Below, in pieces: positions 1 through 64,000 of a stretch of 64,000 nucleotides of DNA. The notes under the pieces are model-generated. The model had not been told where the DNA came from and made no database searches. It worked only from the letters and a program-made list of their open reading frames with translations. The DNA lies in assembly GCA_036395115.1 (NCBI GenBank), contig DASWDU010000016.1:1-64000 (forward strand), in the 5' to 3' direction. This stretch comes from Thermoplasmata archaeon (GTDB lineage Archaea; Thermoplasmatota; Thermoplasmata; RBG-16-68-12). The stretch's first letter is position 1, and each line of letters starts with the position of its first letter. Position numbers and translations under genes: made by a program.

Positions 1-553
1 TCGCCGTCTTGTCGATCAGCGGGAAGATGTCCTTGTCGAAGATGTAGATGCCCGCGTTGATCAGGTTCGACTTCGGCCGACGCGGTTTCTCCTCCAAGCC
101 CACGACCTTGCCGTCGTCCATCTCGACGACGCCGAAGGCTCGAGGATCCGGGACCTCCGCGAGCGCCATCACGGGCCCTCGGACGGCGCGATGGTGGGCG
201 ATCATCGCCGCGAGCGCGTCGCCCGACACGACGACGTCCCCGTTCACGCTTAGGAAGGGACCGTCGACGTAGGCCCGCATGCAGCCCAGCGCGTGCGCCG
301 TGCCGAGCCGCTCCGACTGCTCCTCGTACGCGATCGAGAGGCCCAGCCCCTCGCCGTCTCCGAAGCTCTCCCGGATCCGGTGGCCCTGCCATCCGATCAG
401 GATCGCCGCCTCCGAGATCCCGGCGGCCCGCAGCGCCTCGAGCGTGTGGCGCAAGAACGGCTTGCCCGCCACCGGCAGAAGCGGCTTGGGAAGATTGGCC
501 GTGAGGGGACGCATCCGAGTTCCCTCGCCGGCCGCGAGGACGACTGCCTTCAT
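1..553 (-). CDS. Sugar-phosphate nucleotidylyltransferase, 3' part cut by window edge
   Basis: Reading leftward from ATG at 553 gives 184 codons before the window ends. The start MKAVVLAAGEGTRMRPLT is the nucleotide-binding signature of the NTP-transferase (RmlA/GlmU-type) fold, followed by KPLLPVAGKPF and a VNGDVVV segment matching the metal-binding aspartate region. The family joins NTP and a sugar-1-phosphate to make an NDP-sugar. Its ATG overlaps the stop of the GlmM gene upstream (ATGA), so the two are translationally coupled. Given that partner, a UDP-GlcNAc or other NDP-hexose pyrophosphorylase is likely, but a C-terminal left-handed beta-helix acetyltransferase domain (archaeal GlmU-like) would lie outside the window and cannot be checked. 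Confidence 0.9.
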   Translation of the reverse strand, partial: MKAVVLAAGEGTRMRPLTANLPKPLLPVAGKPFLRHTLEALRAAGISEAAILIGWQGHRIRESFGDGEGLGLSIAYEEQSERLGTAHALGCMRAYVDGPFLSVNGDVVVSGDALAAMIAHHRAVRGPVMALAEVPDPRAFGVVEMDDGKVVGLEEKPRRPKSNLINAGIYIFDKDIFPLIDKTA

Positions 554-1887
554 GCGGCGGCGCCTTTTGCGCTCGATAGGACCGTAGAATATATCTCCTT
601 TGCTCTGGCGTCATCGCGCGACTCAGCGAGGACACGAATTTTCGGTTCCGTCCCGGAGAAACGGACGAGCGCCCAGCCGTCTTCGAACTGGAGGCGCCAA
701 CCGTCGACCGTGGTCACGTCCGATGCGATCCCCCGCATCGCCGAATCGAGACGCGCCTCGATCAAACCCCGCTTCGATGCGTCGTATCCGATCGATGCCC
801 GGATCATGGGATACCGCGGGATCTCGCGCGCGAGCGACGCGAGCGGGTGATCCGCGACCAGCGACACGAGCCGCGCGGCGGCGTACACGCCGTCCGGGCA
901 ATACGAAATCTTGGGGAAGATCCACGTTCCCGACGGCTCGCCGCCGAAGTCGGCCCCGCGCCGCTTGAGTTCGGCCGCGACGTACACGTCGCCGACGCGG
1001 GTCCGCCAGATCTTCGCTTTCGGGAGCACGTCTTCGAGGACCATCGACGCGTCGACGGGGACGACGAGGCCGCGCCGCACCTCGCGCTTCGCAAAGAGTG
1101 CGAGCAGCGCGTCCCCTCCGACGAAACGGCCCTCGTGGTCGACCGCCACCATGCGATCGCCGTCGCCGTCGTGGGCAATCCCCAGATCCGCCTTCACGGC
1201 CGGCACGGTCGACATGAGCAAGCGGAGATTCTCTTCGGTGGGCTCGGGCTCGCGGCCGGGGAAATGGCCGTCCGCGTGCGCGTTCAACGCGACGACCTCA
1301 CAGCCCATCCGTCGAAGGAGGTGAGGCGTGATCGTGGCCGTCGCCCCGCATCCGCAGTCGACGACGACGCGGAGTGTCGCGTGGCCGACGTCCCGGAGGA
1401 CCGCGTCGATGTGGCGTTCGATGAGATCGTGCCGAAACCCGACCGCTCCGACGCGATCCCACGCGGCCGAACGGAACCGGTTCGCCTCGAGATGGGCTTC
1501 GATCTCCTTCTGCTGCGCCTCGTCGAAGGCCATCCCGTCGGAATTCCAGAGCTTGATGCCGTTGTCCGGGGCGGGGTTGTGCGAGGCCGTGATCATCGCG
1601 CCGCACGCGTACTCGTCGGCACCGCGGGCGAGCGTGGGGGTTGAGACGAGTCCCCCGTCGGCGACGTCCGATCCGGCGGACAAGACGCCCGCGATCAGCG
1701 CCTGGGCCAGCATCGGGCCCGTGAGCCGGGGATCGCGTCCGACGATCGTGCGGCCGTGCAGCTCCCCTAACGCCATCCCGACGCGGAGGGCGAGGTCGGG
1801 GGTCACGTCCACATTCGCCCGGCCCCGGATGCCGGACGACCCGAAGCGAGTCAACGGCGGCGATACGGCGTGCGCGATTGAAAGCAC
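550..1887 (-). CDS. glmM: Phosphoglucosamine mutase / phosphohexomutase
   Basis: A 445-residue alpha-D-phosphohexomutase. It contains the four family signatures in order: phosphoserine loop TASHNP (Ser about 102), metal loop DGDGDR, sugar-binding GGEPSG and phosphate-binding RFSGTEPKIR near the C-terminus. The length is normal for archaeal GlmM, which converts glucosamine-6-phosphate to glucosamine-1-phosphate in the cytoplasm. The nucleotidyltransferase gene downstream overlaps by four bases, so the pair probably makes UDP-GlcNAc or a related sugar nucleotide. The start is GTG, about 35 nt downstream of an AT-rich box shared with the divergent gene. Phosphomannomutase activity cannot be excluded from motifs alone. 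Confidence 0.92.
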   Translation of the reverse strand: MLSIAHAVSPPLTRFGSSGIRGRANVDVTPDLALRVGMALGELHGRTIVGRDPRLTGPMLAQALIAGVLSAGSDVADGGLVSTPTLARGADEYACGAMITASHNPAPDNGIKLWNSDGMAFDEAQQKEIEAHLEANRFRSAAWDRVGAVGFRHDLIERHIDAVLRDVGHATLRVVVDCGCGATATITPHLLRRMGCEVVALNAHADGHFPGREPEPTEENLRLLMSTVPAVKADLGIAHDGDGDRMVAVDHEGRFVGGDALLALFAKREVRRGLVVPVDASMVLEDVLPKAKIWRTRVGDVYVAAELKRRGADFGGEPSGTWIFPKISYCPDGVYAAARLVSLVADHPLASLAREIPRYPMIRASIGYDASKRGLIEARLDSAMRGIASDVTTVDGWRLQFEDGWALVRFSGTEPKIRVLAESRDDARAKEIYSTVLSSAKGAAA

Positions 1888-1919
1888 TTCGGACTCCGTG
1901 GCTCATAATCGGAAAGAAG

Positions 1920-1931
1920 CCATTATATATC
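1920..1931. promoter_or_regulatory. Symmetric TATA box between divergent genes
   Basis: The segment CATTATATATCG reads as a TATA box in both directions. It sits about 30-35 nt upstream of the leftward glmM start and about 60 nt upstream of the preferred start of the rightward small gene. One box may serve both genes, or two overlapping boxes may be present. Confidence 0.5.
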
Positions 1932-1986
1932 GATGCCTGAATTCGCGACGGCGCGCTGGGTCGGGTCGCGCATCCGGAGGGATCGG

Positions 1987-2211
1987 ATGGTCATGGAACC
2001 CGTCGGCGTCGAGGACGCCATCGAGAAAGCGAAGAAGAAGGGCCTCCGGCCGGGCCGGGTCAGAGGCACGGACGGGATACAGTTCACCAAAGGCCGGAAC
2101 AACCGAATTGAGGTGATCAGCTGGGACGACTTCCGCAGCACGCTTGCGGAGCGACAGCTCGAGGTCTTTGAATCGAGCGGCTTCATGAAGATCATGAAGA
2201 AACGAAGCTGA
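1987..2211 (+). CDS. Small basic conserved-type protein of unknown function
   Basis: A 74-residue protein rich in lysine and arginine, with the segment GRVRGTDGIQFTKGRNNRIEV and a C-terminal FMKIMKKRS. I do not recognise a family. An upstream ATG at 1933 would extend it by 18 residues, but that ATG lies only three bases from the TATA box. The ATG at 1987 has GGAGG at 1976-1980 with six bases spacing, so it is preferred. The charge pattern would suit a nucleic-acid-binding or small regulatory protein, which is a guess. The gene is divergent from glmM. Confidence 0.7.
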   Translation: MVMEPVGVEDAIEKAKKKGLRPGRVRGTDGIQFTKGRNNRIEVISWDDFRSTLAERQLEVFESSGFMKIMKKRS

Positions 2212-2233
2212 CCCTAGCCCGCTCCGTCCGCCG

Positions 2234-2725
2234 TCACTCGCGCCGGAGTCCGCAGTCGGGGCAAACCTTCCAGTCGGGCAGCATCGCAGCGCCGCATCCT
2301 TTGCATGGGGGCGGCACCTCGGAAGGGGTTGGCGTGGGACCGTCGGCGCTGGACGTCTCGATCGATCGCCAGAAGGCGATCATCAAATTCCGGGCATCCG
2401 ACTCGTATTCCGAGTAGGAGACCGCGCCGCCGAGGACGGCCACGGGCAGCAAGAACACCGCGGTCACGGCGCCCGCAATTAATCCCTCGTCCGTGACCTG
2501 GGCGTGGAACGAGAGGTCCACGTTCGTCCCTCCGCCCTGCTCGTCCAGGATCAGATCGAACTCGTGCCGCAGGCCGATCCGAGCGTACCGAGACGAGCCG
2601 TGGGCGCGGTACGGACCCGTCTGCGTCAAACGGAACCCTTGCCGGCCCCACCAGTCCCACGCCCTCGCCCACACGACGTCGCGGCGAGTCCCGGTGAGGA
2701 ACCGGACTTCGCGTTTCTCGAACAT
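2234..2725 (-). CDS. Membrane-associated protein with C-terminal zinc ribbon
   Basis: About 163 residues. The N-terminal two thirds look like a small alpha/beta domain (RFLTGTRRDVVWARAWDWW, then LRHEFDLILDE and VDLSFHAQVT). One hydrophobic segment follows (LIAGAVTAVFLLPVAVLGG). The C-terminus is a zinc ribbon (CKGCG, CPDCG, about 13 residues apart). A longer form from ATG 2746 is open, but GGAGGTT lies inside that extension and points to GTG 2728 or ATG 2725. No function is recognised. It is convergent with the small gene on its left. Confidence 0.7.
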   Translation of the reverse strand: MFEKREVRFLTGTRRDVVWARAWDWWGRQGFRLTQTGPYRAHGSSRYARIGLRHEFDLILDEQGGGTNVDLSFHAQVTDEGLIAGAVTAVFLLPVAVLGGAVSYSEYESDARNLMIAFWRSIETSSADGPTPTPSEVPPPCKGCGAAMLPDWKVCPDCGLRRE

Positions 2726-2825
2726 CACGCGTCCAACCTCCGTCATCGGCTTGGGGTTTTCGGCCCTGCTCGGAGGGCCACCGCAACGTTATTACGCGAA
2801 CACGAATTCGCGACCGATATCGGAT

Positions 2826-2910
2826 GCGTGGGTTGCCAAGCTTGGTCAAAGGCGCAGGGCTCAGGACCCTGTCCTGTAGGGGTTCGCAGGTTCAAATCCT
2901 GCCCCACGCA
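2826..2910 (+). tRNA. tRNA-Leu (CAG anticodon)
   Basis: An 85-nt cloverleaf. The acceptor stem GCGTGGG pairs with CCCACGC. The D stem is GCC/GGC. The anticodon stem CAGGG/CCCTG encloses loop CTCAGGA, giving anticodon CAG. The variable arm is long (about 14 nt), as expected for leucine tRNAs, and the T arm is GCAGG-TTCAAAT-CCTGC. The discriminator is A at 2910. No CCA is encoded and no intron is seen. TATA-like ATTA lies around 2787-2793. Confidence 0.96.
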
Positions 2911-3162
2911 TTCCACTCGCGCCCACGCGCGAAAGTTCGCGAAAACGCCTAGGTCCAGAAGTGGGCATCCGGGCGGATCGGATGGGGTCTTGACGAGCGC
3001 CCCCGAATCGGCATCGAGGGACCGCTTTGTACGCGGCCTTCACGGACGAACGGGGCCGCCATATAAACCAACTGCCCGACATTCGTCGGACGCGAGGTAT
3101 ATGTACGAGATATAATTCTACGCGCTTTCACGTTTGATATACAAACCGCAAACTAAGCTCGA

Positions 3163-3174
3163 AACTTTTTCATA
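3163..3174 (+). promoter_or_regulatory. TATA box for the aminotransferase leader
   Basis: AACTTTTTCATA lies in an AT-rich patch (about 3095-3180) that is otherwise unusual in this GC-rich DNA. A start site about 25 nt downstream would fall near 3195, just before the foldable leader. Two more AT-rich boxes (near 3060 and 3110-3140) could be alternative promoters. Apart from this promoter and the leader, I see nothing coding in 2911-3279. Confidence 0.5.
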
Positions 3175-3194
3175 GTCCCAAGGGCATCTCAATA

Positions 3195-3279
3195 ACGGCC
3201 AAGTGAACGGGTTTCCGGGGCGCCCGGACCCCGGTCGCCGGTCAGTGGATCGGCCTCATTTTCACTTGGAGGTGATCAG
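3195..3279 (+). promoter_or_regulatory. Foldable 5' leader with strong Shine-Dalgarno
   Basis: AAGTGAA at 3201-3207 pairs perfectly with TTCACTT at 3261-3267. Inside, GGG and CCGGG (3209-3219) pair with CCCGG and CCC (3223-3231). A further CCGG/CCGG repeat pairs near 3231-3240. The closing stem abuts GGAGGTGATC at 3268-3277, a full match to the expected 16S anti-Shine-Dalgarno. The start codon is TTG at 3280. The arrangement would suit control of ribosome access, but no known riboswitch class is recognised. Confidence 0.45.
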
Positions 3280-4734
3280 TTGCCGTCCCAGAAGTTCAGT
3301 CGGAAGTATCTGACGCGACACAAGCGAAGCGCCCAGCTCTGGCGCCGCGCCAGCCGCCTGACCCCGGGGGGCGTCGAGAGCAACATCCGCTTCTTCAAGC
3401 CGCACCCCTTCCTCGCGGACTACGGCGACGGCGGCTACATCTACGACGTCGACGGCAACAAGATCCTCGACTTCATGATGGGGTTCGGCGGACTGCTCCT
3501 CGGCCACAACAACCGGGACATCGCGCTCGAGGTGATCAAACAACTCGAGTCCGGCTCGATGCTCGGCGTCACGAGCGAACTGTTCGTCGACTACCTCGAG
3601 GCGGTCCAGAGCGCCGTGCCGTCGATGAAGAAGATGCGGCTCGCGAACAGCGGCACGGAGGCGACGATGCACGCCCTGCGCACGGCGCGCGCCTACACGG
3701 GCCGCGAGAAGATCGCGAAGGCCGAGGGCGCGTACCACGGCGCCCACGATTACGTCCTGCAGAGCATCGACATGGACAGCCGGACCGCGCGGCGGATGAA
3801 CGGCTACAAGGCCGTGCCCTACGGCCGCGGCATCCCGAAGGCCGTGTCGGACACCGTGGTCATCTACCCGTACAACGACATCGAGGGGACCGCCGCGGTG
3901 CTCGAGGAGAACGACGACGAGATCGCGGCCCTGATCGTCGAACCGGTCCTGTGCGGACCCGGCGTGATCGTCCCGAAGGGCAATTACCTGAGGCGGCTGC
4001 GGCAGCTCACGCGGAAGAGGCGGATCGTGCTGATCTTCGACGAGGTCCTCACGGGCTTCCGCCTCGCGTACGGCGGCGCCCAGGAATACTACGACATCCG
4101 CCCGGACATGACGACGTTCGGCAAGATCGCCGGGGGCGGCTTCCAGCTGGCGGGATTCGGCGGCGAGGCGCAGATCATGGACGTCCTCGAGCCGGGACGC
4201 GGGTGGAAGTACGCGACGTTCCACGCCGGGACCTACAACGGGCATCCGATTAGCGTGGCCGCCGGGCTGAAGTGCTTGCAGATCCTCGGCGAACATCCGG
4301 AGTATTACGACCATGTCAACGGCCTCGGCCGGCAACTCTTCTCGGGCCTCCAGGACCTCGCGGACGATCGACGCCTCCCGGCGTGGGTCGAGTACGTCGG
4401 TTCGATCGGGAACGTCTACTTCACAACGAAGGACGAAATCCGGACCTTCCGCGACACCCTCAGCGCCAACACCCGGCGCTGGTGGAACTGGTTCATCCAC
4501 TGCCTCGGGAACAACGTCCTGTTCGGCATCCCGAACACGGGGGAGCGGGCGTTCCTCTGCACGGAGCACACGGACGAAGACATCGAGTGGGCGCTCGAGG
4601 TCGCGGACAACGCGTTCGCCGCGATCGCGAAGGAGGCGGGACGCCACCGGGAGAAGACCCCAGCGGTCCAGCTCCAAGCCGTCGGAGAACAGGCGGCCTT
4701 CTACGGGGAGGCACAGCCGCCCCCGAGCGTGTGA
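3280..4734 (+). CDS. Class III aminotransferase, glutamate-1-semialdehyde aminomutase-like
   Basis: A 484-residue PLP enzyme of fold type I. Visible landmarks are LTPGGVESNIRFF near the N-terminus (GSA-aminomutase-like), NSGTEATMHALRTAR, the cofactor aspartate in IFDEVLTGFR, and the Schiff-base lysine in TTFGKIAGGG. Family members move an amino group within or between small substrates. HemL makes 5-aminolevulinate for tetrapyrroles. This protein is longer than typical HemL (about 430) by a C-terminal tail, and its neighbours are not heme genes, so another class III specificity is quite possible. The start is TTG with an exceptionally good ribosome-binding site and a foldable leader. Confidence 0.85.
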   Translation: MPSQKFSRKYLTRHKRSAQLWRRASRLTPGGVESNIRFFKPHPFLADYGDGGYIYDVDGNKILDFMMGFGGLLLGHNNRDIALEVIKQLESGSMLGVTSELFVDYLEAVQSAVPSMKKMRLANSGTEATMHALRTARAYTGREKIAKAEGAYHGAHDYVLQSIDMDSRTARRMNGYKAVPYGRGIPKAVSDTVVIYPYNDIEGTAAVLEENDDEIAALIVEPVLCGPGVIVPKGNYLRRLRQLTRKRRIVLIFDEVLTGFRLAYGGAQEYYDIRPDMTTFGKIAGGGFQLAGFGGEAQIMDVLEPGRGWKYATFHAGTYNGHPISVAAGLKCLQILGEHPEYYDHVNGLGRQLFSGLQDLADDRRLPAWVEYVGSIGNVYFTTKDEIRTFRDTLSANTRRWWNWFIHCLGNNVLFGIPNTGERAFLCTEHTDEDIEWALEVADNAFAAIAKEAGRHREKTPAVQLQAVGEQAAFYGEAQPPPSV

Positions 4735-4839
4735 ACGCCGGTCGGCTTCGAAAGGTTTCGCCGACCCGCTTCGAATCGGCTCGACTGCGACCCCTTCGGC
4801 GTCGGCCGTTTTCGGTCCGCATCGGCTGCCCGGACGGAC

Positions 4840-6057
4840 TCAGTTCAATGCGCGCGTCTCCTCGGAATATTCGATCACGCGAATCCCCCGGCCTCGGCTC
4901 GCGAGTTCTTTGAAATACGGCAGCGGGTCGAACGCGATTTCCGGGGGGATGACCCCTCGCTCCTTGATCAACCCCTTCACGGCCCACTGCGCGGCGATGG
5001 AGGGAGGCACCCCCGTGTCGACGACTCCGCCGCCGACGTTCCACGTCTTGTGAGGCCACGTGACGGCCTCGTACCGCAACGTCACATCGCGACCGTCCCG
5101 CTCCCCGAAGAGGACGCACCGCTGAATGTCGACGTCGAGTTCGGGCTCCCGCGGTTTCGGCAGCCGGTCGATCACGGTGGACGTCAGGTCGTACGGTCGT
5201 ACCTTCGAGCCTTCCGCGACGACGTCCTTGCGGCTCGCGAGGCCTAGCCGAACGAGGGTCGCAATCGTCTCACGGAACGCCGGCGGGAACGCCACGATGA
5301 AGTCCATCTCTTGCACGCCTTTCCCGATCGTCAGGGGCATCGTCGCCAATTCCGAGTGGATCGTGTAGTAGCCCTCGACGACGCCGACGGGGGCGATGAA
5401 CTCGGACCGCTCGAGGCCGGAGAGCGCGGGGACGAACTGGATCTTGCCTTGCCGGAGGATCGGCGCGTCCATCGAGAACTCGTCGAGGATCGTGCGGATC
5501 GCGTACGGAGGCACGAACGTCCCGGGTTCGCCGCCGGACACGACGGCGCCGCTGCTGCGAAGCTGGACCTTGTGAACCCGATCGAGCTGGCTCGCCCCGT
5601 ACATCCCGAGGACGTTCATCGTGCCCGGCGTGGATCCGATCCCGAGGACGCACGTCACGCCCGCGTCCTTCGCCCGCTTGTCCAGCTTCAGTTGGCGGAG
5701 CGTCTGGTGGTACAATCCGCCGAGGTCGCAGTAGTGGACGGCCGCCTGGATCGCCGCTTCCGTGATCGGGACGTTGAGATCGTACCACGAGCTGTTAATC
5801 ACGCAGTCCCAGTTCCGGAGTTCTCGGCCGAGGGCGACGGGGTCCCGCGCGTCGATCGGGACGGGGATCGCGCGGTCGTCCCGATACGTCTTCGCGGCGG
5901 CGTTCGCCTTGTCGGCGTTCCGGCCGCCGATGCCGACTCGCTCCACGCCGGGGCTCGAGAGAAGATCGGGGACAGTCGATTGCGCCATCGCGCCGTATCC
6001 CCCGAGGATCAGAATCTTCACGACTCGGACCGAAGTGCGAGAAGCCGCGGACCTCAT
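4840..6057 (-). CDS. Saccharopine dehydrogenase family oxidoreductase
   Basis: About 405 residues with an N-terminal Rossmann fold (KILILGGYGAMAQSTV) and a saccharopine-dehydrogenase-like catalytic region (NSSWYDLNVPITEAAIQ, YCDLGGLYHQT, GIGSTPGTMNVL). This family uses NAD(P) on amino-acid-type substrates, but many archaeal members have unknown substrates. ATG 6057 overlaps the MFS stop (ATGA), and a GTG 12 codons later, directly before KILILGG, is an alternative start. The coupling to a transporter suggests uptake and oxidation of one compound. Orientation is convergent with the aminotransferase, so a shared pathway is only a suggestion. Confidence 0.85.
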   Translation of the reverse strand: MRSAASRTSVRVVKILILGGYGAMAQSTVPDLLSSPGVERVGIGGRNADKANAAAKTYRDDRAIPVPIDARDPVALGRELRNWDCVINSSWYDLNVPITEAAIQAAVHYCDLGGLYHQTLRQLKLDKRAKDAGVTCVLGIGSTPGTMNVLGMYGASQLDRVHKVQLRSSGAVVSGGEPGTFVPPYAIRTILDEFSMDAPILRQGKIQFVPALSGLERSEFIAPVGVVEGYYTIHSELATMPLTIGKGVQEMDFIVAFPPAFRETIATLVRLGLASRKDVVAEGSKVRPYDLTSTVIDRLPKPREPELDVDIQRCVLFGERDGRDVTLRYEAVTWPHKTWNVGGGVVDTGVPPSIAAQWAVKGLIKERGVIPPEIAFDPLPYFKELASRGRGIRVIEYSEETRALN

Positions 6058-7391
6058 TTACCCTTTTCGAGAAACGCTTCGCCATCGCCGAGGGATAGCG
6101 CCGCGAGGAGGGCGGATCCGGATAGGATTAGGCCGACGCTCACGGCGATCGCCGGACCGTATCCAAGCCATTCCGCGGTGAAGCCGCCGAGGAGCGGCCC
6201 CAAGATCGATCCGAACCCTTGGACGGCGTTGTACGCACCGAACGCCTGCGCTCGGCCCTTCGCCGGAGCCAGGTGAGACACGAGGGTCGAACCCGCGACG
6301 TTGATGATGGCCCAGCAGAGCCCGACGCCGGAGTGGAGGAGGAAGATGAGCGCGAAGAGGCCGGCGGAAGGCATCGGCACGAAGCCCACCGCGAAGAAGG
6401 AACCGAAGAGGACGGAGCGCCCGACGACAGCGTAGATCTGCATCGACGCACCTTTGCGCGACGAGATCCACTTCCCGACGTACGGGTACGCGGCGATCGA
6501 CATCGCCTGGCTCCCGATGTAGACCGCGAACACTTCCGGGTTCGACAATGAGTAGACTTGGGTGAGGAAGATCGGGAAGAAGCTGTAGAATGCGGTGAAG
6601 CCGCCGAAGAACAGGAAGACGCAGATTAGGTAGGTCCGCAGCGAGGGCGGCAGCCGGGCGTCCGGCGGTCGAGGGGCCCGGACATCGAAGTAGTGGAGGA
6701 CCCACATCGGGAAGTACCGCCCCCGCTCGACGCGAGGCCGGGCGTACGTGCCCTGGACCTCCTTCCGGTCCACGTGTTTCGTGGGCTCCTGCGTCCACAG
6801 GAACGCGAGCAAGACGGATATCGCTCCGAACGCCGCGCCGATCAAGAACAGGGTTCGCATCACGTCGAGACCGGATCCGACGAGCGCGGGGCCGAACGCG
6901 AGCCACACGACCCCGAGGCCGAGTCCCGCAACCCACCCCGCCGCCCCGATTCGGCTCACGAAGGCGAGCTGCGACGGCCATTCCGGTCGTGCGGTGGTCT
7001 CCATGATGAGAACGGTCCCGACCGGAGCGCTCGCGGCCCCGAGGGCGCCGATGAGCAGGTTCGCCAGGTAGAATTCCGACAGAGACCGGCTGGCGGCCAT
7101 GAAGACGAAGCAGACGGTGTTCCCCGTGAACCCGATCAAGAGGAAGATCTTCCGCCGACCGAGGTGGTCGGACAGGGAGCCCCAGAGCATGAACGCGGGG
7201 ACCGAGGCGATGCTCGTCGCGGCGGCGATGATGCCGACGACGGAGAGGCCTCCGCCCAAGGCGTACGCGAACAGCGGAATCAGCGCGGACGTCGCGCCGC
7301 CCGCAATCCCTTGCGGCAGGTACGAGTAGAACCAGCGCGAACCTTTCGCTCGCTCCAAACCCATCCCTTCGGTCGAGCGAGGCCGCCGCAC
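6054..7391 (-). CDS. Major facilitator superfamily transporter
   Basis: A 445-residue membrane protein with about 12 hydrophobic segments. The loop between helices 2 and 3, LWGSLSDHLGRRKIFLL, matches the MFS signature GxxxDxxGRR. A second related loop, YPYVGKWISSRKGASMQ, lies in the C-terminal half, with a longer cytoplasmic loop between halves around residues 195-250. The substrate is not apparent. It is translationally coupled to the saccharopine-dehydrogenase-like gene by an ATGA overlap. Confidence 0.9.
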   Translation of the reverse strand: MRRPRSTEGMGLERAKGSRWFYSYLPQGIAGGATSALIPLFAYALGGGLSVVGIIAAATSIASVPAFMLWGSLSDHLGRRKIFLLIGFTGNTVCFVFMAASRSLSEFYLANLLIGALGAASAPVGTVLIMETTARPEWPSQLAFVSRIGAAGWVAGLGLGVVWLAFGPALVGSGLDVMRTLFLIGAAFGAISVLLAFLWTQEPTKHVDRKEVQGTYARPRVERGRYFPMWVLHYFDVRAPRPPDARLPPSLRTYLICVFLFFGGFTAFYSFFPIFLTQVYSLSNPEVFAVYIGSQAMSIAAYPYVGKWISSRKGASMQIYAVVGRSVLFGSFFAVGFVPMPSAGLFALIFLLHSGVGLCWAIINVAGSTLVSHLAPAKGRAQAFGAYNAVQGFGSILGPLLGGFTAEWLGYGPAIAVSVGLILSGSALLAALSLGDGEAFLEKGK

Positions 7392-7483
7392 CCCCCCGCG
7401 ACTATATGGGTTTTGCGCCCGACGTCAAGGTCGGAGCGCGAAATGACCCAATTCGTGCACGCCTGCCTGGGGCGGTCGCGGAT

Positions 7484-7494
7484 AGTCTTTATCG
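7484..7494 (+). promoter_or_regulatory. TATA box of ABC importer operon
   Basis: AGTCTTTATCG lies about 27 nt upstream of the GTG at 7516, which fits a leaderless transcript for the substrate-binding protein gene. Confidence 0.5.
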
Positions 7495-7515
7495 CGAGGC
7501 CGCTTCCCTAGGAGT

Positions 7516-8562
7516 GTGTCGCGCCTCCGTACGAATCTCGCGTTCGCTGCGGTCGCCGTCTCCGCCGTCCTTCTTTCCATTGCGATCCTTGCGGCGTACC
7601 TCGAGTCGGCGCCGTCCTGGACGGTCGTCCGGCTCGGGTACCTCCCGAACGTGACGCACGCCCAAGCGCTGTACGGCGTATCGACCGGAGCCTACCAAGA
7701 CGCCTTAGGAAGTCCCTTTACACTCGAGGCGCGGGTCTTCAACGCGGGGCCCGACGCGATCAAGGCCCTCCTGGCCAACCGGGTCGACCTCGTGTTCCTG
7801 GGTCCGTCTCCGACGCTCAGCAGCTTGGTCGTCGTCGGCCCCGACGTGATTCGCGTAATCGCCGGGGGCGCGAGCGGCGGCGCGATGTTCGTGATCCAGC
7901 CAACGCTCAACCTGATGACGAGCGCCGACTTCTCGGGCAAGAAGTTCGCGACGCCGCAACTGGGGAACACCCAGGACATCGCGCTGAAGCACTTCCTCCT
8001 GACGCAGGGCCACCGGACGTCCGACAACGGCGGCGATGTGGAGGTCATCAACGCCCCGAACTCGAACATCTTGTCCCTATTCCAGCTTCACCAGATCGAT
8101 GGCGCCTGGGTCCCGGAACCCTGGGCGACCCGGCTCGTGTTGGAGGCGGGCGGGAAAGTATTCTTAGACGAGAGGTCCCTTTGGCCCAACGGACGTTTCG
8201 TGACTACGCACCTCGTCGCGACGAAACGATATCTCGACTCCCACCGAGACATCGTCAAGAGGTTCCTGGAGGCCCACGTGAACCTGACGTTGTTCCTTCA
8301 GAACTCGAGCACTTCCACGATCGGAGTGGTTAGCGACGCAATCTACAACGCGACCAAGAATCGCGTCCCTAACGCGACGATTGCCTCCGCGTTCACGAAC
8401 ATGAACGTCACGTACGATCCGGTCGAATCCTCCCTCGCCACATACCTCACGTGGGCCCAGGAGCTAGGCCTCCTGCCGACCGGCGTCAGCACCGACGGTC
8501 TCTACGACTTGAGTCTTCTCAATGACATCCTTGCGACTAGGGGCTTGCCTCCGGTGAGTTGA
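7516..8562 (+). CDS. ABC transporter substrate-binding protein, SsuA/NitT/TauT type
   Basis: A 348-residue exported protein. An N-terminal membrane anchor (AFAAVAVSAVLLSIAILAAYL) is followed by an NMT1/SsuA-like periplasmic-binding fold: VRLGYLPNVTHAQALYG, then IKALLANRVDLVFLGPSP and IDGAWVPEPWATRLV. These are typical of binders of sulfonates, nitrate, taurine or thiamine precursors. It is first of a three-gene importer operon. With a TauE/SafE-type exporter next door, a sulfonate or related sulfur compound is the best guess. The start is GTG, probably leaderless. Confidence 0.88.
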   Translation: MSRLRTNLAFAAVAVSAVLLSIAILAAYLESAPSWTVVRLGYLPNVTHAQALYGVSTGAYQDALGSPFTLEARVFNAGPDAIKALLANRVDLVFLGPSPTLSSLVVVGPDVIRVIAGGASGGAMFVIQPTLNLMTSADFSGKKFATPQLGNTQDIALKHFLLTQGHRTSDNGGDVEVINAPNSNILSLFQLHQIDGAWVPEPWATRLVLEAGGKVFLDERSLWPNGRFVTTHLVATKRYLDSHRDIVKRFLEAHVNLTLFLQNSSTSTIGVVSDAIYNATKNRVPNATIASAFTNMNVTYDPVESSLATYLTWAQELGLLPTGVSTDGLYDLSLLNDILATRGLPPVS

Positions 8563-8564
8563 GG

Positions 8565-9344
8565 ATGAAGGGCGCGACACTGAAGATCGTCTCGTTAGGG
8601 AAGACGTTCGAAGGCAAAACGGGCGGCGTGGAAGCCCTTCGGGACATCAACCTCACGACGCGGGAAGGGGAATTCCTCACGATCGTCGGCCCCTCGGGAT
8701 GCGGGAAGTCGACCCTCCTCAGCCTCGTCGCGGGCCTCGAGGAACCCACGACGGGATGGGTCGAGATGGATGGAAAGCGCGTCGACGGTCCCGGGCCGGA
8801 TCGGGTCGTCGTCTTCCAGGAGTCCGCGCTGTTCCCCTGGCTCGACGTCCACGGGAACGTCCAGTTCGGGTTGAGGGTGGCCGGGCTACCTCGAGACGAA
8901 CGGGAAGCGCGCGTCGCGGAATTCATCAAGATGGTGCAACTCGAGAACTTCACGCACGCGCGGATTCACGAGCTGTCGGGAGGGATGAAACAGCGGGTAG
9001 GACTCGCACGGGCGCTCGTCCTGCGGCCGAAAGTCCTGCTCATGGACGAGCCGTTCGCGGCGTTGGACGTCCAGATCCGCGAGGAGATGCAAGTCGTCGT
9101 GCAAGACCTCTGGCTGCGGAACCTGACGACGACCCTTTTCGTCACCCACGACGTCCGAGAAGCCGCGGTCTTGGGCGATCGGATCATCGTCCTCTCCCAT
9201 CGGCCCGGGACCGTCAGCGCAATCTTGAGGAACGACGCCCCGAGGCCGAGAACGGTGAACGACCCCACGATCGTGGACCGAATCCAAAGGGCCAACGAAA
9301 TCCTCAAGGCGGAAGTCCAATGGGCGAACCATCACCCGCTGTAG
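8565..9344 (+). CDS. ABC transporter ATP-binding protein, SsuB/TauB type
   Basis: About 259 residues with Walker A GPSGCGKST, Q-loop VVFQESALFPWL, signature LSGGMKQRVGLARAL, Walker B VLLMDEPFAALD and switch histidine FVTHDVREA. The protein energises the importer encoded around it. The ATG at 8565 follows GGTGAG at 8553-8558 by six bases. A TTG at 8559 that overlaps the previous stop is an alternative start. The 3' end overlaps the permease gene by 25 bases. Confidence 0.93.
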   Translation: MKGATLKIVSLGKTFEGKTGGVEALRDINLTTREGEFLTIVGPSGCGKSTLLSLVAGLEEPTTGWVEMDGKRVDGPGPDRVVVFQESALFPWLDVHGNVQFGLRVAGLPRDEREARVAEFIKMVQLENFTHARIHELSGGMKQRVGLARALVLRPKVLLMDEPFAALDVQIREEMQVVVQDLWLRNLTTTLFVTHDVREAAVLGDRIIVLSHRPGTVSAILRNDAPRPRTVNDPTIVDRIQRANEILKAEVQWANHHPL

Positions 9345-10144
9345 TGGCGCCCGCCGCAGAGAAGCGGAGGCCATCGCAGGAGTTCGTCCATCTGATCCCA
9401 ATGGTGCTCGTCGCGGTCGGATTCCTCGCGATCTGGGAGGTCCTCGTCCAATTGCAGGTGTGGAAAATCTATCTGTTCCCAGGCCCCTCGGAGGTGGGCG
9501 CCGCCTTCGCCGACCTCTGGAACAACTCGACGCTTGCTCGGTCGATCGGGGCGACGCTCTCTCGACTCGCCGTTGGATTCCTGTTGTCCCTGGTCCTCGG
9601 CTCGATCCTCGCCCTCCTCATGGTCCATTTCGCCACCTTCGGGAAGGGGATCCAGCCGTACGTCCTCGGGCTGCAGACATTCCCGTCAATCGCATGGGTT
9701 CCACTGAGCCTCGTCTGGTTCGGCTTCTCGGAGACAGCCCTCCTCTTCGTCACGATCATCGGATCCCTCTTCTCCGTCACGGTGTCGGCCGCGGACTCCT
9801 TGCGGACGGTGCCCCCGATCTACCTCAAGGCGGCCCGAAACATGGGATGCGATGGGATGGATCTCATATTGCGGGTGACGGTCCCGGCGACGCTGCCGCA
9901 CCTGATCTCCTCCGCGAAGGTGGGATGGTCGTTCGCGTGGCGGTCCCTCATCGGAGCGGAGGTCATCTTCGCGACGATCGGCCTCGGATTCTTGGTCGAG
10001 CAGGGGAGCGAATATCTGAACACCGCGCAGGTGATGGCCGTCATGCTGGTCATCCTGATCCTCGGGATCGTGGTGGACCGCGTGGTCTTCTCCCGCTCGC
10101 AGGAATGGATCAACCGGCGTTGGGGGCTCGTCGCCCACCGGTAA
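9320..10144 (+). CDS. ABC transporter permease, SsuC/TauC type
   Basis: A 274-residue inner-membrane subunit starting MGEPSPAVV inside the end of the ATPase gene. Hydrophobic segments alternate with the typical permease features: IWEVLVQ, FPGPSEVGAAF, and the ATPase-contact loop around KAARNMGCDGMDLILRVTVPATLPH. The length and motif order match the nitrate/sulfonate/taurine importer permeases. It completes the binding protein, ATPase, permease operon. Confidence 0.9.
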   Translation: MGEPSPAVVAPAAEKRRPSQEFVHLIPMVLVAVGFLAIWEVLVQLQVWKIYLFPGPSEVGAAFADLWNNSTLARSIGATLSRLAVGFLLSLVLGSILALLMVHFATFGKGIQPYVLGLQTFPSIAWVPLSLVWFGFSETALLFVTIIGSLFSVTVSAADSLRTVPPIYLKAARNMGCDGMDLILRVTVPATLPHLISSAKVGWSFAWRSLIGAEVIFATIGLGFLVEQGSEYLNTAQVMAVMLVILILGIVVDRVVFSRSQEWINRRWGLVAHR

Positions 10145-10190
10145 AGCGCAGGTGGACCGTCCCGCCGCCGGCCTTGTCCGCAATCCCGGA

Positions 10191-11000
10191 TCAGAGCAAA
10201 TCGAGGACGAGCTTACCGGCGGCGAGGAACAACACGAGGATGAAGATTAGGGCGACCGACCGCGTCTTCAGCTTCTTGAGCCCCCACCGGGAACCGAGGT
10301 ACGAGCCGACGAACACGATTGGCATGAAGACCGGAATCAGAAGATAGTCCCCGGGCCAGGCGAATCCGGACGGCGCGAGGGCGAGGTTTCCGAGGTAGGC
10401 GACGAAACCGACCGCCGACGTCGGGATGATTAGGAGGGCCGACGTCCCGATCGCCTTGCGGGTCTTCCGGCCGAGTCCGTACACGAGGAGCGGCACGTTC
10501 AGCAGGCCGCCGCCAATCCCCATGCTCCCGGAGAGGAACCCGGACCCGAACGTCGCGGTGGTCACGCCTGCCTTCCGGGCTGGGGTGAGCTTCGAGGGGT
10601 CGTCCTCGTCCACGGAGCGCGCGTTCCGCATCCAGTCCCAGAGCATGTACGTCCCGAACACGGCGAGGACCGCGATGAAGAACGCCTTGAATGAGCGCTC
10701 GTCCACCAGGACGACGAGGGTGAAGAGACTGCCGATGACCGCGCCGACGAGGGCTCCCGCAACGAGGGCGCCGCCGAGCCGGAAGTCGACGAGGCCCTGG
10801 CGGTAGTGGTTCACCGTGGACGACGCCGCCGTGGCGATCGTGAACGTGAGGGAGATCGGGACTGCGATGGAGCTTTCCGCGACCCCGGTGGACAGGAGGA
10901 TCGGGACGAACAGGAGGCCACCGCCTAGGCCCAGGTTCGAGTAGATGAACGCAACCCCGAAAATGAGGACGGCTTGCACTATCAGGAGAAGCGCGTCCAC
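10191..11000 (-). CDS. TauE/SafE family sulfite or small-anion exporter
   Basis: A 269-residue polytopic protein with two related halves, each with the family's glycine-rich motif: NLGLGGGLLFVPILL near the N-terminus and GSMGIGGGLLNVPLLVYG in the second half. TauE/SafE proteins are proposed to export sulfite, sulfoacetate or other small anions. It is convergent with the importer operon, 46 bp away. Sulfonate import and desulfonation would produce sulfite, so the proximity is suggestive, but no monooxygenase is visible here. Confidence 0.85.
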   Translation of the reverse strand: MDALLLIVQAVLIFGVAFIYSNLGLGGGLLFVPILLSTGVAESSIAVPISLTFTIATAASSTVNHYRQGLVDFRLGGALVAGALVGAVIGSLFTLVVLVDERSFKAFFIAVLAVFGTYMLWDWMRNARSVDEDDPSKLTPARKAGVTTATFGSGFLSGSMGIGGGLLNVPLLVYGLGRKTRKAIGTSALLIIPTSAVGFVAYLGNLALAPSGFAWPGDYLLIPVFMPIVFVGSYLGSRWGLKKLKTRSVALIFILVLFLAAGKLVLDLL

Positions 11001-11069
11001 GAGGCGCGAAAGCCAGGGCCGTATTAATTACTGACGAGATTCTACGGGAGTTGGACGGCTCGGAAAACC

Positions 11070-11930
11070 GTGGTGCTCCTCGTCCGGTTCGGCGAGATCG
11101 CGCTGAAAAGCAAGTTCGTCCGACGCCAGCTTCGCGACCGGCTCGTGGGGAATATCCAGGACCTGTTCGCGGCCGAAGGCGTGGAATGCATCACGGAAGC
11201 GGACGAGGCACGGGTCTACGTCCACGCGGACGACATCGCGCGGGCGCGCGGGATCCTCGGGCGCGTGTTCGGCGTCGTCTCCATCAGCCCCGCCGCAGAG
11301 ACGAAAGCGGACGTCGCGGCGCTACGCGATGCGGTCCTCGCGGAGGCGGCGAGGACTCTCGGACCGCGCCAGGCGTTCGCCTTGCGGACGCGCCGGGTGG
11401 GCACGCATCCGTACACGAGCCAAGACCTCGCGAGGATCCTTGGAGACGACATTCGACGGGCCCATCCGGACGCACGCGTCAACCTGACGCGACCGGATGT
11501 CGAGATCCATATCGAGGTGCGGCAGAATCGCGGCTTCGTGTTCCGAGAGACATGGCCGGGTCCCGGGGGGCTGCCGCTCGGGAGCCAGGGAAGGGCCCTC
11601 GCGGTCGTCGCCGATGAGGCGGGCATGGTCGCCGCCTGGATGGGGATGAAGCGCGGATGCCGCGTCACAGTAGCGGCGCCCCGGGACAGCGCCTTCTCCG
11701 ACCCTTTGCGGAGATGGGACGTCGGACTGAAGGTCCTCGAACTGCGCGGGTCGGAGCACCTCGTGGAGCTCGTCAAGATTGCCCGCGCGGATGCGGTGTT
11801 TCTCGGCAGCCGATGGCCCGACTTCGATCCGGCCCTTCGTCCGACGGTGCCGGTTCCCGTGTTCGAGCCGGTGATCGGGTTGTCCAGGGACGAGATTGGG
11901 CAAATCGCGTCCCGGATCCGGTCCGCCTGA
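11070..11930 (+). CDS. ThiI-like THUMP protein with degenerate PP-loop
   Basis: A 286-residue protein that follows tRNA 4-thiouridine synthetase ThiI through its N-terminal ferredoxin-like and THUMP domains (VLLVRFGEIALKSKFVRR, NLTRPDVEIHIEVRQNRGFVF) and the GGLPLGSQGRALAVV entry to the PP-loop domain. At the place of the ATP-binding SGGxDS loop it has VADEAGMVAAW, so adenylation capacity appears lost. The domain is shortened, yet the end PVFEPVIGLSRDEIGQIASRI still matches ThiI. It may bind tRNA without catalysis, or work with a separate enzyme. The start is GTG. Confidence 0.8.
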   Translation: MVLLVRFGEIALKSKFVRRQLRDRLVGNIQDLFAAEGVECITEADEARVYVHADDIARARGILGRVFGVVSISPAAETKADVAALRDAVLAEAARTLGPRQAFALRTRRVGTHPYTSQDLARILGDDIRRAHPDARVNLTRPDVEIHIEVRQNRGFVFRETWPGPGGLPLGSQGRALAVVADEAGMVAAWMGMKRGCRVTVAAPRDSAFSDPLRRWDVGLKVLELRGSEHLVELVKIARADAVFLGSRWPDFDPALRPTVPVPVFEPVIGLSRDEIGQIASRIRSA

Positions 11931-12593
11931 TCACTTGCCCCGGCGGTCGTGGCTTCCGATGCTCGGCCGGACCTTCTCCGCGCCCTTGCCCTTGTACGAG
12001 AGACCGCGACCTTTCTTCCCCGCGGACGTCAGCCCGCGGAACACACGGCCGCGATTCGCGGGATCACAGATCCAGTTGATCTTCGGGTCCGCTCGGATCG
12101 CGGGGTGTTGCGGGTCCACGAGGATGACCTCGTAGTACTTGTGGCCCCCGTCCTCGCCGACCCAGTACGAGTTGAGGACCTCGAGGTTCGGGTAGTGCCT
12201 CGCGGTCCGCTCCTCGGCGATCCGCTGGATCGACTTGGCCATCGTGATCTTCACGAGTCCGCGTCGCTTCGGGTGACGGCCGCCCATCGGCCTTGGCCGG
12301 CGGCGACCGCCGCGGCGGACCCGCGCGCGCACGACGACATAGCCTTGCTTGGCGCGATAGCCAAGTTCCCGCGCGCGGTCGATGCGCGTGGGCCGCTCGA
12401 TGCGTACGAACGCGCGCCCGCGCCTCCACTCGACGAGGCGCCCAAAATGCGTCTCCTCGACGACGCCGCTCCGGGGATTCTTCCACGCCTGCTTGACGAA
12501 ACCGTAGAGATTCCTCGGCCGCGCGGGGGCTTTCTCCCCTCCCTCGCCCGCGATCGCAAGCTCCGGTCCCGGAGCGCTCGGTTCTTCGGCCAC
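11931..12593 (-). CDS. rpl15e: 50S ribosomal protein L15e
   Basis: The core [71 protein letters not shown] and [19 protein letters not shown] is unmistakable eL15. Typical length is about 190. Here about 25 extra residues ([13 protein letters not shown] and onward) precede the core. The open frame extends further to 12830, but a TATA box at 12681-12689 lies in that part, so translation cannot begin there. GTG at 12593 after GGGGGTG is chosen, and GTG 12599 is possible. The stop abuts the stop of the ThiI-like gene, so the genes are convergent. Confidence 0.93.
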
Positions 12594-12680
12594 GGCCACA
12601 CCCCCTGGATTTTCGGATTCGCCCGCAGGTACATCTCCCGGACCAGGGACGTCGAAAGCGCCGCGCCAAGGAGCGGTCGG

Positions 12681-12689
12681 TATTAAAGC
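12681..12689 (-). promoter_or_regulatory. TATA box for L15e
   Basis: Read leftward this is GCTTTAATA. It overlaps the last codons of the upstream DUF5655-like gene and would give a leader of about 60 nt before the chosen L15e start. This box is why the longer L15e frame is rejected. Confidence 0.6.
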
Positions 12690-13099
12690 CCTTGCCTCCG
12701 ACGGATCGCGTGCCGTCCGTTCCCTCTCGTCCCCCGGACGCCGTGCAGGTACGACTGCAGAATCAGCCGCGTCGCGACCTCGATCTCGCTCATCGACCTC
12801 ACGTCGAATCGGGTGCGGAACCAGCCCCATCCCTGGGTTCTCGGTGCCCGACGCGCCAGCCCCGCCCCTCCGCGGAGGTCGCGGAGGCCCGGCAGGATGA
12901 ACACCTCGACCCGCTTCCTCAGCGGCCGGATTTCCGCGAAGACGCGGTCCCGGTTGTGGCTTCGCCAGGCGATCCAGTAGCGGCTCACGCGTTCGTCGAC
13001 GCGGTCTTCGTGTCGGGCCGCGGCGAGCCGCACGCGACGTCGCAGCGCTTCTACGATCTCCCTCGACGCGTCACTCGTCCGATCCATCGCCGTCTCCAT
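12683..13099 (-). CDS. DUF5655-like small protein
   Basis: A 138-residue basic protein. The segment [18 protein letters not shown], then [31 protein letters not shown] and a closing RLILQSY resembles the DUF5655 domain (often annotated as predicted transport protein), whose function is unknown. It starts three bases after the methylase-like gene stop, so the two are likely co-transcribed. Family assignment is from memory of the pattern and is moderate. Confidence 0.7.
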
Positions 13100-13102
13100 G
13101 TC

Positions 13103-13852
13103 TCACCCTCCCGGATCCCCAACGGGTTTCCGAACAATCAGGAGGAACTTGAACCCCCGGAGGAAGAAGTTGAACCGCCGCGCGCGGTGCTCCCACATCG
13201 GCGATGCCGACCGGTCGTGATGGCGGACGAGGACAACCGTGTCAAGGATCTCGAATTCTCGCTCAAGCGCGGAGAGAAGGCGGAACCCGACCGGCGTGTA
13301 GATGCCGCCGCGATATTCGTCCGCGATGATCCAAGCGAGGACGCCGCCGCGCCGCAGAACCCTGCCGGCCTCGCGGGCGACGCGGGACATCTCCGCGAAG
13401 AATCGCGGGTCCCGACACGAGATCCGTCCCAGGCACCGAGGATCGCGGCTGTACACGATGTTGTCCGAATAGGGGGAGTCGACCACAACCAGGGCCGCGG
13501 ACCCGTCGCGAAGGGGCCAGGCGCGGGCGTCCGCCCGGATGATCCCCACACGGCGTGGAGAGAGGTCGAGCGAGACCGCGCGTCGTCCCAGCGATCGGGC
13601 GACATCGCCGACGGTCCCGGACCCCGCCATTTGGTCCACGACCAGTTCGTCGGGCCGGCTGTAACGGCGGACGAGGTTTTCGGCGCACCGCGCCGGCGTG
13701 ACGCCGTTGAACGAGGCCTCCCCGGCTTCGGGATGGCCGTCGGATTGGGTCGGGAAGTCCCAGCACGTGTACGCCTCGAGGTCCGTGAGCCCGAGCATGG
13801 CCCACGCCTCGGGGACCAGGGATCGGTCGGCGGGGGATGAGGCGAGGGCCAC
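13103..13852 (-). CDS. DNA-methylase-like SAM-dependent methyltransferase
   Basis: About 249 residues. Motif I appears as VVDQMAGSGTVGDVARSLGR, followed by AVSLDLSP. A catalytic-loop-like VVDSPYSDNIVY corresponds to the (D/N/S)PPY motif of N6-adenine/N4-cytosine methylases, but with DSPY rather than DPPY or SPPY. The order places the SAM loop before the catalytic loop. The C-terminal region (GGVLAWIIADEY, FKFLLIVRKP) fits the fold. Substrate could be DNA or RNA. The open frame runs on upstream into the PfkB gene, but a TATA-like CATATG near 13877-13882 and GTG at 13852 suggest the chosen start. Confidence 0.75.
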   Translation of the reverse strand: MALASSPADRSLVPEAWAMLGLTDLEAYTCWDFPTQSDGHPEAGEASFNGVTPARCAENLVRRYSRPDELVVDQMAGSGTVGDVARSLGRRAVSLDLSPRRVGIIRADARAWPLRDGSAALVVVDSPYSDNIVYSRDPRCLGRISCRDPRFFAEMSRVAREAGRVLRRGGVLAWIIADEYRGGIYTPVGFRLLSALEREFEILDTVVLVRHHDRSASPMWEHRARRFNFFLRGFKFLLIVRKPVGDPGG

Positions 13853-13923
13853 GAGTTCAACGTACGTCGCCCGCCCATATGAACGGGCCTTCCAGGGGGA
13901 GATGGGCGAAAGTGAAAATCTGC

Positions 13924-14877
13924 CTAGGGACGGGTGGATGTGCGTGCGAGCCGGCGCACCTCGGCTGCGGTCGGGTACGGGCGACGCCGGTCGCGGAGAT
14001 GGAGGGCGGCCGCGGCGTTGCCGAACCGAAGGGCGTCCGAGAGGTCGGCGCCGATGAGGCGCGCGTACACGTACCCGGCGTTGAAGACATCGCCGCAGCC
14101 CGTCGGGTTGTCGACGGGCACGGAGAACGCGGCGGACGCCGTGCGGCCGGACCCGTGGACGACGGTCGCGCCGCGGTCCGCCTGGTGGACGACAACCTCG
14201 TCGGGGCCGAGGGATCGCAGACGCCCCGCCGCCTTGATCGGGGACCCCCCGCCCGCGACCGCGCACACCTCGACCTCGCTCCCGAAGAACGTCGTCACGT
14301 TCGGGAGGCACGCACGGACCGCCTCGACGCGATCGTCGGGCCAGCCGTGCGGGTCAGTCGAGACGTCGAGGGACGTCGTCAAGCCTCGCCGCCGGGCGCG
14401 CGCAAGGAGGACGGAGGTCGGTCGCCCGATCAGGCGCTGCGTCCACCAGAAACCCGAGCGGTGGAGGTGGTCCGAACTGTCGAACTGGCGGGACGGCACG
14501 TCCCGCAGGGCGAGACTCGCGTTCGCCCCGAGCGCCGTGATGAGCGCGCGCCCGCCCGCGGACCAGGTGAGGGCCATCGTCGCCCCTGTCGGTCGGTGCG
14601 AATCGACCCGCAAGAGCGCCCGGACGCCGTACCGACGGTACGCGCGCCGCAGAATCGCCCCGTTCGGATCCGCCCCGATCGCCCCCACGAAACTCGTGCG
14701 CGCGCCGAGACTCGCGATCCCGAGCGCGAAGTTCGTCGCGTTCCCGCCGGGCAGGGCGTCGAGCGCGGGCACGTGGCCCTGGAAGTCCTCGCCGTGCGGG
14801 ATCGCCGGAAGCGGCGGCGTGACGAGGTCCACGATCGCGTCGCCGACCGCGACGACGCGCGGCCGCCTCCGCCCCAT
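13924..14877 (-). CDS. PfkB-family sugar kinase
   Basis: A 317-residue ribokinase-like protein. The N-terminal signature LDALPGGNATNFALGIASLGA and the C-terminal signature DNPTGCGDVFNAGYVYA (catalytic aspartate and anion hole) are both present. FVGAIGADPNGAIL matches the lid region. These enzymes phosphorylate ribose, adenosine, fructose-type sugars or nucleosides, and the exact substrate cannot be read. It starts three bases after the small zinc protein gene, at the end of the YchF-PolB-zinc protein-kinase run. Confidence 0.88.
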   Translation of the reverse strand: MGRRRPRVVAVGDAIVDLVTPPLPAIPHGEDFQGHVPALDALPGGNATNFALGIASLGARTSFVGAIGADPNGAILRRAYRRYGVRALLRVDSHRPTGATMALTWSAGGRALITALGANASLALRDVPSRQFDSSDHLHRSGFWWTQRLIGRPTSVLLARARRRGLTTSLDVSTDPHGWPDDRVEAVRACLPNVTTFFGSEVEVCAVAGGGSPIKAAGRLRSLGPDEVVVHQADRGATVVHGSGRTASAAFSVPVDNPTGCGDVFNAGYVYARLIGADLSDALRFGNAAAALHLRDRRRPYPTAAEVRRLARTSTRP

Positions 14878-14880
14878 GCC

Positions 14881-15042
14881 TCACGCCTTCCACAGGCCTT
14901 GCCGCTTCAGTTCGTCGACGATGACCTTGTAGTCCGCCGGCCGACCGCACTCCGGGCAGAAGAGACTCCCGTGGGCATCGCGGACCGCATTCGGACCTTC
15001 CCACCCACAGAAGCGGCAAATCGCGTCCTGCGGCGTGGTCAG
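14881..15042 (-). CDS. Small zinc-ribbon protein coupled to polB, apparent CTG start
   Basis: A 53-codon frame with AICRFCGWEG and SLFCPECGRPADYKV (two CxxC pairs about 16 residues apart) and a C-terminal helix VIVDELKRQGLWKA. No ATG, GTG or TTG is found between the frame's upstream boundary and the first cysteine. A CTG at 15042 overlaps the polB stop exactly as ATGA overlaps do (CTGA), and GGAGGA lies six bases before it. The pfkB ATG follows the stop by three bases. Function is unknown. Position suggests co-synthesis with DNA polymerase B. Confidence 0.65.
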   Translation of the reverse strand: MTTPQDAICRFCGWEGPNAVRDAHGSLFCPECGRPADYKVIVDELKRQGLWKA

Positions 15043-17597
15043 AAGTAATCCTCCAACGTCATCTTCTTCCCGGTCTTGGGTCGCCCCATACTTCCGAGCG
15101 ACTCACCGGTGAACTCCTCGCTCGACAACGATTTCTGTTCCGATCGCTTGCCCGTCAGCAATGCTTTCTCGTCCCACCCATAGACCTCAGTCACGTAGGC
15201 CAAGGTCTGCGCGACCCGCCGCGCGTAGTACTCCCAGTCCGGCTGCTTCTCGAACGGACGGCCCGAGATGTAGGGCTCAACCTCCATTGGGCTTTGAGTG
15301 TGGTCTATGACAATCCAAGAGACCTTCATCCCCGGTGTGAATTCCTCCCCCATCTCGAGGAGTTTTCTTGCTGCAAGAACATTGCTGAGGGAACCCGGCT
15401 TGAGATAACCACCCTTTCTTCGCTTTTCCTGCTCCTTCGCTTCAGGACTCATTTTCCGAGTATCCCTTTCCTGGTCTTCGTCCTCAACCAAGAACTGCGA
15501 ATCAGTAAGCAGCTCCCTTGTCACCGTGGGCTTAACCGTCCGTGAAATCACGAGCGATTCAAACGGACTGCCTTGCATGTCGTCCGACGACAAATGGCCT
15601 GCCTTGACGTTAGAAACGAGCTGTCTTGCGAGCTCAATCGCGTCGTCCGGATAGCCATCGAGAATTCGCTCGAACACTGCTAGCTGCGCCCGACTTTGTA
15701 GGTCGAAAGCGTCCGTCCGGCGAATCTCGTAGCCACGCACGACAATCTCTCCCTCCGTCGGCCACGCAACCTGGCCCGCATACCGCTTCTTACGACCATG
15801 CGAGAACAACCTGCGGTAGACCTTGTCGATTTCCATACTGATTCGTCCGCGTGAAAATCGCTCCGCCGTTTTCCGCCCGTATTCCAGTGAGCCCTCGAGG
15901 CTGGGGAGGGGAGATTGGAAGAACACGGAATCCGTGTCCGCGTACACGACTTTCACGCCCTCCTTACCAAGTTCCTCGATGATCCCCCTGATCCGCTCGC
16001 GCGCGAATGCGGTGATTGATGCGCCCACTTTCGGGTCGTTGAACCGGTAGAATGAGGAAGCGAGTACGCCGTAAAATGCGTTCATGAGGACCTTGATCGC
16101 CGCCTGCAAGCCATCGTAGAACTCCTTCAATTGTGGATCTGTCGTAACCCGCATCCTCGCGCGCACCTCTTGGCGGTCTTCCATCAGGTTCGCAAGGATG
16201 ACAGGGAGAAGCCCCTTCCTCACGTCCGCGGCGAGAAACTTCGCGCCCGTCGGGCTCTCGATGGTCCCATCCGGCGAGACGGTGGTAAAGCAGATGTTGT
16301 TCTCGATGATGAGGGAGGGATACATAGCGCGGAAGTCGAGCGAGATGACCCACTCATACAGTCCAGGCTGCAGGCTGTGCACGTATCCGCCTTCGATTTG
16401 TTCGACGCGACCACCGCGCATTTTCATCATCGGCACTGCGACTTTCGCACGGTCGGCGGCTCGGATCAGGATTGAGTCGATTAGGTTCGATGTCCTCCCG
16501 TGGAGGACATCCTCAAGCGGAAGCTTGCTCACCGCCGCCAGGTCGAGCGTCTTCTCGATGCGGCGAACGCGCTCCAAAATCTTCAGAGAGAGCTCCGCGT
16601 CGTTGATGCAATACCGAAGCACTTTGTCGCTATCATGCTCCCATTCCTCGTCAATCTTCCCGCGCTGGAGCTCGTGCTTCCCCTCTTTGAGAAGTTGTTT
16701 TGCGACGTAGTCGAGCGTTTCCTGCTTCAGATGGAAATTCAGCCGCTCAGCCTTTACGGCCCACCACACGTCTGTCATGATGCGACCGTCTATTCGCCAG
16801 AACCGCTCACCGAGATGAAAGAAATCCGAGAAATCCCGGGCGAGCTGGAGTTTCGGGATGTCGTTGTTCTCTGCGCGCTTGACCAGCACGGGCACGTCGT
16901 ACCCGTCGATGTTGTACCCGGAAATGATGTCGGGGTCGAGTGTGTGGACGAGCTCCACGAAGCTCTCGATAATCTCTCGCTCTTTTCCGGTCAGGATGTG
17001 GGTCCGGAGTTCTCCCTTCTCCCGATACGCCACTCCGATGCAAAAGATGTGACCATCCCGAATCGAATTCTCGATGTCGAAGCTAAGAATGCGGAGCTCG
17101 GGGCGGAAGGGTTCGCACGGGTCGAAGCGCTCCGCGCGGAGGAACAGGTCCGTCGTGTATCGTCCGGCGGGGTCGATTTCGGTCCCGTGGACGCGGACGG
17201 CGGCCCCGAGGTCCATGTCGTAGATGAACCGATGTTGGAACGGAATGTCGGCCTCCAGGGGGATGGAGCCGTACCGCCGAGCCTTCTCCCGGTACTCCGG
17301 CGTCTTCCACGGTTGTCGGAGGACGACGCGTGCGCACGGGGTCGGCTTTCCTTCGAGCTGCAAGGTCACGTCCTCGAGCTTGACGACCTGCGGGTCCCTC
17401 CCGAACGCTCCCCGGAGAGCGTGTGACGGCTCGACCACGAAGAAGTAGGGCTGGAATCCCGAATACTCGATCGCGATGCTCTTCCCTTCCCTCGTGCGCC
17501 CGAAGAGCTGGATGACCGGCAGCTGGGCCGACTCGGGACCGTCGCGGGGCTCCCGCCTGTACGAAGCGGTGATGATCCGAACATCGTAGGTGACCAT
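15039..17597 (-). CDS. polB: Family B DNA polymerase
   Basis: An 852-residue replicative-type polymerase with proofreading. Exo I is SFDIENS (about 173), Exo II SGYNIDGYDVPVL (about 226) and Exo III YCINDAE (about 329). The polymerase motifs are A SLDFRAMYPSLI (about 421), B KVLMNAFYGVL (about 502) and C YADTDSV (about 552). The final residues KKMTLEDYF form a plausible PIP box for the sliding clamp. No intein is present at the usual sites. Start ATG 17597 is one base after the YchF stop; the longer frame overlaps YchF. Base composition drops visibly from about 17080 leftward (see findings). Confidence 0.97.
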   Translation of the reverse strand: MVTYDVRIITASYRREPRDGPESAQLPVIQLFGRTREGKSIAIEYSGFQPYFFVVEPSHALRGAFGRDPQVVKLEDVTLQLEGKPTPCARVVLRQPWKTPEYREKARRYGSIPLEADIPFQHRFIYDMDLGAAVRVHGTEIDPAGRYTTDLFLRAERFDPCEPFRPELRILSFDIENSIRDGHIFCIGVAYREKGELRTHILTGKEREIIESFVELVHTLDPDIISGYNIDGYDVPVLVKRAENNDIPKLQLARDFSDFFHLGERFWRIDGRIMTDVWWAVKAERLNFHLKQETLDYVAKQLLKEGKHELQRGKIDEEWEHDSDKVLRYCINDAELSLKILERVRRIEKTLDLAAVSKLPLEDVLHGRTSNLIDSILIRAADRAKVAVPMMKMRGGRVEQIEGGYVHSLQPGLYEWVISLDFRAMYPSLIIENNICFTTVSPDGTIESPTGAKFLAADVRKGLLPVILANLMEDRQEVRARMRVTTDPQLKEFYDGLQAAIKVLMNAFYGVLASSFYRFNDPKVGASITAFARERIRGIIEELGKEGVKVVYADTDSVFFQSPLPSLEGSLEYGRKTAERFSRGRISMEIDKVYRRLFSHGRKKRYAGQVAWPTEGEIVVRGYEIRRTDAFDLQSRAQLAVFERILDGYPDDAIELARQLVSNVKAGHLSSDDMQGSPFESLVISRTVKPTVTRELLTDSQFLVEDEDQERDTRKMSPEAKEQEKRRKGGYLKPGSLSNVLAARKLLEMGEEFTPGMKVSWIVIDHTQSPMEVEPYISGRPFEKQPDWEYYARRVAQTLAYVTEVYGWDEKALLTGKRSEQKSLSSEEFTGESLGSMGRPKTGKKMTLEDYF

Positions 17598-17598
17598 C

Positions 17599-18789
17599 TC
17601 ACACCTTCGCCACGATCTTGATGACGTCCCCATCCTGGACCGCGTGATCCCGGCCCACCACCATCTTCGTGCGGGCGTTGATGGCGCGGATGAAGTGGGT
17701 GCCCAAGTCCGTGTGAACCTTAAAGGCTACGTCGACCGCTGTGGCGCCTCGGGGCACGAGGAACGCGTCCGGGAGCACGTTCCCGGCCTTGTCGGTCCAA
17801 CGGTGTTCGTCTTCCACCGGATACACAACGACGAGATCGAGGAGCCTGAAGATTGCCTCCTCGACGCACGCCTGGACGCCCGTCGAGCCCCGCTCTCGGA
17901 GGAAGGCCTCGATTCGCTCGAGCCCCTTCGCCTGCGCGGGCGTGAGCTTCTCCGGGGCCACGACTCGGAACGCGGACGCGCCGGGCTCGTACTCGACCAG
18001 GCCGGCACCCGCTGCGCGTCGCAGCGCCAGTTCGTACTCCGCGGACGTCGGGAGTGCGCGGTAGCCTTCGATGTCCGCCAGGCGGTCGAGCGCCGCCCGG
18101 GACAGGAGGTCCGCTTTGTTCGCCGCGAGGATCATCGGCTTGCCCCGCCGGAGGACCGCCCGAGCGATCCGCAGCAGATCGTCGGCGGTCCATCGCGCCA
18201 TCTTCGGATCCAGGGCGATTTCGCGAAGCGCGATGTGAATCTGGGTTTCCGTGAGGCCGAGGCCCGTCAGCCGCGTCTGGAGAAGCTTCTCCGGCGGCGT
18301 CTCGTCGAGGTCCGCGCGCCGGGCCTCTTTGTCCCAGTTCCGGGATAGGATGCCCGCGATCCAATGCGCGAGCTCGTCTTCCAAGAAGCGGACGTCGTCC
18401 CGCGGGTCGTGGGTCCCCGCGGGGACGGGGTTGCCTTCGAAGTCGGTCCCGCCTGTTGCGTCGATCACGTGGACGAGGGCGCTCGCCTGCCGGAGGTCGT
18501 CGAGGAACTTGTTGCCGAGCCCTCGGCCCTCGTGGGCCTTCGGCACGAGCCCCGCCACGTCGAGGAGTTCGACCGGGATCAGGCGCGTGCCGTCCTTGCA
18601 CGGCGCGTTGTTCGGCTTGCACGGTCGTCCGAGCTCGGCGTGCGGACACGGCTTCCGCACGTACGCGACGCCGCGGTTCGCGTCGATCGTCGTGAAAGGA
18701 TAGTTCGCAATCTGGACCGGCGCTAGCGTCGCCGCCGCGAAGAACGTCGACTTGCCGACGTTCGGCTTCCCGACGACCCCCAACTCCAC
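17599..18789 (-). CDS. YchF/OBG-type GTPase with TGS domain
   Basis: A 396-residue P-loop protein. G1 is GVVGKPNVGKSTF, G3 is LLDVAGLV and G4 is ANKADL. The central insertion and the C-terminal TGS domain (VYPVEDEHRW, LPDAFLVPRGATAVDVAF, VGRDHAVQDGDVIKIVAKV) are typical of archaeal OBG-family translation-associated GTPases or ATPases. It probably binds ribosomes. It leads the operon with polB, the zinc protein and PfkB kinase. Confidence 0.92.
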   Translation of the reverse strand: MELGVVGKPNVGKSTFFAAATLAPVQIANYPFTTIDANRGVAYVRKPCPHAELGRPCKPNNAPCKDGTRLIPVELLDVAGLVPKAHEGRGLGNKFLDDLRQASALVHVIDATGGTDFEGNPVPAGTHDPRDDVRFLEDELAHWIAGILSRNWDKEARRADLDETPPEKLLQTRLTGLGLTETQIHIALREIALDPKMARWTADDLLRIARAVLRRGKPMILAANKADLLSRAALDRLADIEGYRALPTSAEYELALRRAAGAGLVEYEPGASAFRVVAPEKLTPAQAKGLERIEAFLRERGSTGVQACVEEAIFRLLDLVVVYPVEDEHRWTDKAGNVLPDAFLVPRGATAVDVAFKVHTDLGTHFIRAINARTKMVVGRDHAVQDGDVIKIVAKV

Positions 18790-18841
18790 GGGGCGACCAT
18801 CGGGCTACCGGCACAAGTACCTTGGCGGGTCCGCGGCCGAC

Positions 18842-21800
18842 TCACGCGCCCCGTCGACGTCGGCGTGCCAGGATGGAAACGAGGACCACCGTGGCGACGG
18901 CGGGCAACGCGACCTCATGGAATTCTGGCGCGTTGATCACGGCCCCGGACCGCTCGAACAGAGGGGCCGGCGCCTGGACGGTCGCGTTCACCGGCGGAGT
19001 CGCGTCTCCGATCCCGGACCAGTCGGTCGCCGCGAAGACCATCCGAGTCCGGCTCGTCGTCGGCCCGACCGCGAGAGAGCCTTCGATTTCCGCGTCGTTC
19101 TTTGCGAGGGCCACACTGGGGAGGGGGACGTTCGTCCATCCAGAGGACCAAACGTACAGCGAACGCGACGTGACCCGATCCCCTTCGCCCCGGATCTCGA
19201 AGAGGTAGTCGGCGTAGATCTCGCCGATCCACGAGCCGGCGGTGTCCGTCGCGTTCAGATCGATGTAGACCCGGAGGACGTCTTCCCCGGTCTGGCGGGG
19301 AAGGGGAATCGGTCGCCCCGACGTGTTACCACCCTGGCCGGGAGGCCACGGCACGATCCGCTCGGGGACCGCGCCCGCGAGCAGGTCGCCGGCGACGGCG
19401 ACGTGGAAGTAGGCGGTCGACGCGTCGACCGCCGCTCCGTACCGGATGATGTTCACATCCGAATTGTTCACGGGATCGGGGTCCGAATCGGCGACGTCCC
19501 GTCCGATCCAATCCGCGAACAGGCCGTCGATGCGCACCACCGCAGGCGAGGAGACGAAATAGGCGCGGACCGGCCCGCCGTGCACGAAGACCGGCAGCTT
19601 CTTGGACGCTCCGTCGCTCGCGTACGCGCCGGTGACGTCAATCTGGAGGAACTGCCCCGGCAAAAATCCCGGGGCCGAGACCGACCCCGTGATCACGGGA
19701 GCCGGCTGGCCCTGGGTCAAGGTTACGGATTCCGCCGAGAGGGAAACGAAGACGCCCGGGGTGGCGTTCCACTGGATCGACGAAACGGTCCACGTCGTCG
19801 CGGCCGGAATTCCCAGCACGCGAACCCGGATCGTGAAGAGGGCGGTCGGACCGGCGTTCAGGACCGGCGTCAAGGACGATACCTCGAGGAGGACGCCTCC
19901 CCCCTCCGGGCCGAGCCGAGCGAGGCCCCGACTCGATTCGCCGCGGAAGTCGTCCATGTAGACCTGGATTCGGAAGCTTGTGGAATTGAATCGGTCGAGG
20001 TCGTATCGCGAGACCCTTGCCTCCACGCCTTGATCGGACGAAGCCGCGAGCACGGAGCCCCGAGGTTGCCGCTGGCTCCAATTGACCTCGGCGCCGGGCG
20101 GGAAGGCGTAGAGCCGCGCTCCCGCCAGCGCGCGATTTCCGCCGAAGACGTCGACGACCGAATCCGCCCCGACCCCGGCGAACGAGAAGCCCGTGGAAGC
20201 GTTTCCGTCCGCGTCGATCAGGAAGTATGCCGCGTCGAATCCGACCGAGTCGCCGAAAGTCACTCCCTGCGTCGAAGCGAAGAGATACAACGAGTCGCGA
20301 TCGACAAGGGATGCGTACTGCGCAATCGAGACGTCGGGATTTGCCGCTTGCGTCGCGGCGTCGAACCGCGGGACCGGCCCCCAGTCGTCGAACGAGCCAT
20401 CGATCGAAATTGGAGACGTCGGTCCGGGGACCGGGACGAACAGGAGGGCGGCAATCACGATGGCGACCAGCGTCCCGGAGGCGATCGCCGCGTAGCGCAC
20501 ACGGCGGGATGGACCTACAAGGCGCACCGACATCCGGCCGGATCGTAGGAACGGCGTACCGTTCACGAGCCCGTTGATCCTCCCTTGGGGTCCGGCGAGG
20601 CCGTTCACCCGTCCACGGCCCGTGACGAGTCCGTTCACGCGGCCCGCGGGCTCGACGAGCCCGTTGACCCGACCCATCCCGTTCACGAGTCCGTTCACGC
20701 GGCCCTGGCCGTTCACGAGTCCGTTCACCTTGCCCGCGGCGGGGCGCGCGCCGCTCTTCGGACGGGCCCCGCTGACGAGGCCCCGGCCGCCGCGCATCCA
20801 GCCCGAGAGGAAGCCGACAGACGACGCGAGGGGGGATGGCGTCGCGGCCTCTGCCTCGCCTGGCTCCTCCGTGGGGACTGAGGACGTCTTGTCCTCGGGC
20901 CGCATCGACTCCTCGAGCTCCTCGATCAGCCAGTCAAGCACCGCCGCCTTCGTGCGGTCGAGTTCATCCGGGGAGAGGGATTCCTCGAGCTCGCCGACGA
21001 GCAGGTCGTCGACCAGGGTGTCGAGCTCCGGCGACGCGCGCTCGGCCCGCGGCAGAGGCGCCGGCTCCTCGGCACTCCCGACCGGCGCGCCGCACGCCGG
21101 GCACCGGTCCGCGCCTTCCGGCAGCGCCCGTCCGCATCGGTCGCAGGACCGGCCCGCGCGGGCGAGGATGTCGTCGAGTTCCGCGACCTCCTGATCCCAG
21201 GAGACATCATCGAGGAGGGATCCGGCGGTCGTCCGGATTTTCTCCGCAACGCCGGGATTGCGCGCATGCGAGGCTTGGATCCGCAAGAGGGCAACTTTGA
21301 ATTTTCGGGCGTCCGGCTGCTTGGATCGAGCCCGATCGAGGGATTCGATCGCCTCGTCGATTCGACCGAGTGATTCGAGGAACAACCCGCGGGCGTACAG
21401 GATGTCTGCGTCCTCGGGCTTGTCGGCGAGGCCGCCATCGTAGAACGCGAGGAGCCCCGCCTTCCCGTCCGCCGCGAATTGCCGCCGAATCTCCTCGTCC
21501 ATCTCCTCCTCGTCGAAGGAGGCGCCGCACTCGGAGCAGGATGCGGCGAAAGCGGAGGTCATGCAGCCGCAGAGAGGGCACTCGTATTCCTGTTTCGCGA
21601 CCTGCTCCCTGGTCCGCTGCGGAGGAGAGTACTTCAGAAGCCGAAGCGATGCCGTGATCTTCCGGGCGGCGAGTGGTCCGACCTCCGGAATTCGGCCGAG
21701 CTCGACTTCCTTCGCCCGAGCGAGCTTCCACATCGCGTTGTAGCCGCGATCGACGAGCGCCTGGGCGCGAGACGGGTCGAGGCCGAACGCCTTGAGGGTG

Positions 21801-22153
21801 TCCATGACGACGGTCGGGTCGACTTCGCCGCGGAGCTTGCGCTTCGTCCGGCCTTCCGCGACGACGGCCGGGGGCGGCTGTGGCGCCGCCGCCGGGGGAG
21901 CCTCTGGCGTCGGCGCTTCCGGCTCCGCAAGAGCCTCCGGGGCGGCGCCGGGCGCAGGGAAGCGGGAATGGCACTCGTCGCAGATCAGCTGCCACGGGCT
22001 GAAGGTCCCGCACTCCGGACATCGTGCCGCCCACTCGAGCTCGTCGGCGTCGTGGAGGATCGACGCGGCACCGCACGAATCGCAGAGGACAAGCGGGAAG
22101 AGCTTGCCACCGCAGGCGGCGCACGCCGGAAAGTCCTCGACGCGGGCGCTCAC
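18842..22153 (-). CDS. Giant zinc-ribbon / TPR / VNG-repeat membrane protein with CBM9-like outer domains
   Basis: 1103 residues. Zinc-ribbon clusters occur at about 11-61 (CAACG, CDSCG, CPECG, CDEC), 192-209 (CPLCG, CSECG) and 337-354. A helix-hairpin-helix-like segment (LGRIPEVGPLAARKI) is near 152 and a TPR-like unit near 231-280. Six ten-residue repeats of the VNGLVNGxGR type span 476-533. A transmembrane helix is at about 553-573. Outside it are two domains opening with IDGSFDDWG and IDGLFADW, like CBM9/DOMON-type folds, and a final hydrophobic segment plus LARRRRRGA forms a C-terminal anchor. Such repeat proteins are known, functionally unexplained, from Thermoplasmata. The start is GTG. 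Confidence 0.88.
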   Translation of the reverse strand: MSARVEDFPACAACGGKLFPLVLCDSCGAASILHDADELEWAARCPECGTFSPWQLICDECHSRFPAPGAAPEALAEPEAPTPEAPPAAAPQPPPAVVAEGRTKRKLRGEVDPTVVMDTLKAFGLDPSRAQALVDRGYNAMWKLARAKEVELGRIPEVGPLAARKITASLRLLKYSPPQRTREQVAKQEYECPLCGCMTSAFAASCSECGASFDEEEMDEEIRRQFAADGKAGLLAFYDGGLADKPEDADILYARGLFLESLGRIDEAIESLDRARSKQPDARKFKVALLRIQASHARNPGVAEKIRTTAGSLLDDVSWDQEVAELDDILARAGRSCDRCGRALPEGADRCPACGAPVGSAEEPAPLPRAERASPELDTLVDDLLVGELEESLSPDELDRTKAAVLDWLIEELEESMRPEDKTSSVPTEEPGEAEAATPSPLASSVGFLSGWMRGGRGLVSGARPKSGARPAAGKVNGLVNGQGRVNGLVNGMGRVNGLVEPAGRVNGLVTGRGRVNGLAGPQGRINGLVNGTPFLRSGRMSVRLVGPSRRVRYAAIASGTLVAIVIAALLFVPVPGPTSPISIDGSFDDWGPVPRFDAATQAANPDVSIAQYASLVDRDSLYLFASTQGVTFGDSVGFDAAYFLIDADGNASTGFSFAGVGADSVVDVFGGNRALAGARLYAFPPGAEVNWSQRQPRGSVLAASSDQGVEARVSRYDLDRFNSTSFRIQVYMDDFRGESSRGLARLGPEGGGVLLEVSSLTPVLNAGPTALFTIRVRVLGIPAATTWTVSSIQWNATPGVFVSLSAESVTLTQGQPAPVITGSVSAPGFLPGQFLQIDVTGAYASDGASKKLPVFVHGGPVRAYFVSSPAVVRIDGLFADWIGRDVADSDPDPVNNSDVNIIRYGAAVDASTAYFHVAVAGDLLAGAVPERIVPWPPGQGGNTSGRPIPLPRQTGEDVLRVYIDLNATDTAGSWIGEIYADYLFEIRGEGDRVTSRSLYVWSSGWTNVPLPSVALAKNDAEIEGSLAVGPTTSRTRMVFAATDWSGIGDATPPVNATVQAPAPLFERSGAVINAPEFHEVALPAVATVVLVSILARRRRRGA
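20558..20728 (-). repeat. Six 30-bp in-frame repeats coding VNGLVNGxGR
   Basis: The units translate, in order, as VNGLVNGQGR, VNGLVNGMGR, VNGLVEPAGR, VNGLVTGRGR, VNGLAGPQGR and INGLVNG. The DNA units keep the same CCGTTCAC core with drift at other positions. They lie between the cytoplasmic zinc/TPR part and the transmembrane helix of the 1103-residue protein. Confidence 0.9.
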
Positions 22154-22261
22154 CCAAGGGGCTCCCGGCGAGCGGCTCGCTCCCGACCGGAAGCGGGGGC
22201 GGAGGGTGCCCTCTCCGTGCGGCGGAATCCTGCGACGTTCACGTGTCGCCTGCGCGCCCAG

Positions 22262-22269
22262 CCTTTATA
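22262..22269 (+). promoter_or_regulatory. TATA box in divergent spacer
   Basis: CCTTTATA lies about 50 nt upstream of the DUF1611 start at 22316. The reverse strand reads TATAAAGG and could serve the 1103-residue protein gene with a leader of about 90 nt. The upstream ATG at 22277 for DUF1611 would precede the transcript start, so it is not used. Confidence 0.5.
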
Positions 22270-22315
22270 CGAGATTATGGACTTTCGCCCGCCGTTATCA
22301 CGAGGGATTGGTTCG

Positions 22316-23371
22316 ATGGAGCGGGCCGTGATCCTGTGCGACGGGTATTTCGGCCAGAGCACGGGAAAGACGGCAAACGGCCTCGTGCGATATTCGAAAC
22401 GGTACGAGATCACCGCGGTCATCGACCGCACGAAAGCGGGACGGGACGCTGGGGAGGTCCTCGACGGTCGCCCGAACGGCATCCCGATCGTCGCGGGACT
22501 TGACGAGGCGATCGAGAAAGGACGGCCGGAGTTCCTCGTGATCGGCGTCGCGACGTTCGGCGGCTACATTCCGACGGAGTTCCGAGCGGTCATCCGCCAC
22601 GCGATCGAACGCGGCCTGAACGTCGTCGCGGGGCTCCACGAATACTTGGGCGACGACCCCGAGTTCGCGGCGCTCGCGGCTCGGCACGGCGTCCGCCTGA
22701 TCGACGTCCGAAAGCCGCGTCCGGTCCGCGAGTCGAAGCAGTTCAGCGATCTATCGAGAGGGCTTCCATGCCTCCGAATCCCCGTCCTCGGGACGGACGG
22801 GGCGATCGGGAAGCGGACCACGGCCCTCCTCCTGACGGACGCCCTGAACGCCACGGGCATCCCGGCGACGTTTGTCGCGACCGGCCAGACGGGCCTCCTG
22901 CAAGGATCGGCGTACGGCGTACCCCTGGACTCGATCAAAGGCGATTTCATGGTCGGCGAGCTCGAGTCGGAAATCGTCCGAGCGTACGCCGAGACGAAGC
23001 CGAAGGTGATCGTCGTCGAGGGACAAGGGAGCATCTCCCATCCCGCCTACGTCTGCGGAACCCGCGCGATCATCAACGCTTCGATGCCCTCGGGCATGGT
23101 GATGATGCACGCGCCCGCTCGCAAGACACGAAGCTTCCGGCGCGATGTCGTCGCGTGGCCGATGCCGACCGTGGACGACGAGATGCGGTGGCTGGAGTTC
23201 TTCTCGGCCGGCGCGAAGGTCTTCGGGCTCGGCGTCAACCACGAGAACATGACGCGCGAGGAGGTCGAAGCCACCGTGGGGGAGTGGGAGGCCCGGTACG
23301 GCCTGCCCGCCGCGGACCCGCTCTGGCACGGGTGCGACAAGTTCGTCGAGCGGATCCGGTCGATGCTGTGA
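22316..23371 (+). CDS. DUF1611 (DgcN-like) P-loop protein
   Basis: A 351-residue protein. The N-terminal part is a Rossmann-like domain (AVILCDGYFGQSTGKTA, FLVIGVATFGGYIPTEF). The C-terminal part contains a nucleotide-binding loop TDGAIGKRTTALLL and conserved VIVVEGQGSISHPAY. This is DUF1611, to which the D-glutamate N-acetyltransferase DgcN belongs. Whether the archaeal member has that activity is not known. The gene ends in a GTGA overlap with the phosphopantoate ligase gene, so they form an operon. Confidence 0.85.
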   Translation: MERAVILCDGYFGQSTGKTANGLVRYSKRYEITAVIDRTKAGRDAGEVLDGRPNGIPIVAGLDEAIEKGRPEFLVIGVATFGGYIPTEFRAVIRHAIERGLNVVAGLHEYLGDDPEFAALAARHGVRLIDVRKPRPVRESKQFSDLSRGLPCLRIPVLGTDGAIGKRTTALLLTDALNATGIPATFVATGQTGLLQGSAYGVPLDSIKGDFMVGELESEIVRAYAETKPKVIVVEGQGSISHPAYVCGTRAIINASMPSGMVMMHAPARKTRSFRRDVVAWPMPTVDDEMRWLEFFSAGAKVFGLGVNHENMTREEVEATVGEWEARYGLPAADPLWHGCDKFVERIRSML

Positions 23372-24174
23372 AAATCCCGAAGTCGCACCCGCGGTACGAG
23401 TCGCTGATGCGACGGGAGGAGCTCGTGCGCGCGTGGAAGGCGGGCATCGTGGTCCCCGAAGGGCTCATCGCCCACGGTCGCGGCGAGGCGTTCGACTATC
23501 TGCTCGGAGAAACAACGTCGGCTCCAGCGCTCGTCGCCGAACGTGCCGCTGCGGCGTTCCTCCTGCGCGCTCGAAGGCCGATGATCTCGGTCAACGGGAA
23601 TGTGGCCGCGCTCGCGACCAGGGAGGTTGTAGGCCTGGCAAACATCGTTTCCGCGGGGATCGAAGTGAACCTGTTTCACCGCACCGAGACGCGGGTGCGT
23701 CGAATCGTTCGGAAGCTGCGCGCGGCCGGGGCGACGAACGTCCTCGGACGTGATCCGGACGCGCGTATCCCGGGGTTGGAATCCCGACGCGCCCTGTCCA
23801 GCCAGAAAGGCGTCTTCGGGGCCGACGTCGTGGTCGTGCCGCTCGAGGACGGGGATCGCACCGAGGCGCTCGTGCGAATGGGGAAGACCGTCATCAGCAT
23901 CGACTTAAATCCCTTGTCACGCACATCCCAACGGGCCACGATCCCCGTGGTCGACGAACTGACCCGGGCCCTCCCCAACATGGAGAGGTTCGCCCGGGAT
24001 TTGCAGAGCGATCCGGGAGAAATCGCACGACTCATCAAGACCTACCGGAAATCGGAAAACATGAAGGCCCTGTTCGCATTCCTAGACTGGCGACTGAGGG
24101 GCCTCCGCGAGGTCCCCAAGGTTGTGCGAGGGGCGTCACCACGGCCGCGCAGAATCCGGTCTACAAAAGACTAG
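23368..24174 (+). CDS. 4-phosphopantoate--beta-alanine ligase (archaeal phosphopantothenate synthetase)
   Basis: A 268-residue enzyme of the archaeal CoA pathway. It joins 4-phosphopantoate and beta-alanine using ATP, replacing bacterial PanC and PanK order. The opening IPKSHPRYESLMRREELV and GIVVPEGLIAHGRGEAFDYLLGE are hallmarks, with NGNVAALA, VEVNLF-like VNLFHRTETRV, and SIDLNPLSRTSQRATIPVVDE further on. The start is GTG overlapping the DUF1611 stop by four bases. Pantoate kinase, its usual partner, is not in the window. Confidence 0.93.
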   Translation: MKIPKSHPRYESLMRREELVRAWKAGIVVPEGLIAHGRGEAFDYLLGETTSAPALVAERAAAAFLLRARRPMISVNGNVAALATREVVGLANIVSAGIEVNLFHRTETRVRRIVRKLRAAGATNVLGRDPDARIPGLESRRALSSQKGVFGADVVVVPLEDGDRTEALVRMGKTVISIDLNPLSRTSQRATIPVVDELTRALPNMERFARDLQSDPGEIARLIKTYRKSENMKALFAFLDWRLRGLREVPKVVRGASPRPRRIRSTKD

Positions 24175-24215
24175 GGCGTCTTCGCGCGGACCGACGACGG
24201 GTCATCCTGGTAATC

Positions 24216-24857
24216 TTGGTAGTCCTGATGAGCACGATTGCGGTACTCGCCGCTTTGCGAGCGGACCTCATCCGCCTCGGCCCTTCATCGGTGACCTTGC
24301 CCGAGGGGGCCGTCCAAGTCAGCGCGACCTGGTATCGACAGAGCGACGGCGACTCCGCGTATGACTATTATACGTTCTGGGTTCACATAGAAAACCGAGT
24401 CAATTCCGACTCGATCGTCCCGTACGCCATCGAGGTGAACATCTCCACGCGCGGTGGGCAGACGTTGGGGGGTTGGTTGCCGATGGGAGGCGATCACGGT
24501 CGGATGGAAAGGTTTGAGTGGCTTCTTGACGGGTCGTCCCCGCAAACGATCGCCCTGGAGCTTCCGGCGGGCTATGTGAACTGGGACGACGGGGGCGCGT
24601 ACTTCACCTGGAGCGTGCAGGGAGAGCGAGGGCTGGCGAGCCAGGCGATCTTCCAGGGGAGTGCCGATTTCCTTCTCAACTCAGTCCGGTTCGCCGAGAA
24701 CGCGACGATGGAAGCCCATGTGGATGCCCTCCTGATCTGGTGCTACGCGACCCCGTTCCAAGCCTATCCCGTGGCCTCCCGCGGCGAAACGGCAACTTGC
24801 CTTTACATCCCCGATCCGGGCTCGGAAGGTTCGACTCCATACTCGGCGTGTGGATGA
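24216..24857 (+). CDS. Membrane-anchored or exported protein of unknown function
   Basis: About 213 residues. A hydrophobic N-terminus (VVLMSTIAVLAALRADL) is followed by an extracellular-looking beta-rich region without cysteine pairs, with aromatic segments such as YDYYTFWVHIENRV and YVNWDDGGAYFTWSVQ. The frame is open upstream and continues the hydrophobic stretch (RRRVILVILVVLM), but no ATG/GTG/TTG is found there, so the true start is uncertain: TTG 24216, ATG 24228 or a rare codon upstream. It follows the phosphopantoate ligase by about 40 bases. No family is recognised. Confidence 0.65.
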   Translation: MVVLMSTIAVLAALRADLIRLGPSSVTLPEGAVQVSATWYRQSDGDSAYDYYTFWVHIENRVNSDSIVPYAIEVNISTRGGQTLGGWLPMGGDHGRMERFEWLLDGSSPQTIALELPAGYVNWDDGGAYFTWSVQGERGLASQAIFQGSADFLLNSVRFAENATMEAHVDALLIWCYATPFQAYPVASRGETATCLYIPDPGSEGSTPYSACG

Positions 24858-24870
24858 CGACTCCGGCTGC

Positions 24871-25434
24871 CTACGCGTTCCAGTGACCAGCCTTCCACTT
24901 GATGGAGCAGCCCATGGGAGGCACGAACGTCGTTGGAGGATCCTTGTGCGCCGCGAGCGCATTGAGGACATCCCGCATGACATGTTGGCGGACCCCTTCC
25001 GGATCCTTCGAGTCGTCGAGCTTCCCGCGGTATCGAAGCTTACGGGCCGCATCGAAGACGAAGAAATCGGGGGTGCACACGGCTCCATACGCTTCCGCTG
25101 ACTTCTGGGCTTCGTCGCGCAAGTACGGGAAGTTGTAGCCCTTCCGCTTCGACCGCTCCACCATGTGGGCGAAGTCGTCCTCGGGATAGCTCTCTTCGTC
25201 GTTCGCGTTAATCATGACGAACTGCACTCCCTTTCCGGCGAAGTCCTTCTGGACCGCGATCGTCCGGTCCTCCCACGCCTGCACATACGGGCAGTGGTTG
25301 CACCAGAAGGCGACGACGAGGATCGGCTTGTCCTTGAACGATGCGAGGGAGTAGGTCTTGCCATCGACGCCGCGCAAGGAGAAGTCGATCGCCGCCGATC
25401 CGAGCGGAAGGCCCTCATACTGCTTCAGTTCCAT
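24871..25434 (-). CDS. Thioredoxin-fold AhpC/TSA-type redox protein
   Basis: A 187-residue protein. VVAFWCNHCPYVQAWEDR holds a CxxC redox pair of the subgroup with CNHCPYV, and EAYGAVCTPDFFVFD holds the cis-proline and a third cysteine. AIDFSLRGVDGKTYSL matches the N-terminal strand of the AhpC/TSA family. It probably acts as a cytoplasmic thiol oxidoreductase or peroxidase-like protein; no signal peptide is seen. Its upstream spacer is where the tnpB element inserted, leaving about 50 bp of promoter DNA. Confidence 0.88.
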   Translation of the reverse strand: MELKQYEGLPLGSAAIDFSLRGVDGKTYSLASFKDKPILVVAFWCNHCPYVQAWEDRTIAVQKDFAGKGVQFVMINANDEESYPEDDFAHMVERSKRKGYNFPYLRDEAQKSAEAYGAVCTPDFFVFDAARKLRYRGKLDDSKDPEGVRQHVMRDVLNALAAHKDPPTTFVPPMGCSIKWKAGHWNA

Positions 25435-25479
25435 TGTCTCAACCGGACCGACTAACGCGACCGTCCGTTAAGGATTTTA

Positions 25480-25487
25480 CCGCCACC
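25480..25487. repeat. Target-site duplication, left copy
   Basis: CCGCCACC directly precedes the left inverted repeat. The same eight bases occur at 26879-26886. One C is shared with the repeat end on the right, so the duplication is either seven or eight bases. Confidence 0.8.
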
Positions 25488-25512
25488 GGGTTCTGTCACA
25501 AATCGGGTGATG
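25488..25512. repeat. Left terminal inverted repeat of tnpB element
   Basis: It begins GGGTTCTGT and ends TCGGGTGATG, and pairs with the reverse complement of 26855-26879 with mismatches only at positions 10 and 15. The tnpB stop codon (25496-25498) lies inside it, so the repeat encodes the last residues of the protein. Confidence 0.9.
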
Positions 25513-25620
25513 GAATCACGCCCACTTGCGACTCCACTCCGCTCGGCTCGTCCCGTGCGCTCGGTCCTCCTCGGACCAAGTCGTAGAGGGGACTCACGAC
25601 GTCATGGCGGAGGGCACCGG
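25488..25620 (-). ncRNA. Possible omega/reRNA scaffold at tnpB 3' end
   Basis: Known TnpB systems make their guide RNA from the 3' end of tnpB and adjacent DNA. Here the last 130 bp on the coding strand contain a hairpin GGTCC-GAGGA-GGACC (25563-25577) and several GC-rich self-complementary stretches, and run out of the element into the thioredoxin-gene spacer. If used, the guide would start with the flank GGTGGCGG. This is placed by analogy; the boundary is not determined. Confidence 0.35.
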
Positions 25621-26743
25621 GCCGGAACCGTACGGCCCTTGCCAAGGCCTCGTTGGAGGCCAAGGCGGTCTTCAGGATGTTCATGCCCGCGTTGATCTGC
25701 CGGTCCATCTCCCAGTCGCACATCTCGCAGACGAAATCCTGGCCCACCCTATCTCGGCGCCGGGCGCCACATACTGGGCAGGTCTTGGACGTCCATTGGG
25801 GGTTGACCTTGATGATCGGCACGCCGGCGAGGGCGGCCTTGTACTCGATCTGACGGTGGATCTCGGAACGGGGCCAGGCGGACAAGCGACGGTTCATCCG
25901 GTGGGAGCGGCCTCCCGCGCCGTGGAGGGTTAGATTCTCGAGGACGATTGCGGCTCGACGCGACATCGCGGACCCCACGAGCCGCTTGGACACTCGATGG
26001 AGCCTCTGCCGAACTCGGTTCCTCTCTCTGCGGCCCTCTCGATCGAGGAGGATCCGCTGGACGCGTCGGTCCTGGGACTTTTTCCTCGCAAGCCTCCTCC
26101 GTCGTCGGAAGTGAGTCTCCTGAATGCGCCGCACGCCGTCGAACGACACGCGGACGAGCCCCGCAGAATCGCCCGACACATGGACTCCATCGAGGGAATC
26201 CTCGTTCGTGTCGAGGGCGATCGCGCCCCGGGGCTCGTACGGCTTCGGGGCTTCCTTGCGCAGGACGACGATGATCTTCCCCGGGACCACGGTGAGGGAT
26301 CCGAGACTCCATGATGGGTCGCTGAGCATTGATCGGTGCCACTCGGAGAGCGACAGGTGGAGCTGCACCCCCTCCGTCCCCCGGATCGGGATGCGAAGCC
26401 GGCCCGTCTCCCGGTCGAGCCAATAGGACTGGTTCTCGGCCTTGAGCATGAGCCTCCGCATGTAGGGGACGGAGGACCGGTTCTTTCTTCTCAGGCGCCG
26501 GCGATGGGCATTCAGCACCGACAAGGCGACCTCGAAGGCAGACGGGATGTACTGCTTGTACACCGCGTGGCGCGCGCTCAGGTCCGTGTACGCGGCCCGT
26601 GTGAGTCGAGCGCGAGATCGGATGTCGTCCCGCAGGGCGATCCGAATCGATTCGTTCACGAGGAGGCGGAACTCCGCGAGGAGCCAAACGAGACGGGGAT
26701 CCTCCGACGTGACTGGAAAGACAAGGGCCCGGTGGGCGAGCAC
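25496..26743 (-). CDS. tnpB: TnpB RNA-guided endonuclease (IS1341/IS605 OrfB type)
   Basis: 415 residues, a full-length TnpB. The RuvC catalytic acids are present: Asp178 in AIALDTNEDSLDG, Glu269 in AAIVLENL and Asp347 in MDRQINAGMNIL. The zinc finger is CPVC (322/325) and CEMC (339/342). The N-terminal half is the arginine-rich REC/wedge region. The family is known to cut DNA guided by an RNA made from the element's 3' end. The reading frame is intact with a GTG start, and 136 bp of non-coding DNA lie between the start and the right repeat. The C-terminal tail past about 360 probably overlaps the guide-RNA scaffold. Confidence 0.93.
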   Translation of the reverse strand: MLAHRALVFPVTSEDPRLVWLLAEFRLLVNESIRIALRDDIRSRARLTRAAYTDLSARHAVYKQYIPSAFEVALSVLNAHRRRLRRKNRSSVPYMRRLMLKAENQSYWLDRETGRLRIPIRGTEGVQLHLSLSEWHRSMLSDPSWSLGSLTVVPGKIIVVLRKEAPKPYEPRGAIALDTNEDSLDGVHVSGDSAGLVRVSFDGVRRIQETHFRRRRRLARKKSQDRRVQRILLDREGRRERNRVRQRLHRVSKRLVGSAMSRRAAIVLENLTLHGAGGRSHRMNRRLSAWPRSEIHRQIEYKAALAGVPIIKVNPQWTSKTCPVCGARRRDRVGQDFVCEMCDWEMDRQINAGMNILKTALASNEALARAVRFRPGALRHDVVSPLYDLVRGGPSARDEPSGVESQVGVIPSPDL

Positions 26744-26854
26744 GTTTCTCTACTAGGGAAGAGGCTGGCGTCAAGGTGCCTGGGGGAGGTGCCCGAATGT
26801 GAAAATCCGGCTTGGGGAGCAATCAGAGATAGCGTTACCGTGCTTACCATTGCT

Positions 26855-26879
26855 CATCACCCGACTTGTTACAGAACCC
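26855..26879. repeat. Right terminal inverted repeat of tnpB element
   Basis: On the plus strand it begins CATCACCCGA and ends ACAGAACCC. It is the reverse complement of the left repeat except at two positions. Confidence 0.9.
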
Positions 26880-26886
26880 CGCCACC
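26879..26886. repeat. Target-site duplication, right copy
   Basis: CCGCCACC directly follows the right inverted repeat and matches the left copy exactly. Confidence 0.8.
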
Positions 26887-26890
26887 GCAA

Positions 26891-26899
26891 GGTTATTCC
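26891..26899 (+). promoter_or_regulatory. TATA-like box next to the insertion
   Basis: GGTTATTCC begins five bases after the right target duplication and lies about 28 nt upstream of GTG 26923. The insertion therefore appears to have spared the core promoter but separated it from anything further upstream. Confidence 0.45.
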
Positions 26900-26922
26900 C
26901 GCGTCACGGTCCTCGCGGGAGC

Positions 26923-27282
26923 GTGGGGAGGAGCGTCGCGCGATTCTTCCTGGCCGGACAGACGGCCGCGGGGGTCCTCTCTGTCGCGAACGCGTACGGC
27001 CCGTCCGTAGGCATGCGCGCCGACGCCTCGTCCGCGAACCACGTGACCCTCGTCAAAGGGAGCATCTGGGTGACGGGCAAGCGAGTGCTCACGGTCGGCG
27101 CGTGGGACGCACAAGGCGGCGCGAACGTCCAAGTCGAGGCATACGTCGAGGGGCTCACGGAACTGAGCGCGGACCCGAAAACGTTCGTCGGCATGATCCC
27201 GCGCCGGGACATGTGGCGGATCGCGTCGGCCTTCGTCGCGAGCCTGCGCGTGAATCCCGAGGCGGTGTTCGTCCATTCATGA
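26923..27282 (+). CDS. 119-residue protein of unknown function
   Basis: The frame reads VGRSVARFFLAGQTAAGVLS, then NHVTLVKGSIWVTGKRVLTVGAW, QVEAYVEGLTEL and MIPRRDMWRIASAFVASLR. It looks like a small soluble alpha/beta protein; I recognise no family. A longer frame begins inside the mobile element, but the GTG at 26923 is the first start after the native TATA-like box. It precedes pyrG in the same direction by 50 bp, with a separate TATA box between. Confidence 0.65.
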   Translation: MGRSVARFFLAGQTAAGVLSVANAYGPSVGMRADASSANHVTLVKGSIWVTGKRVLTVGAWDAQGGANVQVEAYVEGLTELSADPKTFVGMIPRRDMWRIASAFVASLRVNPEAVFVHS

Positions 27283-27285
27283 CAT

Positions 27286-27295
27286 AAACTATAAG
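27286..27295 (+). promoter_or_regulatory. TATA box of pyrG
   Basis: AAACTATAAG lies about 40 nt upstream of the pyrG GTG at 27332 and is clearly more AT-rich than its surroundings. Confidence 0.6.
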
Positions 27296-27331
27296 TGGAA
27301 CTCGCCCAATGGACGAATCCCGTGAATTGAC

Positions 27332-28918
27332 GTGAAGTTCGTCATAGTCACGGGCGGCGTTTTGTCCGGACTCGGCAAAGGCATCAGCACCTCTTCCATC
27401 GGGGTCCTGCTGAAGTCGAAAGGACTGCAGGTCTGCCCGATCAAGATCGACCCCTACCTGAACGTCGACGCGGGCACGATGAACCCGTACCAGCACGGGG
27501 AGGTCTTCGTCCTCGACGATGGCGCGGAGGTCGACCTCGACCTCGGTAACTACGAGCGATTCCTCGACGTCAACTTGACGGGAGACCACAACATCACGAC
27601 GGGGAAGGTCTACCGCTCGGTGATCGAGAAGGAGCGACACGGCGACTACCTCGGCAAGACGGTCCAGATCATCCCGCACATCACGGACGAGATCAAGGCG
27701 CAGCTGCGCGGCGTCGGGGAGAAGGAGCGCGCGGACATCGTCCTCGTCGAGGTCGGGGGCACGGTCGGCGACATCGAGGGGATGCCCTTCCTCGAGGCCG
27801 TCCGCCAGCTGGGCCAGGAGATCGGGAAGGAGAACGTCTTCTTTGTACACACGACGCTCGTGCCGATCATGGGCGCGGTCGGGGAGCAGAAGACGAAGCC
27901 GACCCAGCAGAGCGTACGGGAACTTCGCTCGATGGGGATCCAACCGAGCGTCATCATCGCGCGCGGCGAGCACTCCCTCGAGCCGGACATCAAGAAGAAG
28001 ATCGCCTTCTTTTGCGACGTCCCCGTCGAGGGCGTCATCAGCGCGCCGGACGCCTCCACAATCTACGACGTGCCGCTCCTCTTCGACGGCCAGGGCCTCA
28101 CGGAGTACATCATGAAGACGCTCCAGCTGGAGCCGAAGGCGGAGGACATGCGGGAGTGGAAGGAATACCTCGACAAGCTGAAGAATCCCGAGAAGGAGGT
28201 GACGATCGCGCTCGTGGGCAAGTACACCCACCTCAAGGATTCGTACATCAGCCACATCGAGGCGTTCCACCACGCGGGCGCCCACGCCCGCGTGCGCGTG
28301 AACCTGAACTGGGTGGAGTCGCTCGACATCGAGAAGCACGGGACGAAGGCGCTCGAGGGGTCGGACGGCATCCTCGTGCCCGGCGGGTTCGGGGATCGCG
28401 GGATCGAGGGGAAAATCGCCGCCACCCGCTACGCGGCGGAGAACGACATCCCGTTCCAGGGCGTATGCCTCGGGTTCCAGCTCGCGACGGTCGGGTTCGC
28501 GCGGGACGTCCTCCATCTCGAAGGCGCGAACAGCTCCGAATTCAATCCGAAGACGCCGCACCCCGTCATTGACCTGCTCCCGGAGCAGCGGACCGTGAAG
28601 GGAATGGGCGCGACGATGCGGCTCGGCGCCCACGAGATCGACGTCGCGCCGAACTCGATGACCGCCAAGCTCTACGGGTCCGCGAAGATCTTCGAGAGGC
28701 ACCGACACCGCTACGAAGTCAACCCGGCGTACATCGCCAAGCTCGAGGACGCCGGATTGCGGTACGTAGGCCGCTCCGATGGCGGCCGTCGAATGGAGGT
28801 CCTCGAACTCGAAGGCCATCCGTACTTCGTCGCGTCCCAATTCCATCCGGAGTTGCGATCCCGCCCGCTTCGGCCGTCGCCGATCCACCTGGGCCTTGTT
28901 CGCGCCGCCGCGTCGTAG
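27332..28918 (+). CDS. pyrG: CTP synthase
   Basis: A 528-residue enzyme that aminates UTP to CTP with glutamine. The synthetase domain opens [21 protein letters not shown] with the P-loop, followed by [21 protein letters not shown]. The glutamine amidotransferase domain has the nucleophile in GVCLGFQLA and the His-Glu pair in [10 protein letters not shown]. Length and domain order are standard. The start is GTG. It precedes the translation factor aIF2-beta, which has its own promoter. Confidence 0.98.
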
Positions 28919-28925
28919 CCCGCAA

Positions 28926-28935
28926 CCTTTAAACC
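28926..28935 (+). promoter_or_regulatory. TATA box of aIF2-beta gene
   Basis: CCTTTAAACC lies about 27 nt before GTG 28959, the spacing expected for a leaderless message. Confidence 0.6.
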
Positions 28936-28958
28936 GACCCGGCCCTTAGGCGTCGTCC

Positions 28959-29579
28959 GTGTCCACCCTGAGCTACGACCAACTCCTCGCTCGCGCCAAG
29001 AAGGCCCTTCCGGCCGCGCTCAGCAGCGGAGAGCGGTTCCAGGTCCCCGGCCCCGACGTCGTGATCGAGGGGAAGACGACCCTCCTCCGGAACTTCGAGG
29101 ATATCGTCGGCGCGATCCGACGGGACCCCGACATGGTCCTCACGTACCTCTTGCGGGAACTCGGGACCTCGGGAGCCCTGGAAGGCCGGCGGGTCGTGTT
29201 CAAGAGCAAGGTCACGGCGCAGCAGATCGAAGAGCGGATCAAGTCCTACGTCGAGGCGTACGTCCTGTGCCAAGAGTGCGGCCGCCCCGACACGCGGCTC
29301 GTGAAGGAGGACCGCATCGCGATGCTCGAATGCGACGCGTGCGGCGCGCGGCGGCCCGTGAAGGCGGTGAAGAAGGCCGCCAAGGTCGAGGAGGCGCCCC
29401 TCGTCGAGGGCAAGGTCTACGAGCTCATGATCCAGGACATCGGGAAGAAGGGCGACGGGATCGCGAAGCTCGACAAGTACGTGATTTACGTACCGGGGAC
29501 CGCGAAGGGCGCCATCGTGAAGGTCTTCATCGAGAAAATCGCGGGGACCGTGGCGTTCGGACGCGTGACGCGGGAGTAG
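28959..29579 (+). CDS. Translation initiation factor aIF2 beta subunit with TRAM domain
   Basis: 206 residues. The aIF2-beta/aIF5 core shows FEDIVGAIRRDPDMVLTYLLRELGTSG, followed by the zinc ribbon YVLCQECGRPDTRL / LECDACGARRPV. After a lysine-rich linker a TRAM domain follows (VEGKVYELMIQDIGKKGDGIAKLDKY in part, ending VAFGRVTRE). It helps deliver initiator tRNA to the small ribosomal subunit. The TRAM fusion, an RNA-binding add-on, is known from some euryarchaea. The next gene starts seven bases downstream. Confidence 0.95.
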   Translation: MSTLSYDQLLARAKKALPAALSSGERFQVPGPDVVIEGKTTLLRNFEDIVGAIRRDPDMVLTYLLRELGTSGALEGRRVVFKSKVTAQQIEERIKSYVEAYVLCQECGRPDTRLVKEDRIAMLECDACGARRPVKAVKKAAKVEEAPLVEGKVYELMIQDIGKKGDGIAKLDKYVIYVPGTAKGAIVKVFIEKIAGTVAFGRVTRE

Positions 29580-29586
29580 GCGGCGC

Positions 29587-30582
29587 ATGCGCCGGGAGTA
29601 CGCGTCGATCGCCGCGATGGCGATCATCCTCCTCTGCAGCCAGCTCGTGGCGCTCTCCCTCTCGGGCTTGTTCCAGGCGAACAGTTTCCAGGCGTTTGCA
29701 AATCCCGGCGACGTCACGAACACGGTCATTTACGTCGTCATGATCCTCGCCTTCACGGGCGCGATCCTCGCCCTCGTGCGGTACCGCAAGCAGCACCTCG
29801 CGAAGTACGTCATCATGGCGTCGATCTTTCTCACGCTTGCGTTCATCCTCCTCCTTCCGCTGTACTACGGGCTGTACTACGCCAGCGGAGGCGCGCTCGA
29901 CGGCGACGTGCTCGGATACGTGGCGACGCTGCTCTCGTTCCTCGTCGCGGCGCTCCTTGTCTTCCTGCTGGTCAAGTTCCCGGAGTGGTACGTGGTCGAC
30001 GCGATCGGTTTCCTGACGGCGGCCGGGGTGACGGCGATCCTCGGGATATCGTTCGGGATCTTGCCCGCGTTCCTCCTGCTCGTCGCGCTGGCTGTCTACG
30101 ATGCGTGGGCGGTGTACCGGACGAAGCACATGATCACCCTCGCCGACGAGCTGACGAGTCAGCGACTCCCGATCCTCCTCGTCATCCCGAAGAAAGCGGG
30201 CTACTCGTTCCGCGAGCAGAAGAGCCTCAAAGAGCAGGTCGCGTCCGGAGAAGAACGGGAGGCGATGTTCATGGGCCTCGGAGACCTCATTATCCCAGGG
30301 ATCCTGAGCGTCTCCGCGTTCACGTTTCCCCCGCTGAAATGGGACCCCGGGATCGGCGCTTCCGTGCCGGACATCCGGATGATCTTCGGCCTTCCATCGA
30401 ACCTGTTCATCTCAATCTGCGCGATCATCGGGAGCCTCATCGGCTTCGCGTTCCTCATGCGGTTCGTCGTGCGAGGAAATCCTCAGGCGGGATTGCCCCT
30501 GCTGAACGGAGGCACGATTGCCGGGTACCTCCTCTCCTTCGCACTCGTCTATGGGACGGCCTATTCCTTCGGACTCCTGTAG
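29587..30582 (+). CDS. Presenilin/signal-peptide-peptidase-like aspartic membrane protease (A22)
   Basis: 331 residues with about nine hydrophobic segments. The two catalytic aspartates are in ALAVYDAWAVY (YD motif) and FMGLGDLIIPG (GLGD motif), separated by a loop of about 70 residues. The C-terminal PAL motif position reads AGLPLLNGG, that is LPL rather than PAL. This is the archaeal presenilin homologue family, which cleaves transmembrane segments. It is seven bases downstream of aIF2-beta and probably co-transcribed. Confidence 0.9.
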   Translation: MRREYASIAAMAIILLCSQLVALSLSGLFQANSFQAFANPGDVTNTVIYVVMILAFTGAILALVRYRKQHLAKYVIMASIFLTLAFILLLPLYYGLYYASGGALDGDVLGYVATLLSFLVAALLVFLLVKFPEWYVVDAIGFLTAAGVTAILGISFGILPAFLLLVALAVYDAWAVYRTKHMITLADELTSQRLPILLVIPKKAGYSFREQKSLKEQVASGEEREAMFMGLGDLIIPGILSVSAFTFPPLKWDPGIGASVPDIRMIFGLPSNLFISICAIIGSLIGFAFLMRFVVRGNPQAGLPLLNGGTIAGYLLSFALVYGTAYSFGLL

Positions 30583-30689
30583 GGATCCGATCGCACCAAA
30601 TCTCCAAGATCGGGGGACGCCGACTCGACGACGGGCGAGACAAAGCTTTTTGTAGCGCCCGACCTTCGCAACGCCCCTCGAGGTCGAAC

Positions 30690-31082
30690 GTGGCCCTCTG
30701 GCAAGGACGCTCGAAACGAAAGCCGACCGGCGGTCGATACCGACCGATACGCAAGAAGCGCAGGCGAGAAATCGGGCGGGAGCAGCAGTACGCATTCATC
30801 GGACCACAGCGCCTCAAGCTCTACCGAACGAAAGGCGGAAACCGGAAGGTGCGCGTCCTGAAGGCGGAACACGCGAACGTCCTCGACCGCCGCACGGCCG
30901 CGACGAAGAAGGTCAAGATCATCACCGTCAAGGCGAACCCCTCGAATCCGAACTTCGTGACGCGGAACATCATCACGCGCGGCGCCACGGTGCAGACGGA
31001 AATCGGCCTCGCGCGGGTGACGTCGCGCCCGGGTCAGGACGGCGTGATCAACGCGGTCCTCATCGAGGGCCCGGCGAGCTAG
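30690..31082 (+). CDS. rps8e: 30S ribosomal protein S8e
   Basis: 130 residues: ALWQGRSKRKPTGGRYRPIR at the start, then LKLYRTKGGNRKVRVLKAE, TVKANPSNPNFVTRNIITRG and TEIGLARVTSRPGQDGVINA. Length and sequence match archaeal eS8. The start is GTG 30690. A weak AT-rich box, GCTTTTTGTA at 30645-30654, lies upstream. A much longer open frame from 29985 covers the protease gene and is not used. Confidence 0.97.
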   Translation: MALWQGRSKRKPTGGRYRPIRKKRRREIGREQQYAFIGPQRLKLYRTKGGNRKVRVLKAEHANVLDRRTAATKKVKIITVKANPSNPNFVTRNIITRGATVQTEIGLARVTSRPGQDGVINAVLIEGPAS

Positions 31083-31088
31083 GATCGC

Positions 31089-32402
31089 TCACTCCGCGGA
31101 CTTCGTGATGCCGACGTCCTTGATGAGGGCGTAGGGCACGAAGTTCGGGATGCTGACTTCGCCCCACCACATCATCTGCTCCGTCTTGTTGCTCAGGGCC
31201 ACGATGTTCTTCATCATGCGGAGGATGTTGTCCGTCAACCGGACGTCCTTCCACGTTTCGGCGACCTCTCCCTTCCGGATGTGGAAGATGCCATCCCTCG
31301 GGATCGTCGAGAAGTCTCCCGTGACGTACGATTGGTAGCGCGTGTACCAAGTGTTCGTGAGCCAGAGGCCGTCCTTGACCTCCGAGAAAATCTCGTCTTT
31401 CGTCCAGTCGCCCGGATTCACGAACAACGCGTGCGGCTCCGGATAGACGAGTCCTGCATTCCCCGTGGTCTTCGTCTTGAACTTCTTCGCGGTCGTCGTG
31501 TTGTGAAGGTACGTCTTCAGGACGCCCTTGTTGACGAGGACGTTCCGCCGCGTCGGCACGCCCTCCGCGTCGAACCGCTTCCGGGCGATCGAGTCGGCGG
31601 ATCCGTCGTCGTACTGGGTGAATTGCGACGAGGCGACCGCTTTGCCGATCTTCTTGCCGTACGGCGACAGCCCGGCGAGGACGGCCCAGGCGCTGAGTCG
31701 CCCGCCGACTTGCTCCGAGAGCGAGCCGAAGATCAACGGGTCGAAGATGATGGGATATCGACCCGGCTTGCCCGGTTTCGGGTCTCGCGCGAGCGCCGCA
31801 ATCCGCCCCGCCTTGTGGCCCGCGCTCGCGGGATCGAACTGCGAGAGCTTCGTGGCGGCGGCGACGCCGTGGCCGCTCGACTCGAGCGCCACCAGCGCGC
31901 GGATCGACAGGTAGAGGCTCGCGCGATGGTCATGGGACTCCGCGCCGTTCGAAGTCGAGAGAAAGTGCTCGTCTTCGTACTTCCAGAACGATCCAGCGCA
32001 CTCCTTCGCGCCTTCGTCCAAGGCGCCGCCGATCGCCGCCTCGACGTACTTGCCCCCTTCGCCAAGGGCGACGACTTTCGGGTCCGGTCGCGTGCGGGCA
32101 TATTTGAACGGTCCCTTCGCGATGCCCGCATAGTCGGGATTCTCCTGGGAGCCCTTGGCAATCTTCACGAGGCGTTCGACGGCCTCGTCCGCCCGCGTAA
32201 GGTCCTTGATGTCGCTCGCGAGGACCCGTTTCCGGTACACGAAGAAGACGGATGCGCTGGACTCGCGCCAGCGATTGCTGATCACGGGCTCGTTCCGGGC
32301 GAAGCGAATCTGGTACGAGCGGTTCGCCACGATCTCCGCGACCGCATCCTGGCAGCCGAGCGAGATGGCCTTCTCCACGATCCGCGAGGCGATATCCTCC
32401 AT
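31089..32402 (-). CDS. tldE: TldE/PmbA-family protein (inactive-type partner of TldD)
   Basis: 437 residues of the TldD/PmbA fold without the HExxxH metal site: SISAR-type strands such as NRSYQIRFARNEPVIS, then KPGRYPIIFDPLIFGSL, FTQYDDGSADSIARKRFDAEGVPTRRNVL in part, and the C-terminal NKTEQMMWWGEVSIPN. In known systems TldE pairs with TldD to form a peptidase acting on small peptides such as modified antimicrobial precursors. A ribosome-binding site GAGGTGATC precedes its ATG, and tldD lies directly upstream. Confidence 0.92.
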   Translation of the reverse strand: MEDIASRIVEKAISLGCQDAVAEIVANRSYQIRFARNEPVISNRWRESSASVFFVYRKRVLASDIKDLTRADEAVERLVKIAKGSQENPDYAGIAKGPFKYARTRPDPKVVALGEGGKYVEAAIGGALDEGAKECAGSFWKYEDEHFLSTSNGAESHDHRASLYLSIRALVALESSGHGVAAATKLSQFDPASAGHKAGRIAALARDPKPGKPGRYPIIFDPLIFGSLSEQVGGRLSAWAVLAGLSPYGKKIGKAVASSQFTQYDDGSADSIARKRFDAEGVPTRRNVLVNKGVLKTYLHNTTTAKKFKTKTTGNAGLVYPEPHALFVNPGDWTKDEIFSEVKDGLWLTNTWYTRYQSYVTGDFSTIPRDGIFHIRKGEVAETWKDVRLTDNILRMMKNIVALSNKTEQMMWWGEVSIPNFVPYALIKDVGITKSAE

Positions 32403-32406
32403 CGGA

Positions 32407-33825
32407 TCACCTCAGGTACACGTTGCGAAGGCGGATCGTCGGTCCACCCATGGCCGCGTCGAGCGCCTGACCCGGATCGGACTTGCCGCAGAATCCCGCC
32501 TCGAAATCGAGGTCCTTCCCCACAGCGTCGACGGCCGACCAAAAGGCGGGGGTCGTGAGCTCGATGACGGTCCCGCGGACCGGGTGCTTGATCTCCCCGT
32601 TCTCGACGAGGTACGCCTCCCGGCCCGCGTACTTCGCATTGTAGCGCTTGTCGTCGATGTTCCATTCCATGAAGCTCTTCATGTACACGCCGAACTTCAC
32701 CTCCTCGAGCATCTCGTCGACGGCGTAGTCCTTCGGCTCGACGAACGTGTTCGCCATCCGGACGATCGCCTCGACGTTGTAGTTGACCGCCCGCGAGGCG
32801 CCGTTGCTCCGGGTGCCGAGTGCCGCCGCCGTCTCCCGATTATGGAGGAACTCCGTCACGCGGCCCTCCTTGTACAGGTACCGCCGTCTCGCCCTGACGC
32901 CCTCGTCGTCAGTGGCGTAGTACGCGATCGCGTGCTCGACGGTCGGATCGTCGACAACGTTCACGAGGTCGGAGCCGACCCGCATCCCCGCGCCGTCCGG
33001 CGGGATGAACGACTTCCCTGCCTGGCTCGCCTCGCGCCCCAAGACGCGGTCCGCCTCGGTCGGATGGCCGCACGACTCGTGCGAGGCGATGCCGGCGACT
33101 TGCGGTCCCGCCACGAGGTCCATCTTCCCCTCGGGGGACTTCTTGCCTTCTTTCAGCGAGCGCTGCATGGAGCGGGCCTCTTCGACCACGCGGCGGCTCA
33201 GGTCCCACATTTGCACGCCTTCCCAACCGCCGGACCAGCCGTAGTTCCGGTGGGTCTGTTCCACGCCGCCTTCCGCCGTGACCGTGAGGAAGTAGAACGC
33301 CCGCAGCCGCGGGCTATACGACCGGATGCGGGATCCTTCCGAGTTCGCGAAATATTTGGAGATCCGGTTGCCGGTGAGCTGGAAGGTACGAGCCGGGATC
33401 TTGAGTCCGAGCGCGACGAGGTCCGCGTCGACCGACCGGATCTCCGCGATCTTCTCCTCGACCGAGACGTCTGCGAGTCTCTTCTGCTCCGGGACGGACC
33501 AGCTCATCGTGATCGCATCCTCGCGGGCGAAGACAATCCTCGATTTCCGTCGAGATGCTTTCGCGATCTTCACCGCGTCGTCGACGACTCCGCGCACGTC
33601 CGACTTCGTCAGGGAGTTCGTCGCCGCGAATCCGAGGGCGCCATCGACGAGGACCCGCACCCCGATCCCCCGATCGTCGCCGATGTAGAGGGCGTCTAGG
33701 ACGCCGTTCTTCAGGATGAACGACTCCTGCTCCTGGCCCTCGTACCGCCCCTCGGCGTACGAGGCCCCCCTCTTGGTCGCATGATCCACCGCAAAATCCA
33801 CGAGCTCCGAGCGATCGTCCTCCAT
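32407..33825 (-). CDS. tldD: TldD metallopeptidase
   Basis: 472 residues with the zinc motif ASHESCGHPTEADRVLG (HExxxH). Other landmarks are FILKNGVLDALYIGDDRGIGVRV near the N-terminus in part and VDYNVEA-like NYNVEAIVRMANTF later. The start ATG 33825 follows GGGGGAG with five bases spacing; nine residues upstream are open but not needed. The catalytic partner TldE follows after four bases. Together they probably form a heterodimeric peptidase. Confidence 0.95.
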   Translation of the reverse strand: MEDDRSELVDFAVDHATKRGASYAEGRYEGQEQESFILKNGVLDALYIGDDRGIGVRVLVDGALGFAATNSLTKSDVRGVVDDAVKIAKASRRKSRIVFAREDAITMSWSVPEQKRLADVSVEEKIAEIRSVDADLVALGLKIPARTFQLTGNRISKYFANSEGSRIRSYSPRLRAFYFLTVTAEGGVEQTHRNYGWSGGWEGVQMWDLSRRVVEEARSMQRSLKEGKKSPEGKMDLVAGPQVAGIASHESCGHPTEADRVLGREASQAGKSFIPPDGAGMRVGSDLVNVVDDPTVEHAIAYYATDDEGVRARRRYLYKEGRVTEFLHNRETAAALGTRSNGASRAVNYNVEAIVRMANTFVEPKDYAVDEMLEEVKFGVYMKSFMEWNIDDKRYNAKYAGREAYLVENGEIKHPVRGTVIELTTPAFWSAVDAVGKDLDFEAGFCGKSDPGQALDAAMGGPTIRLRNVYLR

Positions 33826-33897
33826 CGAGCTCCCCCGAAACGCGCCCGACAAAGCGGTCGGACGAATGAAGATATCGGCGGCGCGCGTCGGCCGACC

Positions 33898-33909
33898 AAA
33901 GGCTTATGA
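33898..33909 (+). promoter_or_regulatory. TATA box of srp19
   Basis: AAAGGCTTATGA is centred about 30 nt before the ATG at 33935, a leaderless arrangement. Confidence 0.5.
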
Positions 33910-33934
33910 CGGCGCCGCGATTCGGACGGCGCCC

Positions 33935-34219
33935 ATGCCGAAGGGAGACCGCCCGATCGTCCTGTATCCGGCGTACTTCGACCTGGGACGCTCACGGGAC
34001 GGCGGCCGACGGGTCGCGAAGCGGTGGGCCGTGGAATCGCCGACGGTGCAGGAGATCGCGACGGCCGCCAAGGTGCTCGGCCTCGAGCCAAAGATCGAGG
34101 ATGGAAAGGCGTTCCCTTCGACGCCGTGGCGGAAGGAGGGCCGCGTGCTCGTCCGGGCGGACTATTTCAAGACGTCGATCGTGCAGAAGGTCGCGCAGCG
34201 GATCAAGGAGGCCCGCTAG
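33935..34219 (+). CDS. srp19: Signal recognition particle protein SRP19
   Basis: 94 residues: IVLYPAYFDLGRSRDGGRRV, then SPTVQEIATAAKVLGLEP, FPSTPWRKEGRVLVR and SIVQKVAQRIKEAR. These match archaeal SRP19, which binds 7S RNA and helps SRP54 assemble. An upstream in-frame ATG at 33866 is rejected because the TATA box lies downstream of it. The gene is divergent from tldD. Confidence 0.95.
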   Translation: MPKGDRPIVLYPAYFDLGRSRDGGRRVAKRWAVESPTVQEIATAAKVLGLEPKIEDGKAFPSTPWRKEGRVLVRADYFKTSIVQKVAQRIKEAR

Positions 34220-34232
34220 GGCAGACCGCGGA

Positions 34233-34526
34233 TCAGCCGTGGTCCTGCCCGGTCCGGACGTCCTCCACGAGCCGCTTGCCCGACGAGACGAGGTCGACGG
34301 AATGGATCACGGCGCCGAGCTCCCGCAACGCCTCCTCGACGCTCGGGTAGTTGATCGCCGACCCTTCGATCGTCACCTTGACGCTCTCGGTCTCCTGGTC
34401 CACCTCGTCGAGCGTGAGGCTCACGCCGTCCACCCCCTTGAGGCCGCTTAGCCGGAGCGACATGTCCACGAGGGACGGCCTGTGGGGCTTCAGCACGTCC
34501 AGGACGATCCGCTTGATGTCGCTCAA
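34233..34526 (-). CDS. DUF211 family protein
   Basis: 97 residues: IKRIVLDVLKPHRPSLVDMS, LKGVDGVSLTLDEVDQETESV in part, and VEEALRELGAVIHSVDLVSSG. This is DUF211, a small archaeal ferredoxin-like-fold family seen as oligomers in structures, with no settled function. It follows the methionine aminopeptidase gene by about 60 bp in the same direction. Confidence 0.9.
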   Translation of the reverse strand: MSDIKRIVLDVLKPHRPSLVDMSLRLSGLKGVDGVSLTLDEVDQETESVKVTIEGSAINYPSVEEALRELGAVIHSVDLVSSGKRLVEDVRTGQDHG

Positions 34527-34586
34527 CCGAGGGCCGCTCCGAGGGACGGCGTCGATGGGGGCGTTCGACTATAAACGTTCCGTGGC

Positions 34587-35474
34587 TCACGCGGTCGTGA
34601 CTTCCGCGCCGTCCACGCCGACGATCACCGTATGCTCCGTCTGCGCGACGATCCCGCCGTCGACGTCGAGGAGGGCGGGGTACGTCATCACGGCGCCGCT
34701 GCGTACGAGCCGGTTCAGGAGGGCCGGCGCGCGCGGGTCGAGGCGATGCGCCCAACGTTCGGCGAACGGGAGCGTCTTGAACTCCCCCGACAACATCTGC
34801 AAGAAATCGTCCGGCGCCGCGTGGCCGTGCGCCTTCGGCCGGAGCACGCGGTAGATGTTCCCGCTCTTGCGGCCATCGACGTGACCCGCGCCAGCCGAGG
34901 CGAACGGCTCAATCGCGACGACTTCCCCGGCCTCGAGCACGTCGTGGCCGTGCGGCACGTTCGGGACGCTCTTCCCCGCATGCAGGACGTACCGCTCGAT
35001 CGTGTGCCCGGTCAGGTTTCGCACGGGTCGGTACCCGCCCGACTCGATCGCGCGCTGGATGCCTTCGCCGATGGCCTGCGTCGCGACGCCCCCGTGGACC
35101 GCTTCGATCGCGGTCTGCAACGCGAGTTCGGACGCCCGAATCAGCGTCGTCCAGTTCTGCGTCCCGACCTCGACCGTCACCGCGGTGTCCGCGATCCAGC
35201 CGTCGATGTGGGCGCCGAGATCCAGCTTGACGACGCTCCCACGCTGGAACCGGAGCGCGTCGTCGTGCGTCGGCGTGTAGTGGGCGGCGATGTCGTCGAT
35301 CGAGAGGCAGGTCGGGAACGCCGGACGCGCGCCGCGCTTGCGGAAAAGACCTTCCACCTCCTCCGCGACGTCGAGGAGGAGCGCGCCCTCCTTCACGAGC
35401 CCGACGGCGTGCTCGCGCGCCTCGCGCGAGATCCGGCCGGCCCGGAGCAGGGACTCGCGCGCGGAGGCGTCCAT
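34587..35474 (-). CDS. map: Methionine aminopeptidase, type II
   Basis: 295 residues. The five metal ligands are visible: two aspartates in VKLDLGAHIDGWIADTAVTV, His in NLTGHTIERYVLHAG, Glu in VVAIEPFAS and Glu in VAQTEHTVIV. The insertion between the last two ligands marks type II (archaeal/eukaryotic) enzymes. It removes the initiator methionine co-translationally. ATG 35474 starts four bases after the Sua5 gene stop; the longer frame overlaps that gene and is rejected. Confidence 0.96.
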   Translation of the reverse strand: MDASARESLLRAGRISREAREHAVGLVKEGALLLDVAEEVEGLFRKRGARPAFPTCLSIDDIAAHYTPTHDDALRFQRGSVVKLDLGAHIDGWIADTAVTVEVGTQNWTTLIRASELALQTAIEAVHGGVATQAIGEGIQRAIESGGYRPVRNLTGHTIERYVLHAGKSVPNVPHGHDVLEAGEVVAIEPFASAGAGHVDGRKSGNIYRVLRPKAHGHAAPDDFLQMLSGEFKTLPFAERWAHRLDPRAPALLNRLVRSGAVMTYPALLDVDGGIVAQTEHTVIVGVDGAEVTTA

Positions 35475-35478
35475 GGGG

Positions 35479-36099
35479 CTACGCCCCCGTCGGAAGGACC
35501 CCTTGCCTAAGGACCTTTGGCCGGTCGCCGGAGAGGTCGACGACGGTCGACTCGCCGCCGAGAGGCGTCGGGCCTCCGTCCACGTAGATGTCAACGTGGT
35601 CGCCGAGCTGCTCGCGCGCCTCCGGGCACGTCACCGGGGACGGCCGACCGTGGACGTTCGCGCTCGTCGACGTGATGGGGCCGTACGCCTTCGCGAGGAG
35701 GCGCGGGATCGGGTGGGCCGGGACGCGGATCGCAATCCGGCCGTCCGGTCCGACGATCGGCGCGGGCGCCTCCGGTGTGGCCCGCAGGACGACCGTGAAG
35801 GGGCCCGGGAGGTTCTTCGCGCAGAACGCCTCGGCGGTGGCCGACTTGGCGCCGAACCGGAACACGTCGGCGGGGTCAGCGATCGCAATGGAGATCGGCT
35901 GGTCCCGCGGACGGCCTTTCGCCGCGAAGACGCGATCCACGGCCGCCCGCTGGAACGGGTCCGCTCCGAGACCGTACACGGTGTCCGTGGGATGCACGAC
36001 GAGACCGCCGATCCGTAGGACCTCGCGGAGGCGGCCCAGCGCCGCGGCATCCAGGACGTACTTCGTGCCCAGCGACTGCGCGACGATCGTGACGGCCAC
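35479..36099 (-). CDS. L-threonylcarbamoyladenylate synthase (Sua5/YrdC)
   Basis: 206 residues. LRIGGLVVHPTDTVYGLGAD, the KGRPRDQPISIAI motif, PGPFTVVLRA and ITSTSANVHGRPSPVTC are the YrdC-fold signatures. It makes the threonylcarbamoyl-AMP precursor for t6A at position 37 of ANN-decoding tRNAs. The length equals YrdC without the Sua5 C-terminal domain. The start is GTG 36099. It is coupled to map downstream. Confidence 0.95.
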   Translation of the reverse strand: MAVTIVAQSLGTKYVLDAAALGRLREVLRIGGLVVHPTDTVYGLGADPFQRAAVDRVFAAKGRPRDQPISIAIADPADVFRFGAKSATAEAFCAKNLPGPFTVVLRATPEAPAPIVGPDGRIAIRVPAHPIPRLLAKAYGPITSTSANVHGRPSPVTCPEAREQLGDHVDIYVDGGPTPLGGESTVVDLSGDRPKVLRQGVLPTGA

Positions 36100-36138
36100 G
36101 GTCGCGCAAGGGCGGTCCGCCTAAAGGCTTTCACGGCC

Positions 36139-36624
36139 TCAGAGATACAGCAGATAGGCGAGCGTGACCGAGGCGTCCCGCGACGGAGCGTAGGCCTCGA
36201 GGCGCATGCCCCGAGCCTGCAGGAGCTTCGGTACGATCGCCCGCGTGAACGGAGCCGAGTCCTCGGACCGAGATACCTCCTCGATCGGAAGGAAGGCGGC
36301 CTCGCTCACCTCCCCGCCATCCGCCCGCGGCTCTCCGGATTCGTAGGCCATCGAGAAGATCAAGAACGTGTCGTTCGCCGTCGCGGTGACGCGGTTCCGG
36401 ACGCCGACGAGGGCGTCTGCGCGGCCCACGACCGCCGTCTCCTCGCGGACCTCCCGCTCGACGGCCTGAGCGACCGACTCGCGCGGCTCGACATATCCGG
36501 ACGGGATCGTCCAAAGACCTTTCGCGGGGCCGTACGTCCGACGCACGAGGAGCAAGCCGCCTTCTCGGATCAGAAACGCGCCAACGCCGACCGTGATGGG
36601 GAGGGACGCGACGTCCAGGGCCAT
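36139..36624 (-). CDS. Nudix hydrolase
   Basis: 161 residues. The Nudix box is GYVEPRESVAQAVEREVREE followed by TAV, so the usual final glycine is threonine; the catalytic REVREE glutamates are intact. VGVGAFLIREGGLLLVRR and KGLWTIPSGYVE frame it. Substrate specificity cannot be read from the sequence; NADH/NDP-sugar or mutT-like roles are possible. It is divergent from the S9 peptidase gene. Confidence 0.9.
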   Translation of the reverse strand: MALDVASLPITVGVGAFLIREGGLLLVRRTYGPAKGLWTIPSGYVEPRESVAQAVEREVREETAVVGRADALVGVRNRVTATANDTFLIFSMAYESGEPRADGGEVSEAAFLPIEEVSRSEDSAPFTRAIVPKLLQARGMRLEAYAPSRDASVTLAYLLYL

Positions 36625-36652
36625 GGGGCCGGCGAAGGGATTCGGGGAGATG

Positions 36653-36662
36653 GCTTTTATGC
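36653..36662 (+). promoter_or_regulatory. TATA box of S9 peptidase gene
   Basis: GGCTTTTATG lies about 38 nt upstream of the ATG at 36696, between the divergent Nudix and peptidase genes. Confidence 0.5.
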
Positions 36663-36695
36663 CCGCCGCGGACTTCCGGCTTCCTCGGTGGCACG

Positions 36696-38495
36696 ATGGG
36701 GAGGACCGTCACCTTCACGCCCGGTCGCTTCCTGCGCAAAATCTGGCAGCTGGGCAATTTCGATGTCTCGCCGGACGGCCGGAGCTTCGCGTACGCCGCG
36801 AACAAGCGAGAGCAGTGGTCCGTCTACCTGATGGACCTACGGACGAAGCGCGAGCGGATCCTCGTGAAGTCCGAGCAGTCCGTCGTGAATCCCGAGTTTT
36901 CGCCGGACGGCCGCTCGCTCGCGGTGCAATCCGATTTCGAGGGGGACGAGAACTACAACGTCTACGTCGTATCCGTGAAGGGGACGGGCGTCCGCAAGAT
37001 CACGGACACCCGATTCGACAGTTCGTTCCCCCGGTGGTCGCCCGACGGCACGAAAATCGCGTTCGTCTCGAACCGAGACGGGGACCGCGACAATGTGTTC
37101 GCCGTCGACGCCGCGGGAGGAGACGCGAAGCAACTCACGGACGTGGACGACATCGTGACGGAGATCGCGTGGCGCCCCGATGGCCGGAGCCTGGCCTTTT
37201 CCGCCGGCGTCGGACTGCACGACTACGTCGGGATCGTCGACATCACCGGGCGGATGGAGAAGCTCGTCGCCTTCCCCGAGTCCGAGAGCTCGATCGGCGG
37301 CGACGTCGGTCGTCCGCGGCCGTGGTCGCCCGACGGCCGGGAGCTCGCGTTCGTCTCGAACGTCCACGACCACCTCGACATCGGCGTGCTAGACCTCGAG
37401 ACCCGCGCGGTGCGGTGGCTCGTCGAGAACCGCTGGGACAAGACGATGCCCGTGTGGTCTCTCGACGGCCGGCGCATCGCGTTCCTCGAGAACCACGACG
37501 GGAACATCCGGCTGAAGTCCGTGAGCCGCGGAGGCCCCGAATCCGTCGCCGAGTCTCCGGCAAGCGGGTCGGCGTTCCGGCCGCTCTGGTCGCCGGACGG
37601 AGGGACCCTGTTCTACCTGCAATCGAACTTCCTGCGTCCGGAGCGGTTCGTCGCGCGGCGGGGACCGCGGACGACGCGCCTCATCGAGAGTGTGCGGACG
37701 GCCCTTCCGGCAAGGGAACTCGCGGACGGGAAGCTCGTGTGGTACCCGACGTTGGACGCCCGCAAGATCCCCGCGTGGCTGTTCGTGCCGCCGGCCCGCC
37801 GCTCGCGCCACGCGGCCCTCGTGTGGCCGCACGGCGGCCCGGAGTCCCAGACGGTCAACGAATGGTACATCCGGCCGCAGCTCCTCGTCGCCCAAGGCTT
37901 CACGGTCCTCGCCCCGAACTACCGCGGCGGGACGGGCTACGGCCGCGCCTGGCGTCGGCTCAGCGACCACGACCTCGGCGGAGCGGACATGCAAGACATC
38001 ATCGCCGGAGGGCGGTGGCTCGTGGAAAACGGCTACTGCCGTCCGGACCGGCTCGGGATCATCGGTGGGAGCTACGGTGGATACGCGGTCGCCCATTGCC
38101 TCGAGCAGGCCCCGGAGCTGTGGAGCGTCGGCGTGAGCATCGTCGGCTACTTCAACTGGACGACCGCGACGACGAACGAGCGCGGGTACCTCCAGCGATA
38201 CGACCGACAGAAGATGGGCCACCCGGACGAAGACGCGGACCTCTTCCGGAAGCTTTCGCCGATCTTCTACCTGGACCGGATCCGGGCGCCGGTGCTCTTC
38301 ACGGGCGGCGCGCACGACCCCCGCTGTCCCGTGACGGAGGCGAGGGCCATGGTCGAGGCGATGAAACGGATGCGCAAGGTCGTCGACTATCTCGAGTTCC
38401 CCGACGAGGGACATGCGCCCCGCAAGGTCTCGAACCAGATCGTGCTGTACGAACGCGTGATCGACTGGTTGACGCGATATCTGCCGGACGCGTGA
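36696..38495 (+). CDS. S9 family prolyl oligopeptidase / acylaminoacyl peptidase-like
   Basis: 599 residues. The N-terminal about 330 residues form a WD40/TolB-like beta-propeller with repeated FSPDGRSLA and WSPDGRELAF units. The C-terminal alpha/beta-hydrolase domain has nucleophile Ser in LGIIGGSYGGYAV, Asp in GGAHDPRCPVTEA and His in FPDEGHAPRK. No signal peptide is evident, so a cytoplasmic role in peptide turnover is likely. Confidence 0.94.
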   Translation: MGRTVTFTPGRFLRKIWQLGNFDVSPDGRSFAYAANKREQWSVYLMDLRTKRERILVKSEQSVVNPEFSPDGRSLAVQSDFEGDENYNVYVVSVKGTGVRKITDTRFDSSFPRWSPDGTKIAFVSNRDGDRDNVFAVDAAGGDAKQLTDVDDIVTEIAWRPDGRSLAFSAGVGLHDYVGIVDITGRMEKLVAFPESESSIGGDVGRPRPWSPDGRELAFVSNVHDHLDIGVLDLETRAVRWLVENRWDKTMPVWSLDGRRIAFLENHDGNIRLKSVSRGGPESVAESPASGSAFRPLWSPDGGTLFYLQSNFLRPERFVARRGPRTTRLIESVRTALPARELADGKLVWYPTLDARKIPAWLFVPPARRSRHAALVWPHGGPESQTVNEWYIRPQLLVAQGFTVLAPNYRGGTGYGRAWRRLSDHDLGGADMQDIIAGGRWLVENGYCRPDRLGIIGGSYGGYAVAHCLEQAPELWSVGVSIVGYFNWTTATTNERGYLQRYDRQKMGHPDEDADLFRKLSPIFYLDRIRAPVLFTGGAHDPRCPVTEARAMVEAMKRMRKVVDYLEFPDEGHAPRKVSNQIVLYERVIDWLTRYLPDA

Positions 38496-38500
38496 CCCGG

Positions 38501-39586
38501 TCAGACGAGGGACCGGACCGCGTCGAGCAGGCGGTCGACGATGTCCGGTTCCGCCTGCGTGCCCATCGTGCCAATCCGGATCGTCCGGCCGCGGAGCGGT
38601 CCGAGCCCGCCCGAGATGGTGATGCCGTGCTCCGCCTGGAGGCGCTTCACGAGTGCACTGGCGTCGATTCCTTGCGGGGGCGTCATGCACGTCACGGTAT
38701 TCGAGACGAGGTCCGGCGGGGCGAGCGGCGCGAATCCTAGATCCGCGAGGCCGTCCCGGAGTCGGGCGGAGGCCTTCGCGTGACGGGCGTAGCGGGCGTC
38801 GAGGCCTTCCTCCTTCACGAGCACGAGCGCGCGGTGGAACGCGTAGAACAGGTTCGAGGAGACCGTCGTTGGCGTGGGATGCCACTCGCCCCACTCGCGT
38901 GCGTACCGCTCCCAGGTGAAGAGGTTCAGGTACCAGCCCTCCGCGCCTTTCGGATCGGTCGCCTCCCAGAGCGACGGTGCGACGGTGACCGGCGTGATCC
39001 CCGCCGGTGCTGCGAGGCATTTCTGGGACGCGCCGAACGCCGCGTCGACGCCGATCGCGGCCGCCGGCAGGCGGATGCCCCCGAGCGACGAGACCGCGTC
39101 GACGACGACGAATGCGCCGACCGCGTGCGCGGCCTCGACGATCGGCTCAAGGCGGTTCGTGACGCCCGTGGAGGTCTCGTTGTGGACGAGGGCGACGGCC
39201 TTCGTCGGCGACTTCAGCGCACTCCGCAGCCCGTCGAGGTCCGGCCCGGAGCCCCAGGGCGAGGCGACGACGTCCGCCTTGACTCGGTGCGTCAGGAGGA
39301 CCTCTCGGATCCGATCCCCGAAGAAGCCGTTGGACACGACCACCACGCGATCGCCCGGACGCAGGAACGTGTAGGCGAGCGACTCAAGGCCCGTGTGGCC
39401 GGGTCCGGCGAGCGGGAACACCCGGTGGTCGGGGGCGGACCAGAGGTACCTCATCAGGGAGAGGGTCTCGGTGAACGTCTGGACCCACGCGTCGCCGTAG
39501 TGAGGGAGCGCCGGCTTCGCGAATTCCTCGAGGACCCGGGGATGCAGAGGCACGGGACCCGGTATCAACAGGAGACCCGGATCCAT
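38501..39586 (-). CDS. Class V aminotransferase (alanine-glyoxylate / serine-pyruvate type)
   Basis: 361 residues. The opening LLIPGPVPLHPRVLEEF, PLAGPGHTGLESLAYTFLRPG, VDAVSSLGGIRLP and the Schiff-base lysine in FGASQKCLAAPAG are typical of serine-pyruvate/alanine-glyoxylate aminotransferases. In archaea such enzymes act on serine, alanine or phosphonate-like donors. It is convergent with the S9 peptidase gene, five bases apart. Confidence 0.92.
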   Translation of the reverse strand: MDPGLLLIPGPVPLHPRVLEEFAKPALPHYGDAWVQTFTETLSLMRYLWSAPDHRVFPLAGPGHTGLESLAYTFLRPGDRVVVVSNGFFGDRIREVLLTHRVKADVVASPWGSGPDLDGLRSALKSPTKAVALVHNETSTGVTNRLEPIVEAAHAVGAFVVVDAVSSLGGIRLPAAAIGVDAAFGASQKCLAAPAGITPVTVAPSLWEATDPKGAEGWYLNLFTWERYAREWGEWHPTPTTVSSNLFYAFHRALVLVKEEGLDARYARHAKASARLRDGLADLGFAPLAPPDLVSNTVTCMTPPQGIDASALVKRLQAEHGITISGGLGPLRGRTIRIGTMGTQAEPDIVDRLLDAVRSLV

Positions 39587-39659
39587 TTGAATCGTTCAAG
39601 GATGGGTTCGACGCTACTTCAAGCTGTCCCGACACGCTGTGTCACGGGTCGCCGCCGGC

Positions 39660-42173
39660 TCAGTCGCGGATCCCTTCCTCCGACACGCTGAAGACCGCCT
39701 CGGCCTCGGGAAGGCTCGGGGAGTCGATCAGACGGGCAATCCGCTTGCCGCCCTTCGACTTGCGGAGATAGACGCGGAACGTCGCGCTGTGGCCGACGAT
39801 GTGACCGCCAATCGGCCTCGTGGGGTCTCCGAAGAACGCGTCCGGCTTCGCATGGACCTGGTTCGTGACGTAGACGACGGCGTTGTGGATGTCTCCGAAC
39901 CGCATCAACTCGTGGATGTGCTTGTTCAGGAGTTGTTGGCGCTCCGCCAAGACGCCACGACCGATGTACTCGGCGCGGAAGTGCGCCGTCAGCGAATCGA
40001 TCACGATGAGACGAATCGGGAAGTCCTGTGTCAGCTCCTGGGCCTTCTCGACAAGGAGCATTTGGTGGTGGCTGTTGAACGCGCGAGCAACATGAATGCG
40101 CTTCAGGATTGCGTCCGCGTCGAGCTCGAGGGCGTCCGCCATATGGCGGATGCGTTCCGGCCGGAACGTCTGTTCCGTGTCGATCCAGACCGTGTCGCCG
40201 TTCAGCCCGCCGTCGTCCTCGGGCCGCGTGACGTTCACCGCGAGCTGGTGCCCGAGCTGGGAGTTGTGCATGAAGGTCGGGACTGATCCGCCGACGAATG
40301 CGTGACCATCCGGGACCACGAAGTCGTACACCCAGTCGTCATAGGGACGAATCTCAATCGACACGATTTCGTCCCAAGCCATCGCATGGATGTTGCTGAT
40401 CTGGGGAAATGCTTCCTCGAGGAGGCGCAGCCGATCGGTGATTCGAGGCAGTAGCGCCTCCCGCAGGCGACGCCGTAGTGTCGTATCTTTTGGCAATCCG
40501 CGCCAGAGATAGTTTCGCAGGGCGGACGGCGAAAGCCCGAGATTGGCAGCGAGGCTTTCGTATGGGAAGGGTATGAGATCCACGAGCTCGTTGAACTCCT
40601 GACTTGTGAGCCCGTCCAAGGTCTCGGCCAGGCTCTGGGCCTTCCGTAGCCTCTCGCGTCCCGTCAAAAACTCGTGGACGATCCGGCGGAAGGTAACGTC
40701 ATTGATTGTCTTCCCTTCATAGCGACTCCGCGTCAAAACGTGATAGAACGTCTCCGCCTCGTTCGCTGCTCTGCCAATTGCCTTCCGGCGCCGGCCACGA
40801 TTTCCTCCGAGTGTTTTCCGATAGGTCAGCGCAAGAAATTGGGGAATCCGTGTGGGATACCCGTGCGATGAGTTGCGGGTCCGAAACGCGGGAATCTTTT
40901 TCGTCAACATCGGGATCTGCAGTCCATCCCGGCCGAAGCCGACAACAAAGACCACGAAGTAGGTGGCCCCGTCGACAACCTTCTCGCTCCGCGTCACGCG
41001 GACCCCGAGCCGCCCGAAGAGGTACGCCAAGTCGGTAGCCAAGCCGGAACTCTTCGTGGTCGCGCTAACGATCTTCTCCTCAATGGAGCCGTCGCCGTCG
41101 AGGTAACCGGCGAGAAAGCTTCGGACGACCTCCTCGCTTCCCGAGAGAACATCCATCGGGGCCCGTTTGGTCCCCGCCCGAGACCGCGCTAGGCTGCCGA
41201 GGAACGCCACGGTCGGTCGGCGGAAAAAGACAACCCTCACATGTGGTGCCGATCCATGCGGGCGGACCCGTGGCGAGTAGCCGAAACGTCTCCCGACGTA
41301 CGCCTGAACCCAGTCAATGATTCGTTGGTCGGCGTTGCACAGAGAAACGGGGTTCGCGGTGCCCTCTGCGACGAACAGCCCAAGGAAATACGCATCGTCC
41401 TCCGAGAGACCACCTCCCTCAATCGTAATCGATTTCGGCCCCGCGACAGGGTCGCCAGCAGAGAGTTTTGCAGCCGGCACCCATTGGACCCCTTGATCGG
41501 TAACCGTGAGAAACCGATGGGCTCCCGTGACTTCGAAAAGGGCTCCACGTGATGTGCGAATGCGATACACCTCGTGAGCACGCTCTCGATAGATGGCGCT
41601 CGCTGCAGTAAGACCGAACCCCGTTGAGGGAAGACCTAGAACCTGTACGGGGGCGCCAGGAACCACAAATCCGTCGTCCAAGGGGGTCTCACCATACGAT
41701 CGGGCGTACTTCTCGTAAACGTCCTCGATGGGTTCGATGTGAGGATGTCGGTCATTAAGATAGAGGACCATGCTATTCCTTGTCACGCACTTTCCGCTGC
41801 CAAACTCGCCATACATTTCGGTGATCGCCTGCGTCTCGAGGCCGCCGCCGAGCAGCTCGTCGAGGGCCTTCGAGCACGTCGTGAGCTTCGCGACGGACTT
41901 ACGCCGCTCCAGGATCACGTCCCCGGTCTCGAAGCCGCCGATGTCGACGGCCTCCCGGGCCGCGATGATGATCTTCTGGGCAACGTTCGTACCGATTTCG
42001 GCGGCGTCCGCGACCATCGTGGGCGAGGCGACTGCCAGTCCCATCAGGTCCGTGAACCCGGCCTCGCGCAGCTTCTCCGCCGTCGCGGGGCCTACCCCGG
42101 GAAGTTCCTCGATCGACTTGACCGCACTGACCGCAATGGCCACCTTTTCACCCTTCTTCTCATCCTTGGCCAT
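39660..42173 (-). CDS. radA: DNA repair and recombination protein RadA with intein
   Basis: 837 residues as encoded. The N-extein (1-128) has the helix-hairpin-helix [20 protein letters not shown] and ends inside Walker A at MYGEFGSGK. The C-extein (200 residues) resumes [16 protein letters not shown], with Walker [17 protein letters not shown]2 region and [20 protein letters not shown]. Spliced RadA would be 328 residues, normal for archaea. It catalyses homologous strand exchange. The intein interrupts the ATP-binding loop, so splicing is essential for activity. Confidence 0.97.
40263..41789 (-). mobile_element. RadA intein with LAGLIDADG homing endonuclease
   Basis: 509 residues from Cys129 to Asn637 of the precursor, followed by Ser+1. 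Block A is [13 protein letters not shown], block [13 protein letters not shown], block [17 protein letters not shown] and block G VPTFMHN. The two dodecapeptide motifs of the endonuclease are [11 protein letters not shown] and [15 protein letters not shown], so the first has Glu in place of the usual final acidic site context, and both keep an acidic residue. Codon use is less GC-rich than the exteins, suggesting more recent acquisition. Confidence 0.95.
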
Positions 42174-42431
42174 CCTTAAGGCGGTAACACAGGGGGGTGG
42201 GTGAAACTATCGTTTTTTGAGGCACCCGATGCGGTGCGAATTGGACTCGGCTCGCGGCCGGCGAAGAGCCACAATCGTGTTCCATAGCGGAGGCCAGCGT
42301 AGTCCGGAATTGCCTGGTACGTCGTGGATTCGGCCGGGAGACAAGCCAAAATCGATCCTCTGTGGGACAGAGTCGCTTTGCCTCGCAGAGAATCGAGTTC
42401 GACCTATCGCGGGACCTCTTTCCATCTCGGC

Positions 42432-42737
42432 ATGAAACCTCAACGCAGCGAAATCGGTACGAAAGGCAATGCCGCGCTTGTGAACGTGCCTCGCTTCGCC
42501 ATCACCCGATGGCGGGCGGCGATGGGGCTCATGGGCTCGGGGCTCGCGACGTCCGGGATCGGGCTCGCCTGGGACTTCTACGTTCACGAAGTCGCGAGGG
42601 ACGCGGGAGAAGTGGAGTCGATCTTCGCGACACCCCACCTGGTCATCTTCGCGGGGATCGGGATCACGGCCCTCGGATTCCTGGTGTCCCTCGTCGGCGT
42701 GCGATTCCGCGGGAGCCCGTCGGTCGAGACGGCGTAG
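42432..42737 (+). CDS. Small membrane protein with two transmembrane segments
   Basis: 101 residues from ATG 42432. Hydrophobic segments are WRAAMGLMGSGLATSGIGLAW and FATPHLVIFAGIGITALGFLV, with DFYVHEVARDAGEVESI between. The pattern PHxxxxxG after the acidic loop is the only notable motif. A longer frame from 42324 gives a low-complexity leader and is not preferred. It is followed by another membrane gene and a winged-helix regulator. Function is unknown. The preceding 42180-42431 spacer holds the radA promoter and nothing else I can support. Confidence 0.65.
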   Translation: MKPQRSEIGTKGNAALVNVPRFAITRWRAAMGLMGSGLATSGIGLAWDFYVHEVARDAGEVESIFATPHLVIFAGIGITALGFLVSLVGVRFRGSPSVETA

Positions 42738-42832
42738 CGGCCGTGCGCGGTCGCCGTGAGCTCCCCAGGCCCCGGCCCTCTGAGCCGCAGAGAACCGATG
42801 TCGGCTTGTGTCCCGGGGCCCTTTCCCTCCTC

Positions 42833-43501
42833 ATGAACGCCAAATCGCACGAGACCGAGACGCTCTCGCCCCGCGACGCCGTGTCGGAAATCCGGCGGAT
42901 CGAGGGACTTCACGACGCCCTCGGAAAGCGCGCGAGCGGACTCACGTGGATGATTTGGGGCGTGATCGCGCCGGCGATCTTCGTCAGCTACAGCCTCCTC
43001 GGCATCGTCGCAAGTTTCCCATCGGAGGTTGGCGCGAACCACGCGCTGGCGCCGCTGTTCCCCCTCCTCTGGATGCCGTGGGCCGCCCTTGGATTGGCCG
43101 CCACCGCGACCCTGTGGCGCTCCGTGGGTCTCGTCCTACCGGTTCGCTCGACCCGGATGCGGGAAGGGATCGTCTCGGGCGTCATCATCGTCGCCCTCAT
43201 CTTCGCGGGGTTCGTCGCGATCGCCCTCACCCGAGCGCCCATCGTGGAGCTCGCCTGGGTCCTCATGGCGCAGGGCTTGGGCCTGACCGTCGTCGGGCTC
43301 CTTGGGCTCAACTGCAACGACGTGACCGAGCGGCGGCTCTGGGTCCTTGGGGGCATCCTCCTCCTGGTGACGAGCCTGATCGGCAGCCTCGTCCTCGGCG
43401 GGGACATCTCGCAGGCCCGCCAGTCCTTCATGGTCATCTCCCCCCTCGCGAGCTCCCTCGTGCTGTTCGGAGGCGGAGTCTACCTCACCCGACGCGCCTG
43501 A
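42833..43501 (+). CDS. Six-helix membrane protein of unknown function
   Basis: 222 residues. A soluble N-terminus (about 35 residues, acidic-basic mix) leads to about six hydrophobic segments: IWGVIAPAIFVSYSLLGIV, PLLWMPWAALGLAATATLW, GVIIVALIFAGFVAIAL, WVLMAQGLGLTVVGLLGL, LWVLGGILLLVTSLIGSLV and ISPLASSLVLFGGGVYL. The regulator gene starts about 14 bases downstream, an arrangement common for membrane proteins with a dedicated winged-helix regulator. No family is recognised. Confidence 0.8.
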   Translation: MNAKSHETETLSPRDAVSEIRRIEGLHDALGKRASGLTWMIWGVIAPAIFVSYSLLGIVASFPSEVGANHALAPLFPLLWMPWAALGLAATATLWRSVGLVLPVRSTRMREGIVSGVIIVALIFAGFVAIALTRAPIVELAWVLMAQGLGLTVVGLLGLNCNDVTERRLWVLGGILLLVTSLIGSLVLGGDISQARQSFMVISPLASSLVLFGGGVYLTRRA

Positions 43502-43514
43502 GGTCGGCGATCGT

Positions 43515-43853
43515 GTGGCGTTGCCCAGCTTGGACCCGGTGATCCACCAGGCCACGCGCCTGCGCATCATGACCCTCCTGTTCCGGAACCGAACCGCTGC
43601 GTTCACGTGGGCACGAGACACGCTCGGGCTGACGGACGGCAACTTGGACACGCATGCGACACGGCTCGAGGAGGCGGGCTATATCCTCAGGGGACGCGTC
43701 CTTACGACCGCGGGCTTCCAAGTCCGCCTGCGCATCACCTCGGAAGGCGACGTAGCGTTTCGCGCCTACCTCGAAGCCTTGCGCGCCTACTTTCTCACGG
43801 AGCCGGTCGAGCCGCACGTCGAAGGCGGTGTCCCGCCCTCCGCACCGTCGTGA
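43515..43853 (+). CDS. Winged-helix transcriptional regulator
   Basis: 112 residues. LDPVIHQATRLRIMTLLFRN, LGLTDGNLDTHATRLEEAGY and the beta-wing ILRGRVLTTAGFQVRLRIT correspond to the compact winged-helix family (MarR/ArsR-like, PF13601 type) with recognition helix near residues 40-53. It is coded directly after the six-helix membrane protein and likely controls that unit. The start is GTG. Confidence 0.88.
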   Translation: MALPSLDPVIHQATRLRIMTLLFRNRTAAFTWARDTLGLTDGNLDTHATRLEEAGYILRGRVLTTAGFQVRLRITSEGDVAFRAYLEALRAYFLTEPVEPHVEGGVPPSAPS

Positions 43854-43885
43854 GCGTGCACGCGGGACACGGGACACATTTCTCT

Positions 43886-44358
43886 TCAGGTGACGACGAG
43901 CTCCGCATCGGCGTCCGACGTCGCGAGGAACGTGCCGTGGACAATCCGGGCGGTGGACGAGTCGACCGTGAAGTGAACGAGGACCGTTGCGCGCAGCACA
44001 GGCGGGGACCCGCCGTCGCTGGACAGACAGACCAGTTGCGCGACGATCGTGAGTGCCGTTTGCGGCCTCGGCGCGAGGTGGTTGACGAAGTCGCAGCTCA
44101 CCCGTGACGTGTCTTGGGACATCCCCGAGCCGAGCTGGTCCACCCAGCCGTTCTCGAAATCCCATCGCGCGGCGGTCGCGAGGGTCACGCACCATGCGCG
44201 CCCCCGCACTGAAACCGGGCCTCGAACCCGCGAATCGTCGACAGGTCTACGCCGTCCAGGCGCAGAATAGGCGTCCGATCGGATTCGGGCGCGGGAGCCG
44301 AGCCTACAAAACTGGCCAAGACGGCTACGGCGAGGAAGACGGGCACTGCGAATCGCAT
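43886..44358 (-). pseudogene. Frameshifted gene for an exported protein
   Basis: From ATG 44358 a signal peptide is read: MRFAVPVFLAVAVLASFVGS, then APAPESDRTPILRLDGVDL and FEARFQCGGA, before a stop at 44185-44187. The next frame carries the natural continuation AWCVTLATAARWDFENGW, on to VHGTFLATSDADAELVVT at 43886. The shift falls in the run GGGGGCGCGC near 44195-44205, a place prone to single-base indels or sequencing error. The joined product would be about 156 residues, exported, with no recognised domain. Confidence 0.6.
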
Positions 44359-44445
44359 GACGGTCAGAGGAGCCGAGCCCCTCTGATCCCTGATAGCCTA
44401 GAGCATCGATAAGCCTGTGGCGTGCGCGCGGGGACGCCGACTCAT

Positions 44446-45057
44446 TCAGGGCTCAATCGGGGAGGACGGCTCGGGGCCCGCGGTGGCCTCCGCCGGCTCC
44501 CTCTCGGTGTGGCCGCGCCAGCCCGAGGCGACCCGCAAGTACAGGAATACGGGCTCCCCGAGGCGGGTGATCATCAGGCCCTTGTGCGTCAGCGTGTACC
44601 GGCTGGCCGTGGGACGCGCGGTCGCCGAGGAGCGCTGGACGAGCCCCGCCCTCTCGAGCTCCCGGAGCTTCGCGCTCAGGACGGGGCGCGTGATTCGACC
44701 CAACGCCTTCTTGATCTGCAGGAAGGAGGCGGACCGGTCGAAGTGGATGATCGCCAGGATCTCGAGGGACCACTTCCCAAAGATGGTGCGGACGATCCGG
44801 AGGTTCCGGCGGATCGTGTCGTCGATGTCCACGTCGGGTCGTGCGCCGGTCCACCGGTAGACGTCTTGGGAGAACCGCGCGCAGGTCTCGGCGAGCACGG
44901 TAAACCGGTCCATCAGGTCTCGGAAGAGCTCATCGTCGGACCGCTCCTCGGGAAGGCGGGAGGCCGGCGGCGCCTCATCGCCAATCGGCCCAGGGACGCG
45001 GGCTTTCCGCGCGGGGTGCGCGTCGGATTCGGTGTCTGCCGGGGCTGGCTCTGGCAC
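44446..45057 (-). CDS. HxlR-type winged-helix transcriptional regulator
   Basis: About 203 residues. An extended, proline-rich N-terminus is followed by the HxlR-like domain: IFGKWSLEILAIIHFD, FLQIKKALGRITRPVLSAKL, ELERAGLVQRSS and SRYTLTHKGL. The fold normally dimerises and binds palindromic operators; a 19-bp palindrome lies 29 bp upstream of its start. GTG 45057 is about 25 nt downstream of a leftward CAAATAC box and is preferred over TTG 45072. It is divergent from a SAM methyltransferase gene. Confidence 0.85.
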   Translation of the reverse strand: MPEPAPADTESDAHPARKARVPGPIGDEAPPASRLPEERSDDELFRDLMDRFTVLAETCARFSQDVYRWTGARPDVDIDDTIRRNLRIVRTIFGKWSLEILAIIHFDRSASFLQIKKALGRITRPVLSAKLRELERAGLVQRSSATARPTASRYTLTHKGLMITRLGEPVFLYLRVASGWRGHTEREPAEATAGPEPSSPIEP

Positions 45058-45085
45058 GGCCTCGACCCACAAACTTCGGGTATTT

Positions 45086-45104
45086 GGGCGTAACGTTTAC
45101 GCCC
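45086..45104. promoter_or_regulatory. 19-bp palindrome, candidate HxlR operator
   Basis: GGGCGTAA-CGT-TTACGCCC: two perfect 8-bp arms around three bases. It overlaps the TATA-like boxes in the divergent spacer (leftward CAAATAC, rightward GGGTATTTGG at about 45078-45087), so a bound dimer would block both promoters. Confidence 0.6.
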
Positions 45105-45209
45105 TGCGGCGTCCGATTCGGTACGCGTCCACGGGCCTTTTGCGGCCGCGCGCGCCTCCAGGGAATGGCTTCCCCGATTGCGGCGGAGACGTTTTCCCAT
45201 GGCAACGCC

Positions 45210-45983
45210 ATGGCCCGCCGGATGCCCGAACGCCTCTCGTTCGACCGAGTGGCAACTATCTACGACGAGACGCGCGGCCTGCCGCCTCGAATCCTGTCGC
45301 GAGTCCTCGGCGTCCTCGTCGACGAGCTCCGCGGCAAGCGCGTCCTGGAGGTCGGCGTGGGGACGGGGCGGTTCGCGGTCCCGCTGCAGAAGAGCGGCAT
45401 CGACCTCGTCGGCATCGACATCTCCCATGCGATGGTCGATCTCGGCTTGGCGAAAGGCCTGCGGAACGTCATCTTCGCGGACGCGGCCCGGCTCCCCTTC
45501 CCCGCGCGGGCGTTCGACGTCGCGACGTCGAATCACGTACTCCACCTCATCGCCGATTGGAGGGACGTCTTGCGGGAGATCGCGCGCGTGACCGCGGAGA
45601 CGTACTTCAGCGTCATCGGCCGCTCCAGCGGTCCCGACCTGAACCGGGAGTACCACGCCCTCGTGGAGGACGGCGGGTTCCACTGGCAGCCGCCCGGGCT
45701 CCACGAGAGAAAGCTGCCCGAGCGGCTCAAACCCGACCTCGTGATGCCGGTCGGGCCGTTCCCGGAGAGGCTCCCGGCGGACCGCGCGATCGCGGAGATC
45801 GAGCAACGCGCGTTCACGACGCAGTGGGAGGTCCCGGAGGAGCTGCACCGCGACGCCGTGCGGGCGCTGCGGAAGCGGTGGGGCGGGAAGGAGCTCACGT
45901 GGACCACGACGTACGAGATCGCGTCGTGGGACGTCTCCCGGCTCGCGGGCATCCCCGAGGCCGAGGACGGTCAGAGGCCCTGA
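45210..45983 (+). CDS. Class I SAM-dependent methyltransferase
   Basis: About 257 residues. LSFDRVATIYDETRGLPPRI precedes motif I VLEVGVGTGRFAVPL, motif II LVGIDISHAMVDLG, motif III VIFADAARLPFPARAFDV and post-motif HVLHLIADW. This is a Methyltransf_11-type small-molecule or quinone-like methyltransferase. The frame is open up to 45084; ATG 45165 is an alternative start. It is divergent from the HxlR regulator and may be its target. Its end overlaps the convergent dphB end by 13 bases. Confidence 0.82.
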   Translation: MARRMPERLSFDRVATIYDETRGLPPRILSRVLGVLVDELRGKRVLEVGVGTGRFAVPLQKSGIDLVGIDISHAMVDLGLAKGLRNVIFADAARLPFPARAFDVATSNHVLHLIADWRDVLREIARVTAETYFSVIGRSSGPDLNREYHALVEDGGFHWQPPGLHERKLPERLKPDLVMPVGPFPERLPADRAIAEIEQRAFTTQWEVPEELHRDAVRALRKRWGGKELTWTTTYEIASWDVSRLAGIPEAEDGQRP

Positions 45984-46747
45984 GCCCCCGCGAAGACCAC
46001 GAGCGCTTCCTTCTCGAGGAAGTGCAACGCCCCCGGGACCACGAGGCAGTGCGGGGGCGGTCCCGCGTCCCAGGCGACCAGCGAGGCGAGAGGGCCCGCG
46101 AGGGCGACGGCGTCGGGGGAGCCGATGCGACCGAGGACGCAGGCCAGGGTGTCCGGGCCGATCGCCTCAGTACGGAGATCGACCGCCATGCGCAGGAGGG
46201 ACGCAATCGCATCGCGCGGCTCGAGGGACGTCCCGTCCTCGCGGACGTCGAGGAGGACGAGCGTGTGGAGACCGGCACGACGGTTCTCCAGGATCGCCTC
46301 GAGGGGGCTCGTCGGCGCGAACCCGGGCGACGGCCACGGCACCGTCGTCGTCCGGCCGAACTTGTACGCCTGGAGCCCAAGGGCGCCTGCGGCCGCCGTC
46401 AGGATCGAGACGCCATGAACGACCCGCGTACGGATGCCCGCCTTCGCGGCCCGCAGCCGGAGGTCGACGTGGGTCGTCGCGGCCATCGGATCGCCGACGA
46501 CCAGGAACGCGACGCGACGGGTTGTCGCGGCCTCCAGGATGCCTTTGCCATCTTCGACCTCGGCACGCGAGACCTTTCGAATCGGCTTGTCGACGAGCCG
46601 CCCGACCGCTTCGGGCGACGCCCCCGCGAGCCCGGAGGTGTACAACTCGGCGAAGACGACGTCCGCGGCCCGCGCCTCCTCCAATCCGCGAAGGGTGATG
46701 CCTTTCTCGTCGTGCAGCCCGAGTCCGATGAAGAGGAGTTCCCCCAT
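45971..46747 (-). CDS. dphB: Diphthine synthase
   Basis: 258 residues. MGELLFIGLGLHDEKGITLRG, ADVVFAELYTS, FLVVGDPMAATTHVDLRLRA and VVHGVSILTAAAGALGLQAYKFG are classic for DphB/Dph5, a tetrapyrrole-methylase-fold enzyme that trimethylates the diphthamide precursor on elongation factor 2. Start ATG 46747 lies about 25 nt after the TATA box AAGGTATAGAC (46771-46781), so the longer frame is rejected and the mRNA is leaderless. Confidence 0.96.
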   Translation of the reverse strand: MGELLFIGLGLHDEKGITLRGLEEARAADVVFAELYTSGLAGASPEAVGRLVDKPIRKVSRAEVEDGKGILEAATTRRVAFLVVGDPMAATTHVDLRLRAAKAGIRTRVVHGVSILTAAAGALGLQAYKFGRTTTVPWPSPGFAPTSPLEAILENRRAGLHTLVLLDVREDGTSLEPRDAIASLLRMAVDLRTEAIGPDTLACVLGRIGSPDAVALAGPLASLVAWDAGPPPHCLVVPGALHFLEKEALVVFAGAQGL

Positions 46748-46770
46748 CGGGGCGGTGAGCAGGCTGGGGT

Positions 46771-46781
46771 GTCTATACCTT
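46771..46781 (-). promoter_or_regulatory. TATA box of dphB
   Basis: Read leftward: AAGGTATAGAC, about 25-30 nt before ATG 46747. It shows both a purine-rich BRE-like start and a TATA core. Confidence 0.65.
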
Positions 46782-46893
46782 TTCGACGGTCGGGTCGACG
46801 TCGACGCGGGCCGCGGTGAAGACGGGCTCGCCCTCACGACGCTTCCCGGAAACGCGCGAAAATCCTTAACGGAACTTCGGGCATCGCCGCGTC

Positions 46894-48036
46894 GTGCGAG
46901 CGTGGAGCGTCGCGGTGCCACGGGGCCGGGCCGAGGAGATCCGTCGCATGCTCACGGAGCGAGGAGTCCTGATGCAGCATCTCCGCATCGTCCAAGCGGG
47001 GGATCGCATCCTGCTCCCGACAACGGAGCGGCTGGAGATCGGCCTCCCGACGGAGGAACGGGAATTCGAATCCGGCTTCGTGGCCATCCGGAGCTACAAG
47101 GACCTCGTCGAGGTGCCGGATCGCCTTCGCGCATCGCTGCCCAGCTCGTTCGACGTGATCGGCGACATCGCCGTGATGAGGATCCCGGAAGAACTCCGTC
47201 CGGACCAGGAGGCGATCGGTGGTGCAATCCTCCGATGGAATCCGCGGATCCGGGTCGTCATGGACGATCGGGGGGTCAAAGGCGACCATCGGGTTCGGGA
47301 CATCGGCGTGATCGCGGGCGAGCGGCGGACCACGACGGTCCACGTGGAGCACGGCCTGCGATACCGGGTCGATCTCGCGGCGGCGTACTTCAGCCCGCGG
47401 CTCGCTTCCGAGCGGAAACGGATCGCGGACTCCGTGCAGGAGGGCGAGATCGTCGCAGACCCGTTCGCCGGCGTGGGGCCGTACGCGATCCTGATCGCGA
47501 GACGCCGTCGGCCGCGGGCGGTCCACGCGTCGGACGCGAATCCGCTTGCGGTGGCGCTGTTGCGGGCGAACATCGCGGCGAACCGGGCGGATCGAATCGA
47601 GGCCCGCGAGGGTGACGCCCGGACGATCCTACGGGAGATCGCGCCCGTCGACCGGATCGTCCTGGATCTCCCTCACTCGGCCCTGGAATTCTTGCCGGAC
47701 GCGTTGGCCGCCATCGGGGCCCGCGGGACGATCCACCTGTATCGAATCCTGCCGGAGGCCGAGGAAGTCCAGACGATCCAGCACATCCGAACCGCCGCCC
47801 GCGCCGCAGGCTTGCGGGTGACGGACCTGAGGCGGCGTCACGTCCGCGCGTATTCGCCGACGCAGAATCAGACGGCCTTTGACGTCACGGTCGCCCGAGG
47901 GTCACGCCTTTCTGGTCCTGGTAGGTCCCCGACCGCTGGTCGTACGTCTCGGAGGCGGGCGAATCGAGCGTCAGGAAGGCGATCTGAGCAAACCGGTCGC
48001 CGATCGGGATCTCGATCGGGTCGCCCGAGGCGTTGA
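46894..48036 (+). CDS. trm5: tRNA (guanine37-N1)-methyltransferase Trm5
   Basis: 380 residues as read. The N-terminal D1 domain (AWSVAVPRGRAEEIRRML, FDVIGDIAVMRIPEEL) is followed by VEHGLRYRVDLAAAYFSPRL, motif I VADPFAGVGPYAILIAR, SDANPLAVALLRANIAAN and the catalytic-region DLPHSALEFL. It methylates G37 of tRNAs. The family normally ends near QTAFDVTV (about 47890); here the frame runs 48 codons further, antisense through the end of dcd, giving an arginine/serine-rich tail. GTG 46894 lies about 30 nt after AAATCCTTAACG (46859-46870), so translation is leaderless. Confidence 0.92.
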   Translation: MRAWSVAVPRGRAEEIRRMLTERGVLMQHLRIVQAGDRILLPTTERLEIGLPTEEREFESGFVAIRSYKDLVEVPDRLRASLPSSFDVIGDIAVMRIPEELRPDQEAIGGAILRWNPRIRVVMDDRGVKGDHRVRDIGVIAGERRTTTVHVEHGLRYRVDLAAAYFSPRLASERKRIADSVQEGEIVADPFAGVGPYAILIARRRRPRAVHASDANPLAVALLRANIAANRADRIEAREGDARTILREIAPVDRIVLDLPHSALEFLPDALAAIGARGTIHLYRILPEAEEVQTIQHIRTAARAAGLRVTDLRRRHVRAYSPTQNQTAFDVTVARGSRLSGPGRSPTAGRTSRRRANRASGRRSEQTGRRSGSRSGRPRR

Positions 48037-48367
48037 ACGCGCCGAACGTCAGCGTGCCGGAAAACCCGGCGTCGATCATGCCGAACGAGGCGATCACCCC
48101 GCGCCGCGCCCACGTGGTCCGGAGCCAGATCTGACCGGCGACATGTCGGCCGAGCCGCACCCGCTCCCGCGTGCTCACGACGAATCGCGTGGTCGGCGGG
48201 ATTTGGGCGACGCCCCCCGTCGCCTTCTGGCGCGTCGAGGGCACGAGGACTTCTTCGATCGACACGTCGTACCCGTTGGGCGTCAGGCTCGACTCTTCGA
48301 ACGGCTCGATCTGAATTTCCCCCTTTGCGAGGTACTGACGTACGTCGGCATCCGACAGGACACTCAT
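47885..48367 (-). CDS. dcd: dCTP deaminase
   Basis: 160 residues of the Dcd/Dut trimeric fold: MSVLSDADVRQYLAKGEIQI, LTPNGYDVSIEEVLVP, LRTTWARRGVIASFGMIDAG in part, FSGTLTFGAFNAS and QIAFLTLDSPA. The conserved glutamate of archaeal Dcd is replaced in the region by the segment MIDAGFSG, which is the usual dcd/dut motif. It supplies dUTP for thymidylate synthesis; a bifunctional deaminase-diphosphatase is possible. The TATA box AGCCTTATCC (48391-48400) is about 28 nt before ATG 48367. Confidence 0.93.
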   Translation of the reverse strand: MSVLSDADVRQYLAKGEIQIEPFEESSLTPNGYDVSIEEVLVPSTRQKATGGVAQIPPTTRFVVSTRERVRLGRHVAGQIWLRTTWARRGVIASFGMIDAGFSGTLTFGAFNASGDPIEIPIGDRFAQIAFLTLDSPASETYDQRSGTYQDQKGVTLGRP

Positions 48368-48390
48368 GCCGACGCAATCCGGGAGCGACG

Positions 48391-48400
48391 GGATAAGGCT
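48391..48400 (-). promoter_or_regulatory. TATA box of dcd
   Basis: Read leftward: AGCCTTATCC, at leaderless spacing from the dcd ATG. Confidence 0.5.
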
Positions 48401-48483
48401 TCGTTTGGGACGGCGCTCGAAGGGAGAAGGCCATTTGCGATGGGTTCAAGTCGAGGCGCGCCCGAAACGAGTTCGGTGCGCGA

Positions 48484-48654
48484 ATGAGCGACCCCGATCA
48501 GGGCCGCGAGACCGACCGGAGGGTGTGCCGTCACCCCGACGCCGAGGAACTCGGCTTCGACCGGGACGCCGAATTCCGCCGCTGCGTCTCTTGCGGCGAA
48601 GTCCTCGTCCGCCACCGAGGCCGGGCGTGGGCGATCCGTCCGGCGGCGCACTGA
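48484..48654 (+). CDS. 56-residue zinc-finger-like protein
   Basis: The short frame MSDPDQGRETDRRVCRHPD, then FDRDAEFRRCVSCGEVLVRH and RGRAWAIRPAAH, has CxxH and CxxC pairs about 20 residues apart, enough for one zinc site. It is flanked by dcd (divergent) and the acyl-CoA dehydrogenase gene. No clear promoter or Shine-Dalgarno is visible. Coding status rests on the zinc-ligand spacing and on GC-rich third positions. Function is unknown. Confidence 0.6.
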   Translation: MSDPDQGRETDRRVCRHPDAEELGFDRDAEFRRCVSCGEVLVRHRGRAWAIRPAAH

Positions 48655-48686
48655 TCGCTTCGATGCCCTCCTGATAACCCCGTTCC

Positions 48687-48700
48687 GAAGGTTTAAGCGA
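48687..48700 (+). promoter_or_regulatory. TATA box of acyl-CoA dehydrogenase operon
   Basis: GAAGGTTTAAGCGA lies about 38 nt upstream of ATG 48733. Confidence 0.5.
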
Positions 48701-48732
48701 CTTGCACAAGTTAGGCCGCGAGAGGCCGGCCG

Positions 48733-49893
48733 ATGGACTTCCGATTGACGGACGAGCAGCGGCTCGTCCAGGAGACCGCTCGCGATTTCGTGGACCGCGA
48801 GCTGATCCCCCACGTCCGCGAATGGGAGGCGAAGGGCGAGGTACCTCGATCCTTCTACGGGAAGATGGCAGGCCTCGGGTTCCTCGGCGCCCCGGTCCCG
48901 GAGAAGTACGGCGGCGCGGGCATGGACTACGTGTCGTTCATGCTCCTCGTGGAGGAGCTGAGCCGCGGGTCGTCGTCGGTCCGCACGACGGTCTCCGTGC
49001 AGACGTCCCTCTCCGAGACGTCCCTCATGTGGTTCGCGAGCGAGGAACAGAAACGGCGGTGGCTCGTGCCGCTCGCGAAGGGCGAGAAGTTCGGTGCGTG
49101 GGCGTTGACCGAGCCGGAGGCGGGAAGCGATGCGGGGAACTTGCAGACGACGGCGCGCCTCGATGGGGACGAATGGGTCCTGAACGGTCAGAAACGGTTC
49201 ATCTCGAACGGGAGCATCGCGGACTTCGTCCAGGTGTACGCGCGAGAGCCGGGGACGAAACGGCACGAGGGGATCTCGCTCTTCCTGGTGCCGAGGGACG
49301 CGCCCGGGTTCAAGGTCACGAACGTCGAGACGACGTCGAAGCTCGGCCTCCGGGCGAGCCCGACCGCCGACTTGGCCTTCGAGGATTGCCGCATCCCAAA
49401 GGAGAACCTCATCGGCAAGAAGGGCGACGGCTGGACGCAGGCGATGAGGACGCTGAACAGCGGCCGGATCGGCATCGCCGCCGGGGCGGTCGGCGTCGCA
49501 CGGGCGGCGCTCGAGGCCGCGTCGAGGTACGTGAAGGAGCGCAAGGCGTTCGGCCGGCCGATCGGGGACTTCCAGCTCATCCGCGAGATGATCGCGCAGT
49601 CCGCCGTCGAGATCGACGCGGCCCGGCTCCTCACGCTCCGCGCGGCGCACCTCCGAGACCAAGGCCTCGACAACACCCTCGAGGTGTCGATGGCGAAGCT
49701 GTTCGGCGCCCAGATGGCCCAGCGGGTGACGGACTGGGCGATCCAAGTCCACGGCGGGTACGGATTCAGCGGGGAGTTCGACGTCGAACGGTACTATCGC
49801 GACGCCCGAATCCTGGGCCTCTACGAGGGCACGAACGAGATCCAGAAACTGATCATCGCGGAGCGAATCCTCGGACCGTCGGGGAAGGCGTGA
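48733..49893 (+). CDS. Acyl-CoA dehydrogenase
   Basis: 386 residues, standard length. FAD/substrate signatures are GAWALTEPEAGSDAGNLQTT and QKRFISNGSIAD, C-terminal QVHGGYGFSGEFDVERYYRD, and the catalytic base is the Glu in GLYEGTNEIQKLIIAERIL. It oxidises acyl-CoA to the 2,3-enoyl form with FAD, passing electrons to an electron-transfer flavoprotein. The chain-length preference cannot be told. A HIT-family gene follows after 14 bases. Confidence 0.96.
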   Translation: MDFRLTDEQRLVQETARDFVDRELIPHVREWEAKGEVPRSFYGKMAGLGFLGAPVPEKYGGAGMDYVSFMLLVEELSRGSSSVRTTVSVQTSLSETSLMWFASEEQKRRWLVPLAKGEKFGAWALTEPEAGSDAGNLQTTARLDGDEWVLNGQKRFISNGSIADFVQVYAREPGTKRHEGISLFLVPRDAPGFKVTNVETTSKLGLRASPTADLAFEDCRIPKENLIGKKGDGWTQAMRTLNSGRIGIAAGAVGVARAALEAASRYVKERKAFGRPIGDFQLIREMIAQSAVEIDAARLLTLRAAHLRDQGLDNTLEVSMAKLFGAQMAQRVTDWAIQVHGGYGFSGEFDVERYYRDARILGLYEGTNEIQKLIIAERILGPSGKA

Positions 49894-49907
49894 GGGGCAC
49901 CCGCTCG

Positions 49908-50351
49908 ATGCCGTCGAACGACCCGGACTGCATCTTCTGCAAGATCGTCCGAAGGGAGGCGCCCGCGAGCCTCATCCACGAGGACCGGACCACCATGGCG
50001 TTCATGGACATCCGTCCGATGAATCCGGGGCACGTGCTCGTCGTCCCGAAAGCCCACGGCGCGTACTTGGAGGACCTGCCGGAAGGGAGCGTCGGTCCGA
50101 TCCTGGAAGTCGGACGGAAGGTCGCCGCGGCCCTCCGACGGAGCGGGGTTCGGTGCGAGGCTGTGAGCCTTTACCTGGCCAACGGCGAAGAGGCGGGTCA
50201 AGAGGTCTTCCACGTGCACCTCCACGTGATCCCGCGGTTCCGCGGGGATGGGTTCGGGTTGCGCGTCAGCCCCGGCTACGGGCGGATCGTCGAACGGGCG
50301 CACCTTGACGATCTCGCGGGCAAGATTCGCGGCGCGATGGGCGATCAGTGA
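49908..50351 (+). CDS. HIT family nucleotide hydrolase/transferase
   Basis: 147 residues. DPDCIFCKIVRREAPASLI with a CxxC pair, FMDIRPMNPGHVLVVPKAH, and the histidine triad VFHVHLHVIPRF are all present. HIT proteins hydrolyse adenosine 5'-phosphoramidates or related nucleotides. A GTG at 49890 overlapping the dehydrogenase stop would add six residues; ATG 49908 is chosen from the family start. Its end overlaps the convergent hemerythrin-like gene by seven bases. Confidence 0.93.
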   Translation: MPSNDPDCIFCKIVRREAPASLIHEDRTTMAFMDIRPMNPGHVLVVPKAHGAYLEDLPEGSVGPILEVGRKVAAALRRSGVRCEAVSLYLANGEEAGQEVFHVHLHVIPRFRGDGFGLRVSPGYGRIVERAHLDDLAGKIRGAMGDQ

Positions 50352-50842
50352 GCGAATCGGACTCGGATCGCTTCCAGGTCCGACGGCGGGAGGCGCTCGC
50401 GGGCTGTCGGGTAGAGGCTCGTCCGTTCCTTCCGGAAGTGGTCCCACAGGAACTGCACCAGGAAGATCCCATGGCGGTTGATCTCCTGGATGGCGGACCA
50501 GGAAGGGTCGCGGCTCAGCGCCTGGCGGGCGGCCTTGAATTTCTCGACGCCCCGGTGGATCTCGGCGTGCTCGTAGGCCACGACGTTCACGAGGGTCCCA
50601 TACCGACCAATCGCCGCCTCGAGCTTGGGGAGGATCGCCTCGTCCTCCGCCGCCAGGAAGGGCAGCAGCTCCTCGTCGAAAAACCGGATCGCTTCGTCGA
50701 GGAGCATCCCGTTCTCTTCGCTCGCTTCCCGCGTCGCCATCATCTCATCGAGGGTCGCCTCGAGCTCCGTCAGCTTGTCGACGAAGTCCGCGTGGCCCGC
50801 GAGGACCGAGGAGAACGGATCGTCGTCCGGGACGTCCCCCAT
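50345..50842 (-). CDS. Hemerythrin-like HHE domain protein
   Basis: 165 residues, predominantly helical. Candidate iron ligands are His in LAGHADFVDKL, the glutamate-rich helix FFDEELLPFLAAEDEAILPKL, His in VAYEHAEIHRG and His in FLWDHFRKE. HHE proteins bind a di-iron centre and take part in oxygen or nitric oxide sensing or iron repair. No partner domain is fused. It lies between AsnRS (same strand, upstream) and HIT. Confidence 0.85.
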   Translation of the reverse strand: MGDVPDDDPFSSVLAGHADFVDKLTELEATLDEMMATREASEENGMLLDEAIRFFDEELLPFLAAEDEAILPKLEAAIGRYGTLVNVVAYEHAEIHRGVEKFKAARQALSRDPSWSAIQEINRHGIFLVQFLWDHFRKERTSLYPTARERLPPSDLEAIRVRFAH

Positions 50843-50882
50843 CGACGGGGGCTAGCCAATTTCCAGCGTAAAAGGATGCGCT

Positions 50883-52172
50883 CTACGGCGCGAACCGCGC
50901 GGGCGTCCTCGGGAACGGGACGGCGTCGCGGATGTGTTCGAGCTTGCAGATCCACTGGAGGAGTCTCTCCATCCCCATCCCGAACCCTGCGTGCTGGACG
51001 CTCCCGTATCGGCGGGAATCGAGGTACCACTCGTACGCCTTCGGATCCTCGCCCTGCTCGACGAGCGCTTTCTTGATCGTCTCGAGGTCCGTCTCCCGCT
51101 CGCTCCCGCCGACCAGCTCGCCGACGCCGTCGCCGCCGATCACGTCGAAGGCGAGGACGAGATCCGGGTGCGTGGGGTCCCGCGCCTTGTAAAACGCCTG
51201 CGTGATCCGCGGGTAGTGCGTCACCACGATCGGCTTCGACGTGCCTTCCGTGAGCGCGCGCTCCTCGAGCGTCCGGAGGTCCTTGCCCCACTGGTGGTCC
51301 AGGCCCTTCGCCTTGAGGCGCTTGAGCGCCTCGTCGTACGTCAGCCGCTCGAACGGCGGCTTGACGGCCTTCAGGAACTCCGGCGTCCGGCCGAGCGCCG
51401 CCACGTCGTCCGGTCGTTCCTCGGCGACCCTCTGGCACGCGTGCGAGATCACGCCCTCGGCGTGCTTGATCACCTCGTCCATGCCGGCCCACGCCTGCTC
51501 CATCTCCGCGTGCCAATACTCCGTGAGGTGGCGGGTCGTCCGGGACTTCTCTGCACGGAACGACGGACCGATGTAGTAGATCCTCTCCATCGCGAGGACG
51601 AGCGCCTCGGCGTACAGCTGCCACGACTGCGTGAGGTGGGCTTTGCGGCCGAAGTACTCCAACTCGAAGAGGGTCGTGCCGCCCTCGCTCCCCGCGGACG
51701 TGATCATGGGCGGGTGGACTTCCCAGAATCCCTGTTCGCGGAAGTAATCGTGGACCGCCTCGAACGCCGTATGACGGACGCGGAAGATCGCCGTCATCCG
51801 CTGGGAGCGGACCCAGAGGTGCCGGATGTCGAGGAGGAACTCCTCGCTTGGGTCCTCCTGGATCGGGAACTTCTCCGCGAAGTGCACGACCCGAAAATCC
51901 GTCGCCCGGACTTCGTAGCCGCCCGGGGCGCGCTTGTCTTTCGTGACCGTCCCCTTCACCACGACCGCGGACTCGATGAGCGCCTTCTCGGCGGCTGCGA
52001 ATGCGTCCGGCGGCACGACGTCTTTGGCGATCGTCGTCTGAATAATCCCGGTCGAGTCCCGGAGGACCACGAAGGCTTTGCCTCCGACGGTCCGCGTGCG
52101 GTAGATCCAGCCGCGCAGCTCGACCGTCTCGCCGACGTGGCGCCCTTTCAGGATGTCTCCGACGGAGACCAT
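50883..52172 (-). CDS. asnS: Asparaginyl-tRNA synthetase
   Basis: 429 residues. The N-terminal OB-fold anticodon-binding domain (VELRGWIYRTRTVGGKAFVVLRDSTG in part) precedes the class II core: motif 2 IGPSFRAEKSRTTRHLTEYW and motif 3 GFGMGMERLLQWI. FRAEKSRTxRHLTE is the AsnRS version; AspRS has FRAE(E/K)xxTxRHLxE(Y/F) with different following residues, so the AsnRS call is likely but AspRS-like activity is worth checking. The length is normal for an archaeal AsnRS. Confidence 0.9.
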   Translation of the reverse strand: MVSVGDILKGRHVGETVELRGWIYRTRTVGGKAFVVLRDSTGIIQTTIAKDVVPPDAFAAAEKALIESAVVVKGTVTKDKRAPGGYEVRATDFRVVHFAEKFPIQEDPSEEFLLDIRHLWVRSQRMTAIFRVRHTAFEAVHDYFREQGFWEVHPPMITSAGSEGGTTLFELEYFGRKAHLTQSWQLYAEALVLAMERIYYIGPSFRAEKSRTTRHLTEYWHAEMEQAWAGMDEVIKHAEGVISHACQRVAEERPDDVAALGRTPEFLKAVKPPFERLTYDEALKRLKAKGLDHQWGKDLRTLEERALTEGTSKPIVVTHYPRITQAFYKARDPTHPDLVLAFDVIGGDGVGELVGGSERETDLETIKKALVEQGEDPKAYEWYLDSRRYGSVQHAGFGMGMERLLQWICKLEHIRDAVPFPRTPARFAP

Positions 52173-52352
52173 GAACCCGCGTCCAATCCGCCATGGGCTA
52201 GATTACCCTTTCGCGGACGGCGATTTGTCTCATCGTTCGGTTTGGCCCGTGGGACCAAAGGGCGAACAAAATTCCAACAGGAGGATGCTGAGCGACTTGT
52301 GTTCGCGGGACTTGAGGAAGCCTCTTAGTTTGAAAGGGGCTCACGGGCTCCG

Positions 52353-53186
52353 GTGCTCCGCCTCCAAGTCAACAACTCGACCGACCGATGGCGCTCGTTC
52401 CGTTGGACGGTCTACCTGCTCCTTGCCGGGGTTGCTCCTGTCGGAGTGTCGGGGGCCCTTTACGTAGGGCCGGGCTTCGGTACCGCCCTCGTCGGAATCC
52501 TTGCCTTTTGTTACGGGATGAGCATCTTCGGTGTGGAGTTCACAATCCGGATGGGGAAACAGACACAGATCTTCGAGTTCGACGCAGCCGGGATCCAATC
52601 CAGAGGCGGAGGACTCGTGCCCCGAGTACTCCTTTGGCGGGATTTGTCACGAGTTCGACTCCGGACCGGCGGACCTCCAGGTGCTCCGACGTCTCTTGTC
52701 TTCGTCTTTCGCGCAGGCCTCTTGTTACGAATTCTGGTCGTTGACCTAATCAACCACCGGGACATCGCCGAACGGGTCGCGGGCTTTGTGGCCCGTTACG
52801 CATCCAACGTCCGACGTGTAGGCCGCCTGGAGGCGGTCAGATGGGACCCATCCCTCGCGACGGACGGGGACATTTCCACAACCTCTCCGGAATTCGAACC
52901 GTTGTTCTACAGCGCGATGGCCGTAGCAGGCCCCTCTGTAAACGTATTGTTGACCGGCCAGCTTCTCTTAATCGGAGTCCTCCGCGCTCCAGTGATTGGC
53001 GTCGGGACGGTCGCCGCATATGTTGTCCTAGGACTGACACAAATCACATACTGCTGGAGGGAGGTACGTCGAATCTCAGCACGTCGAGGATCTTTGCCCC
53101 CGGACTGGCGCGTCCGAGGGTACTTTGCGGCGGGAGTCGGATTCGTAATCTGGGAAGGACTGTTCGGCCTTCGCGTCTTGCTGTAA
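52353..53186 (+). CDS. Membrane protein with PH-like cytoplasmic domain, lower-GC gene
   Basis: 277 residues. Two N-terminal transmembrane segments (VYLLLAGVAPVGVSGALYV, LVGILAFCYGMSIFGV) are followed by a strand-rich region with QIFEFDAAGIQSRG and RVLLWRDLSRVRLR, resembling bacterial PH (DUF304-type) domains. Three more hydrophobic segments end the protein. Codon use is visibly less GC-rich than the flanking AsnRS and GNAT genes, hinting at acquisition. The start is GTG. Function is unknown. Confidence 0.75.
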   Translation: MLRLQVNNSTDRWRSFRWTVYLLLAGVAPVGVSGALYVGPGFGTALVGILAFCYGMSIFGVEFTIRMGKQTQIFEFDAAGIQSRGGGLVPRVLLWRDLSRVRLRTGGPPGAPTSLVFVFRAGLLLRILVVDLINHRDIAERVAGFVARYASNVRRVGRLEAVRWDPSLATDGDISTTSPEFEPLFYSAMAVAGPSVNVLLTGQLLLIGVLRAPVIGVGTVAAYVVLGLTQITYCWREVRRISARRGSLPPDWRVRGYFAAGVGFVIWEGLFGLRVLL

Positions 53187-53220
53187 TCAATTTCGCGGTC
53201 GAAAAGCACAACTACCCCTA

Positions 53221-53727
53221 GTGCGGTCCGACGGCGCCTTGTTGCGCACCGCCGGTCCCGACGATCTCGAGGCGCTCTATCGATTCGAGGTCCTTTGCTT
53301 CCAAGAGCACCGGTTCCGCCGCGACCATGTGGACTGGATCCTGCGGAACCGGCAGGCCCTCACCCTCGTCGAGGACGGCCCCGAAGGCGTCGAGGCCGCG
53401 GTGATGCTCCTGTTCGAGGGCGTCGTATGCCGAATCCTCTCCATCGCGGTCGCCCCGGATGCCCGCCGTCGCGGGACCGGAACGACGATGATGCACGCCG
53501 CCGAGGCGATCTGCGGCGAGCGACGCGTGTCGACAGTCCGTCTCGAAGTCAGCACGGAAAACCTGGGAGCCATCGAGTTCTATCGGCGGCTCGGATACCG
53601 GACGGACGGCGTGCTGTACGGCTATTACTCCTGGGGCGAGGACGCCTACAGCATGCGGAAGACGATCATGCCCGCGGAGCCGGTCGCGGTCCGCCGACGC
53701 GCAGGATTCATCTTCCGTAATAAATAG
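53221..53727 (+). CDS. GNAT acetyltransferase, RimI-like
   Basis: 168 residues. LRTAGPDDLEALYRFEVLCF, the acetyl-CoA loop VAPDARRRGTGTTMMHAAE, LEVSTENLGAIEFYRRLGYR and DAYSMRKTI match RimI/ArdA-type N-alpha-acetyltransferases. It may acetylate protein N-termini. The start is GTG. A gap of about 34 bp separates it from the preceding membrane gene. Confidence 0.92.
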   Translation: MRSDGALLRTAGPDDLEALYRFEVLCFQEHRFRRDHVDWILRNRQALTLVEDGPEGVEAAVMLLFEGVVCRILSIAVAPDARRRGTGTTMMHAAEAICGERRVSTVRLEVSTENLGAIEFYRRLGYRTDGVLYGYYSWGEDAYSMRKTIMPAEPVAVRRRAGFIFRNK

Positions 53728-53772
53728 AAATACGTGAATATTAGCGACCCGCTTCCGTGCGTGACGCCTGCA

Positions 53773-53785
53773 AACCCTTAAGTCC
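53773..53785 (+). promoter_or_regulatory. TATA box of pdaD
   Basis: AACCCTTAAGTCC lies about 38 nt before ATG 53818. An AT-rich tract at 53720-53750 (AATAAATAGAAATACG) precedes it and may hold the terminator of the GNAT gene. Confidence 0.45.
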
Positions 53786-53817
53786 CGACGTACAATGCGC
53801 GGTCCTCACGGACCCCC

Positions 53818-54285
53818 ATGCTCCCGATTCCCACGAAATTTTTCGTCACGTCGGGCAAGGCTGTCTCCAAGGTGTCCGACCTGAACGCGTTCGATGAGGC
53901 GCTGCAGAACGCCGGCCTGTCGGAACAGAACATCGTGTCCGTGTCGTCCGTGCTCCCGATCGGCATCAAACCCGTCCGGAAGAGGGACCTGCCGATGGGC
54001 GCGATCACGTTTTGCGTCCTCGCGCAGCAACGGGGAGGGGAGGGGGAGACGATCTCCGCCGGGATCGCCTACGGTTTCCGGGACGACGGATTCGGCGGGT
54101 ACGTCGCGGAGGGGCACATGCACGGCACGAAGACCTCCCTCCGAGAGGTCATGGAATGGAAGATGGGGAGCATGGCGAAGCTGCGAGGGATCAAGTTCCG
54201 GGCCATCGACTACCGGATCGAAGAGCTGAGCATCCCGATGGACCACTACGGGGTGTGTCTCGCGGGCCTCGTGTTCCTCCCGTGA
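53818..54285 (+). CDS. pdaD: Pyruvoyl-dependent arginine decarboxylase
   Basis: 155 residues. The self-cleavage site is VSVSSVLPIGIKP, where Ser becomes the pyruvoyl group. IPTKFFVTSGKAVSK, ISAGIAYGF, GYVAEGHMHGTK and YGVCLAGLVF complete the family. It makes agmatine from arginine, the precursor of archaeal polyamines and of agmatidine in tRNA-Ile. A zinc-ribbon gene starts one base after the stop. Confidence 0.95.
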   Translation: MLPIPTKFFVTSGKAVSKVSDLNAFDEALQNAGLSEQNIVSVSSVLPIGIKPVRKRDLPMGAITFCVLAQQRGGEGETISAGIAYGFRDDGFGGYVAEGHMHGTKTSLREVMEWKMGSMAKLRGIKFRAIDYRIEELSIPMDHYGVCLAGLVFLP

Positions 54286-54286
54286 C

Positions 54287-54763
54287 ATGTACGGCGTCAT
54301 CGTGTGCCCACGTTGCAGACGCGCGAAGGGCGTGGACCTCCGCCAGAAGACGACGAGCTGCGCGTGCGGTTTCGAGATTCGCGTGATGCCGGCGAGGGTC
54401 CGCGCGCGGGCGGACTCCCCGAGAGAACTCGCGCCCCTTGTCGCACGCGTCAGCGCGGAGATCGCCGGCGGAGCCCGGGAATTCGAGCGGGCGCTCGCCC
54501 CAGGCAAACGGGCACGGAGCCGCGACGTGCACGCCCGGGTCGTCGCCGCGGTCCCGCGGCAAGGCGACCGGTCCGTCCGGGTCCGCACCGCCGCCGTCGA
54601 GCTCTCGCGAGAACTCGAGCTGTTCACGCTCGACGACTGGAACAAGGTCCTCTCAGGGCTCGGCATCCCGGACCCCCAGGCCGCCCTCGACGCTTTGATC
54701 CAGGCGAACGTCGTCTTCGAACCGAAACGGGGCTTCTACCGGACCGTCGGGCTCACGGCCTGA
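54287..54763 (+). CDS. Archaeal zinc-ribbon protein (DUF5817-like)
   Basis: 158 residues. The N-terminal zinc ribbon is MYGVIVCPRCRRAKGVDLRQ followed by TSCACGFEI. The C-terminal half has a winged-helix-like pattern (TLDDWNKVLSGLGI, DALIQANVVFEPKRGFYRTV). Such archaeal proteins are annotated as DUF5817 or related; their role is unknown. It is one base downstream of pdaD and surely co-transcribed. Confidence 0.8.
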   Translation: MYGVIVCPRCRRAKGVDLRQKTTSCACGFEIRVMPARVRARADSPRELAPLVARVSAEIAGGAREFERALAPGKRARSRDVHARVVAAVPRQGDRSVRVRTAAVELSRELELFTLDDWNKVLSGLGIPDPQAALDALIQANVVFEPKRGFYRTVGLTA

Positions 54764-55514
54764 CGGGTCGCGCGCGTTTCTGCCGCCGCAGCTCGCGCCG
54801 GAGATCCTCCGGCAGGGTCCCGGGCAGGACGAGCCGATAGACGTAGTCGTAGACGATCGCCGCGAAGGCGATCGAAGAGAGGAGGCCGAGGAGGGCAGGG
54901 ATCAGGATGTCGGTGCCGGCGGCCTGGCCGGAGAGGAGGAGGAACGGCAGCATCAACGCGATGTGCGCGTACCGGACCGCGAGCGCCTTCCGCAAGCCGC
55001 CCCAGAGATCGCCCCGCGAGGCGCCGAACCCGATGAGGGCGCCCGAGTCCGCGTGGACGAAGCTCAGGCTGACGGAGAAAAGGAGGATGAGCGGGAACGC
55101 GAGAGCGGAATACAGCGCGTCCCCGACGACCCAGGCAATCGTGGCGACGACGGAGGTCGATGCGATGCCCACCCCGATCGGCACGCCGTAGAACGTCGTG
55201 TCGAACCGCTCGCGGTATCCGCGCCGGTTCAGGTACACGACCTTGAACAGCTCCTCCAAGAACAGGATGCTCGCGAGGAGGGCGATCGAGCCGGCCAGAT
55301 TGGTGACGTAGCCCGAGCCGATCGCGAGGTTGAGCGCGCTCGCGACGGTCCCGAACACCATGCCGACCGCGAAGCCTCCGAATACCCGGCGATCGTCGAA
55401 GAGGGTGCGGTCCACGAACGGTCGGTCGAATCGGCGGAGGGAGAACCACACGAGGAAGAGCGCGGGCGCGATGCCGATCGCGAGCGCGACGAGAAAGTCG
55501 ACGCGCGAGACCAT
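54753..55514 (-). CDS. Polytopic membrane protein, possibly PrsW-like
   Basis: 253 residues with about seven hydrophobic segments. One, SIALLASILFLEELFKVVYL, contains EExxK, the first active-site motif of PrsW-type membrane proteases, and a later helix has FVHADSGALIGFG with a histidine and aspartate. The alignment to the family is imperfect, so the protease reading is tentative. It is convergent with the zinc-ribbon gene (11-base overlap) and divergent from the TPR protein gene. Confidence 0.7.
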   Translation of the reverse strand: MVSRVDFLVALAIGIAPALFLVWFSLRRFDRPFVDRTLFDDRRVFGGFAVGMVFGTVASALNLAIGSGYVTNLAGSIALLASILFLEELFKVVYLNRRGYRERFDTTFYGVPIGVGIASTSVVATIAWVVGDALYSALAFPLILLFSVSLSFVHADSGALIGFGASRGDLWGGLRKALAVRYAHIALMLPFLLLSGQAAGTDILIPALLGLLSSIAFAAIVYDYVYRLVLPGTLPEDLRRELRRQKRARPVRP

Positions 55515-55591
55515 GGAATGCGAATGGAAAGCCCGCCGCGGCTACTTAAGCGCGCGGACCTGCCACTTATCGGGCGTGACAACAAGACGCG

Positions 55592-55601
55592 ATGGTTTAT
55601 G
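55592..55601 (+). promoter_or_regulatory. TATA box of zinc-ribbon/TPR gene
   Basis: ATGGTTTATG is about 38 nt upstream of ATG 55634. It overlaps an in-frame ATG at 55592, which therefore cannot be the translation start. Confidence 0.55.
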
Positions 55602-55633
55602 CGCTTCCCGGCGGCTCGAATCGCCGCACCGAT

Positions 55634-57589
55634 ATGCCCGGGAAACAGCCCCGGGTCCTGTGTCCCGTCTGCCAGGAGCCCATCCCTCCGGACGAGACGG
55701 AGTGCGAGAACTGCGGGGCCTTCGTCATCGACGAAGCGGTCGTCCGGCTCAGCCGAGCCCTAGGGCTCGACCGCGAAAAGGCGCTCAAGCTGTTCGAACA
55801 GGGGTTCCGTCATCCGGATCAACTGAGGGACCGCGACCCGGATGCCGTCCTGGAGAACGGGGAGGTCGGATTGTTGTTCATCTGCACGAACTGCGGAGGC
55901 TTCGTGGCGGGCGGCGACCTGAAGTGTCCCCGATGCTCCGCCGAATTCGAGCCGGATACGGAGGAGGTCGGCGCGGCCGAGGAAGACATCCTCGACATCG
56001 TCCTCTGTCCGATCTGTGGCGCCGACAACGACGTTGCCACGCCGGAATGCGAGATTTGCGGAGAGCCTCTAATGGAGGGCATCTTGCCGAAGCCCACGCC
56101 GGAACCCGCGAAGGCGCCCGAGGCGCTCACGACGGAGGAGGTGCTCGCTCGGGTCGATGACTTCCTCGAACACTTCGAACCTCCCCCGCCGGAAGTGGCG
56201 CCGCCCACGCCGACCCCGAAACCTCCGACGGAACGGCCCTCGCCACCCGCGGAGCCCGACGTCGCGCCAGTACCACGTCCGCCCGCCGCCCCGGCCCCTG
56301 CGCCGAGCCTTCCCGAGCCGGTCGCCGTGAAGGTCCCGAGACCCCTACCAAGGCCCGCAATCCAACCGACGCCCGCAATCAAGCCCACGCCGCCAGAGCC
56401 CGATCTCCCCGCGCCCCCGCCGAATCGCCGCTCGGCGGGCATGTCCGAGCCGCCGACGCCTCCCGTCCTGCCGACCAAACAGGTCCGGGTCCCCGCGCCG
56501 AGCCCGCGTGTCCGCCGGGCGGCACGGCCGCGTCGGATCGAACTCCGCCTATCACCGGAAGCCGCGAGTGGCATCGTCCTCGCAGGCGCCGCGAGCCTGG
56601 CCCTATCCGGGATCCTGCGGCAGCCGTTCGTCGCGGCGGGGGTCGTGGCGGTTTTCCTCGCCGTGTGCGGGGTGCTCGTCCTGCAACTTCTCCGAGACGG
56701 CATCTCCGGTCTCCCCCGGCCCGACGGACTCCTGCTGATCGCGGGCATCGCCCTCCAGGTGGGCGGGGTCTCCCTCGGGGCGGACCCCCGGGCGACGACG
56801 ACGGCGGTGGGACTCGCGCTCGGTTCCGTGGTCCCCCTCGCCTGGTCGACCCGACGTCTGGCGGTCGGCCGCTGGAGGGACCTCCTTGCGGTCGCGGGTG
56901 CGATCCCCCTCGCGGGCCTGGCCCTCGTCGCCGCGGTCAGTCCGGCCACCGTGGGGACGTTCGCGTGGTTCGTCGGAATCATCGGGGCCGTCCCGTGGCC
57001 CGCGGCGCTCGCGACCGCCGAGATCCGGAGGCGCCAGGCGATGTCGATCCTGCGTCGGGAACTGATCCTCGCGGAGCGCGATATGGCGCGCCAGAACTAC
57101 GAACGGTCCCTGCAGGAGTACGATCGGGCGATCGCCGCGACCCGAGCGGGCGTCCCCGGCGCCGAGATCCCCTGGTACGGGAAAGGCGCGACGCTCATCC
57201 TCCTCGGTCGGTATGAGGAAGCGCTGCGGGCGATCGACAAGGCGCTCGACATCAACCCGCGCAACGAGGTGGCGTGGGTCAACAAAGGCAACGCCCTCAC
57301 GAAGATGGGGCACCTCGTCGACGCCTTGCGATGCTTCAACGCCGCGATCAAGGTCCATCCGGGGTACGAGGTCGCCTGGAACAACAAGGGAAACGCGCTC
57401 GCGCGCCTCGGGAAATACGAGGAGGCGCTGCAGGCGTACGAGCGGGCGCTCGCCATCGATCCAGGGTATCGCGGGGCGTGGGTCAACAAGGGTTTCGTCC
57501 TGACGAAACTCGGACGCTTCGACGAGGCCACCTCGTGCGCCGACCGCGCCTTGCACCTCGCGCCCGGCGTGAGGGCGGAACCGGCGTAG
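55634..57589 (+). CDS. Zinc-ribbon / proline-rich / membrane / TPR protein
   Basis: 651 residues. N-terminal zinc ribbons: CPVC/CENC, CTNC/CPRC and CPIC/CEIC within the first 145 residues, with a helix-hairpin-helix-like segment VRLSRALGLDREKALKLFEQ between. A long proline-rich linker follows (PPPPEVAPPTPTPKPPTE and onward). About five hydrophobic segments, then four TPR units ending in AWVNKGNALTKMGHL, AWNNKGNALARLGKYEEALQ and AWVNKGFVLTKLGRFDEAT. The architecture echoes the 1103-residue protein at 18842-22153. Probably a membrane scaffold; function is unknown. Confidence 0.85.
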   Translation: MPGKQPRVLCPVCQEPIPPDETECENCGAFVIDEAVVRLSRALGLDREKALKLFEQGFRHPDQLRDRDPDAVLENGEVGLLFICTNCGGFVAGGDLKCPRCSAEFEPDTEEVGAAEEDILDIVLCPICGADNDVATPECEICGEPLMEGILPKPTPEPAKAPEALTTEEVLARVDDFLEHFEPPPPEVAPPTPTPKPPTERPSPPAEPDVAPVPRPPAAPAPAPSLPEPVAVKVPRPLPRPAIQPTPAIKPTPPEPDLPAPPPNRRSAGMSEPPTPPVLPTKQVRVPAPSPRVRRAARPRRIELRLSPEAASGIVLAGAASLALSGILRQPFVAAGVVAVFLAVCGVLVLQLLRDGISGLPRPDGLLLIAGIALQVGGVSLGADPRATTTAVGLALGSVVPLAWSTRRLAVGRWRDLLAVAGAIPLAGLALVAAVSPATVGTFAWFVGIIGAVPWPAALATAEIRRRQAMSILRRELILAERDMARQNYERSLQEYDRAIAATRAGVPGAEIPWYGKGATLILLGRYEEALRAIDKALDINPRNEVAWVNKGNALTKMGHLVDALRCFNAAIKVHPGYEVAWNNKGNALARLGKYEEALQAYERALAIDPGYRGAWVNKGFVLTKLGRFDEATSCADRALHLAPGVRAEPA

Positions 57590-57691
57590 CGGCCTCCCCG
57601 CGTGCAATCAATTGACGTTTGCAGTACTTTTGACCGGTTCGTTCATATGGGACCGGTTCGCACCTTCTTCCAAGAAGTCCGGAGGCGCCAC

Positions 57692-57916
57692 ATGCATCGG
57701 GTCGTCGATAAGATCTCCCTGGACCGCCTGATGGACCGCGAGCTGAACGTGAGCTTCCTCTGCCCGTACTGCAAGTCGACTCGCATCACCCTCACGGCGA
57801 CGCAGACGACCGACAACTGGAACGGCATCGATTGCCCGAAGTGCGAGGCCCACATCCTTCTCGACAGCGTGAGCCTCGTGGTCATCAAGGAAACGATGGC
57901 GCCCGACGACGTCTAG
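57692..57916 (+). CDS. Small zinc-ribbon protein
   Basis: 74 residues: HRVVDKISLDRLMDRELNVS, then FLCPYCKSTRITLTATQTTD and IDCPKCEAHILLDSVSLVVI. Two CxxC pairs about 24 residues apart. The start at 57692 has GGAGGCG five bases upstream; longer frames from 57602 or 57647 overlap the likely promoter ACTTTTGACC. The end overlaps the VOC gene stop by four bases. Function is unknown. Confidence 0.75.
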   Translation: MHRVVDKISLDRLMDRELNVSFLCPYCKSTRITLTATQTTDNWNGIDCPKCEAHILLDSVSLVVIKETMAPDDV

Positions 57917-58341
57917 GCCGAGGACCCCGATTCGTCCGCCGCGATCGGCTGCTTGAGGTCGAACTCGTTCCCGTCCGGATCGACGAATCGACCGAGCCAC
58001 TCGCCCCATTCCATCTTTTGCGGTGCGTCGAGGAACTCTGCCCCCTTCGCCTGCATCCGCTCGTAGTCCGAGAGGATGTCGTCCGTGAGGAACGTGATGC
58101 CGGTCGGCCCAGGCTCCGTCGGCTTCATCTCGCAAACGTGGACCCGAGTCCGCGGACGGAACGGACCCATCTCGATCCAATGGCCCGCGTGCTCCGGTGT
58201 GCCTTGCACCGAGGCGTCCGGATCCGGCGTGCTCGGTCCGATGTAAGCGACGTCGAGCCCGAGGACGTCGCGATACCAGCGGATCGCCTTGCGCCGATCG
58301 GAGACGACGACCGCGACCGTGTCGATGCCGAGGATGGCCAT
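57913..58341 (-). CDS. VOC superfamily protein (glyoxalase-like)
   Basis: 142 residues: ILGIDTVAVVVSDRRKAIRW, YRDVLGLDVAY, VHVCEMKPTEPGPTGITFL and the C-terminal GRFVDPDGNEFDLKQP. The metal-ligand Glu in NEFDL and the paired beta-alpha-beta units are typical of VOC proteins, which include glyoxalases, dioxygenases and bleomycin-binding proteins. The N-terminal histidine usual in metal members is not at the expected place, so the activity is open. ATG 58341 after GGAG is used. Confidence 0.85.
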   Translation of the reverse strand: MAILGIDTVAVVVSDRRKAIRWYRDVLGLDVAYIGPSTPDPDASVQGTPEHAGHWIEMGPFRPRTRVHVCEMKPTEPGPTGITFLTDDILSDYERMQAKGAEFLDAPQKMEWGEWLGRFVDPDGNEFDLKQPIAADESGSSA

Positions 58342-58396
58342 GCAATTCTCCACGGGAGGAATGCGGGGCCCGACAAGAACCTGCTGCGCCCCGCCG

Positions 58397-61300
58397 TCAG
58401 CGGTCCGCCAACCCGTGGCCGTACATCTTCGCGTACCACTCCATGACCTCGTGATCGGAGATCCGCGGGACCTCCTCCTCGACGGCGAGTTCGTTCTCGG
58501 CCTCCCACGCGTCGACGGTCCGCCGCGCGGAGGCGTCGCCCTGGAACTCCGTCACCACGAGTTCCCACTTCCGCCGTCGGGCCTTGAACGCCGCGACGAT
58601 CTCCGGTCCGTCGAAGACGACGTAGCACGAGCCCATGTGGAATTTTTGGGAGACCGCGTCACGGACGTAGAGGAAGAGGTTGTCTTGCGGGGTGAGGACG
58701 AACTTGCGCCGGAACTCGAGGCGGCCGATCCGGTCGAGGTCTTCCTTCACGATCCACATCACCGTTCGCTCGCCGCGCGCGAGGAACCCTTTCGTGAGCC
58801 ACCCCTCCCGCTCGAACTCCCGGAGCCGCTGGCGGATCTCCCCCATGTTGTACTCGAAACGCGCATACGCGGCCAGGGATTCCGCCGACGTGACCCCGAG
58901 GCTCTTCAGGATCCGACGAAGGACCTCGCGGCGCGCGTCGTCCCGGCCGATCTTGGAGTCCGGGACCGGACGGTATCGGTTCGTCGCATCACGGGTCACG
59001 TGCAGGCCTTCGTACAGCTTGCGCAGCGCCTCCGCGGTCGCGGGGCGGCTGAGGTCCGAGAGGGCGAGGAGCCGCGGGCGCGAGATCGGGCCCTCCTCCT
59101 CGATCAGCTTGAGGACGACCTTCATCTCCTTCGTGAGCCGCGTGCCTTTCGCCGCCTTGAAGAGGCCGAGGTCCTCTTCCAAGCAGAACGTCCAGTACTC
59201 CGGGATGACGAGCCCTTTCGCGAGCAACCCGTTGCGGTGGAGCCGCTCGAGGGGGCGGAACTCCTGGACGCGTAGGCGGGCCGCGAAATCCGATCGCAGG
59301 CCGCCGAGCGCCTTCGCCGCGGCGATCGGGTCGGGGAACCGGGCCTCCGGGGCGATCCCCTGTCGATGGAGGACGCACGCGAGGAGGTCGCGCTTGTCGA
59401 AGTCCCGCGGCACGATCGGGCCGTGGGCGAGGAAGTCGGAGAAACGGACGAAGCCCGCGCGCGTCCACGCGGACAGGTCCTCGACCTCGGGGACGTCCTT
59501 CGCCTGGAATCGCGTGACGCGCAACACGTCGACGCCGCGCATCGCGTAGAACGCCATCATGCGCGTCAGGGCGCCGATCGCTTCCTCCAACAGTTCGGGC
59601 GATCCGAGGTCCAGCTCCCGGACCTCGATGCACCCGCTCATCTCCCACACCTCGGCCATGCCGACGAGGTCGCCGTCCTTGACGAGCGGGAAGAACCAGC
59701 CTTCGCCGTAGCGGCTCGCGACCTGGGCCCAGAGCGGCTGCGTCCACGGATCGAGGAGGGAGAGGACGCGCATCGGATCCGACGCGGGCTTGCCGGCAGT
59801 CTTCCGGAGCGCCGGCAGGTCCTCCGCGAGGACGTACATCTCCGACTCCGCCTTGCCCGTCACCAGGATGCGCGTGACGACGCCGTCTTCCTCGAGGCGG
59901 TCCAGGAGCCGCTCGAGATCGTCCCACTCGAACCGCGCCCACTCCCGGATCCCGGAGAACGGCACCGGGCCATACGCCGCCAAGAAGCGCCTCACGAGCG
60001 TCTCGAAGGCGTCCGCGGCTTTCGCGTGCGGCGGGTCGAAGGCGACGTAGAGGTTGCGAGCCGTCCATCCGTCGCCCTGGAACTTCCGGATCACGTAGAC
60101 GTCGTAGTCGAGCTTCTCCAGGGCTTCCTTGACCTGTTCCCGCTCCGCGCGGAGCTTCGACGTGATGGCCCAGAGGTCGATCCCTTCCGCTCCGCGGATC
60201 ACGTCGAGGACCTTCGTCTCGAACTCCGTCAGGGGGCTCCGTGGGAAGGCGGACAGGAACAGGGGGACGTCCTTCGAGCGCACGTAACGCACGCGTCCGT
60301 TCAGGAAACGGCCTTCGAGGATGTCGCCGGATTCTCGCCGCCGGAGCCACTCCTTGTAATCGAACCGGGCGGTGTGATTGTAGATGTCGAGGACCATGCC
60401 GCCTTCGAGGAACCGGTCGAAGAAATCGTCGAGCGTCTCAATCGAACGGAATTGCTTGTCGAGGAGGAACGCCTTGAGCTGGGTTTCCTCGAAGACCTCG
60501 CGCGTCTCCCCTTTCCGCTGGAGACGTTGCAGGTCCCGCGTGAGCATGAATTGAAACTCCTTGTCGACGAGGAAGTGGCCCGACGACACCGTGCCCTCGG
60601 ACTCGAGGTCCCGCAGGACCTCCTCGACGAGCTCGGGCTCCAGGCCCAGGACCACGGCGAGCTCCTGCGCGGACGCCGGTCCGTCCACCTCGAGCCGCTT
60701 CGTGAGGATCTTGTCGAGCGCCTCCTCGAAGTTCCCCCGCGTCGGCTCGCGCGCGAAGTACACGGTCTCCTCGACGCCCTTTCGGCCGATCACGTAGGCC
60801 CGCTCGAGCTTCCGGAGCGCCTCGTTCAGCGGGTCCTTCGCGATCTTGGTCGTGCGGAGGAGCTCCTTGTGGGACCGCGGCTTCTCGCGGATCAGGGCGA
60901 GGAGCCTCTCCTCCGGCGGCTTGAGCCGGGACCGCTGCGCGTACACGGCGACGTACGTCGGGACGTGGTCCTTCGGCGTCCAATGGATGCCCTGCGGCGT
61001 CCAGACGCTCTCGATCAGGCCTTCGTCCATGAGCAGGCCGGCCCACTTCCGGACGTCGGCGAAGGATGCGGTCGCGACCTCGAATGCGTTGCGGCCCTTC
61101 TGCTGGAGCACGTTCGCGTCGCCGACGCGGTCGAGGTACGCCAGGAGGTCCTCCCGGCGGGCGATCTTGGGCAGCTTGCGGCGGAAGTACTCGGCGATCT
61201 CCGCGGGCTGGAACTGGATCGAGCTGATCTGGTCCGTCGGCATGACGCGCTCGAGGACCTTGCGGTGCAGCTCCCGCAGGAGCGCGGAACGGTCCTCCAT

Positions 61301-63796
61301 GAGGACGAGGTCGGAGACGCCCTGCAGCACGACGTTGTGCGCGAACGGCGACGGCAGGTGGCCGAAGTCGCTCTGCCGCACTGCGATCTCGCCCGCCTCG
61401 ATCCGCCCCAGGACCTCCCGAGCGTGGTCGAGGTCCATGACCATATTCAGGATCTCGTTGTACGTCTCCTTGACCACGGGGAAGTCGCTGATCTCGTGGA
61501 GCCAGTCGAGCACCCGCTGCGACCTCAACTGCTGCCGGCCGATCGAGACCTCGCGGCCCTTGTAGTTCCGGAGGATCATGAACGATCGCGTGGCGCAGTG
61601 CCGGAAGCGCTGCTTGAACAGCTCCGTGTTGCGGATCGCGCGGCGCAGGAGGTCCTCGAGGGTCTTGCTCGTGACGAGCTTAGCGACGCCGTCGAGCTCA
61701 ATCCGCTTCGGGACCGTGAGCATGAAGTTGTCGTCCGTCACGCTCACCCGGACGTTCGAGTGGTGGGCCTCCGTGATCGCGAACGCGTACGCCCGGCTCA
61801 GGGCGTCGTTCACCCGCCGGCCGAACGGGAAATGGAAGATGAGGTTCCGGTTCCCCTTCACGTCGATGTAGCCCTCGATCAGGACCTGGCGGTCCGTCGG
61901 GAGGTCCTTGATGAGCGCCTCCTGCTCCTGGACGTAGGAGACGAGCGACCGCGCGGAGCCCGCGTCGACGCGGTACTGGTGCATGAGCCATTCGCGCGCG
62001 GCGGCGTCGCCGTCCTTCGCGATCTTCGCCGCGAGGTCGCGGCGGAACTCCCCGACCGCGATCGAGAGATCGAACGACCGCGGGAGCATCTCTCCGGTCC
62101 ACGAAGGCACGGTCGGCCGTCGGCCGGAGGCGTCCTTCACGTACACGGACGTGCCGCGAGCGCGGACGAATTGGTACGTCCTCCCGCCGAGCACGAAGAT
62201 GTCGCTCGGGCTCAGGTACTCCACGAACTTCTCGCTCAGCTCGCCGAGCGGCGAGCCGCGCTCCGAGAAGACGTGGTACGTGCCCTCCTCGGGGATCGTA
62301 CCGACGTTCGTGTAGTAGATCATCCGGGTGCCTTTCTTCTTTCCAAAGCGGCCCTCCTCCTCGTCGAACCAGACCTTGGCGAAGACCTTGATGTCCGGGT
62401 TGCGGGAGGAGAGATAGTCCAGCACGGCGAGGAAGTCCTTCTTCGGGAGATCGTGGAACGGATACGAGCGGCGGGCGAGCTCGAACGCCTCGTCGACGTC
62501 CCACCGCTTCTCGAGGGACATCGCGACGAGCGCCTGCGCGAGGACGTCGAGCGGGTTCGCCGGGATGTCGACCCGGTCGATCCGCGCGTCGTACGCGGCC
62601 TTCGCGAGGGTCGCGCACTCCATGAGGTCCCACGGCTCGAAGGCGATCATCCGGCCGACGGCCGTTTCGCCGTAGGCATGGCCGGCGCGGCCGATCCGCT
62701 GGAGGCCCTTGGCGACGGACTTCGGCGAGCCGATCTGCACGACGAGGTCGATGTAGCCGATGTCGATCCCCAACTCGAGCGAGGTCGACGAGACGGCCGC
62801 CTTGAGCCGCCCGTCCTTCAATTTCTGCTCGACATCGAGGCGCGTGACTTTCGATAGGGAGCCGTGATGCGCTTCGAGGTCCTCCACGCCACGCTCCTTC
62901 AGGCGGAACGACACGTGTTCCGTCCCGCTCCGGGTGTTCGTGAAGATCAGCGTCGTGCGGTGCTCGTCGATTAGCCCGCTCAGGAGGTCGTACATCCGCG
63001 CGTTCGCGACTTCCATCGGCACAGCGGTAATGTCTTTGACCGGACAGAGAACCGCGAGGTCGAGGTCCTTGCGCGTGTCGACCTCGACGATGTGCATGTC
63101 CCGGACCTTGCCGTCCTCGTAGCCGGCGAGGAACTTCGCCTCCTCCTCGATCGGCGCGATCGTCGCGCTCAGGCCGATGCGGACGAAGTCGCGGCCCGTC
63201 TGCTCCCGTAAGCGCTCGAGGCAAATCGCCAAGAGGGAGCCGCGCTTCGAGGAGCAGACCTCGTGAATCTCGTCGAGGATCACCCAGTCGACGCTGGCGA
63301 AGGCCTCGCGGAACTTCGGCGTGCTGAGGATGATCGCCAGGCTCTCCGGCGTCGTGATGAAGATGTGCGGCGGCGTCCGGGCCTGCTTCTGCCGCTCCTG
63401 CGAGGACGTATCGCCGGACCGCACGCCGACGCGGATCGCGGGTTCCGGCTTGCCTTCCTTCGCCGCGAGGGCCGTGAGCTCGCGGAGCGGTTCCTCCAAG
63501 TTGCGGTTGATGTCGTTCGCGAGGGCCTTGAGCGGGGACACGTACAGGCAGTAGATCCGGTCTTCGAGCTCGCCGCGCAACTGCTTCGCGTACAGCTCGT
63601 TGATGATCGACAGGAACGCCGTGAGGGTCTTGCCGCTGCCCGTCGGAGACGACACGAGGACGTTCTTGCCTCCGTGGATGAGCGGCACGGCATACGCCTG
63701 CGGCTCCGTCAGGCCTTTGAACTTGGACCGGAACCAGTCCCGGATCAGAGGCTCCATCAGGCCGAGGACCTCGTCCTTCGTGGACGCCGTGCGCAC
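58397..63796 (-). CDS. Lhr-type superfamily 2 helicase with long C-terminal extension
   Basis: About 1799 residues. Helicase motifs: I SSPTGSGKTLTAF, Ia YVSPLKALANDI, Ib TTPESLAIIL, II ILDEIHEV, III GLSATIAP, IV LIFTNTRSG, V ELGIDIGYIDLVV and VI QRIGRAGHA. The Lhr core (about 880 residues) with its winged helix is followed by roughly 900 more residues: several winged-helix units and a stretch like the bacterial Lhr C-terminal / HTH_42 (AlkZ-type) domain (FLAAYGPVPFSGIREWARFE, LLDPWTQPLWAQVASRYG). Archaeal Lhr is usually about 900 residues. GTG 63796 is chosen; TTG 63808 and ATG 63757 are alternatives. Confidence 0.9.
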   Translation of the reverse strand: MRTASTKDEVLGLMEPLIRDWFRSKFKGLTEPQAYAVPLIHGGKNVLVSSPTGSGKTLTAFLSIINELYAKQLRGELEDRIYCLYVSPLKALANDINRNLEEPLRELTALAAKEGKPEPAIRVGVRSGDTSSQERQKQARTPPHIFITTPESLAIILSTPKFREAFASVDWVILDEIHEVCSSKRGSLLAICLERLREQTGRDFVRIGLSATIAPIEEEAKFLAGYEDGKVRDMHIVEVDTRKDLDLAVLCPVKDITAVPMEVANARMYDLLSGLIDEHRTTLIFTNTRSGTEHVSFRLKERGVEDLEAHHGSLSKVTRLDVEQKLKDGRLKAAVSSTSLELGIDIGYIDLVVQIGSPKSVAKGLQRIGRAGHAYGETAVGRMIAFEPWDLMECATLAKAAYDARIDRVDIPANPLDVLAQALVAMSLEKRWDVDEAFELARRSYPFHDLPKKDFLAVLDYLSSRNPDIKVFAKVWFDEEEGRFGKKKGTRMIYYTNVGTIPEEGTYHVFSERGSPLGELSEKFVEYLSPSDIFVLGGRTYQFVRARGTSVYVKDASGRRPTVPSWTGEMLPRSFDLSIAVGEFRRDLAAKIAKDGDAAAREWLMHQYRVDAGSARSLVSYVQEQEALIKDLPTDRQVLIEGYIDVKGNRNLIFHFPFGRRVNDALSRAYAFAITEAHHSNVRVSVTDDNFMLTVPKRIELDGVAKLVTSKTLEDLLRRAIRNTELFKQRFRHCATRSFMILRNYKGREVSIGRQQLRSQRVLDWLHEISDFPVVKETYNEILNMVMDLDHAREVLGRIEAGEIAVRQSDFGHLPSPFAHNVVLQGVSDLVLMEDRSALLRELHRKVLERVMPTDQISSIQFQPAEIAEYFRRKLPKIARREDLLAYLDRVGDANVLQQKGRNAFEVATASFADVRKWAGLLMDEGLIESVWTPQGIHWTPKDHVPTYVAVYAQRSRLKPPEERLLALIREKPRSHKELLRTTKIAKDPLNEALRKLERAYVIGRKGVEETVYFAREPTRGNFEEALDKILTKRLEVDGPASAQELAVVLGLEPELVEEVLRDLESEGTVSSGHFLVDKEFQFMLTRDLQRLQRKGETREVFEETQLKAFLLDKQFRSIETLDDFFDRFLEGGMVLDIYNHTARFDYKEWLRRRESGDILEGRFLNGRVRYVRSKDVPLFLSAFPRSPLTEFETKVLDVIRGAEGIDLWAITSKLRAEREQVKEALEKLDYDVYVIRKFQGDGWTARNLYVAFDPPHAKAADAFETLVRRFLAAYGPVPFSGIREWARFEWDDLERLLDRLEEDGVVTRILVTGKAESEMYVLAEDLPALRKTAGKPASDPMRVLSLLDPWTQPLWAQVASRYGEGWFFPLVKDGDLVGMAEVWEMSGCIEVRELDLGSPELLEEAIGALTRMMAFYAMRGVDVLRVTRFQAKDVPEVEDLSAWTRAGFVRFSDFLAHGPIVPRDFDKRDLLACVLHRQGIAPEARFPDPIAAAKALGGLRSDFAARLRVQEFRPLERLHRNGLLAKGLVIPEYWTFCLEEDLGLFKAAKGTRLTKEMKVVLKLIEEEGPISRPRLLALSDLSRPATAEALRKLYEGLHVTRDATNRYRPVPDSKIGRDDARREVLRRILKSLGVTSAESLAAYARFEYNMGEIRQRLREFEREGWLTKGFLARGERTVMWIVKEDLDRIGRLEFRRKFVLTPQDNLFLYVRDAVSQKFHMGSCYVVFDGPEIVAAFKARRRKWELVVTEFQGDASARRTVDAWEAENELAVEEEVPRISDHEVMEWYAKMYGHGLADR

Positions 63797-64000
63797 TCTA
63801 TGTAACAAGCGTACTGCCTCGCGGATAGTCAGAAATCATGGGGGATAGGAACTGGTCCTAAAAGAGTTTGCGCGGCTGGTATCCGTACATGACAGGTCTT
63901 GCGCCTGGGCGATGCTCCGATCGGTGCCCGCCGTCCCCACCATGCCGGGCTGCAGGGGCCAGGCACTTACCTCGTCGAGATTCCCAGGGGAGTCACTCGG
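63797..64000. other. Upstream spacer, no gene assigned
   Basis: No coding frame with recognisable content is seen to the window end. A plus-strand TATA-like CCTAAAAGAG occurs at about 63857-63866, followed by a GC-rich stretch with short self-complementary segments (TGCC...GGCA around 63940-63965). A structured RNA or the leader of a gene beyond the edge is possible, but I match it to no known family. Confidence 0.3.

What the first reader, a model, noticed from the sequence alone, without database searches (positions are those of the whole stretch)
25480..26886. TnpB carried by an element with terminal inverted repeats and a target duplication
The sequence shows tnpB alone between 25-bp inverted repeats (23/25) and an exact 7-8 bp flanking duplication. 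Established knowledge: IS200/IS605 and IS607 elements that normally carry tnpB have no such inverted repeats and make no target duplication. Those features belong to DDE-type elements; the ends resemble IS6-family ends as I recall them. Inference: an RNA-guided nuclease has become the only cargo of a non-autonomous DDE-type cassette moved in trans. The arrangement parallels eukaryotic Fanzor genes inside TIR transposons. This is my leading candidate for something undescribed.
Basis: partly seen in the sequence, partly recalled or inferred. Interest (0 to 1): 0.88.

Follow-up and report, generated by a model that had tools for sequence, protein, structure and literature searches.

The report
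RNA-guided nuclease riding IS6-type transposon ends
In soil and sediment archaea (class Thermoplasmata), the gene for the RNA-guided DNA cutter TnpB, with its guide RNA, sits inside small transposons whose ends belong to a different, IS6-like transposase; the guide RNA has absorbed the transposon end itself, a prokaryotic parallel to eukaryotic Fanzor transposons.

Summary
The element spans 25489-26878 (GGTT...AACC, 22/25 inverted repeats), flanked by an exact 9-bp duplication, CCGCCACCG. It is one of a family in at least two Thermoplasmata families: 23 copies, with or without tnpB, keep the same ends with 8-9 bp duplications, 15 exact. For four sibling insertions, same-genus relatives hold the uninterrupted site. 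Elements of the same class encoding an IS6-type DDE transposase (PF13610) have similar tips and 9-bp duplications; the Y1 transposase TnpA is absent from the host. So tnpB is cargo of non-autonomous IS6-like elements, presumably moved in trans. TnpB keeps its RuvC D-E-D residues. Covariation shows an omegaRNA whose last stem includes the inverted repeat itself, so the guide should begin at the element border, in the duplication. A TTN motif adjoins the duplication on the tnpB-upstream side in 22/23 copies, rarely on the other; autonomous IS6-like elements carry TTN on either side. This fits TTN being both transposase target motif and TnpB TAM, with selection for correct orientation (inferred, not shown). 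TnpB relatives in DDE/TIR elements are known from eukaryotic Fanzors; I found no prokaryotic report.

The parts
25480..25488 (.). left copy of the 9-bp target duplication CCGCCACCG; on the - strand it is also the first 9 nt of the predicted omegaRNA guide
25489..25513 (+). left terminal inverted repeat GGTTCTGTCACAAATCGGGTGATGG (omegaRNA 3' side)
   Evidence: shared by 54 left ends
25469..25488 (-). predicted guide: duplication plus outer flank read outward from the element on the - strand (CGGTGGCGGTAAAATCCTTA)
   Evidence: inference from the omegaRNA 3' stem ending in the inverted repeat and from TnpB biology
25489..25682 (-). omegaRNA scaffold, overlapping the tnpB 3' end; seven covarying helices, the last formed with the inverted repeat
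25496..26743 (-). tnpB, 415 aa; RuvC D180, E271, D349 and C4 zinc ribbon intact
26782..26808 (.). block GGGGGAGGTGCCCGAATGTGAAAATCC conserved upstream of tnpB in full and tnpB-less copies of this genus; probable tnpB/omegaRNA promoter
   Evidence: sequence comparison; function inferred
26854..26878 (-). right terminal inverted repeat (reads GGTTCTGTAACAAGTCGGGTGATGA on the - strand)
26879..26887 (.). right copy of the 9-bp duplication CCGCCACCG
26888..26890 (-). TTG (CAA on +) adjoining the duplication: insertion-site motif, proposed TAM
26893..26897 (+). TTATT, A/T-rich TATA-like stretch of the neighbouring gene's presumed promoter; similar spacing in most copies
   Evidence: A/T-rich at -19 to -16 of right flanks

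Best explanation
The window element is a non-autonomous archaeal IS6-like DDE transposon: a TIR element whose only gene is tnpB, mobilised in trans by an IS6-like (DDE_Tnp_IS240) transposase that duplicates 9 bp of target. [Family, ends, duplication, empty sites and DDE elements with such ends are shown by comparison; mobilisation in trans is inferred.] The tnpB transcript ends in an omegaRNA whose 3' terminal stem pairs an internal strand with the left inverted repeat, so the RNA runs through the transposon end and its guide starts at the border with the target duplication. [Structure shown by covariation; guide boundary inferred.] The element sits with its right end next to TTN-(9 bp), so the empty site reads TTN + full guide match (a TnpB target), whereas the filled site reads TTN + 9 nt + transposon end (no full match) and at the other junction the guide match is preceded by the transposon end instead of TTN. 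TnpB would therefore cut chromosomes that lack or have lost the element, driving copy-back by recombination and keeping only correctly oriented insertions. [Inferred from the orientation bias and from known TnpB function.] Short copies that keep the omegaRNA but not tnpB probably use TnpB in trans. [Inferred.]
For: Same TIR in tnpB elements of two families of the class, with TnpBs down to 44% identity. Exact 9-bp duplications: window, C34/C10 copy, L082, L142, L146, L148, L152, L153, L162, L172, L219, L220, L224, L235. Empty sites. IS6-like DDE elements with similar tips and exact 9-bp duplications: L265, L266, L268, L270, L273, L298, L303, L306, L308, and L213 with 8 bp; the TIRs of L273 and L213 also share TCGGGTGRTG. 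No Y1 TnpA in the own genome (98% complete) nor in 15 of the 17 other carriers tested. D-E-D conserved in 29-30 of 30 TnpBs. omegaRNA: 41 pairs, 95% paired, 99 double-change cells vs 36 in shuffles, 0/500; TIR stem alone 27 vs 11, 0/500, and independently in the second family 12 vs 4.8, 0/500, with slid controls far lower. TTN next to the duplication on the tnpB-upstream side in 22/23, other side 3/23; TT at that position in 30/36 right flanks vs 7/54 left flanks, p 1.6e-11. Autonomous elements: 3 upstream and 4 downstream; orientation difference p 0.002.
Against: No genome shown to carry both a tnpB element and an intact autonomous element with near-identical ends: the own IS6-like gene (contig C34:68220) has no recognisable ends, and several carriers have no PF13610 gene. 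Some copies lack a duplication (L144, L168; L093 only an offset repeat). TTN plus TATA-like context also occurs at autonomous IS6-like elements, so TTN is not by itself evidence for a TAM. Orientation could come from unequal transposon ends or from host selection against reading into the neighbour's promoter. For the window itself only the left flank aligns to the element-free relative.
Confidence: 0.85

Rival explanations
1. An ordinary IS605/IS1341-type tnpB element inserted once into an IS6-like MITE, and the composite is now carried passively; the inverted repeats have nothing to do with TnpB.
For: Would explain foreign ends around tnpB; may well be the ultimate origin.
Against: No inner boundary: the omegaRNA's terminal stem is made with the inverted repeat and co-varies with it in two families; tnpB-less copies keep the omegaRNA.
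Confidence: 0.1
2. The element moves by a Y1 (IS200/IS605) or TnpB-mediated route and the repeats and duplications are accidental.
For: tnpB normally lives in such elements; G038 and G166 have Y1 genes.
Against: Exact 9-bp duplications in 14 copies and empty sites; no Y1 gene in the own genome or most carriers; similar ends on DDE elements.
Confidence: 0.02
3. The oriented TTN motif is purely the DDE transposase's target preference combined with unequal left and right ends; TnpB plays no part in where or how copies persist.
For: Autonomous IS6-like elements also have TATA..TTN + 9 bp at one end; left and right inverted repeats differ in spacing in some copies; tnpB-less copies show the same orientation.
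Against: Autonomous elements show no fixed side relative to the DDE gene (3:4) while tnpB/omegaRNA elements are 19:0 among one-sided cases; but the former sample is small and the orientation of the DDE gene may not mark the type of end.
Confidence: 0.4
4. Orientation reflects host selection: reversed elements would transcribe omegaRNA into the promoter of the neighbouring gene.
For: The motif lies just upstream of an archaeal TATA-like box and tnpB always points away from it.
Against: Does not explain why autonomous elements are found both ways round; not tested against transcription data.
Confidence: 0.2

Closest known systems
Fanzor1/Fanzor2* genes in eukaryotic TIR DNA transposons (e.g. SfAV Fanzor1; PMC3627910, PMC10711439)
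   Same: TnpB-family nuclease as the only gene of a non-autonomous TIR element with target duplications; the TIR forms part of the guide-RNA scaffold
   Different: Here a prokaryotic (archaeal) TnpB with a D-E-D triad in IS6-like ends; the duplication is predicted to belong to the guide, not to the scaffold as proposed for Fanzor1
IS1341 / TnpB-only members of IS200/IS605
   Same: tnpB as sole gene, omegaRNA overlapping the tnpB 3' end, guide outside the element
   Different: IS1341 has no inverted repeats and no target duplication (PMC3627910); these have both
Archaeal IS6-like elements (PF13610/NF033587; clades a-d in PMC6807381)
   Same: tips of GG.TCTGT type, long inverted repeats, 8-9 bp duplications (ISH15 has 9), MITE derivatives known in the family (PMC7986276)
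   Different: No transposase inside; the cargo is an RNA-guided nuclease. The IS6 review lists a single passenger-bearing member and does not mention TnpB (PMC7986276)
Cas12f / TnpB solved structures (8hr5, 9nzp, 9nzq)
   Same: C-terminal RuvC and zinc-ribbon similarity
   Different: no close sequence relative; best E-value about 6e-12, C-terminal part only

Membership tests
IS200/IS605 (IS1341 group) | no terminal inverted repeats | tested here: not met
   22-23/25 inverted repeats, shared by copies
IS200/IS605 (IS1341 group) | no target duplication | tested here: not met
   9-bp duplications and empty sites
IS200/IS605 (IS1341 group) | Y1 TnpA in the element or available in the genome | tested here: not met
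   PF01797 absent in own genome
IS6-like DDE elements (archaeal), non-autonomous | ends shared with elements encoding a PF13610 transposase | tested here: met
   tips and, for L273 and L213, TCGGGTGRTG
IS6-like DDE elements (archaeal), non-autonomous | 8-9 bp target duplication | tested here: met
   9 bp, exact in 14 copies; 8 bp in three
IS6-like DDE elements (archaeal), non-autonomous | own DDE transposase gene | tested here: not met
   only tnpB between the ends; hence called non-autonomous
IS6-like DDE elements (archaeal), non-autonomous | moved in trans by an IS6-like transposase in the same cell | tested here: inconclusive
   IS6-like gene in own genome without recognisable ends; absent from several carriers
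TnpB (OMEGA) nucleases | RuvC D-E-D and zinc ribbon | tested here: met
TnpB (OMEGA) nucleases | structured omegaRNA at the 3' end of tnpB | tested here: met
   covariation
TnpB (OMEGA) nucleases | RNA-guided cleavage next to a TAM | not testable with these tools
   TTN proposed from insertion sites only
Fanzor in TIR transposons | eukaryotic/viral Fanzor clade | not tested
   archaeal genomes; matches NF040570 and TIGR01766, but no tree with Fanzors was made

The most novel reading that the evidence does not exclude
A prokaryotic RNA-guided nuclease has been fused functionally to a DDE transposon: the inverted repeat serves both as transposase binding site and as the 3' stem of the guide RNA, the transposase's TTN target motif serves as the nuclease's TAM, the 9-bp duplication is the seed of the guide, and nuclease-driven homing fixes the orientation of all copies, including omegaRNA-only MITEs that borrow TnpB.
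Probability: 0.5. Interest if true: 0.9.

Novelty: new variant of a known kind. Interest (0 to 1): 0.8.

Why it matters
TnpB in prokaryotes is described as the partner of Y1 (IS605) or serine (IS607) transposases, which make no target duplication. Here TnpB sits inside a DDE element that does. That gives a prokaryotic precedent for Fanzor transposons and makes a question testable: how does an RNA-guided nuclease stay useful after changing transposase? The covariation between the transposon end and the guide-RNA scaffold is a concrete, measurable answer. The family also offers natural omegaRNA-only MITEs, a possible trans-acting guide system.

Tried and rejected
Chance repeats: rejected. Duplication of 7-8 bp: replaced by 9 bp after fixing the tip as GGTT..AACC. 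Close TnpB relatives in viral contigs or plasmids: none. Rfam: no known family in the element. IS6-like gene of the own genome as the partner: no matching ends found nearby. First reading of TTN as purely a TAM: dropped when autonomous elements showed it too; only its fixed side remains as evidence. TIR-pattern hits across all genomes: mostly chance in bacteria; in archaea tnpB/omegaRNA copies, remnants, or IS6-like DDE elements. L189 (Nitrosopumilus): DDE fragment next to one tip but no partner end found. Structure prediction was not used: family and catalytic residues were clear from sequence.

Full report
Observation. Comparison with other copies sets the tip at GGTT...AACC, i.e. 25489-26878, 1390 bp, which turns the flanking duplication into an exact 9-mer, CCGCCACCG. 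The only gene inside is tnpB on the - strand, 415 aa, a guided_TnpB by NCBIfam. Beyond the right end lie a small ORF without a Pfam match and then CTP synthase (assigned by reading the sequence); on the left lies a redoxin gene.

A family, not a single case. The own genome (2.4 Mb, 50 contigs, 98% complete) has further tnpB copies on C30, C7, C34+C10 (one element cut by the assembly), C19, C40 and C42, and at least six short copies that share mainly the region 3' of tnpB. Nearly all begin GGTTCTGTnnC or a close variant. Of 61 genomes searched (own included), 20 have TnpB homologues, and a second family of the same class (genomes G038, G061, G077, G140, G154, G158, G166, G170) holds elements with TnpB mostly 43-50% identical and the same long repeat GGTTCTGTnnCnnnnTCGGGTGRTG. 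By public record titles these are Thermoplasmata MAGs; same-genus records include the 'Euryarchaeota archaeon EA_' soil bins, which I take to lie near the soil order Angelarchaeales (PMC9038741); that naming is inference.

Duplications and empty sites. Of 23 copies with both junctions readable, duplications are 9 bp in most and 8 bp in three; 15 are exact. Joined flanks of five own-genome insertions were searched in relatives. The C30, C7, C47 and C34/C10 sites occur uninterrupted in same-genus genomes, with homology running across the junction; the C47 site is the cleanest (GCTTTGCCGGGAGGAAGGCTTTCAT). At the window site genome G013 has redoxin and CTP synthase adjacent without the element; left homology reaches position 25483, five bases from the insertion point, but the right flank does not align.

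Whose ends are these? Searching the DDE_Tnp_IS240 domain in 200 genomes of the class gave 24 carriers. Around these genes I found elements with GGTTCTGT-like tips and exact 9-bp duplications: L265 (TTTCGGGCC), L266 (GCTTGATAC), L268 (CTAATATAA), L270 (CTATTGCTC), L273 (GTTCGGAGC; TCGGGTGGTG), L298, L303, L306, L308; a Nitrososphaerales element (L213) has tips GGTTCTGTTC...TCGGGTGATG and an 8-bp duplication. Their proteins match NCBIfam IS6 (148.9 bits over a cut-off of 125 for L268; 113.8, just below, for L273) and Pfam PF13610. Archaeal IS6-like elements are known to have inverted repeats of 18 bp or more and duplications of 8 or 9 bp (PMC6807381). The Y1 transposase of IS605 is absent from the own genome and from 16 of 18 carriers searched in all. 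So the ends are IS6-like. What is not shown is a genome with both a tnpB element and an intact autonomous element with near-identical ends; the own IS6-like gene has no recognisable ends.

The nuclease and its RNA. RuvC D180, E271 and D349 and the zinc-ribbon cysteines are conserved in 28-30 of 30 copies, which argues for an active nuclease rather than a decayed passenger. The 3' region aligned from 24 left ends of the window's order gives 41 pairs, 95% paired, with 20 pairs showing changes on both sides (99 cells versus 36 in shuffles, 0/500; slid controls 41-50% paired). The last helix joins the scaffold strand GTCGCAAG to the inverted repeat (..TTGTGAC|AGAACC). It has 27 double-change cells against 11 in shuffles (0/500), and the corresponding helix in 24 sequences of the second family has 12 against 4.8 (0/500). 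The alignments were made by sequence, not fitted to these structures; related sequences can inflate such counts, but the slid controls do not show it. Hence the RNA very probably runs through the transposon end, leaving AGAACC and then the duplication. This parallels the report that in SfAV Fanzor1 the TIRs form part of the scaffold (PMC10711439). The short copies keep the paired positions with different base pairs, so their RNA seems to be under constraint too.

Where they land. Right flanks (tnpB-upstream side) have TT at -12/-11, i.e. TTN touching the 9-bp duplication, in 30/36 copies, against 7/54 left flanks (p 1.6e-11), with an A/T-rich TATA-like stretch at -19 to -16. Among the 23 copies with duplications TTN is on the right in 22, on the left in 3. 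Autonomous IS6-like elements also show TATA..TTN + 9 bp, but on either side of their gene (3 upstream, 4 downstream); the contrast with 19:0 has p 0.002. My reading: TTN is the transposase's target motif; TnpB uses it as TAM; the guide (duplication + outer flank) matches the empty site beside TTN; wrongly oriented insertions have no TAM and are not maintained. Unequal ends or host selection are live rivals for the orientation.

Literature. The papers I could read describe TnpB-only elements as lacking TIRs and duplications (PMC3627910), IS6 passengers as a single case (PMC7986276) and TnpB elements as IS605, IS607 or IS1341 (PMC9956272, PMC10711439). Searches found no prokaryotic TnpB in a DDE/TIR element; most subscription papers and preprints were not searchable, so priority is not certain.

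Verdict. Confirmed structure, strong inference for mobilisation by an IS6-like transposase in trans, moderate inference for homing. New variant of a known kind.

Noticed in passing
L051, L053, L054, L055 (own genome C17, C8, C47, C30:35038): At least six ~480-bp omegaRNA-only MITEs with a shared ~230-bp internal segment of unknown nature between omegaRNA and right end; some start right after a gene's stop codon.
   Followed up: partly
G061 minis L139, L140, L142, L146, L219; G077 minis L152, L153, L155, L235; L220: Independent 300-450 bp tnpB-less copies in the second family, retaining the omegaRNA, most with exact or near-exact 9-bp duplications.
   Followed up: partly
right ends of G038/G166/G170 copies (e.g. 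L093, L095, L162, L168): A 10-bp palindrome CTACATGTAG (or one-base variants) conserved upstream of tnpB; possible promoter or operator.
   Followed up: no
G154: L166:595-720: A ~130-bp element with both inverted repeats and neither tnpB nor omegaRNA.
   Followed up: no
G000:C34:68220-68624 (L018/L309): IS6-like transposase ORF (385 aa) in the own genome without identifiable ends; candidate helper.
   Followed up: partly
C7 site orthologues, L344 and L345: The intergenic site of the C7 copy carries unrelated 1.5-3.4 kb stretches in other members of the genus: a possible insertion hot spot.
   Followed up: no
L265, L273, L303, L306, L308 flanks: Autonomous archaeal IS6-like elements lie about 9 bp from BRE/TATA-like promoter sequences; suggests promoter-directed target choice.
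   Followed up: partly
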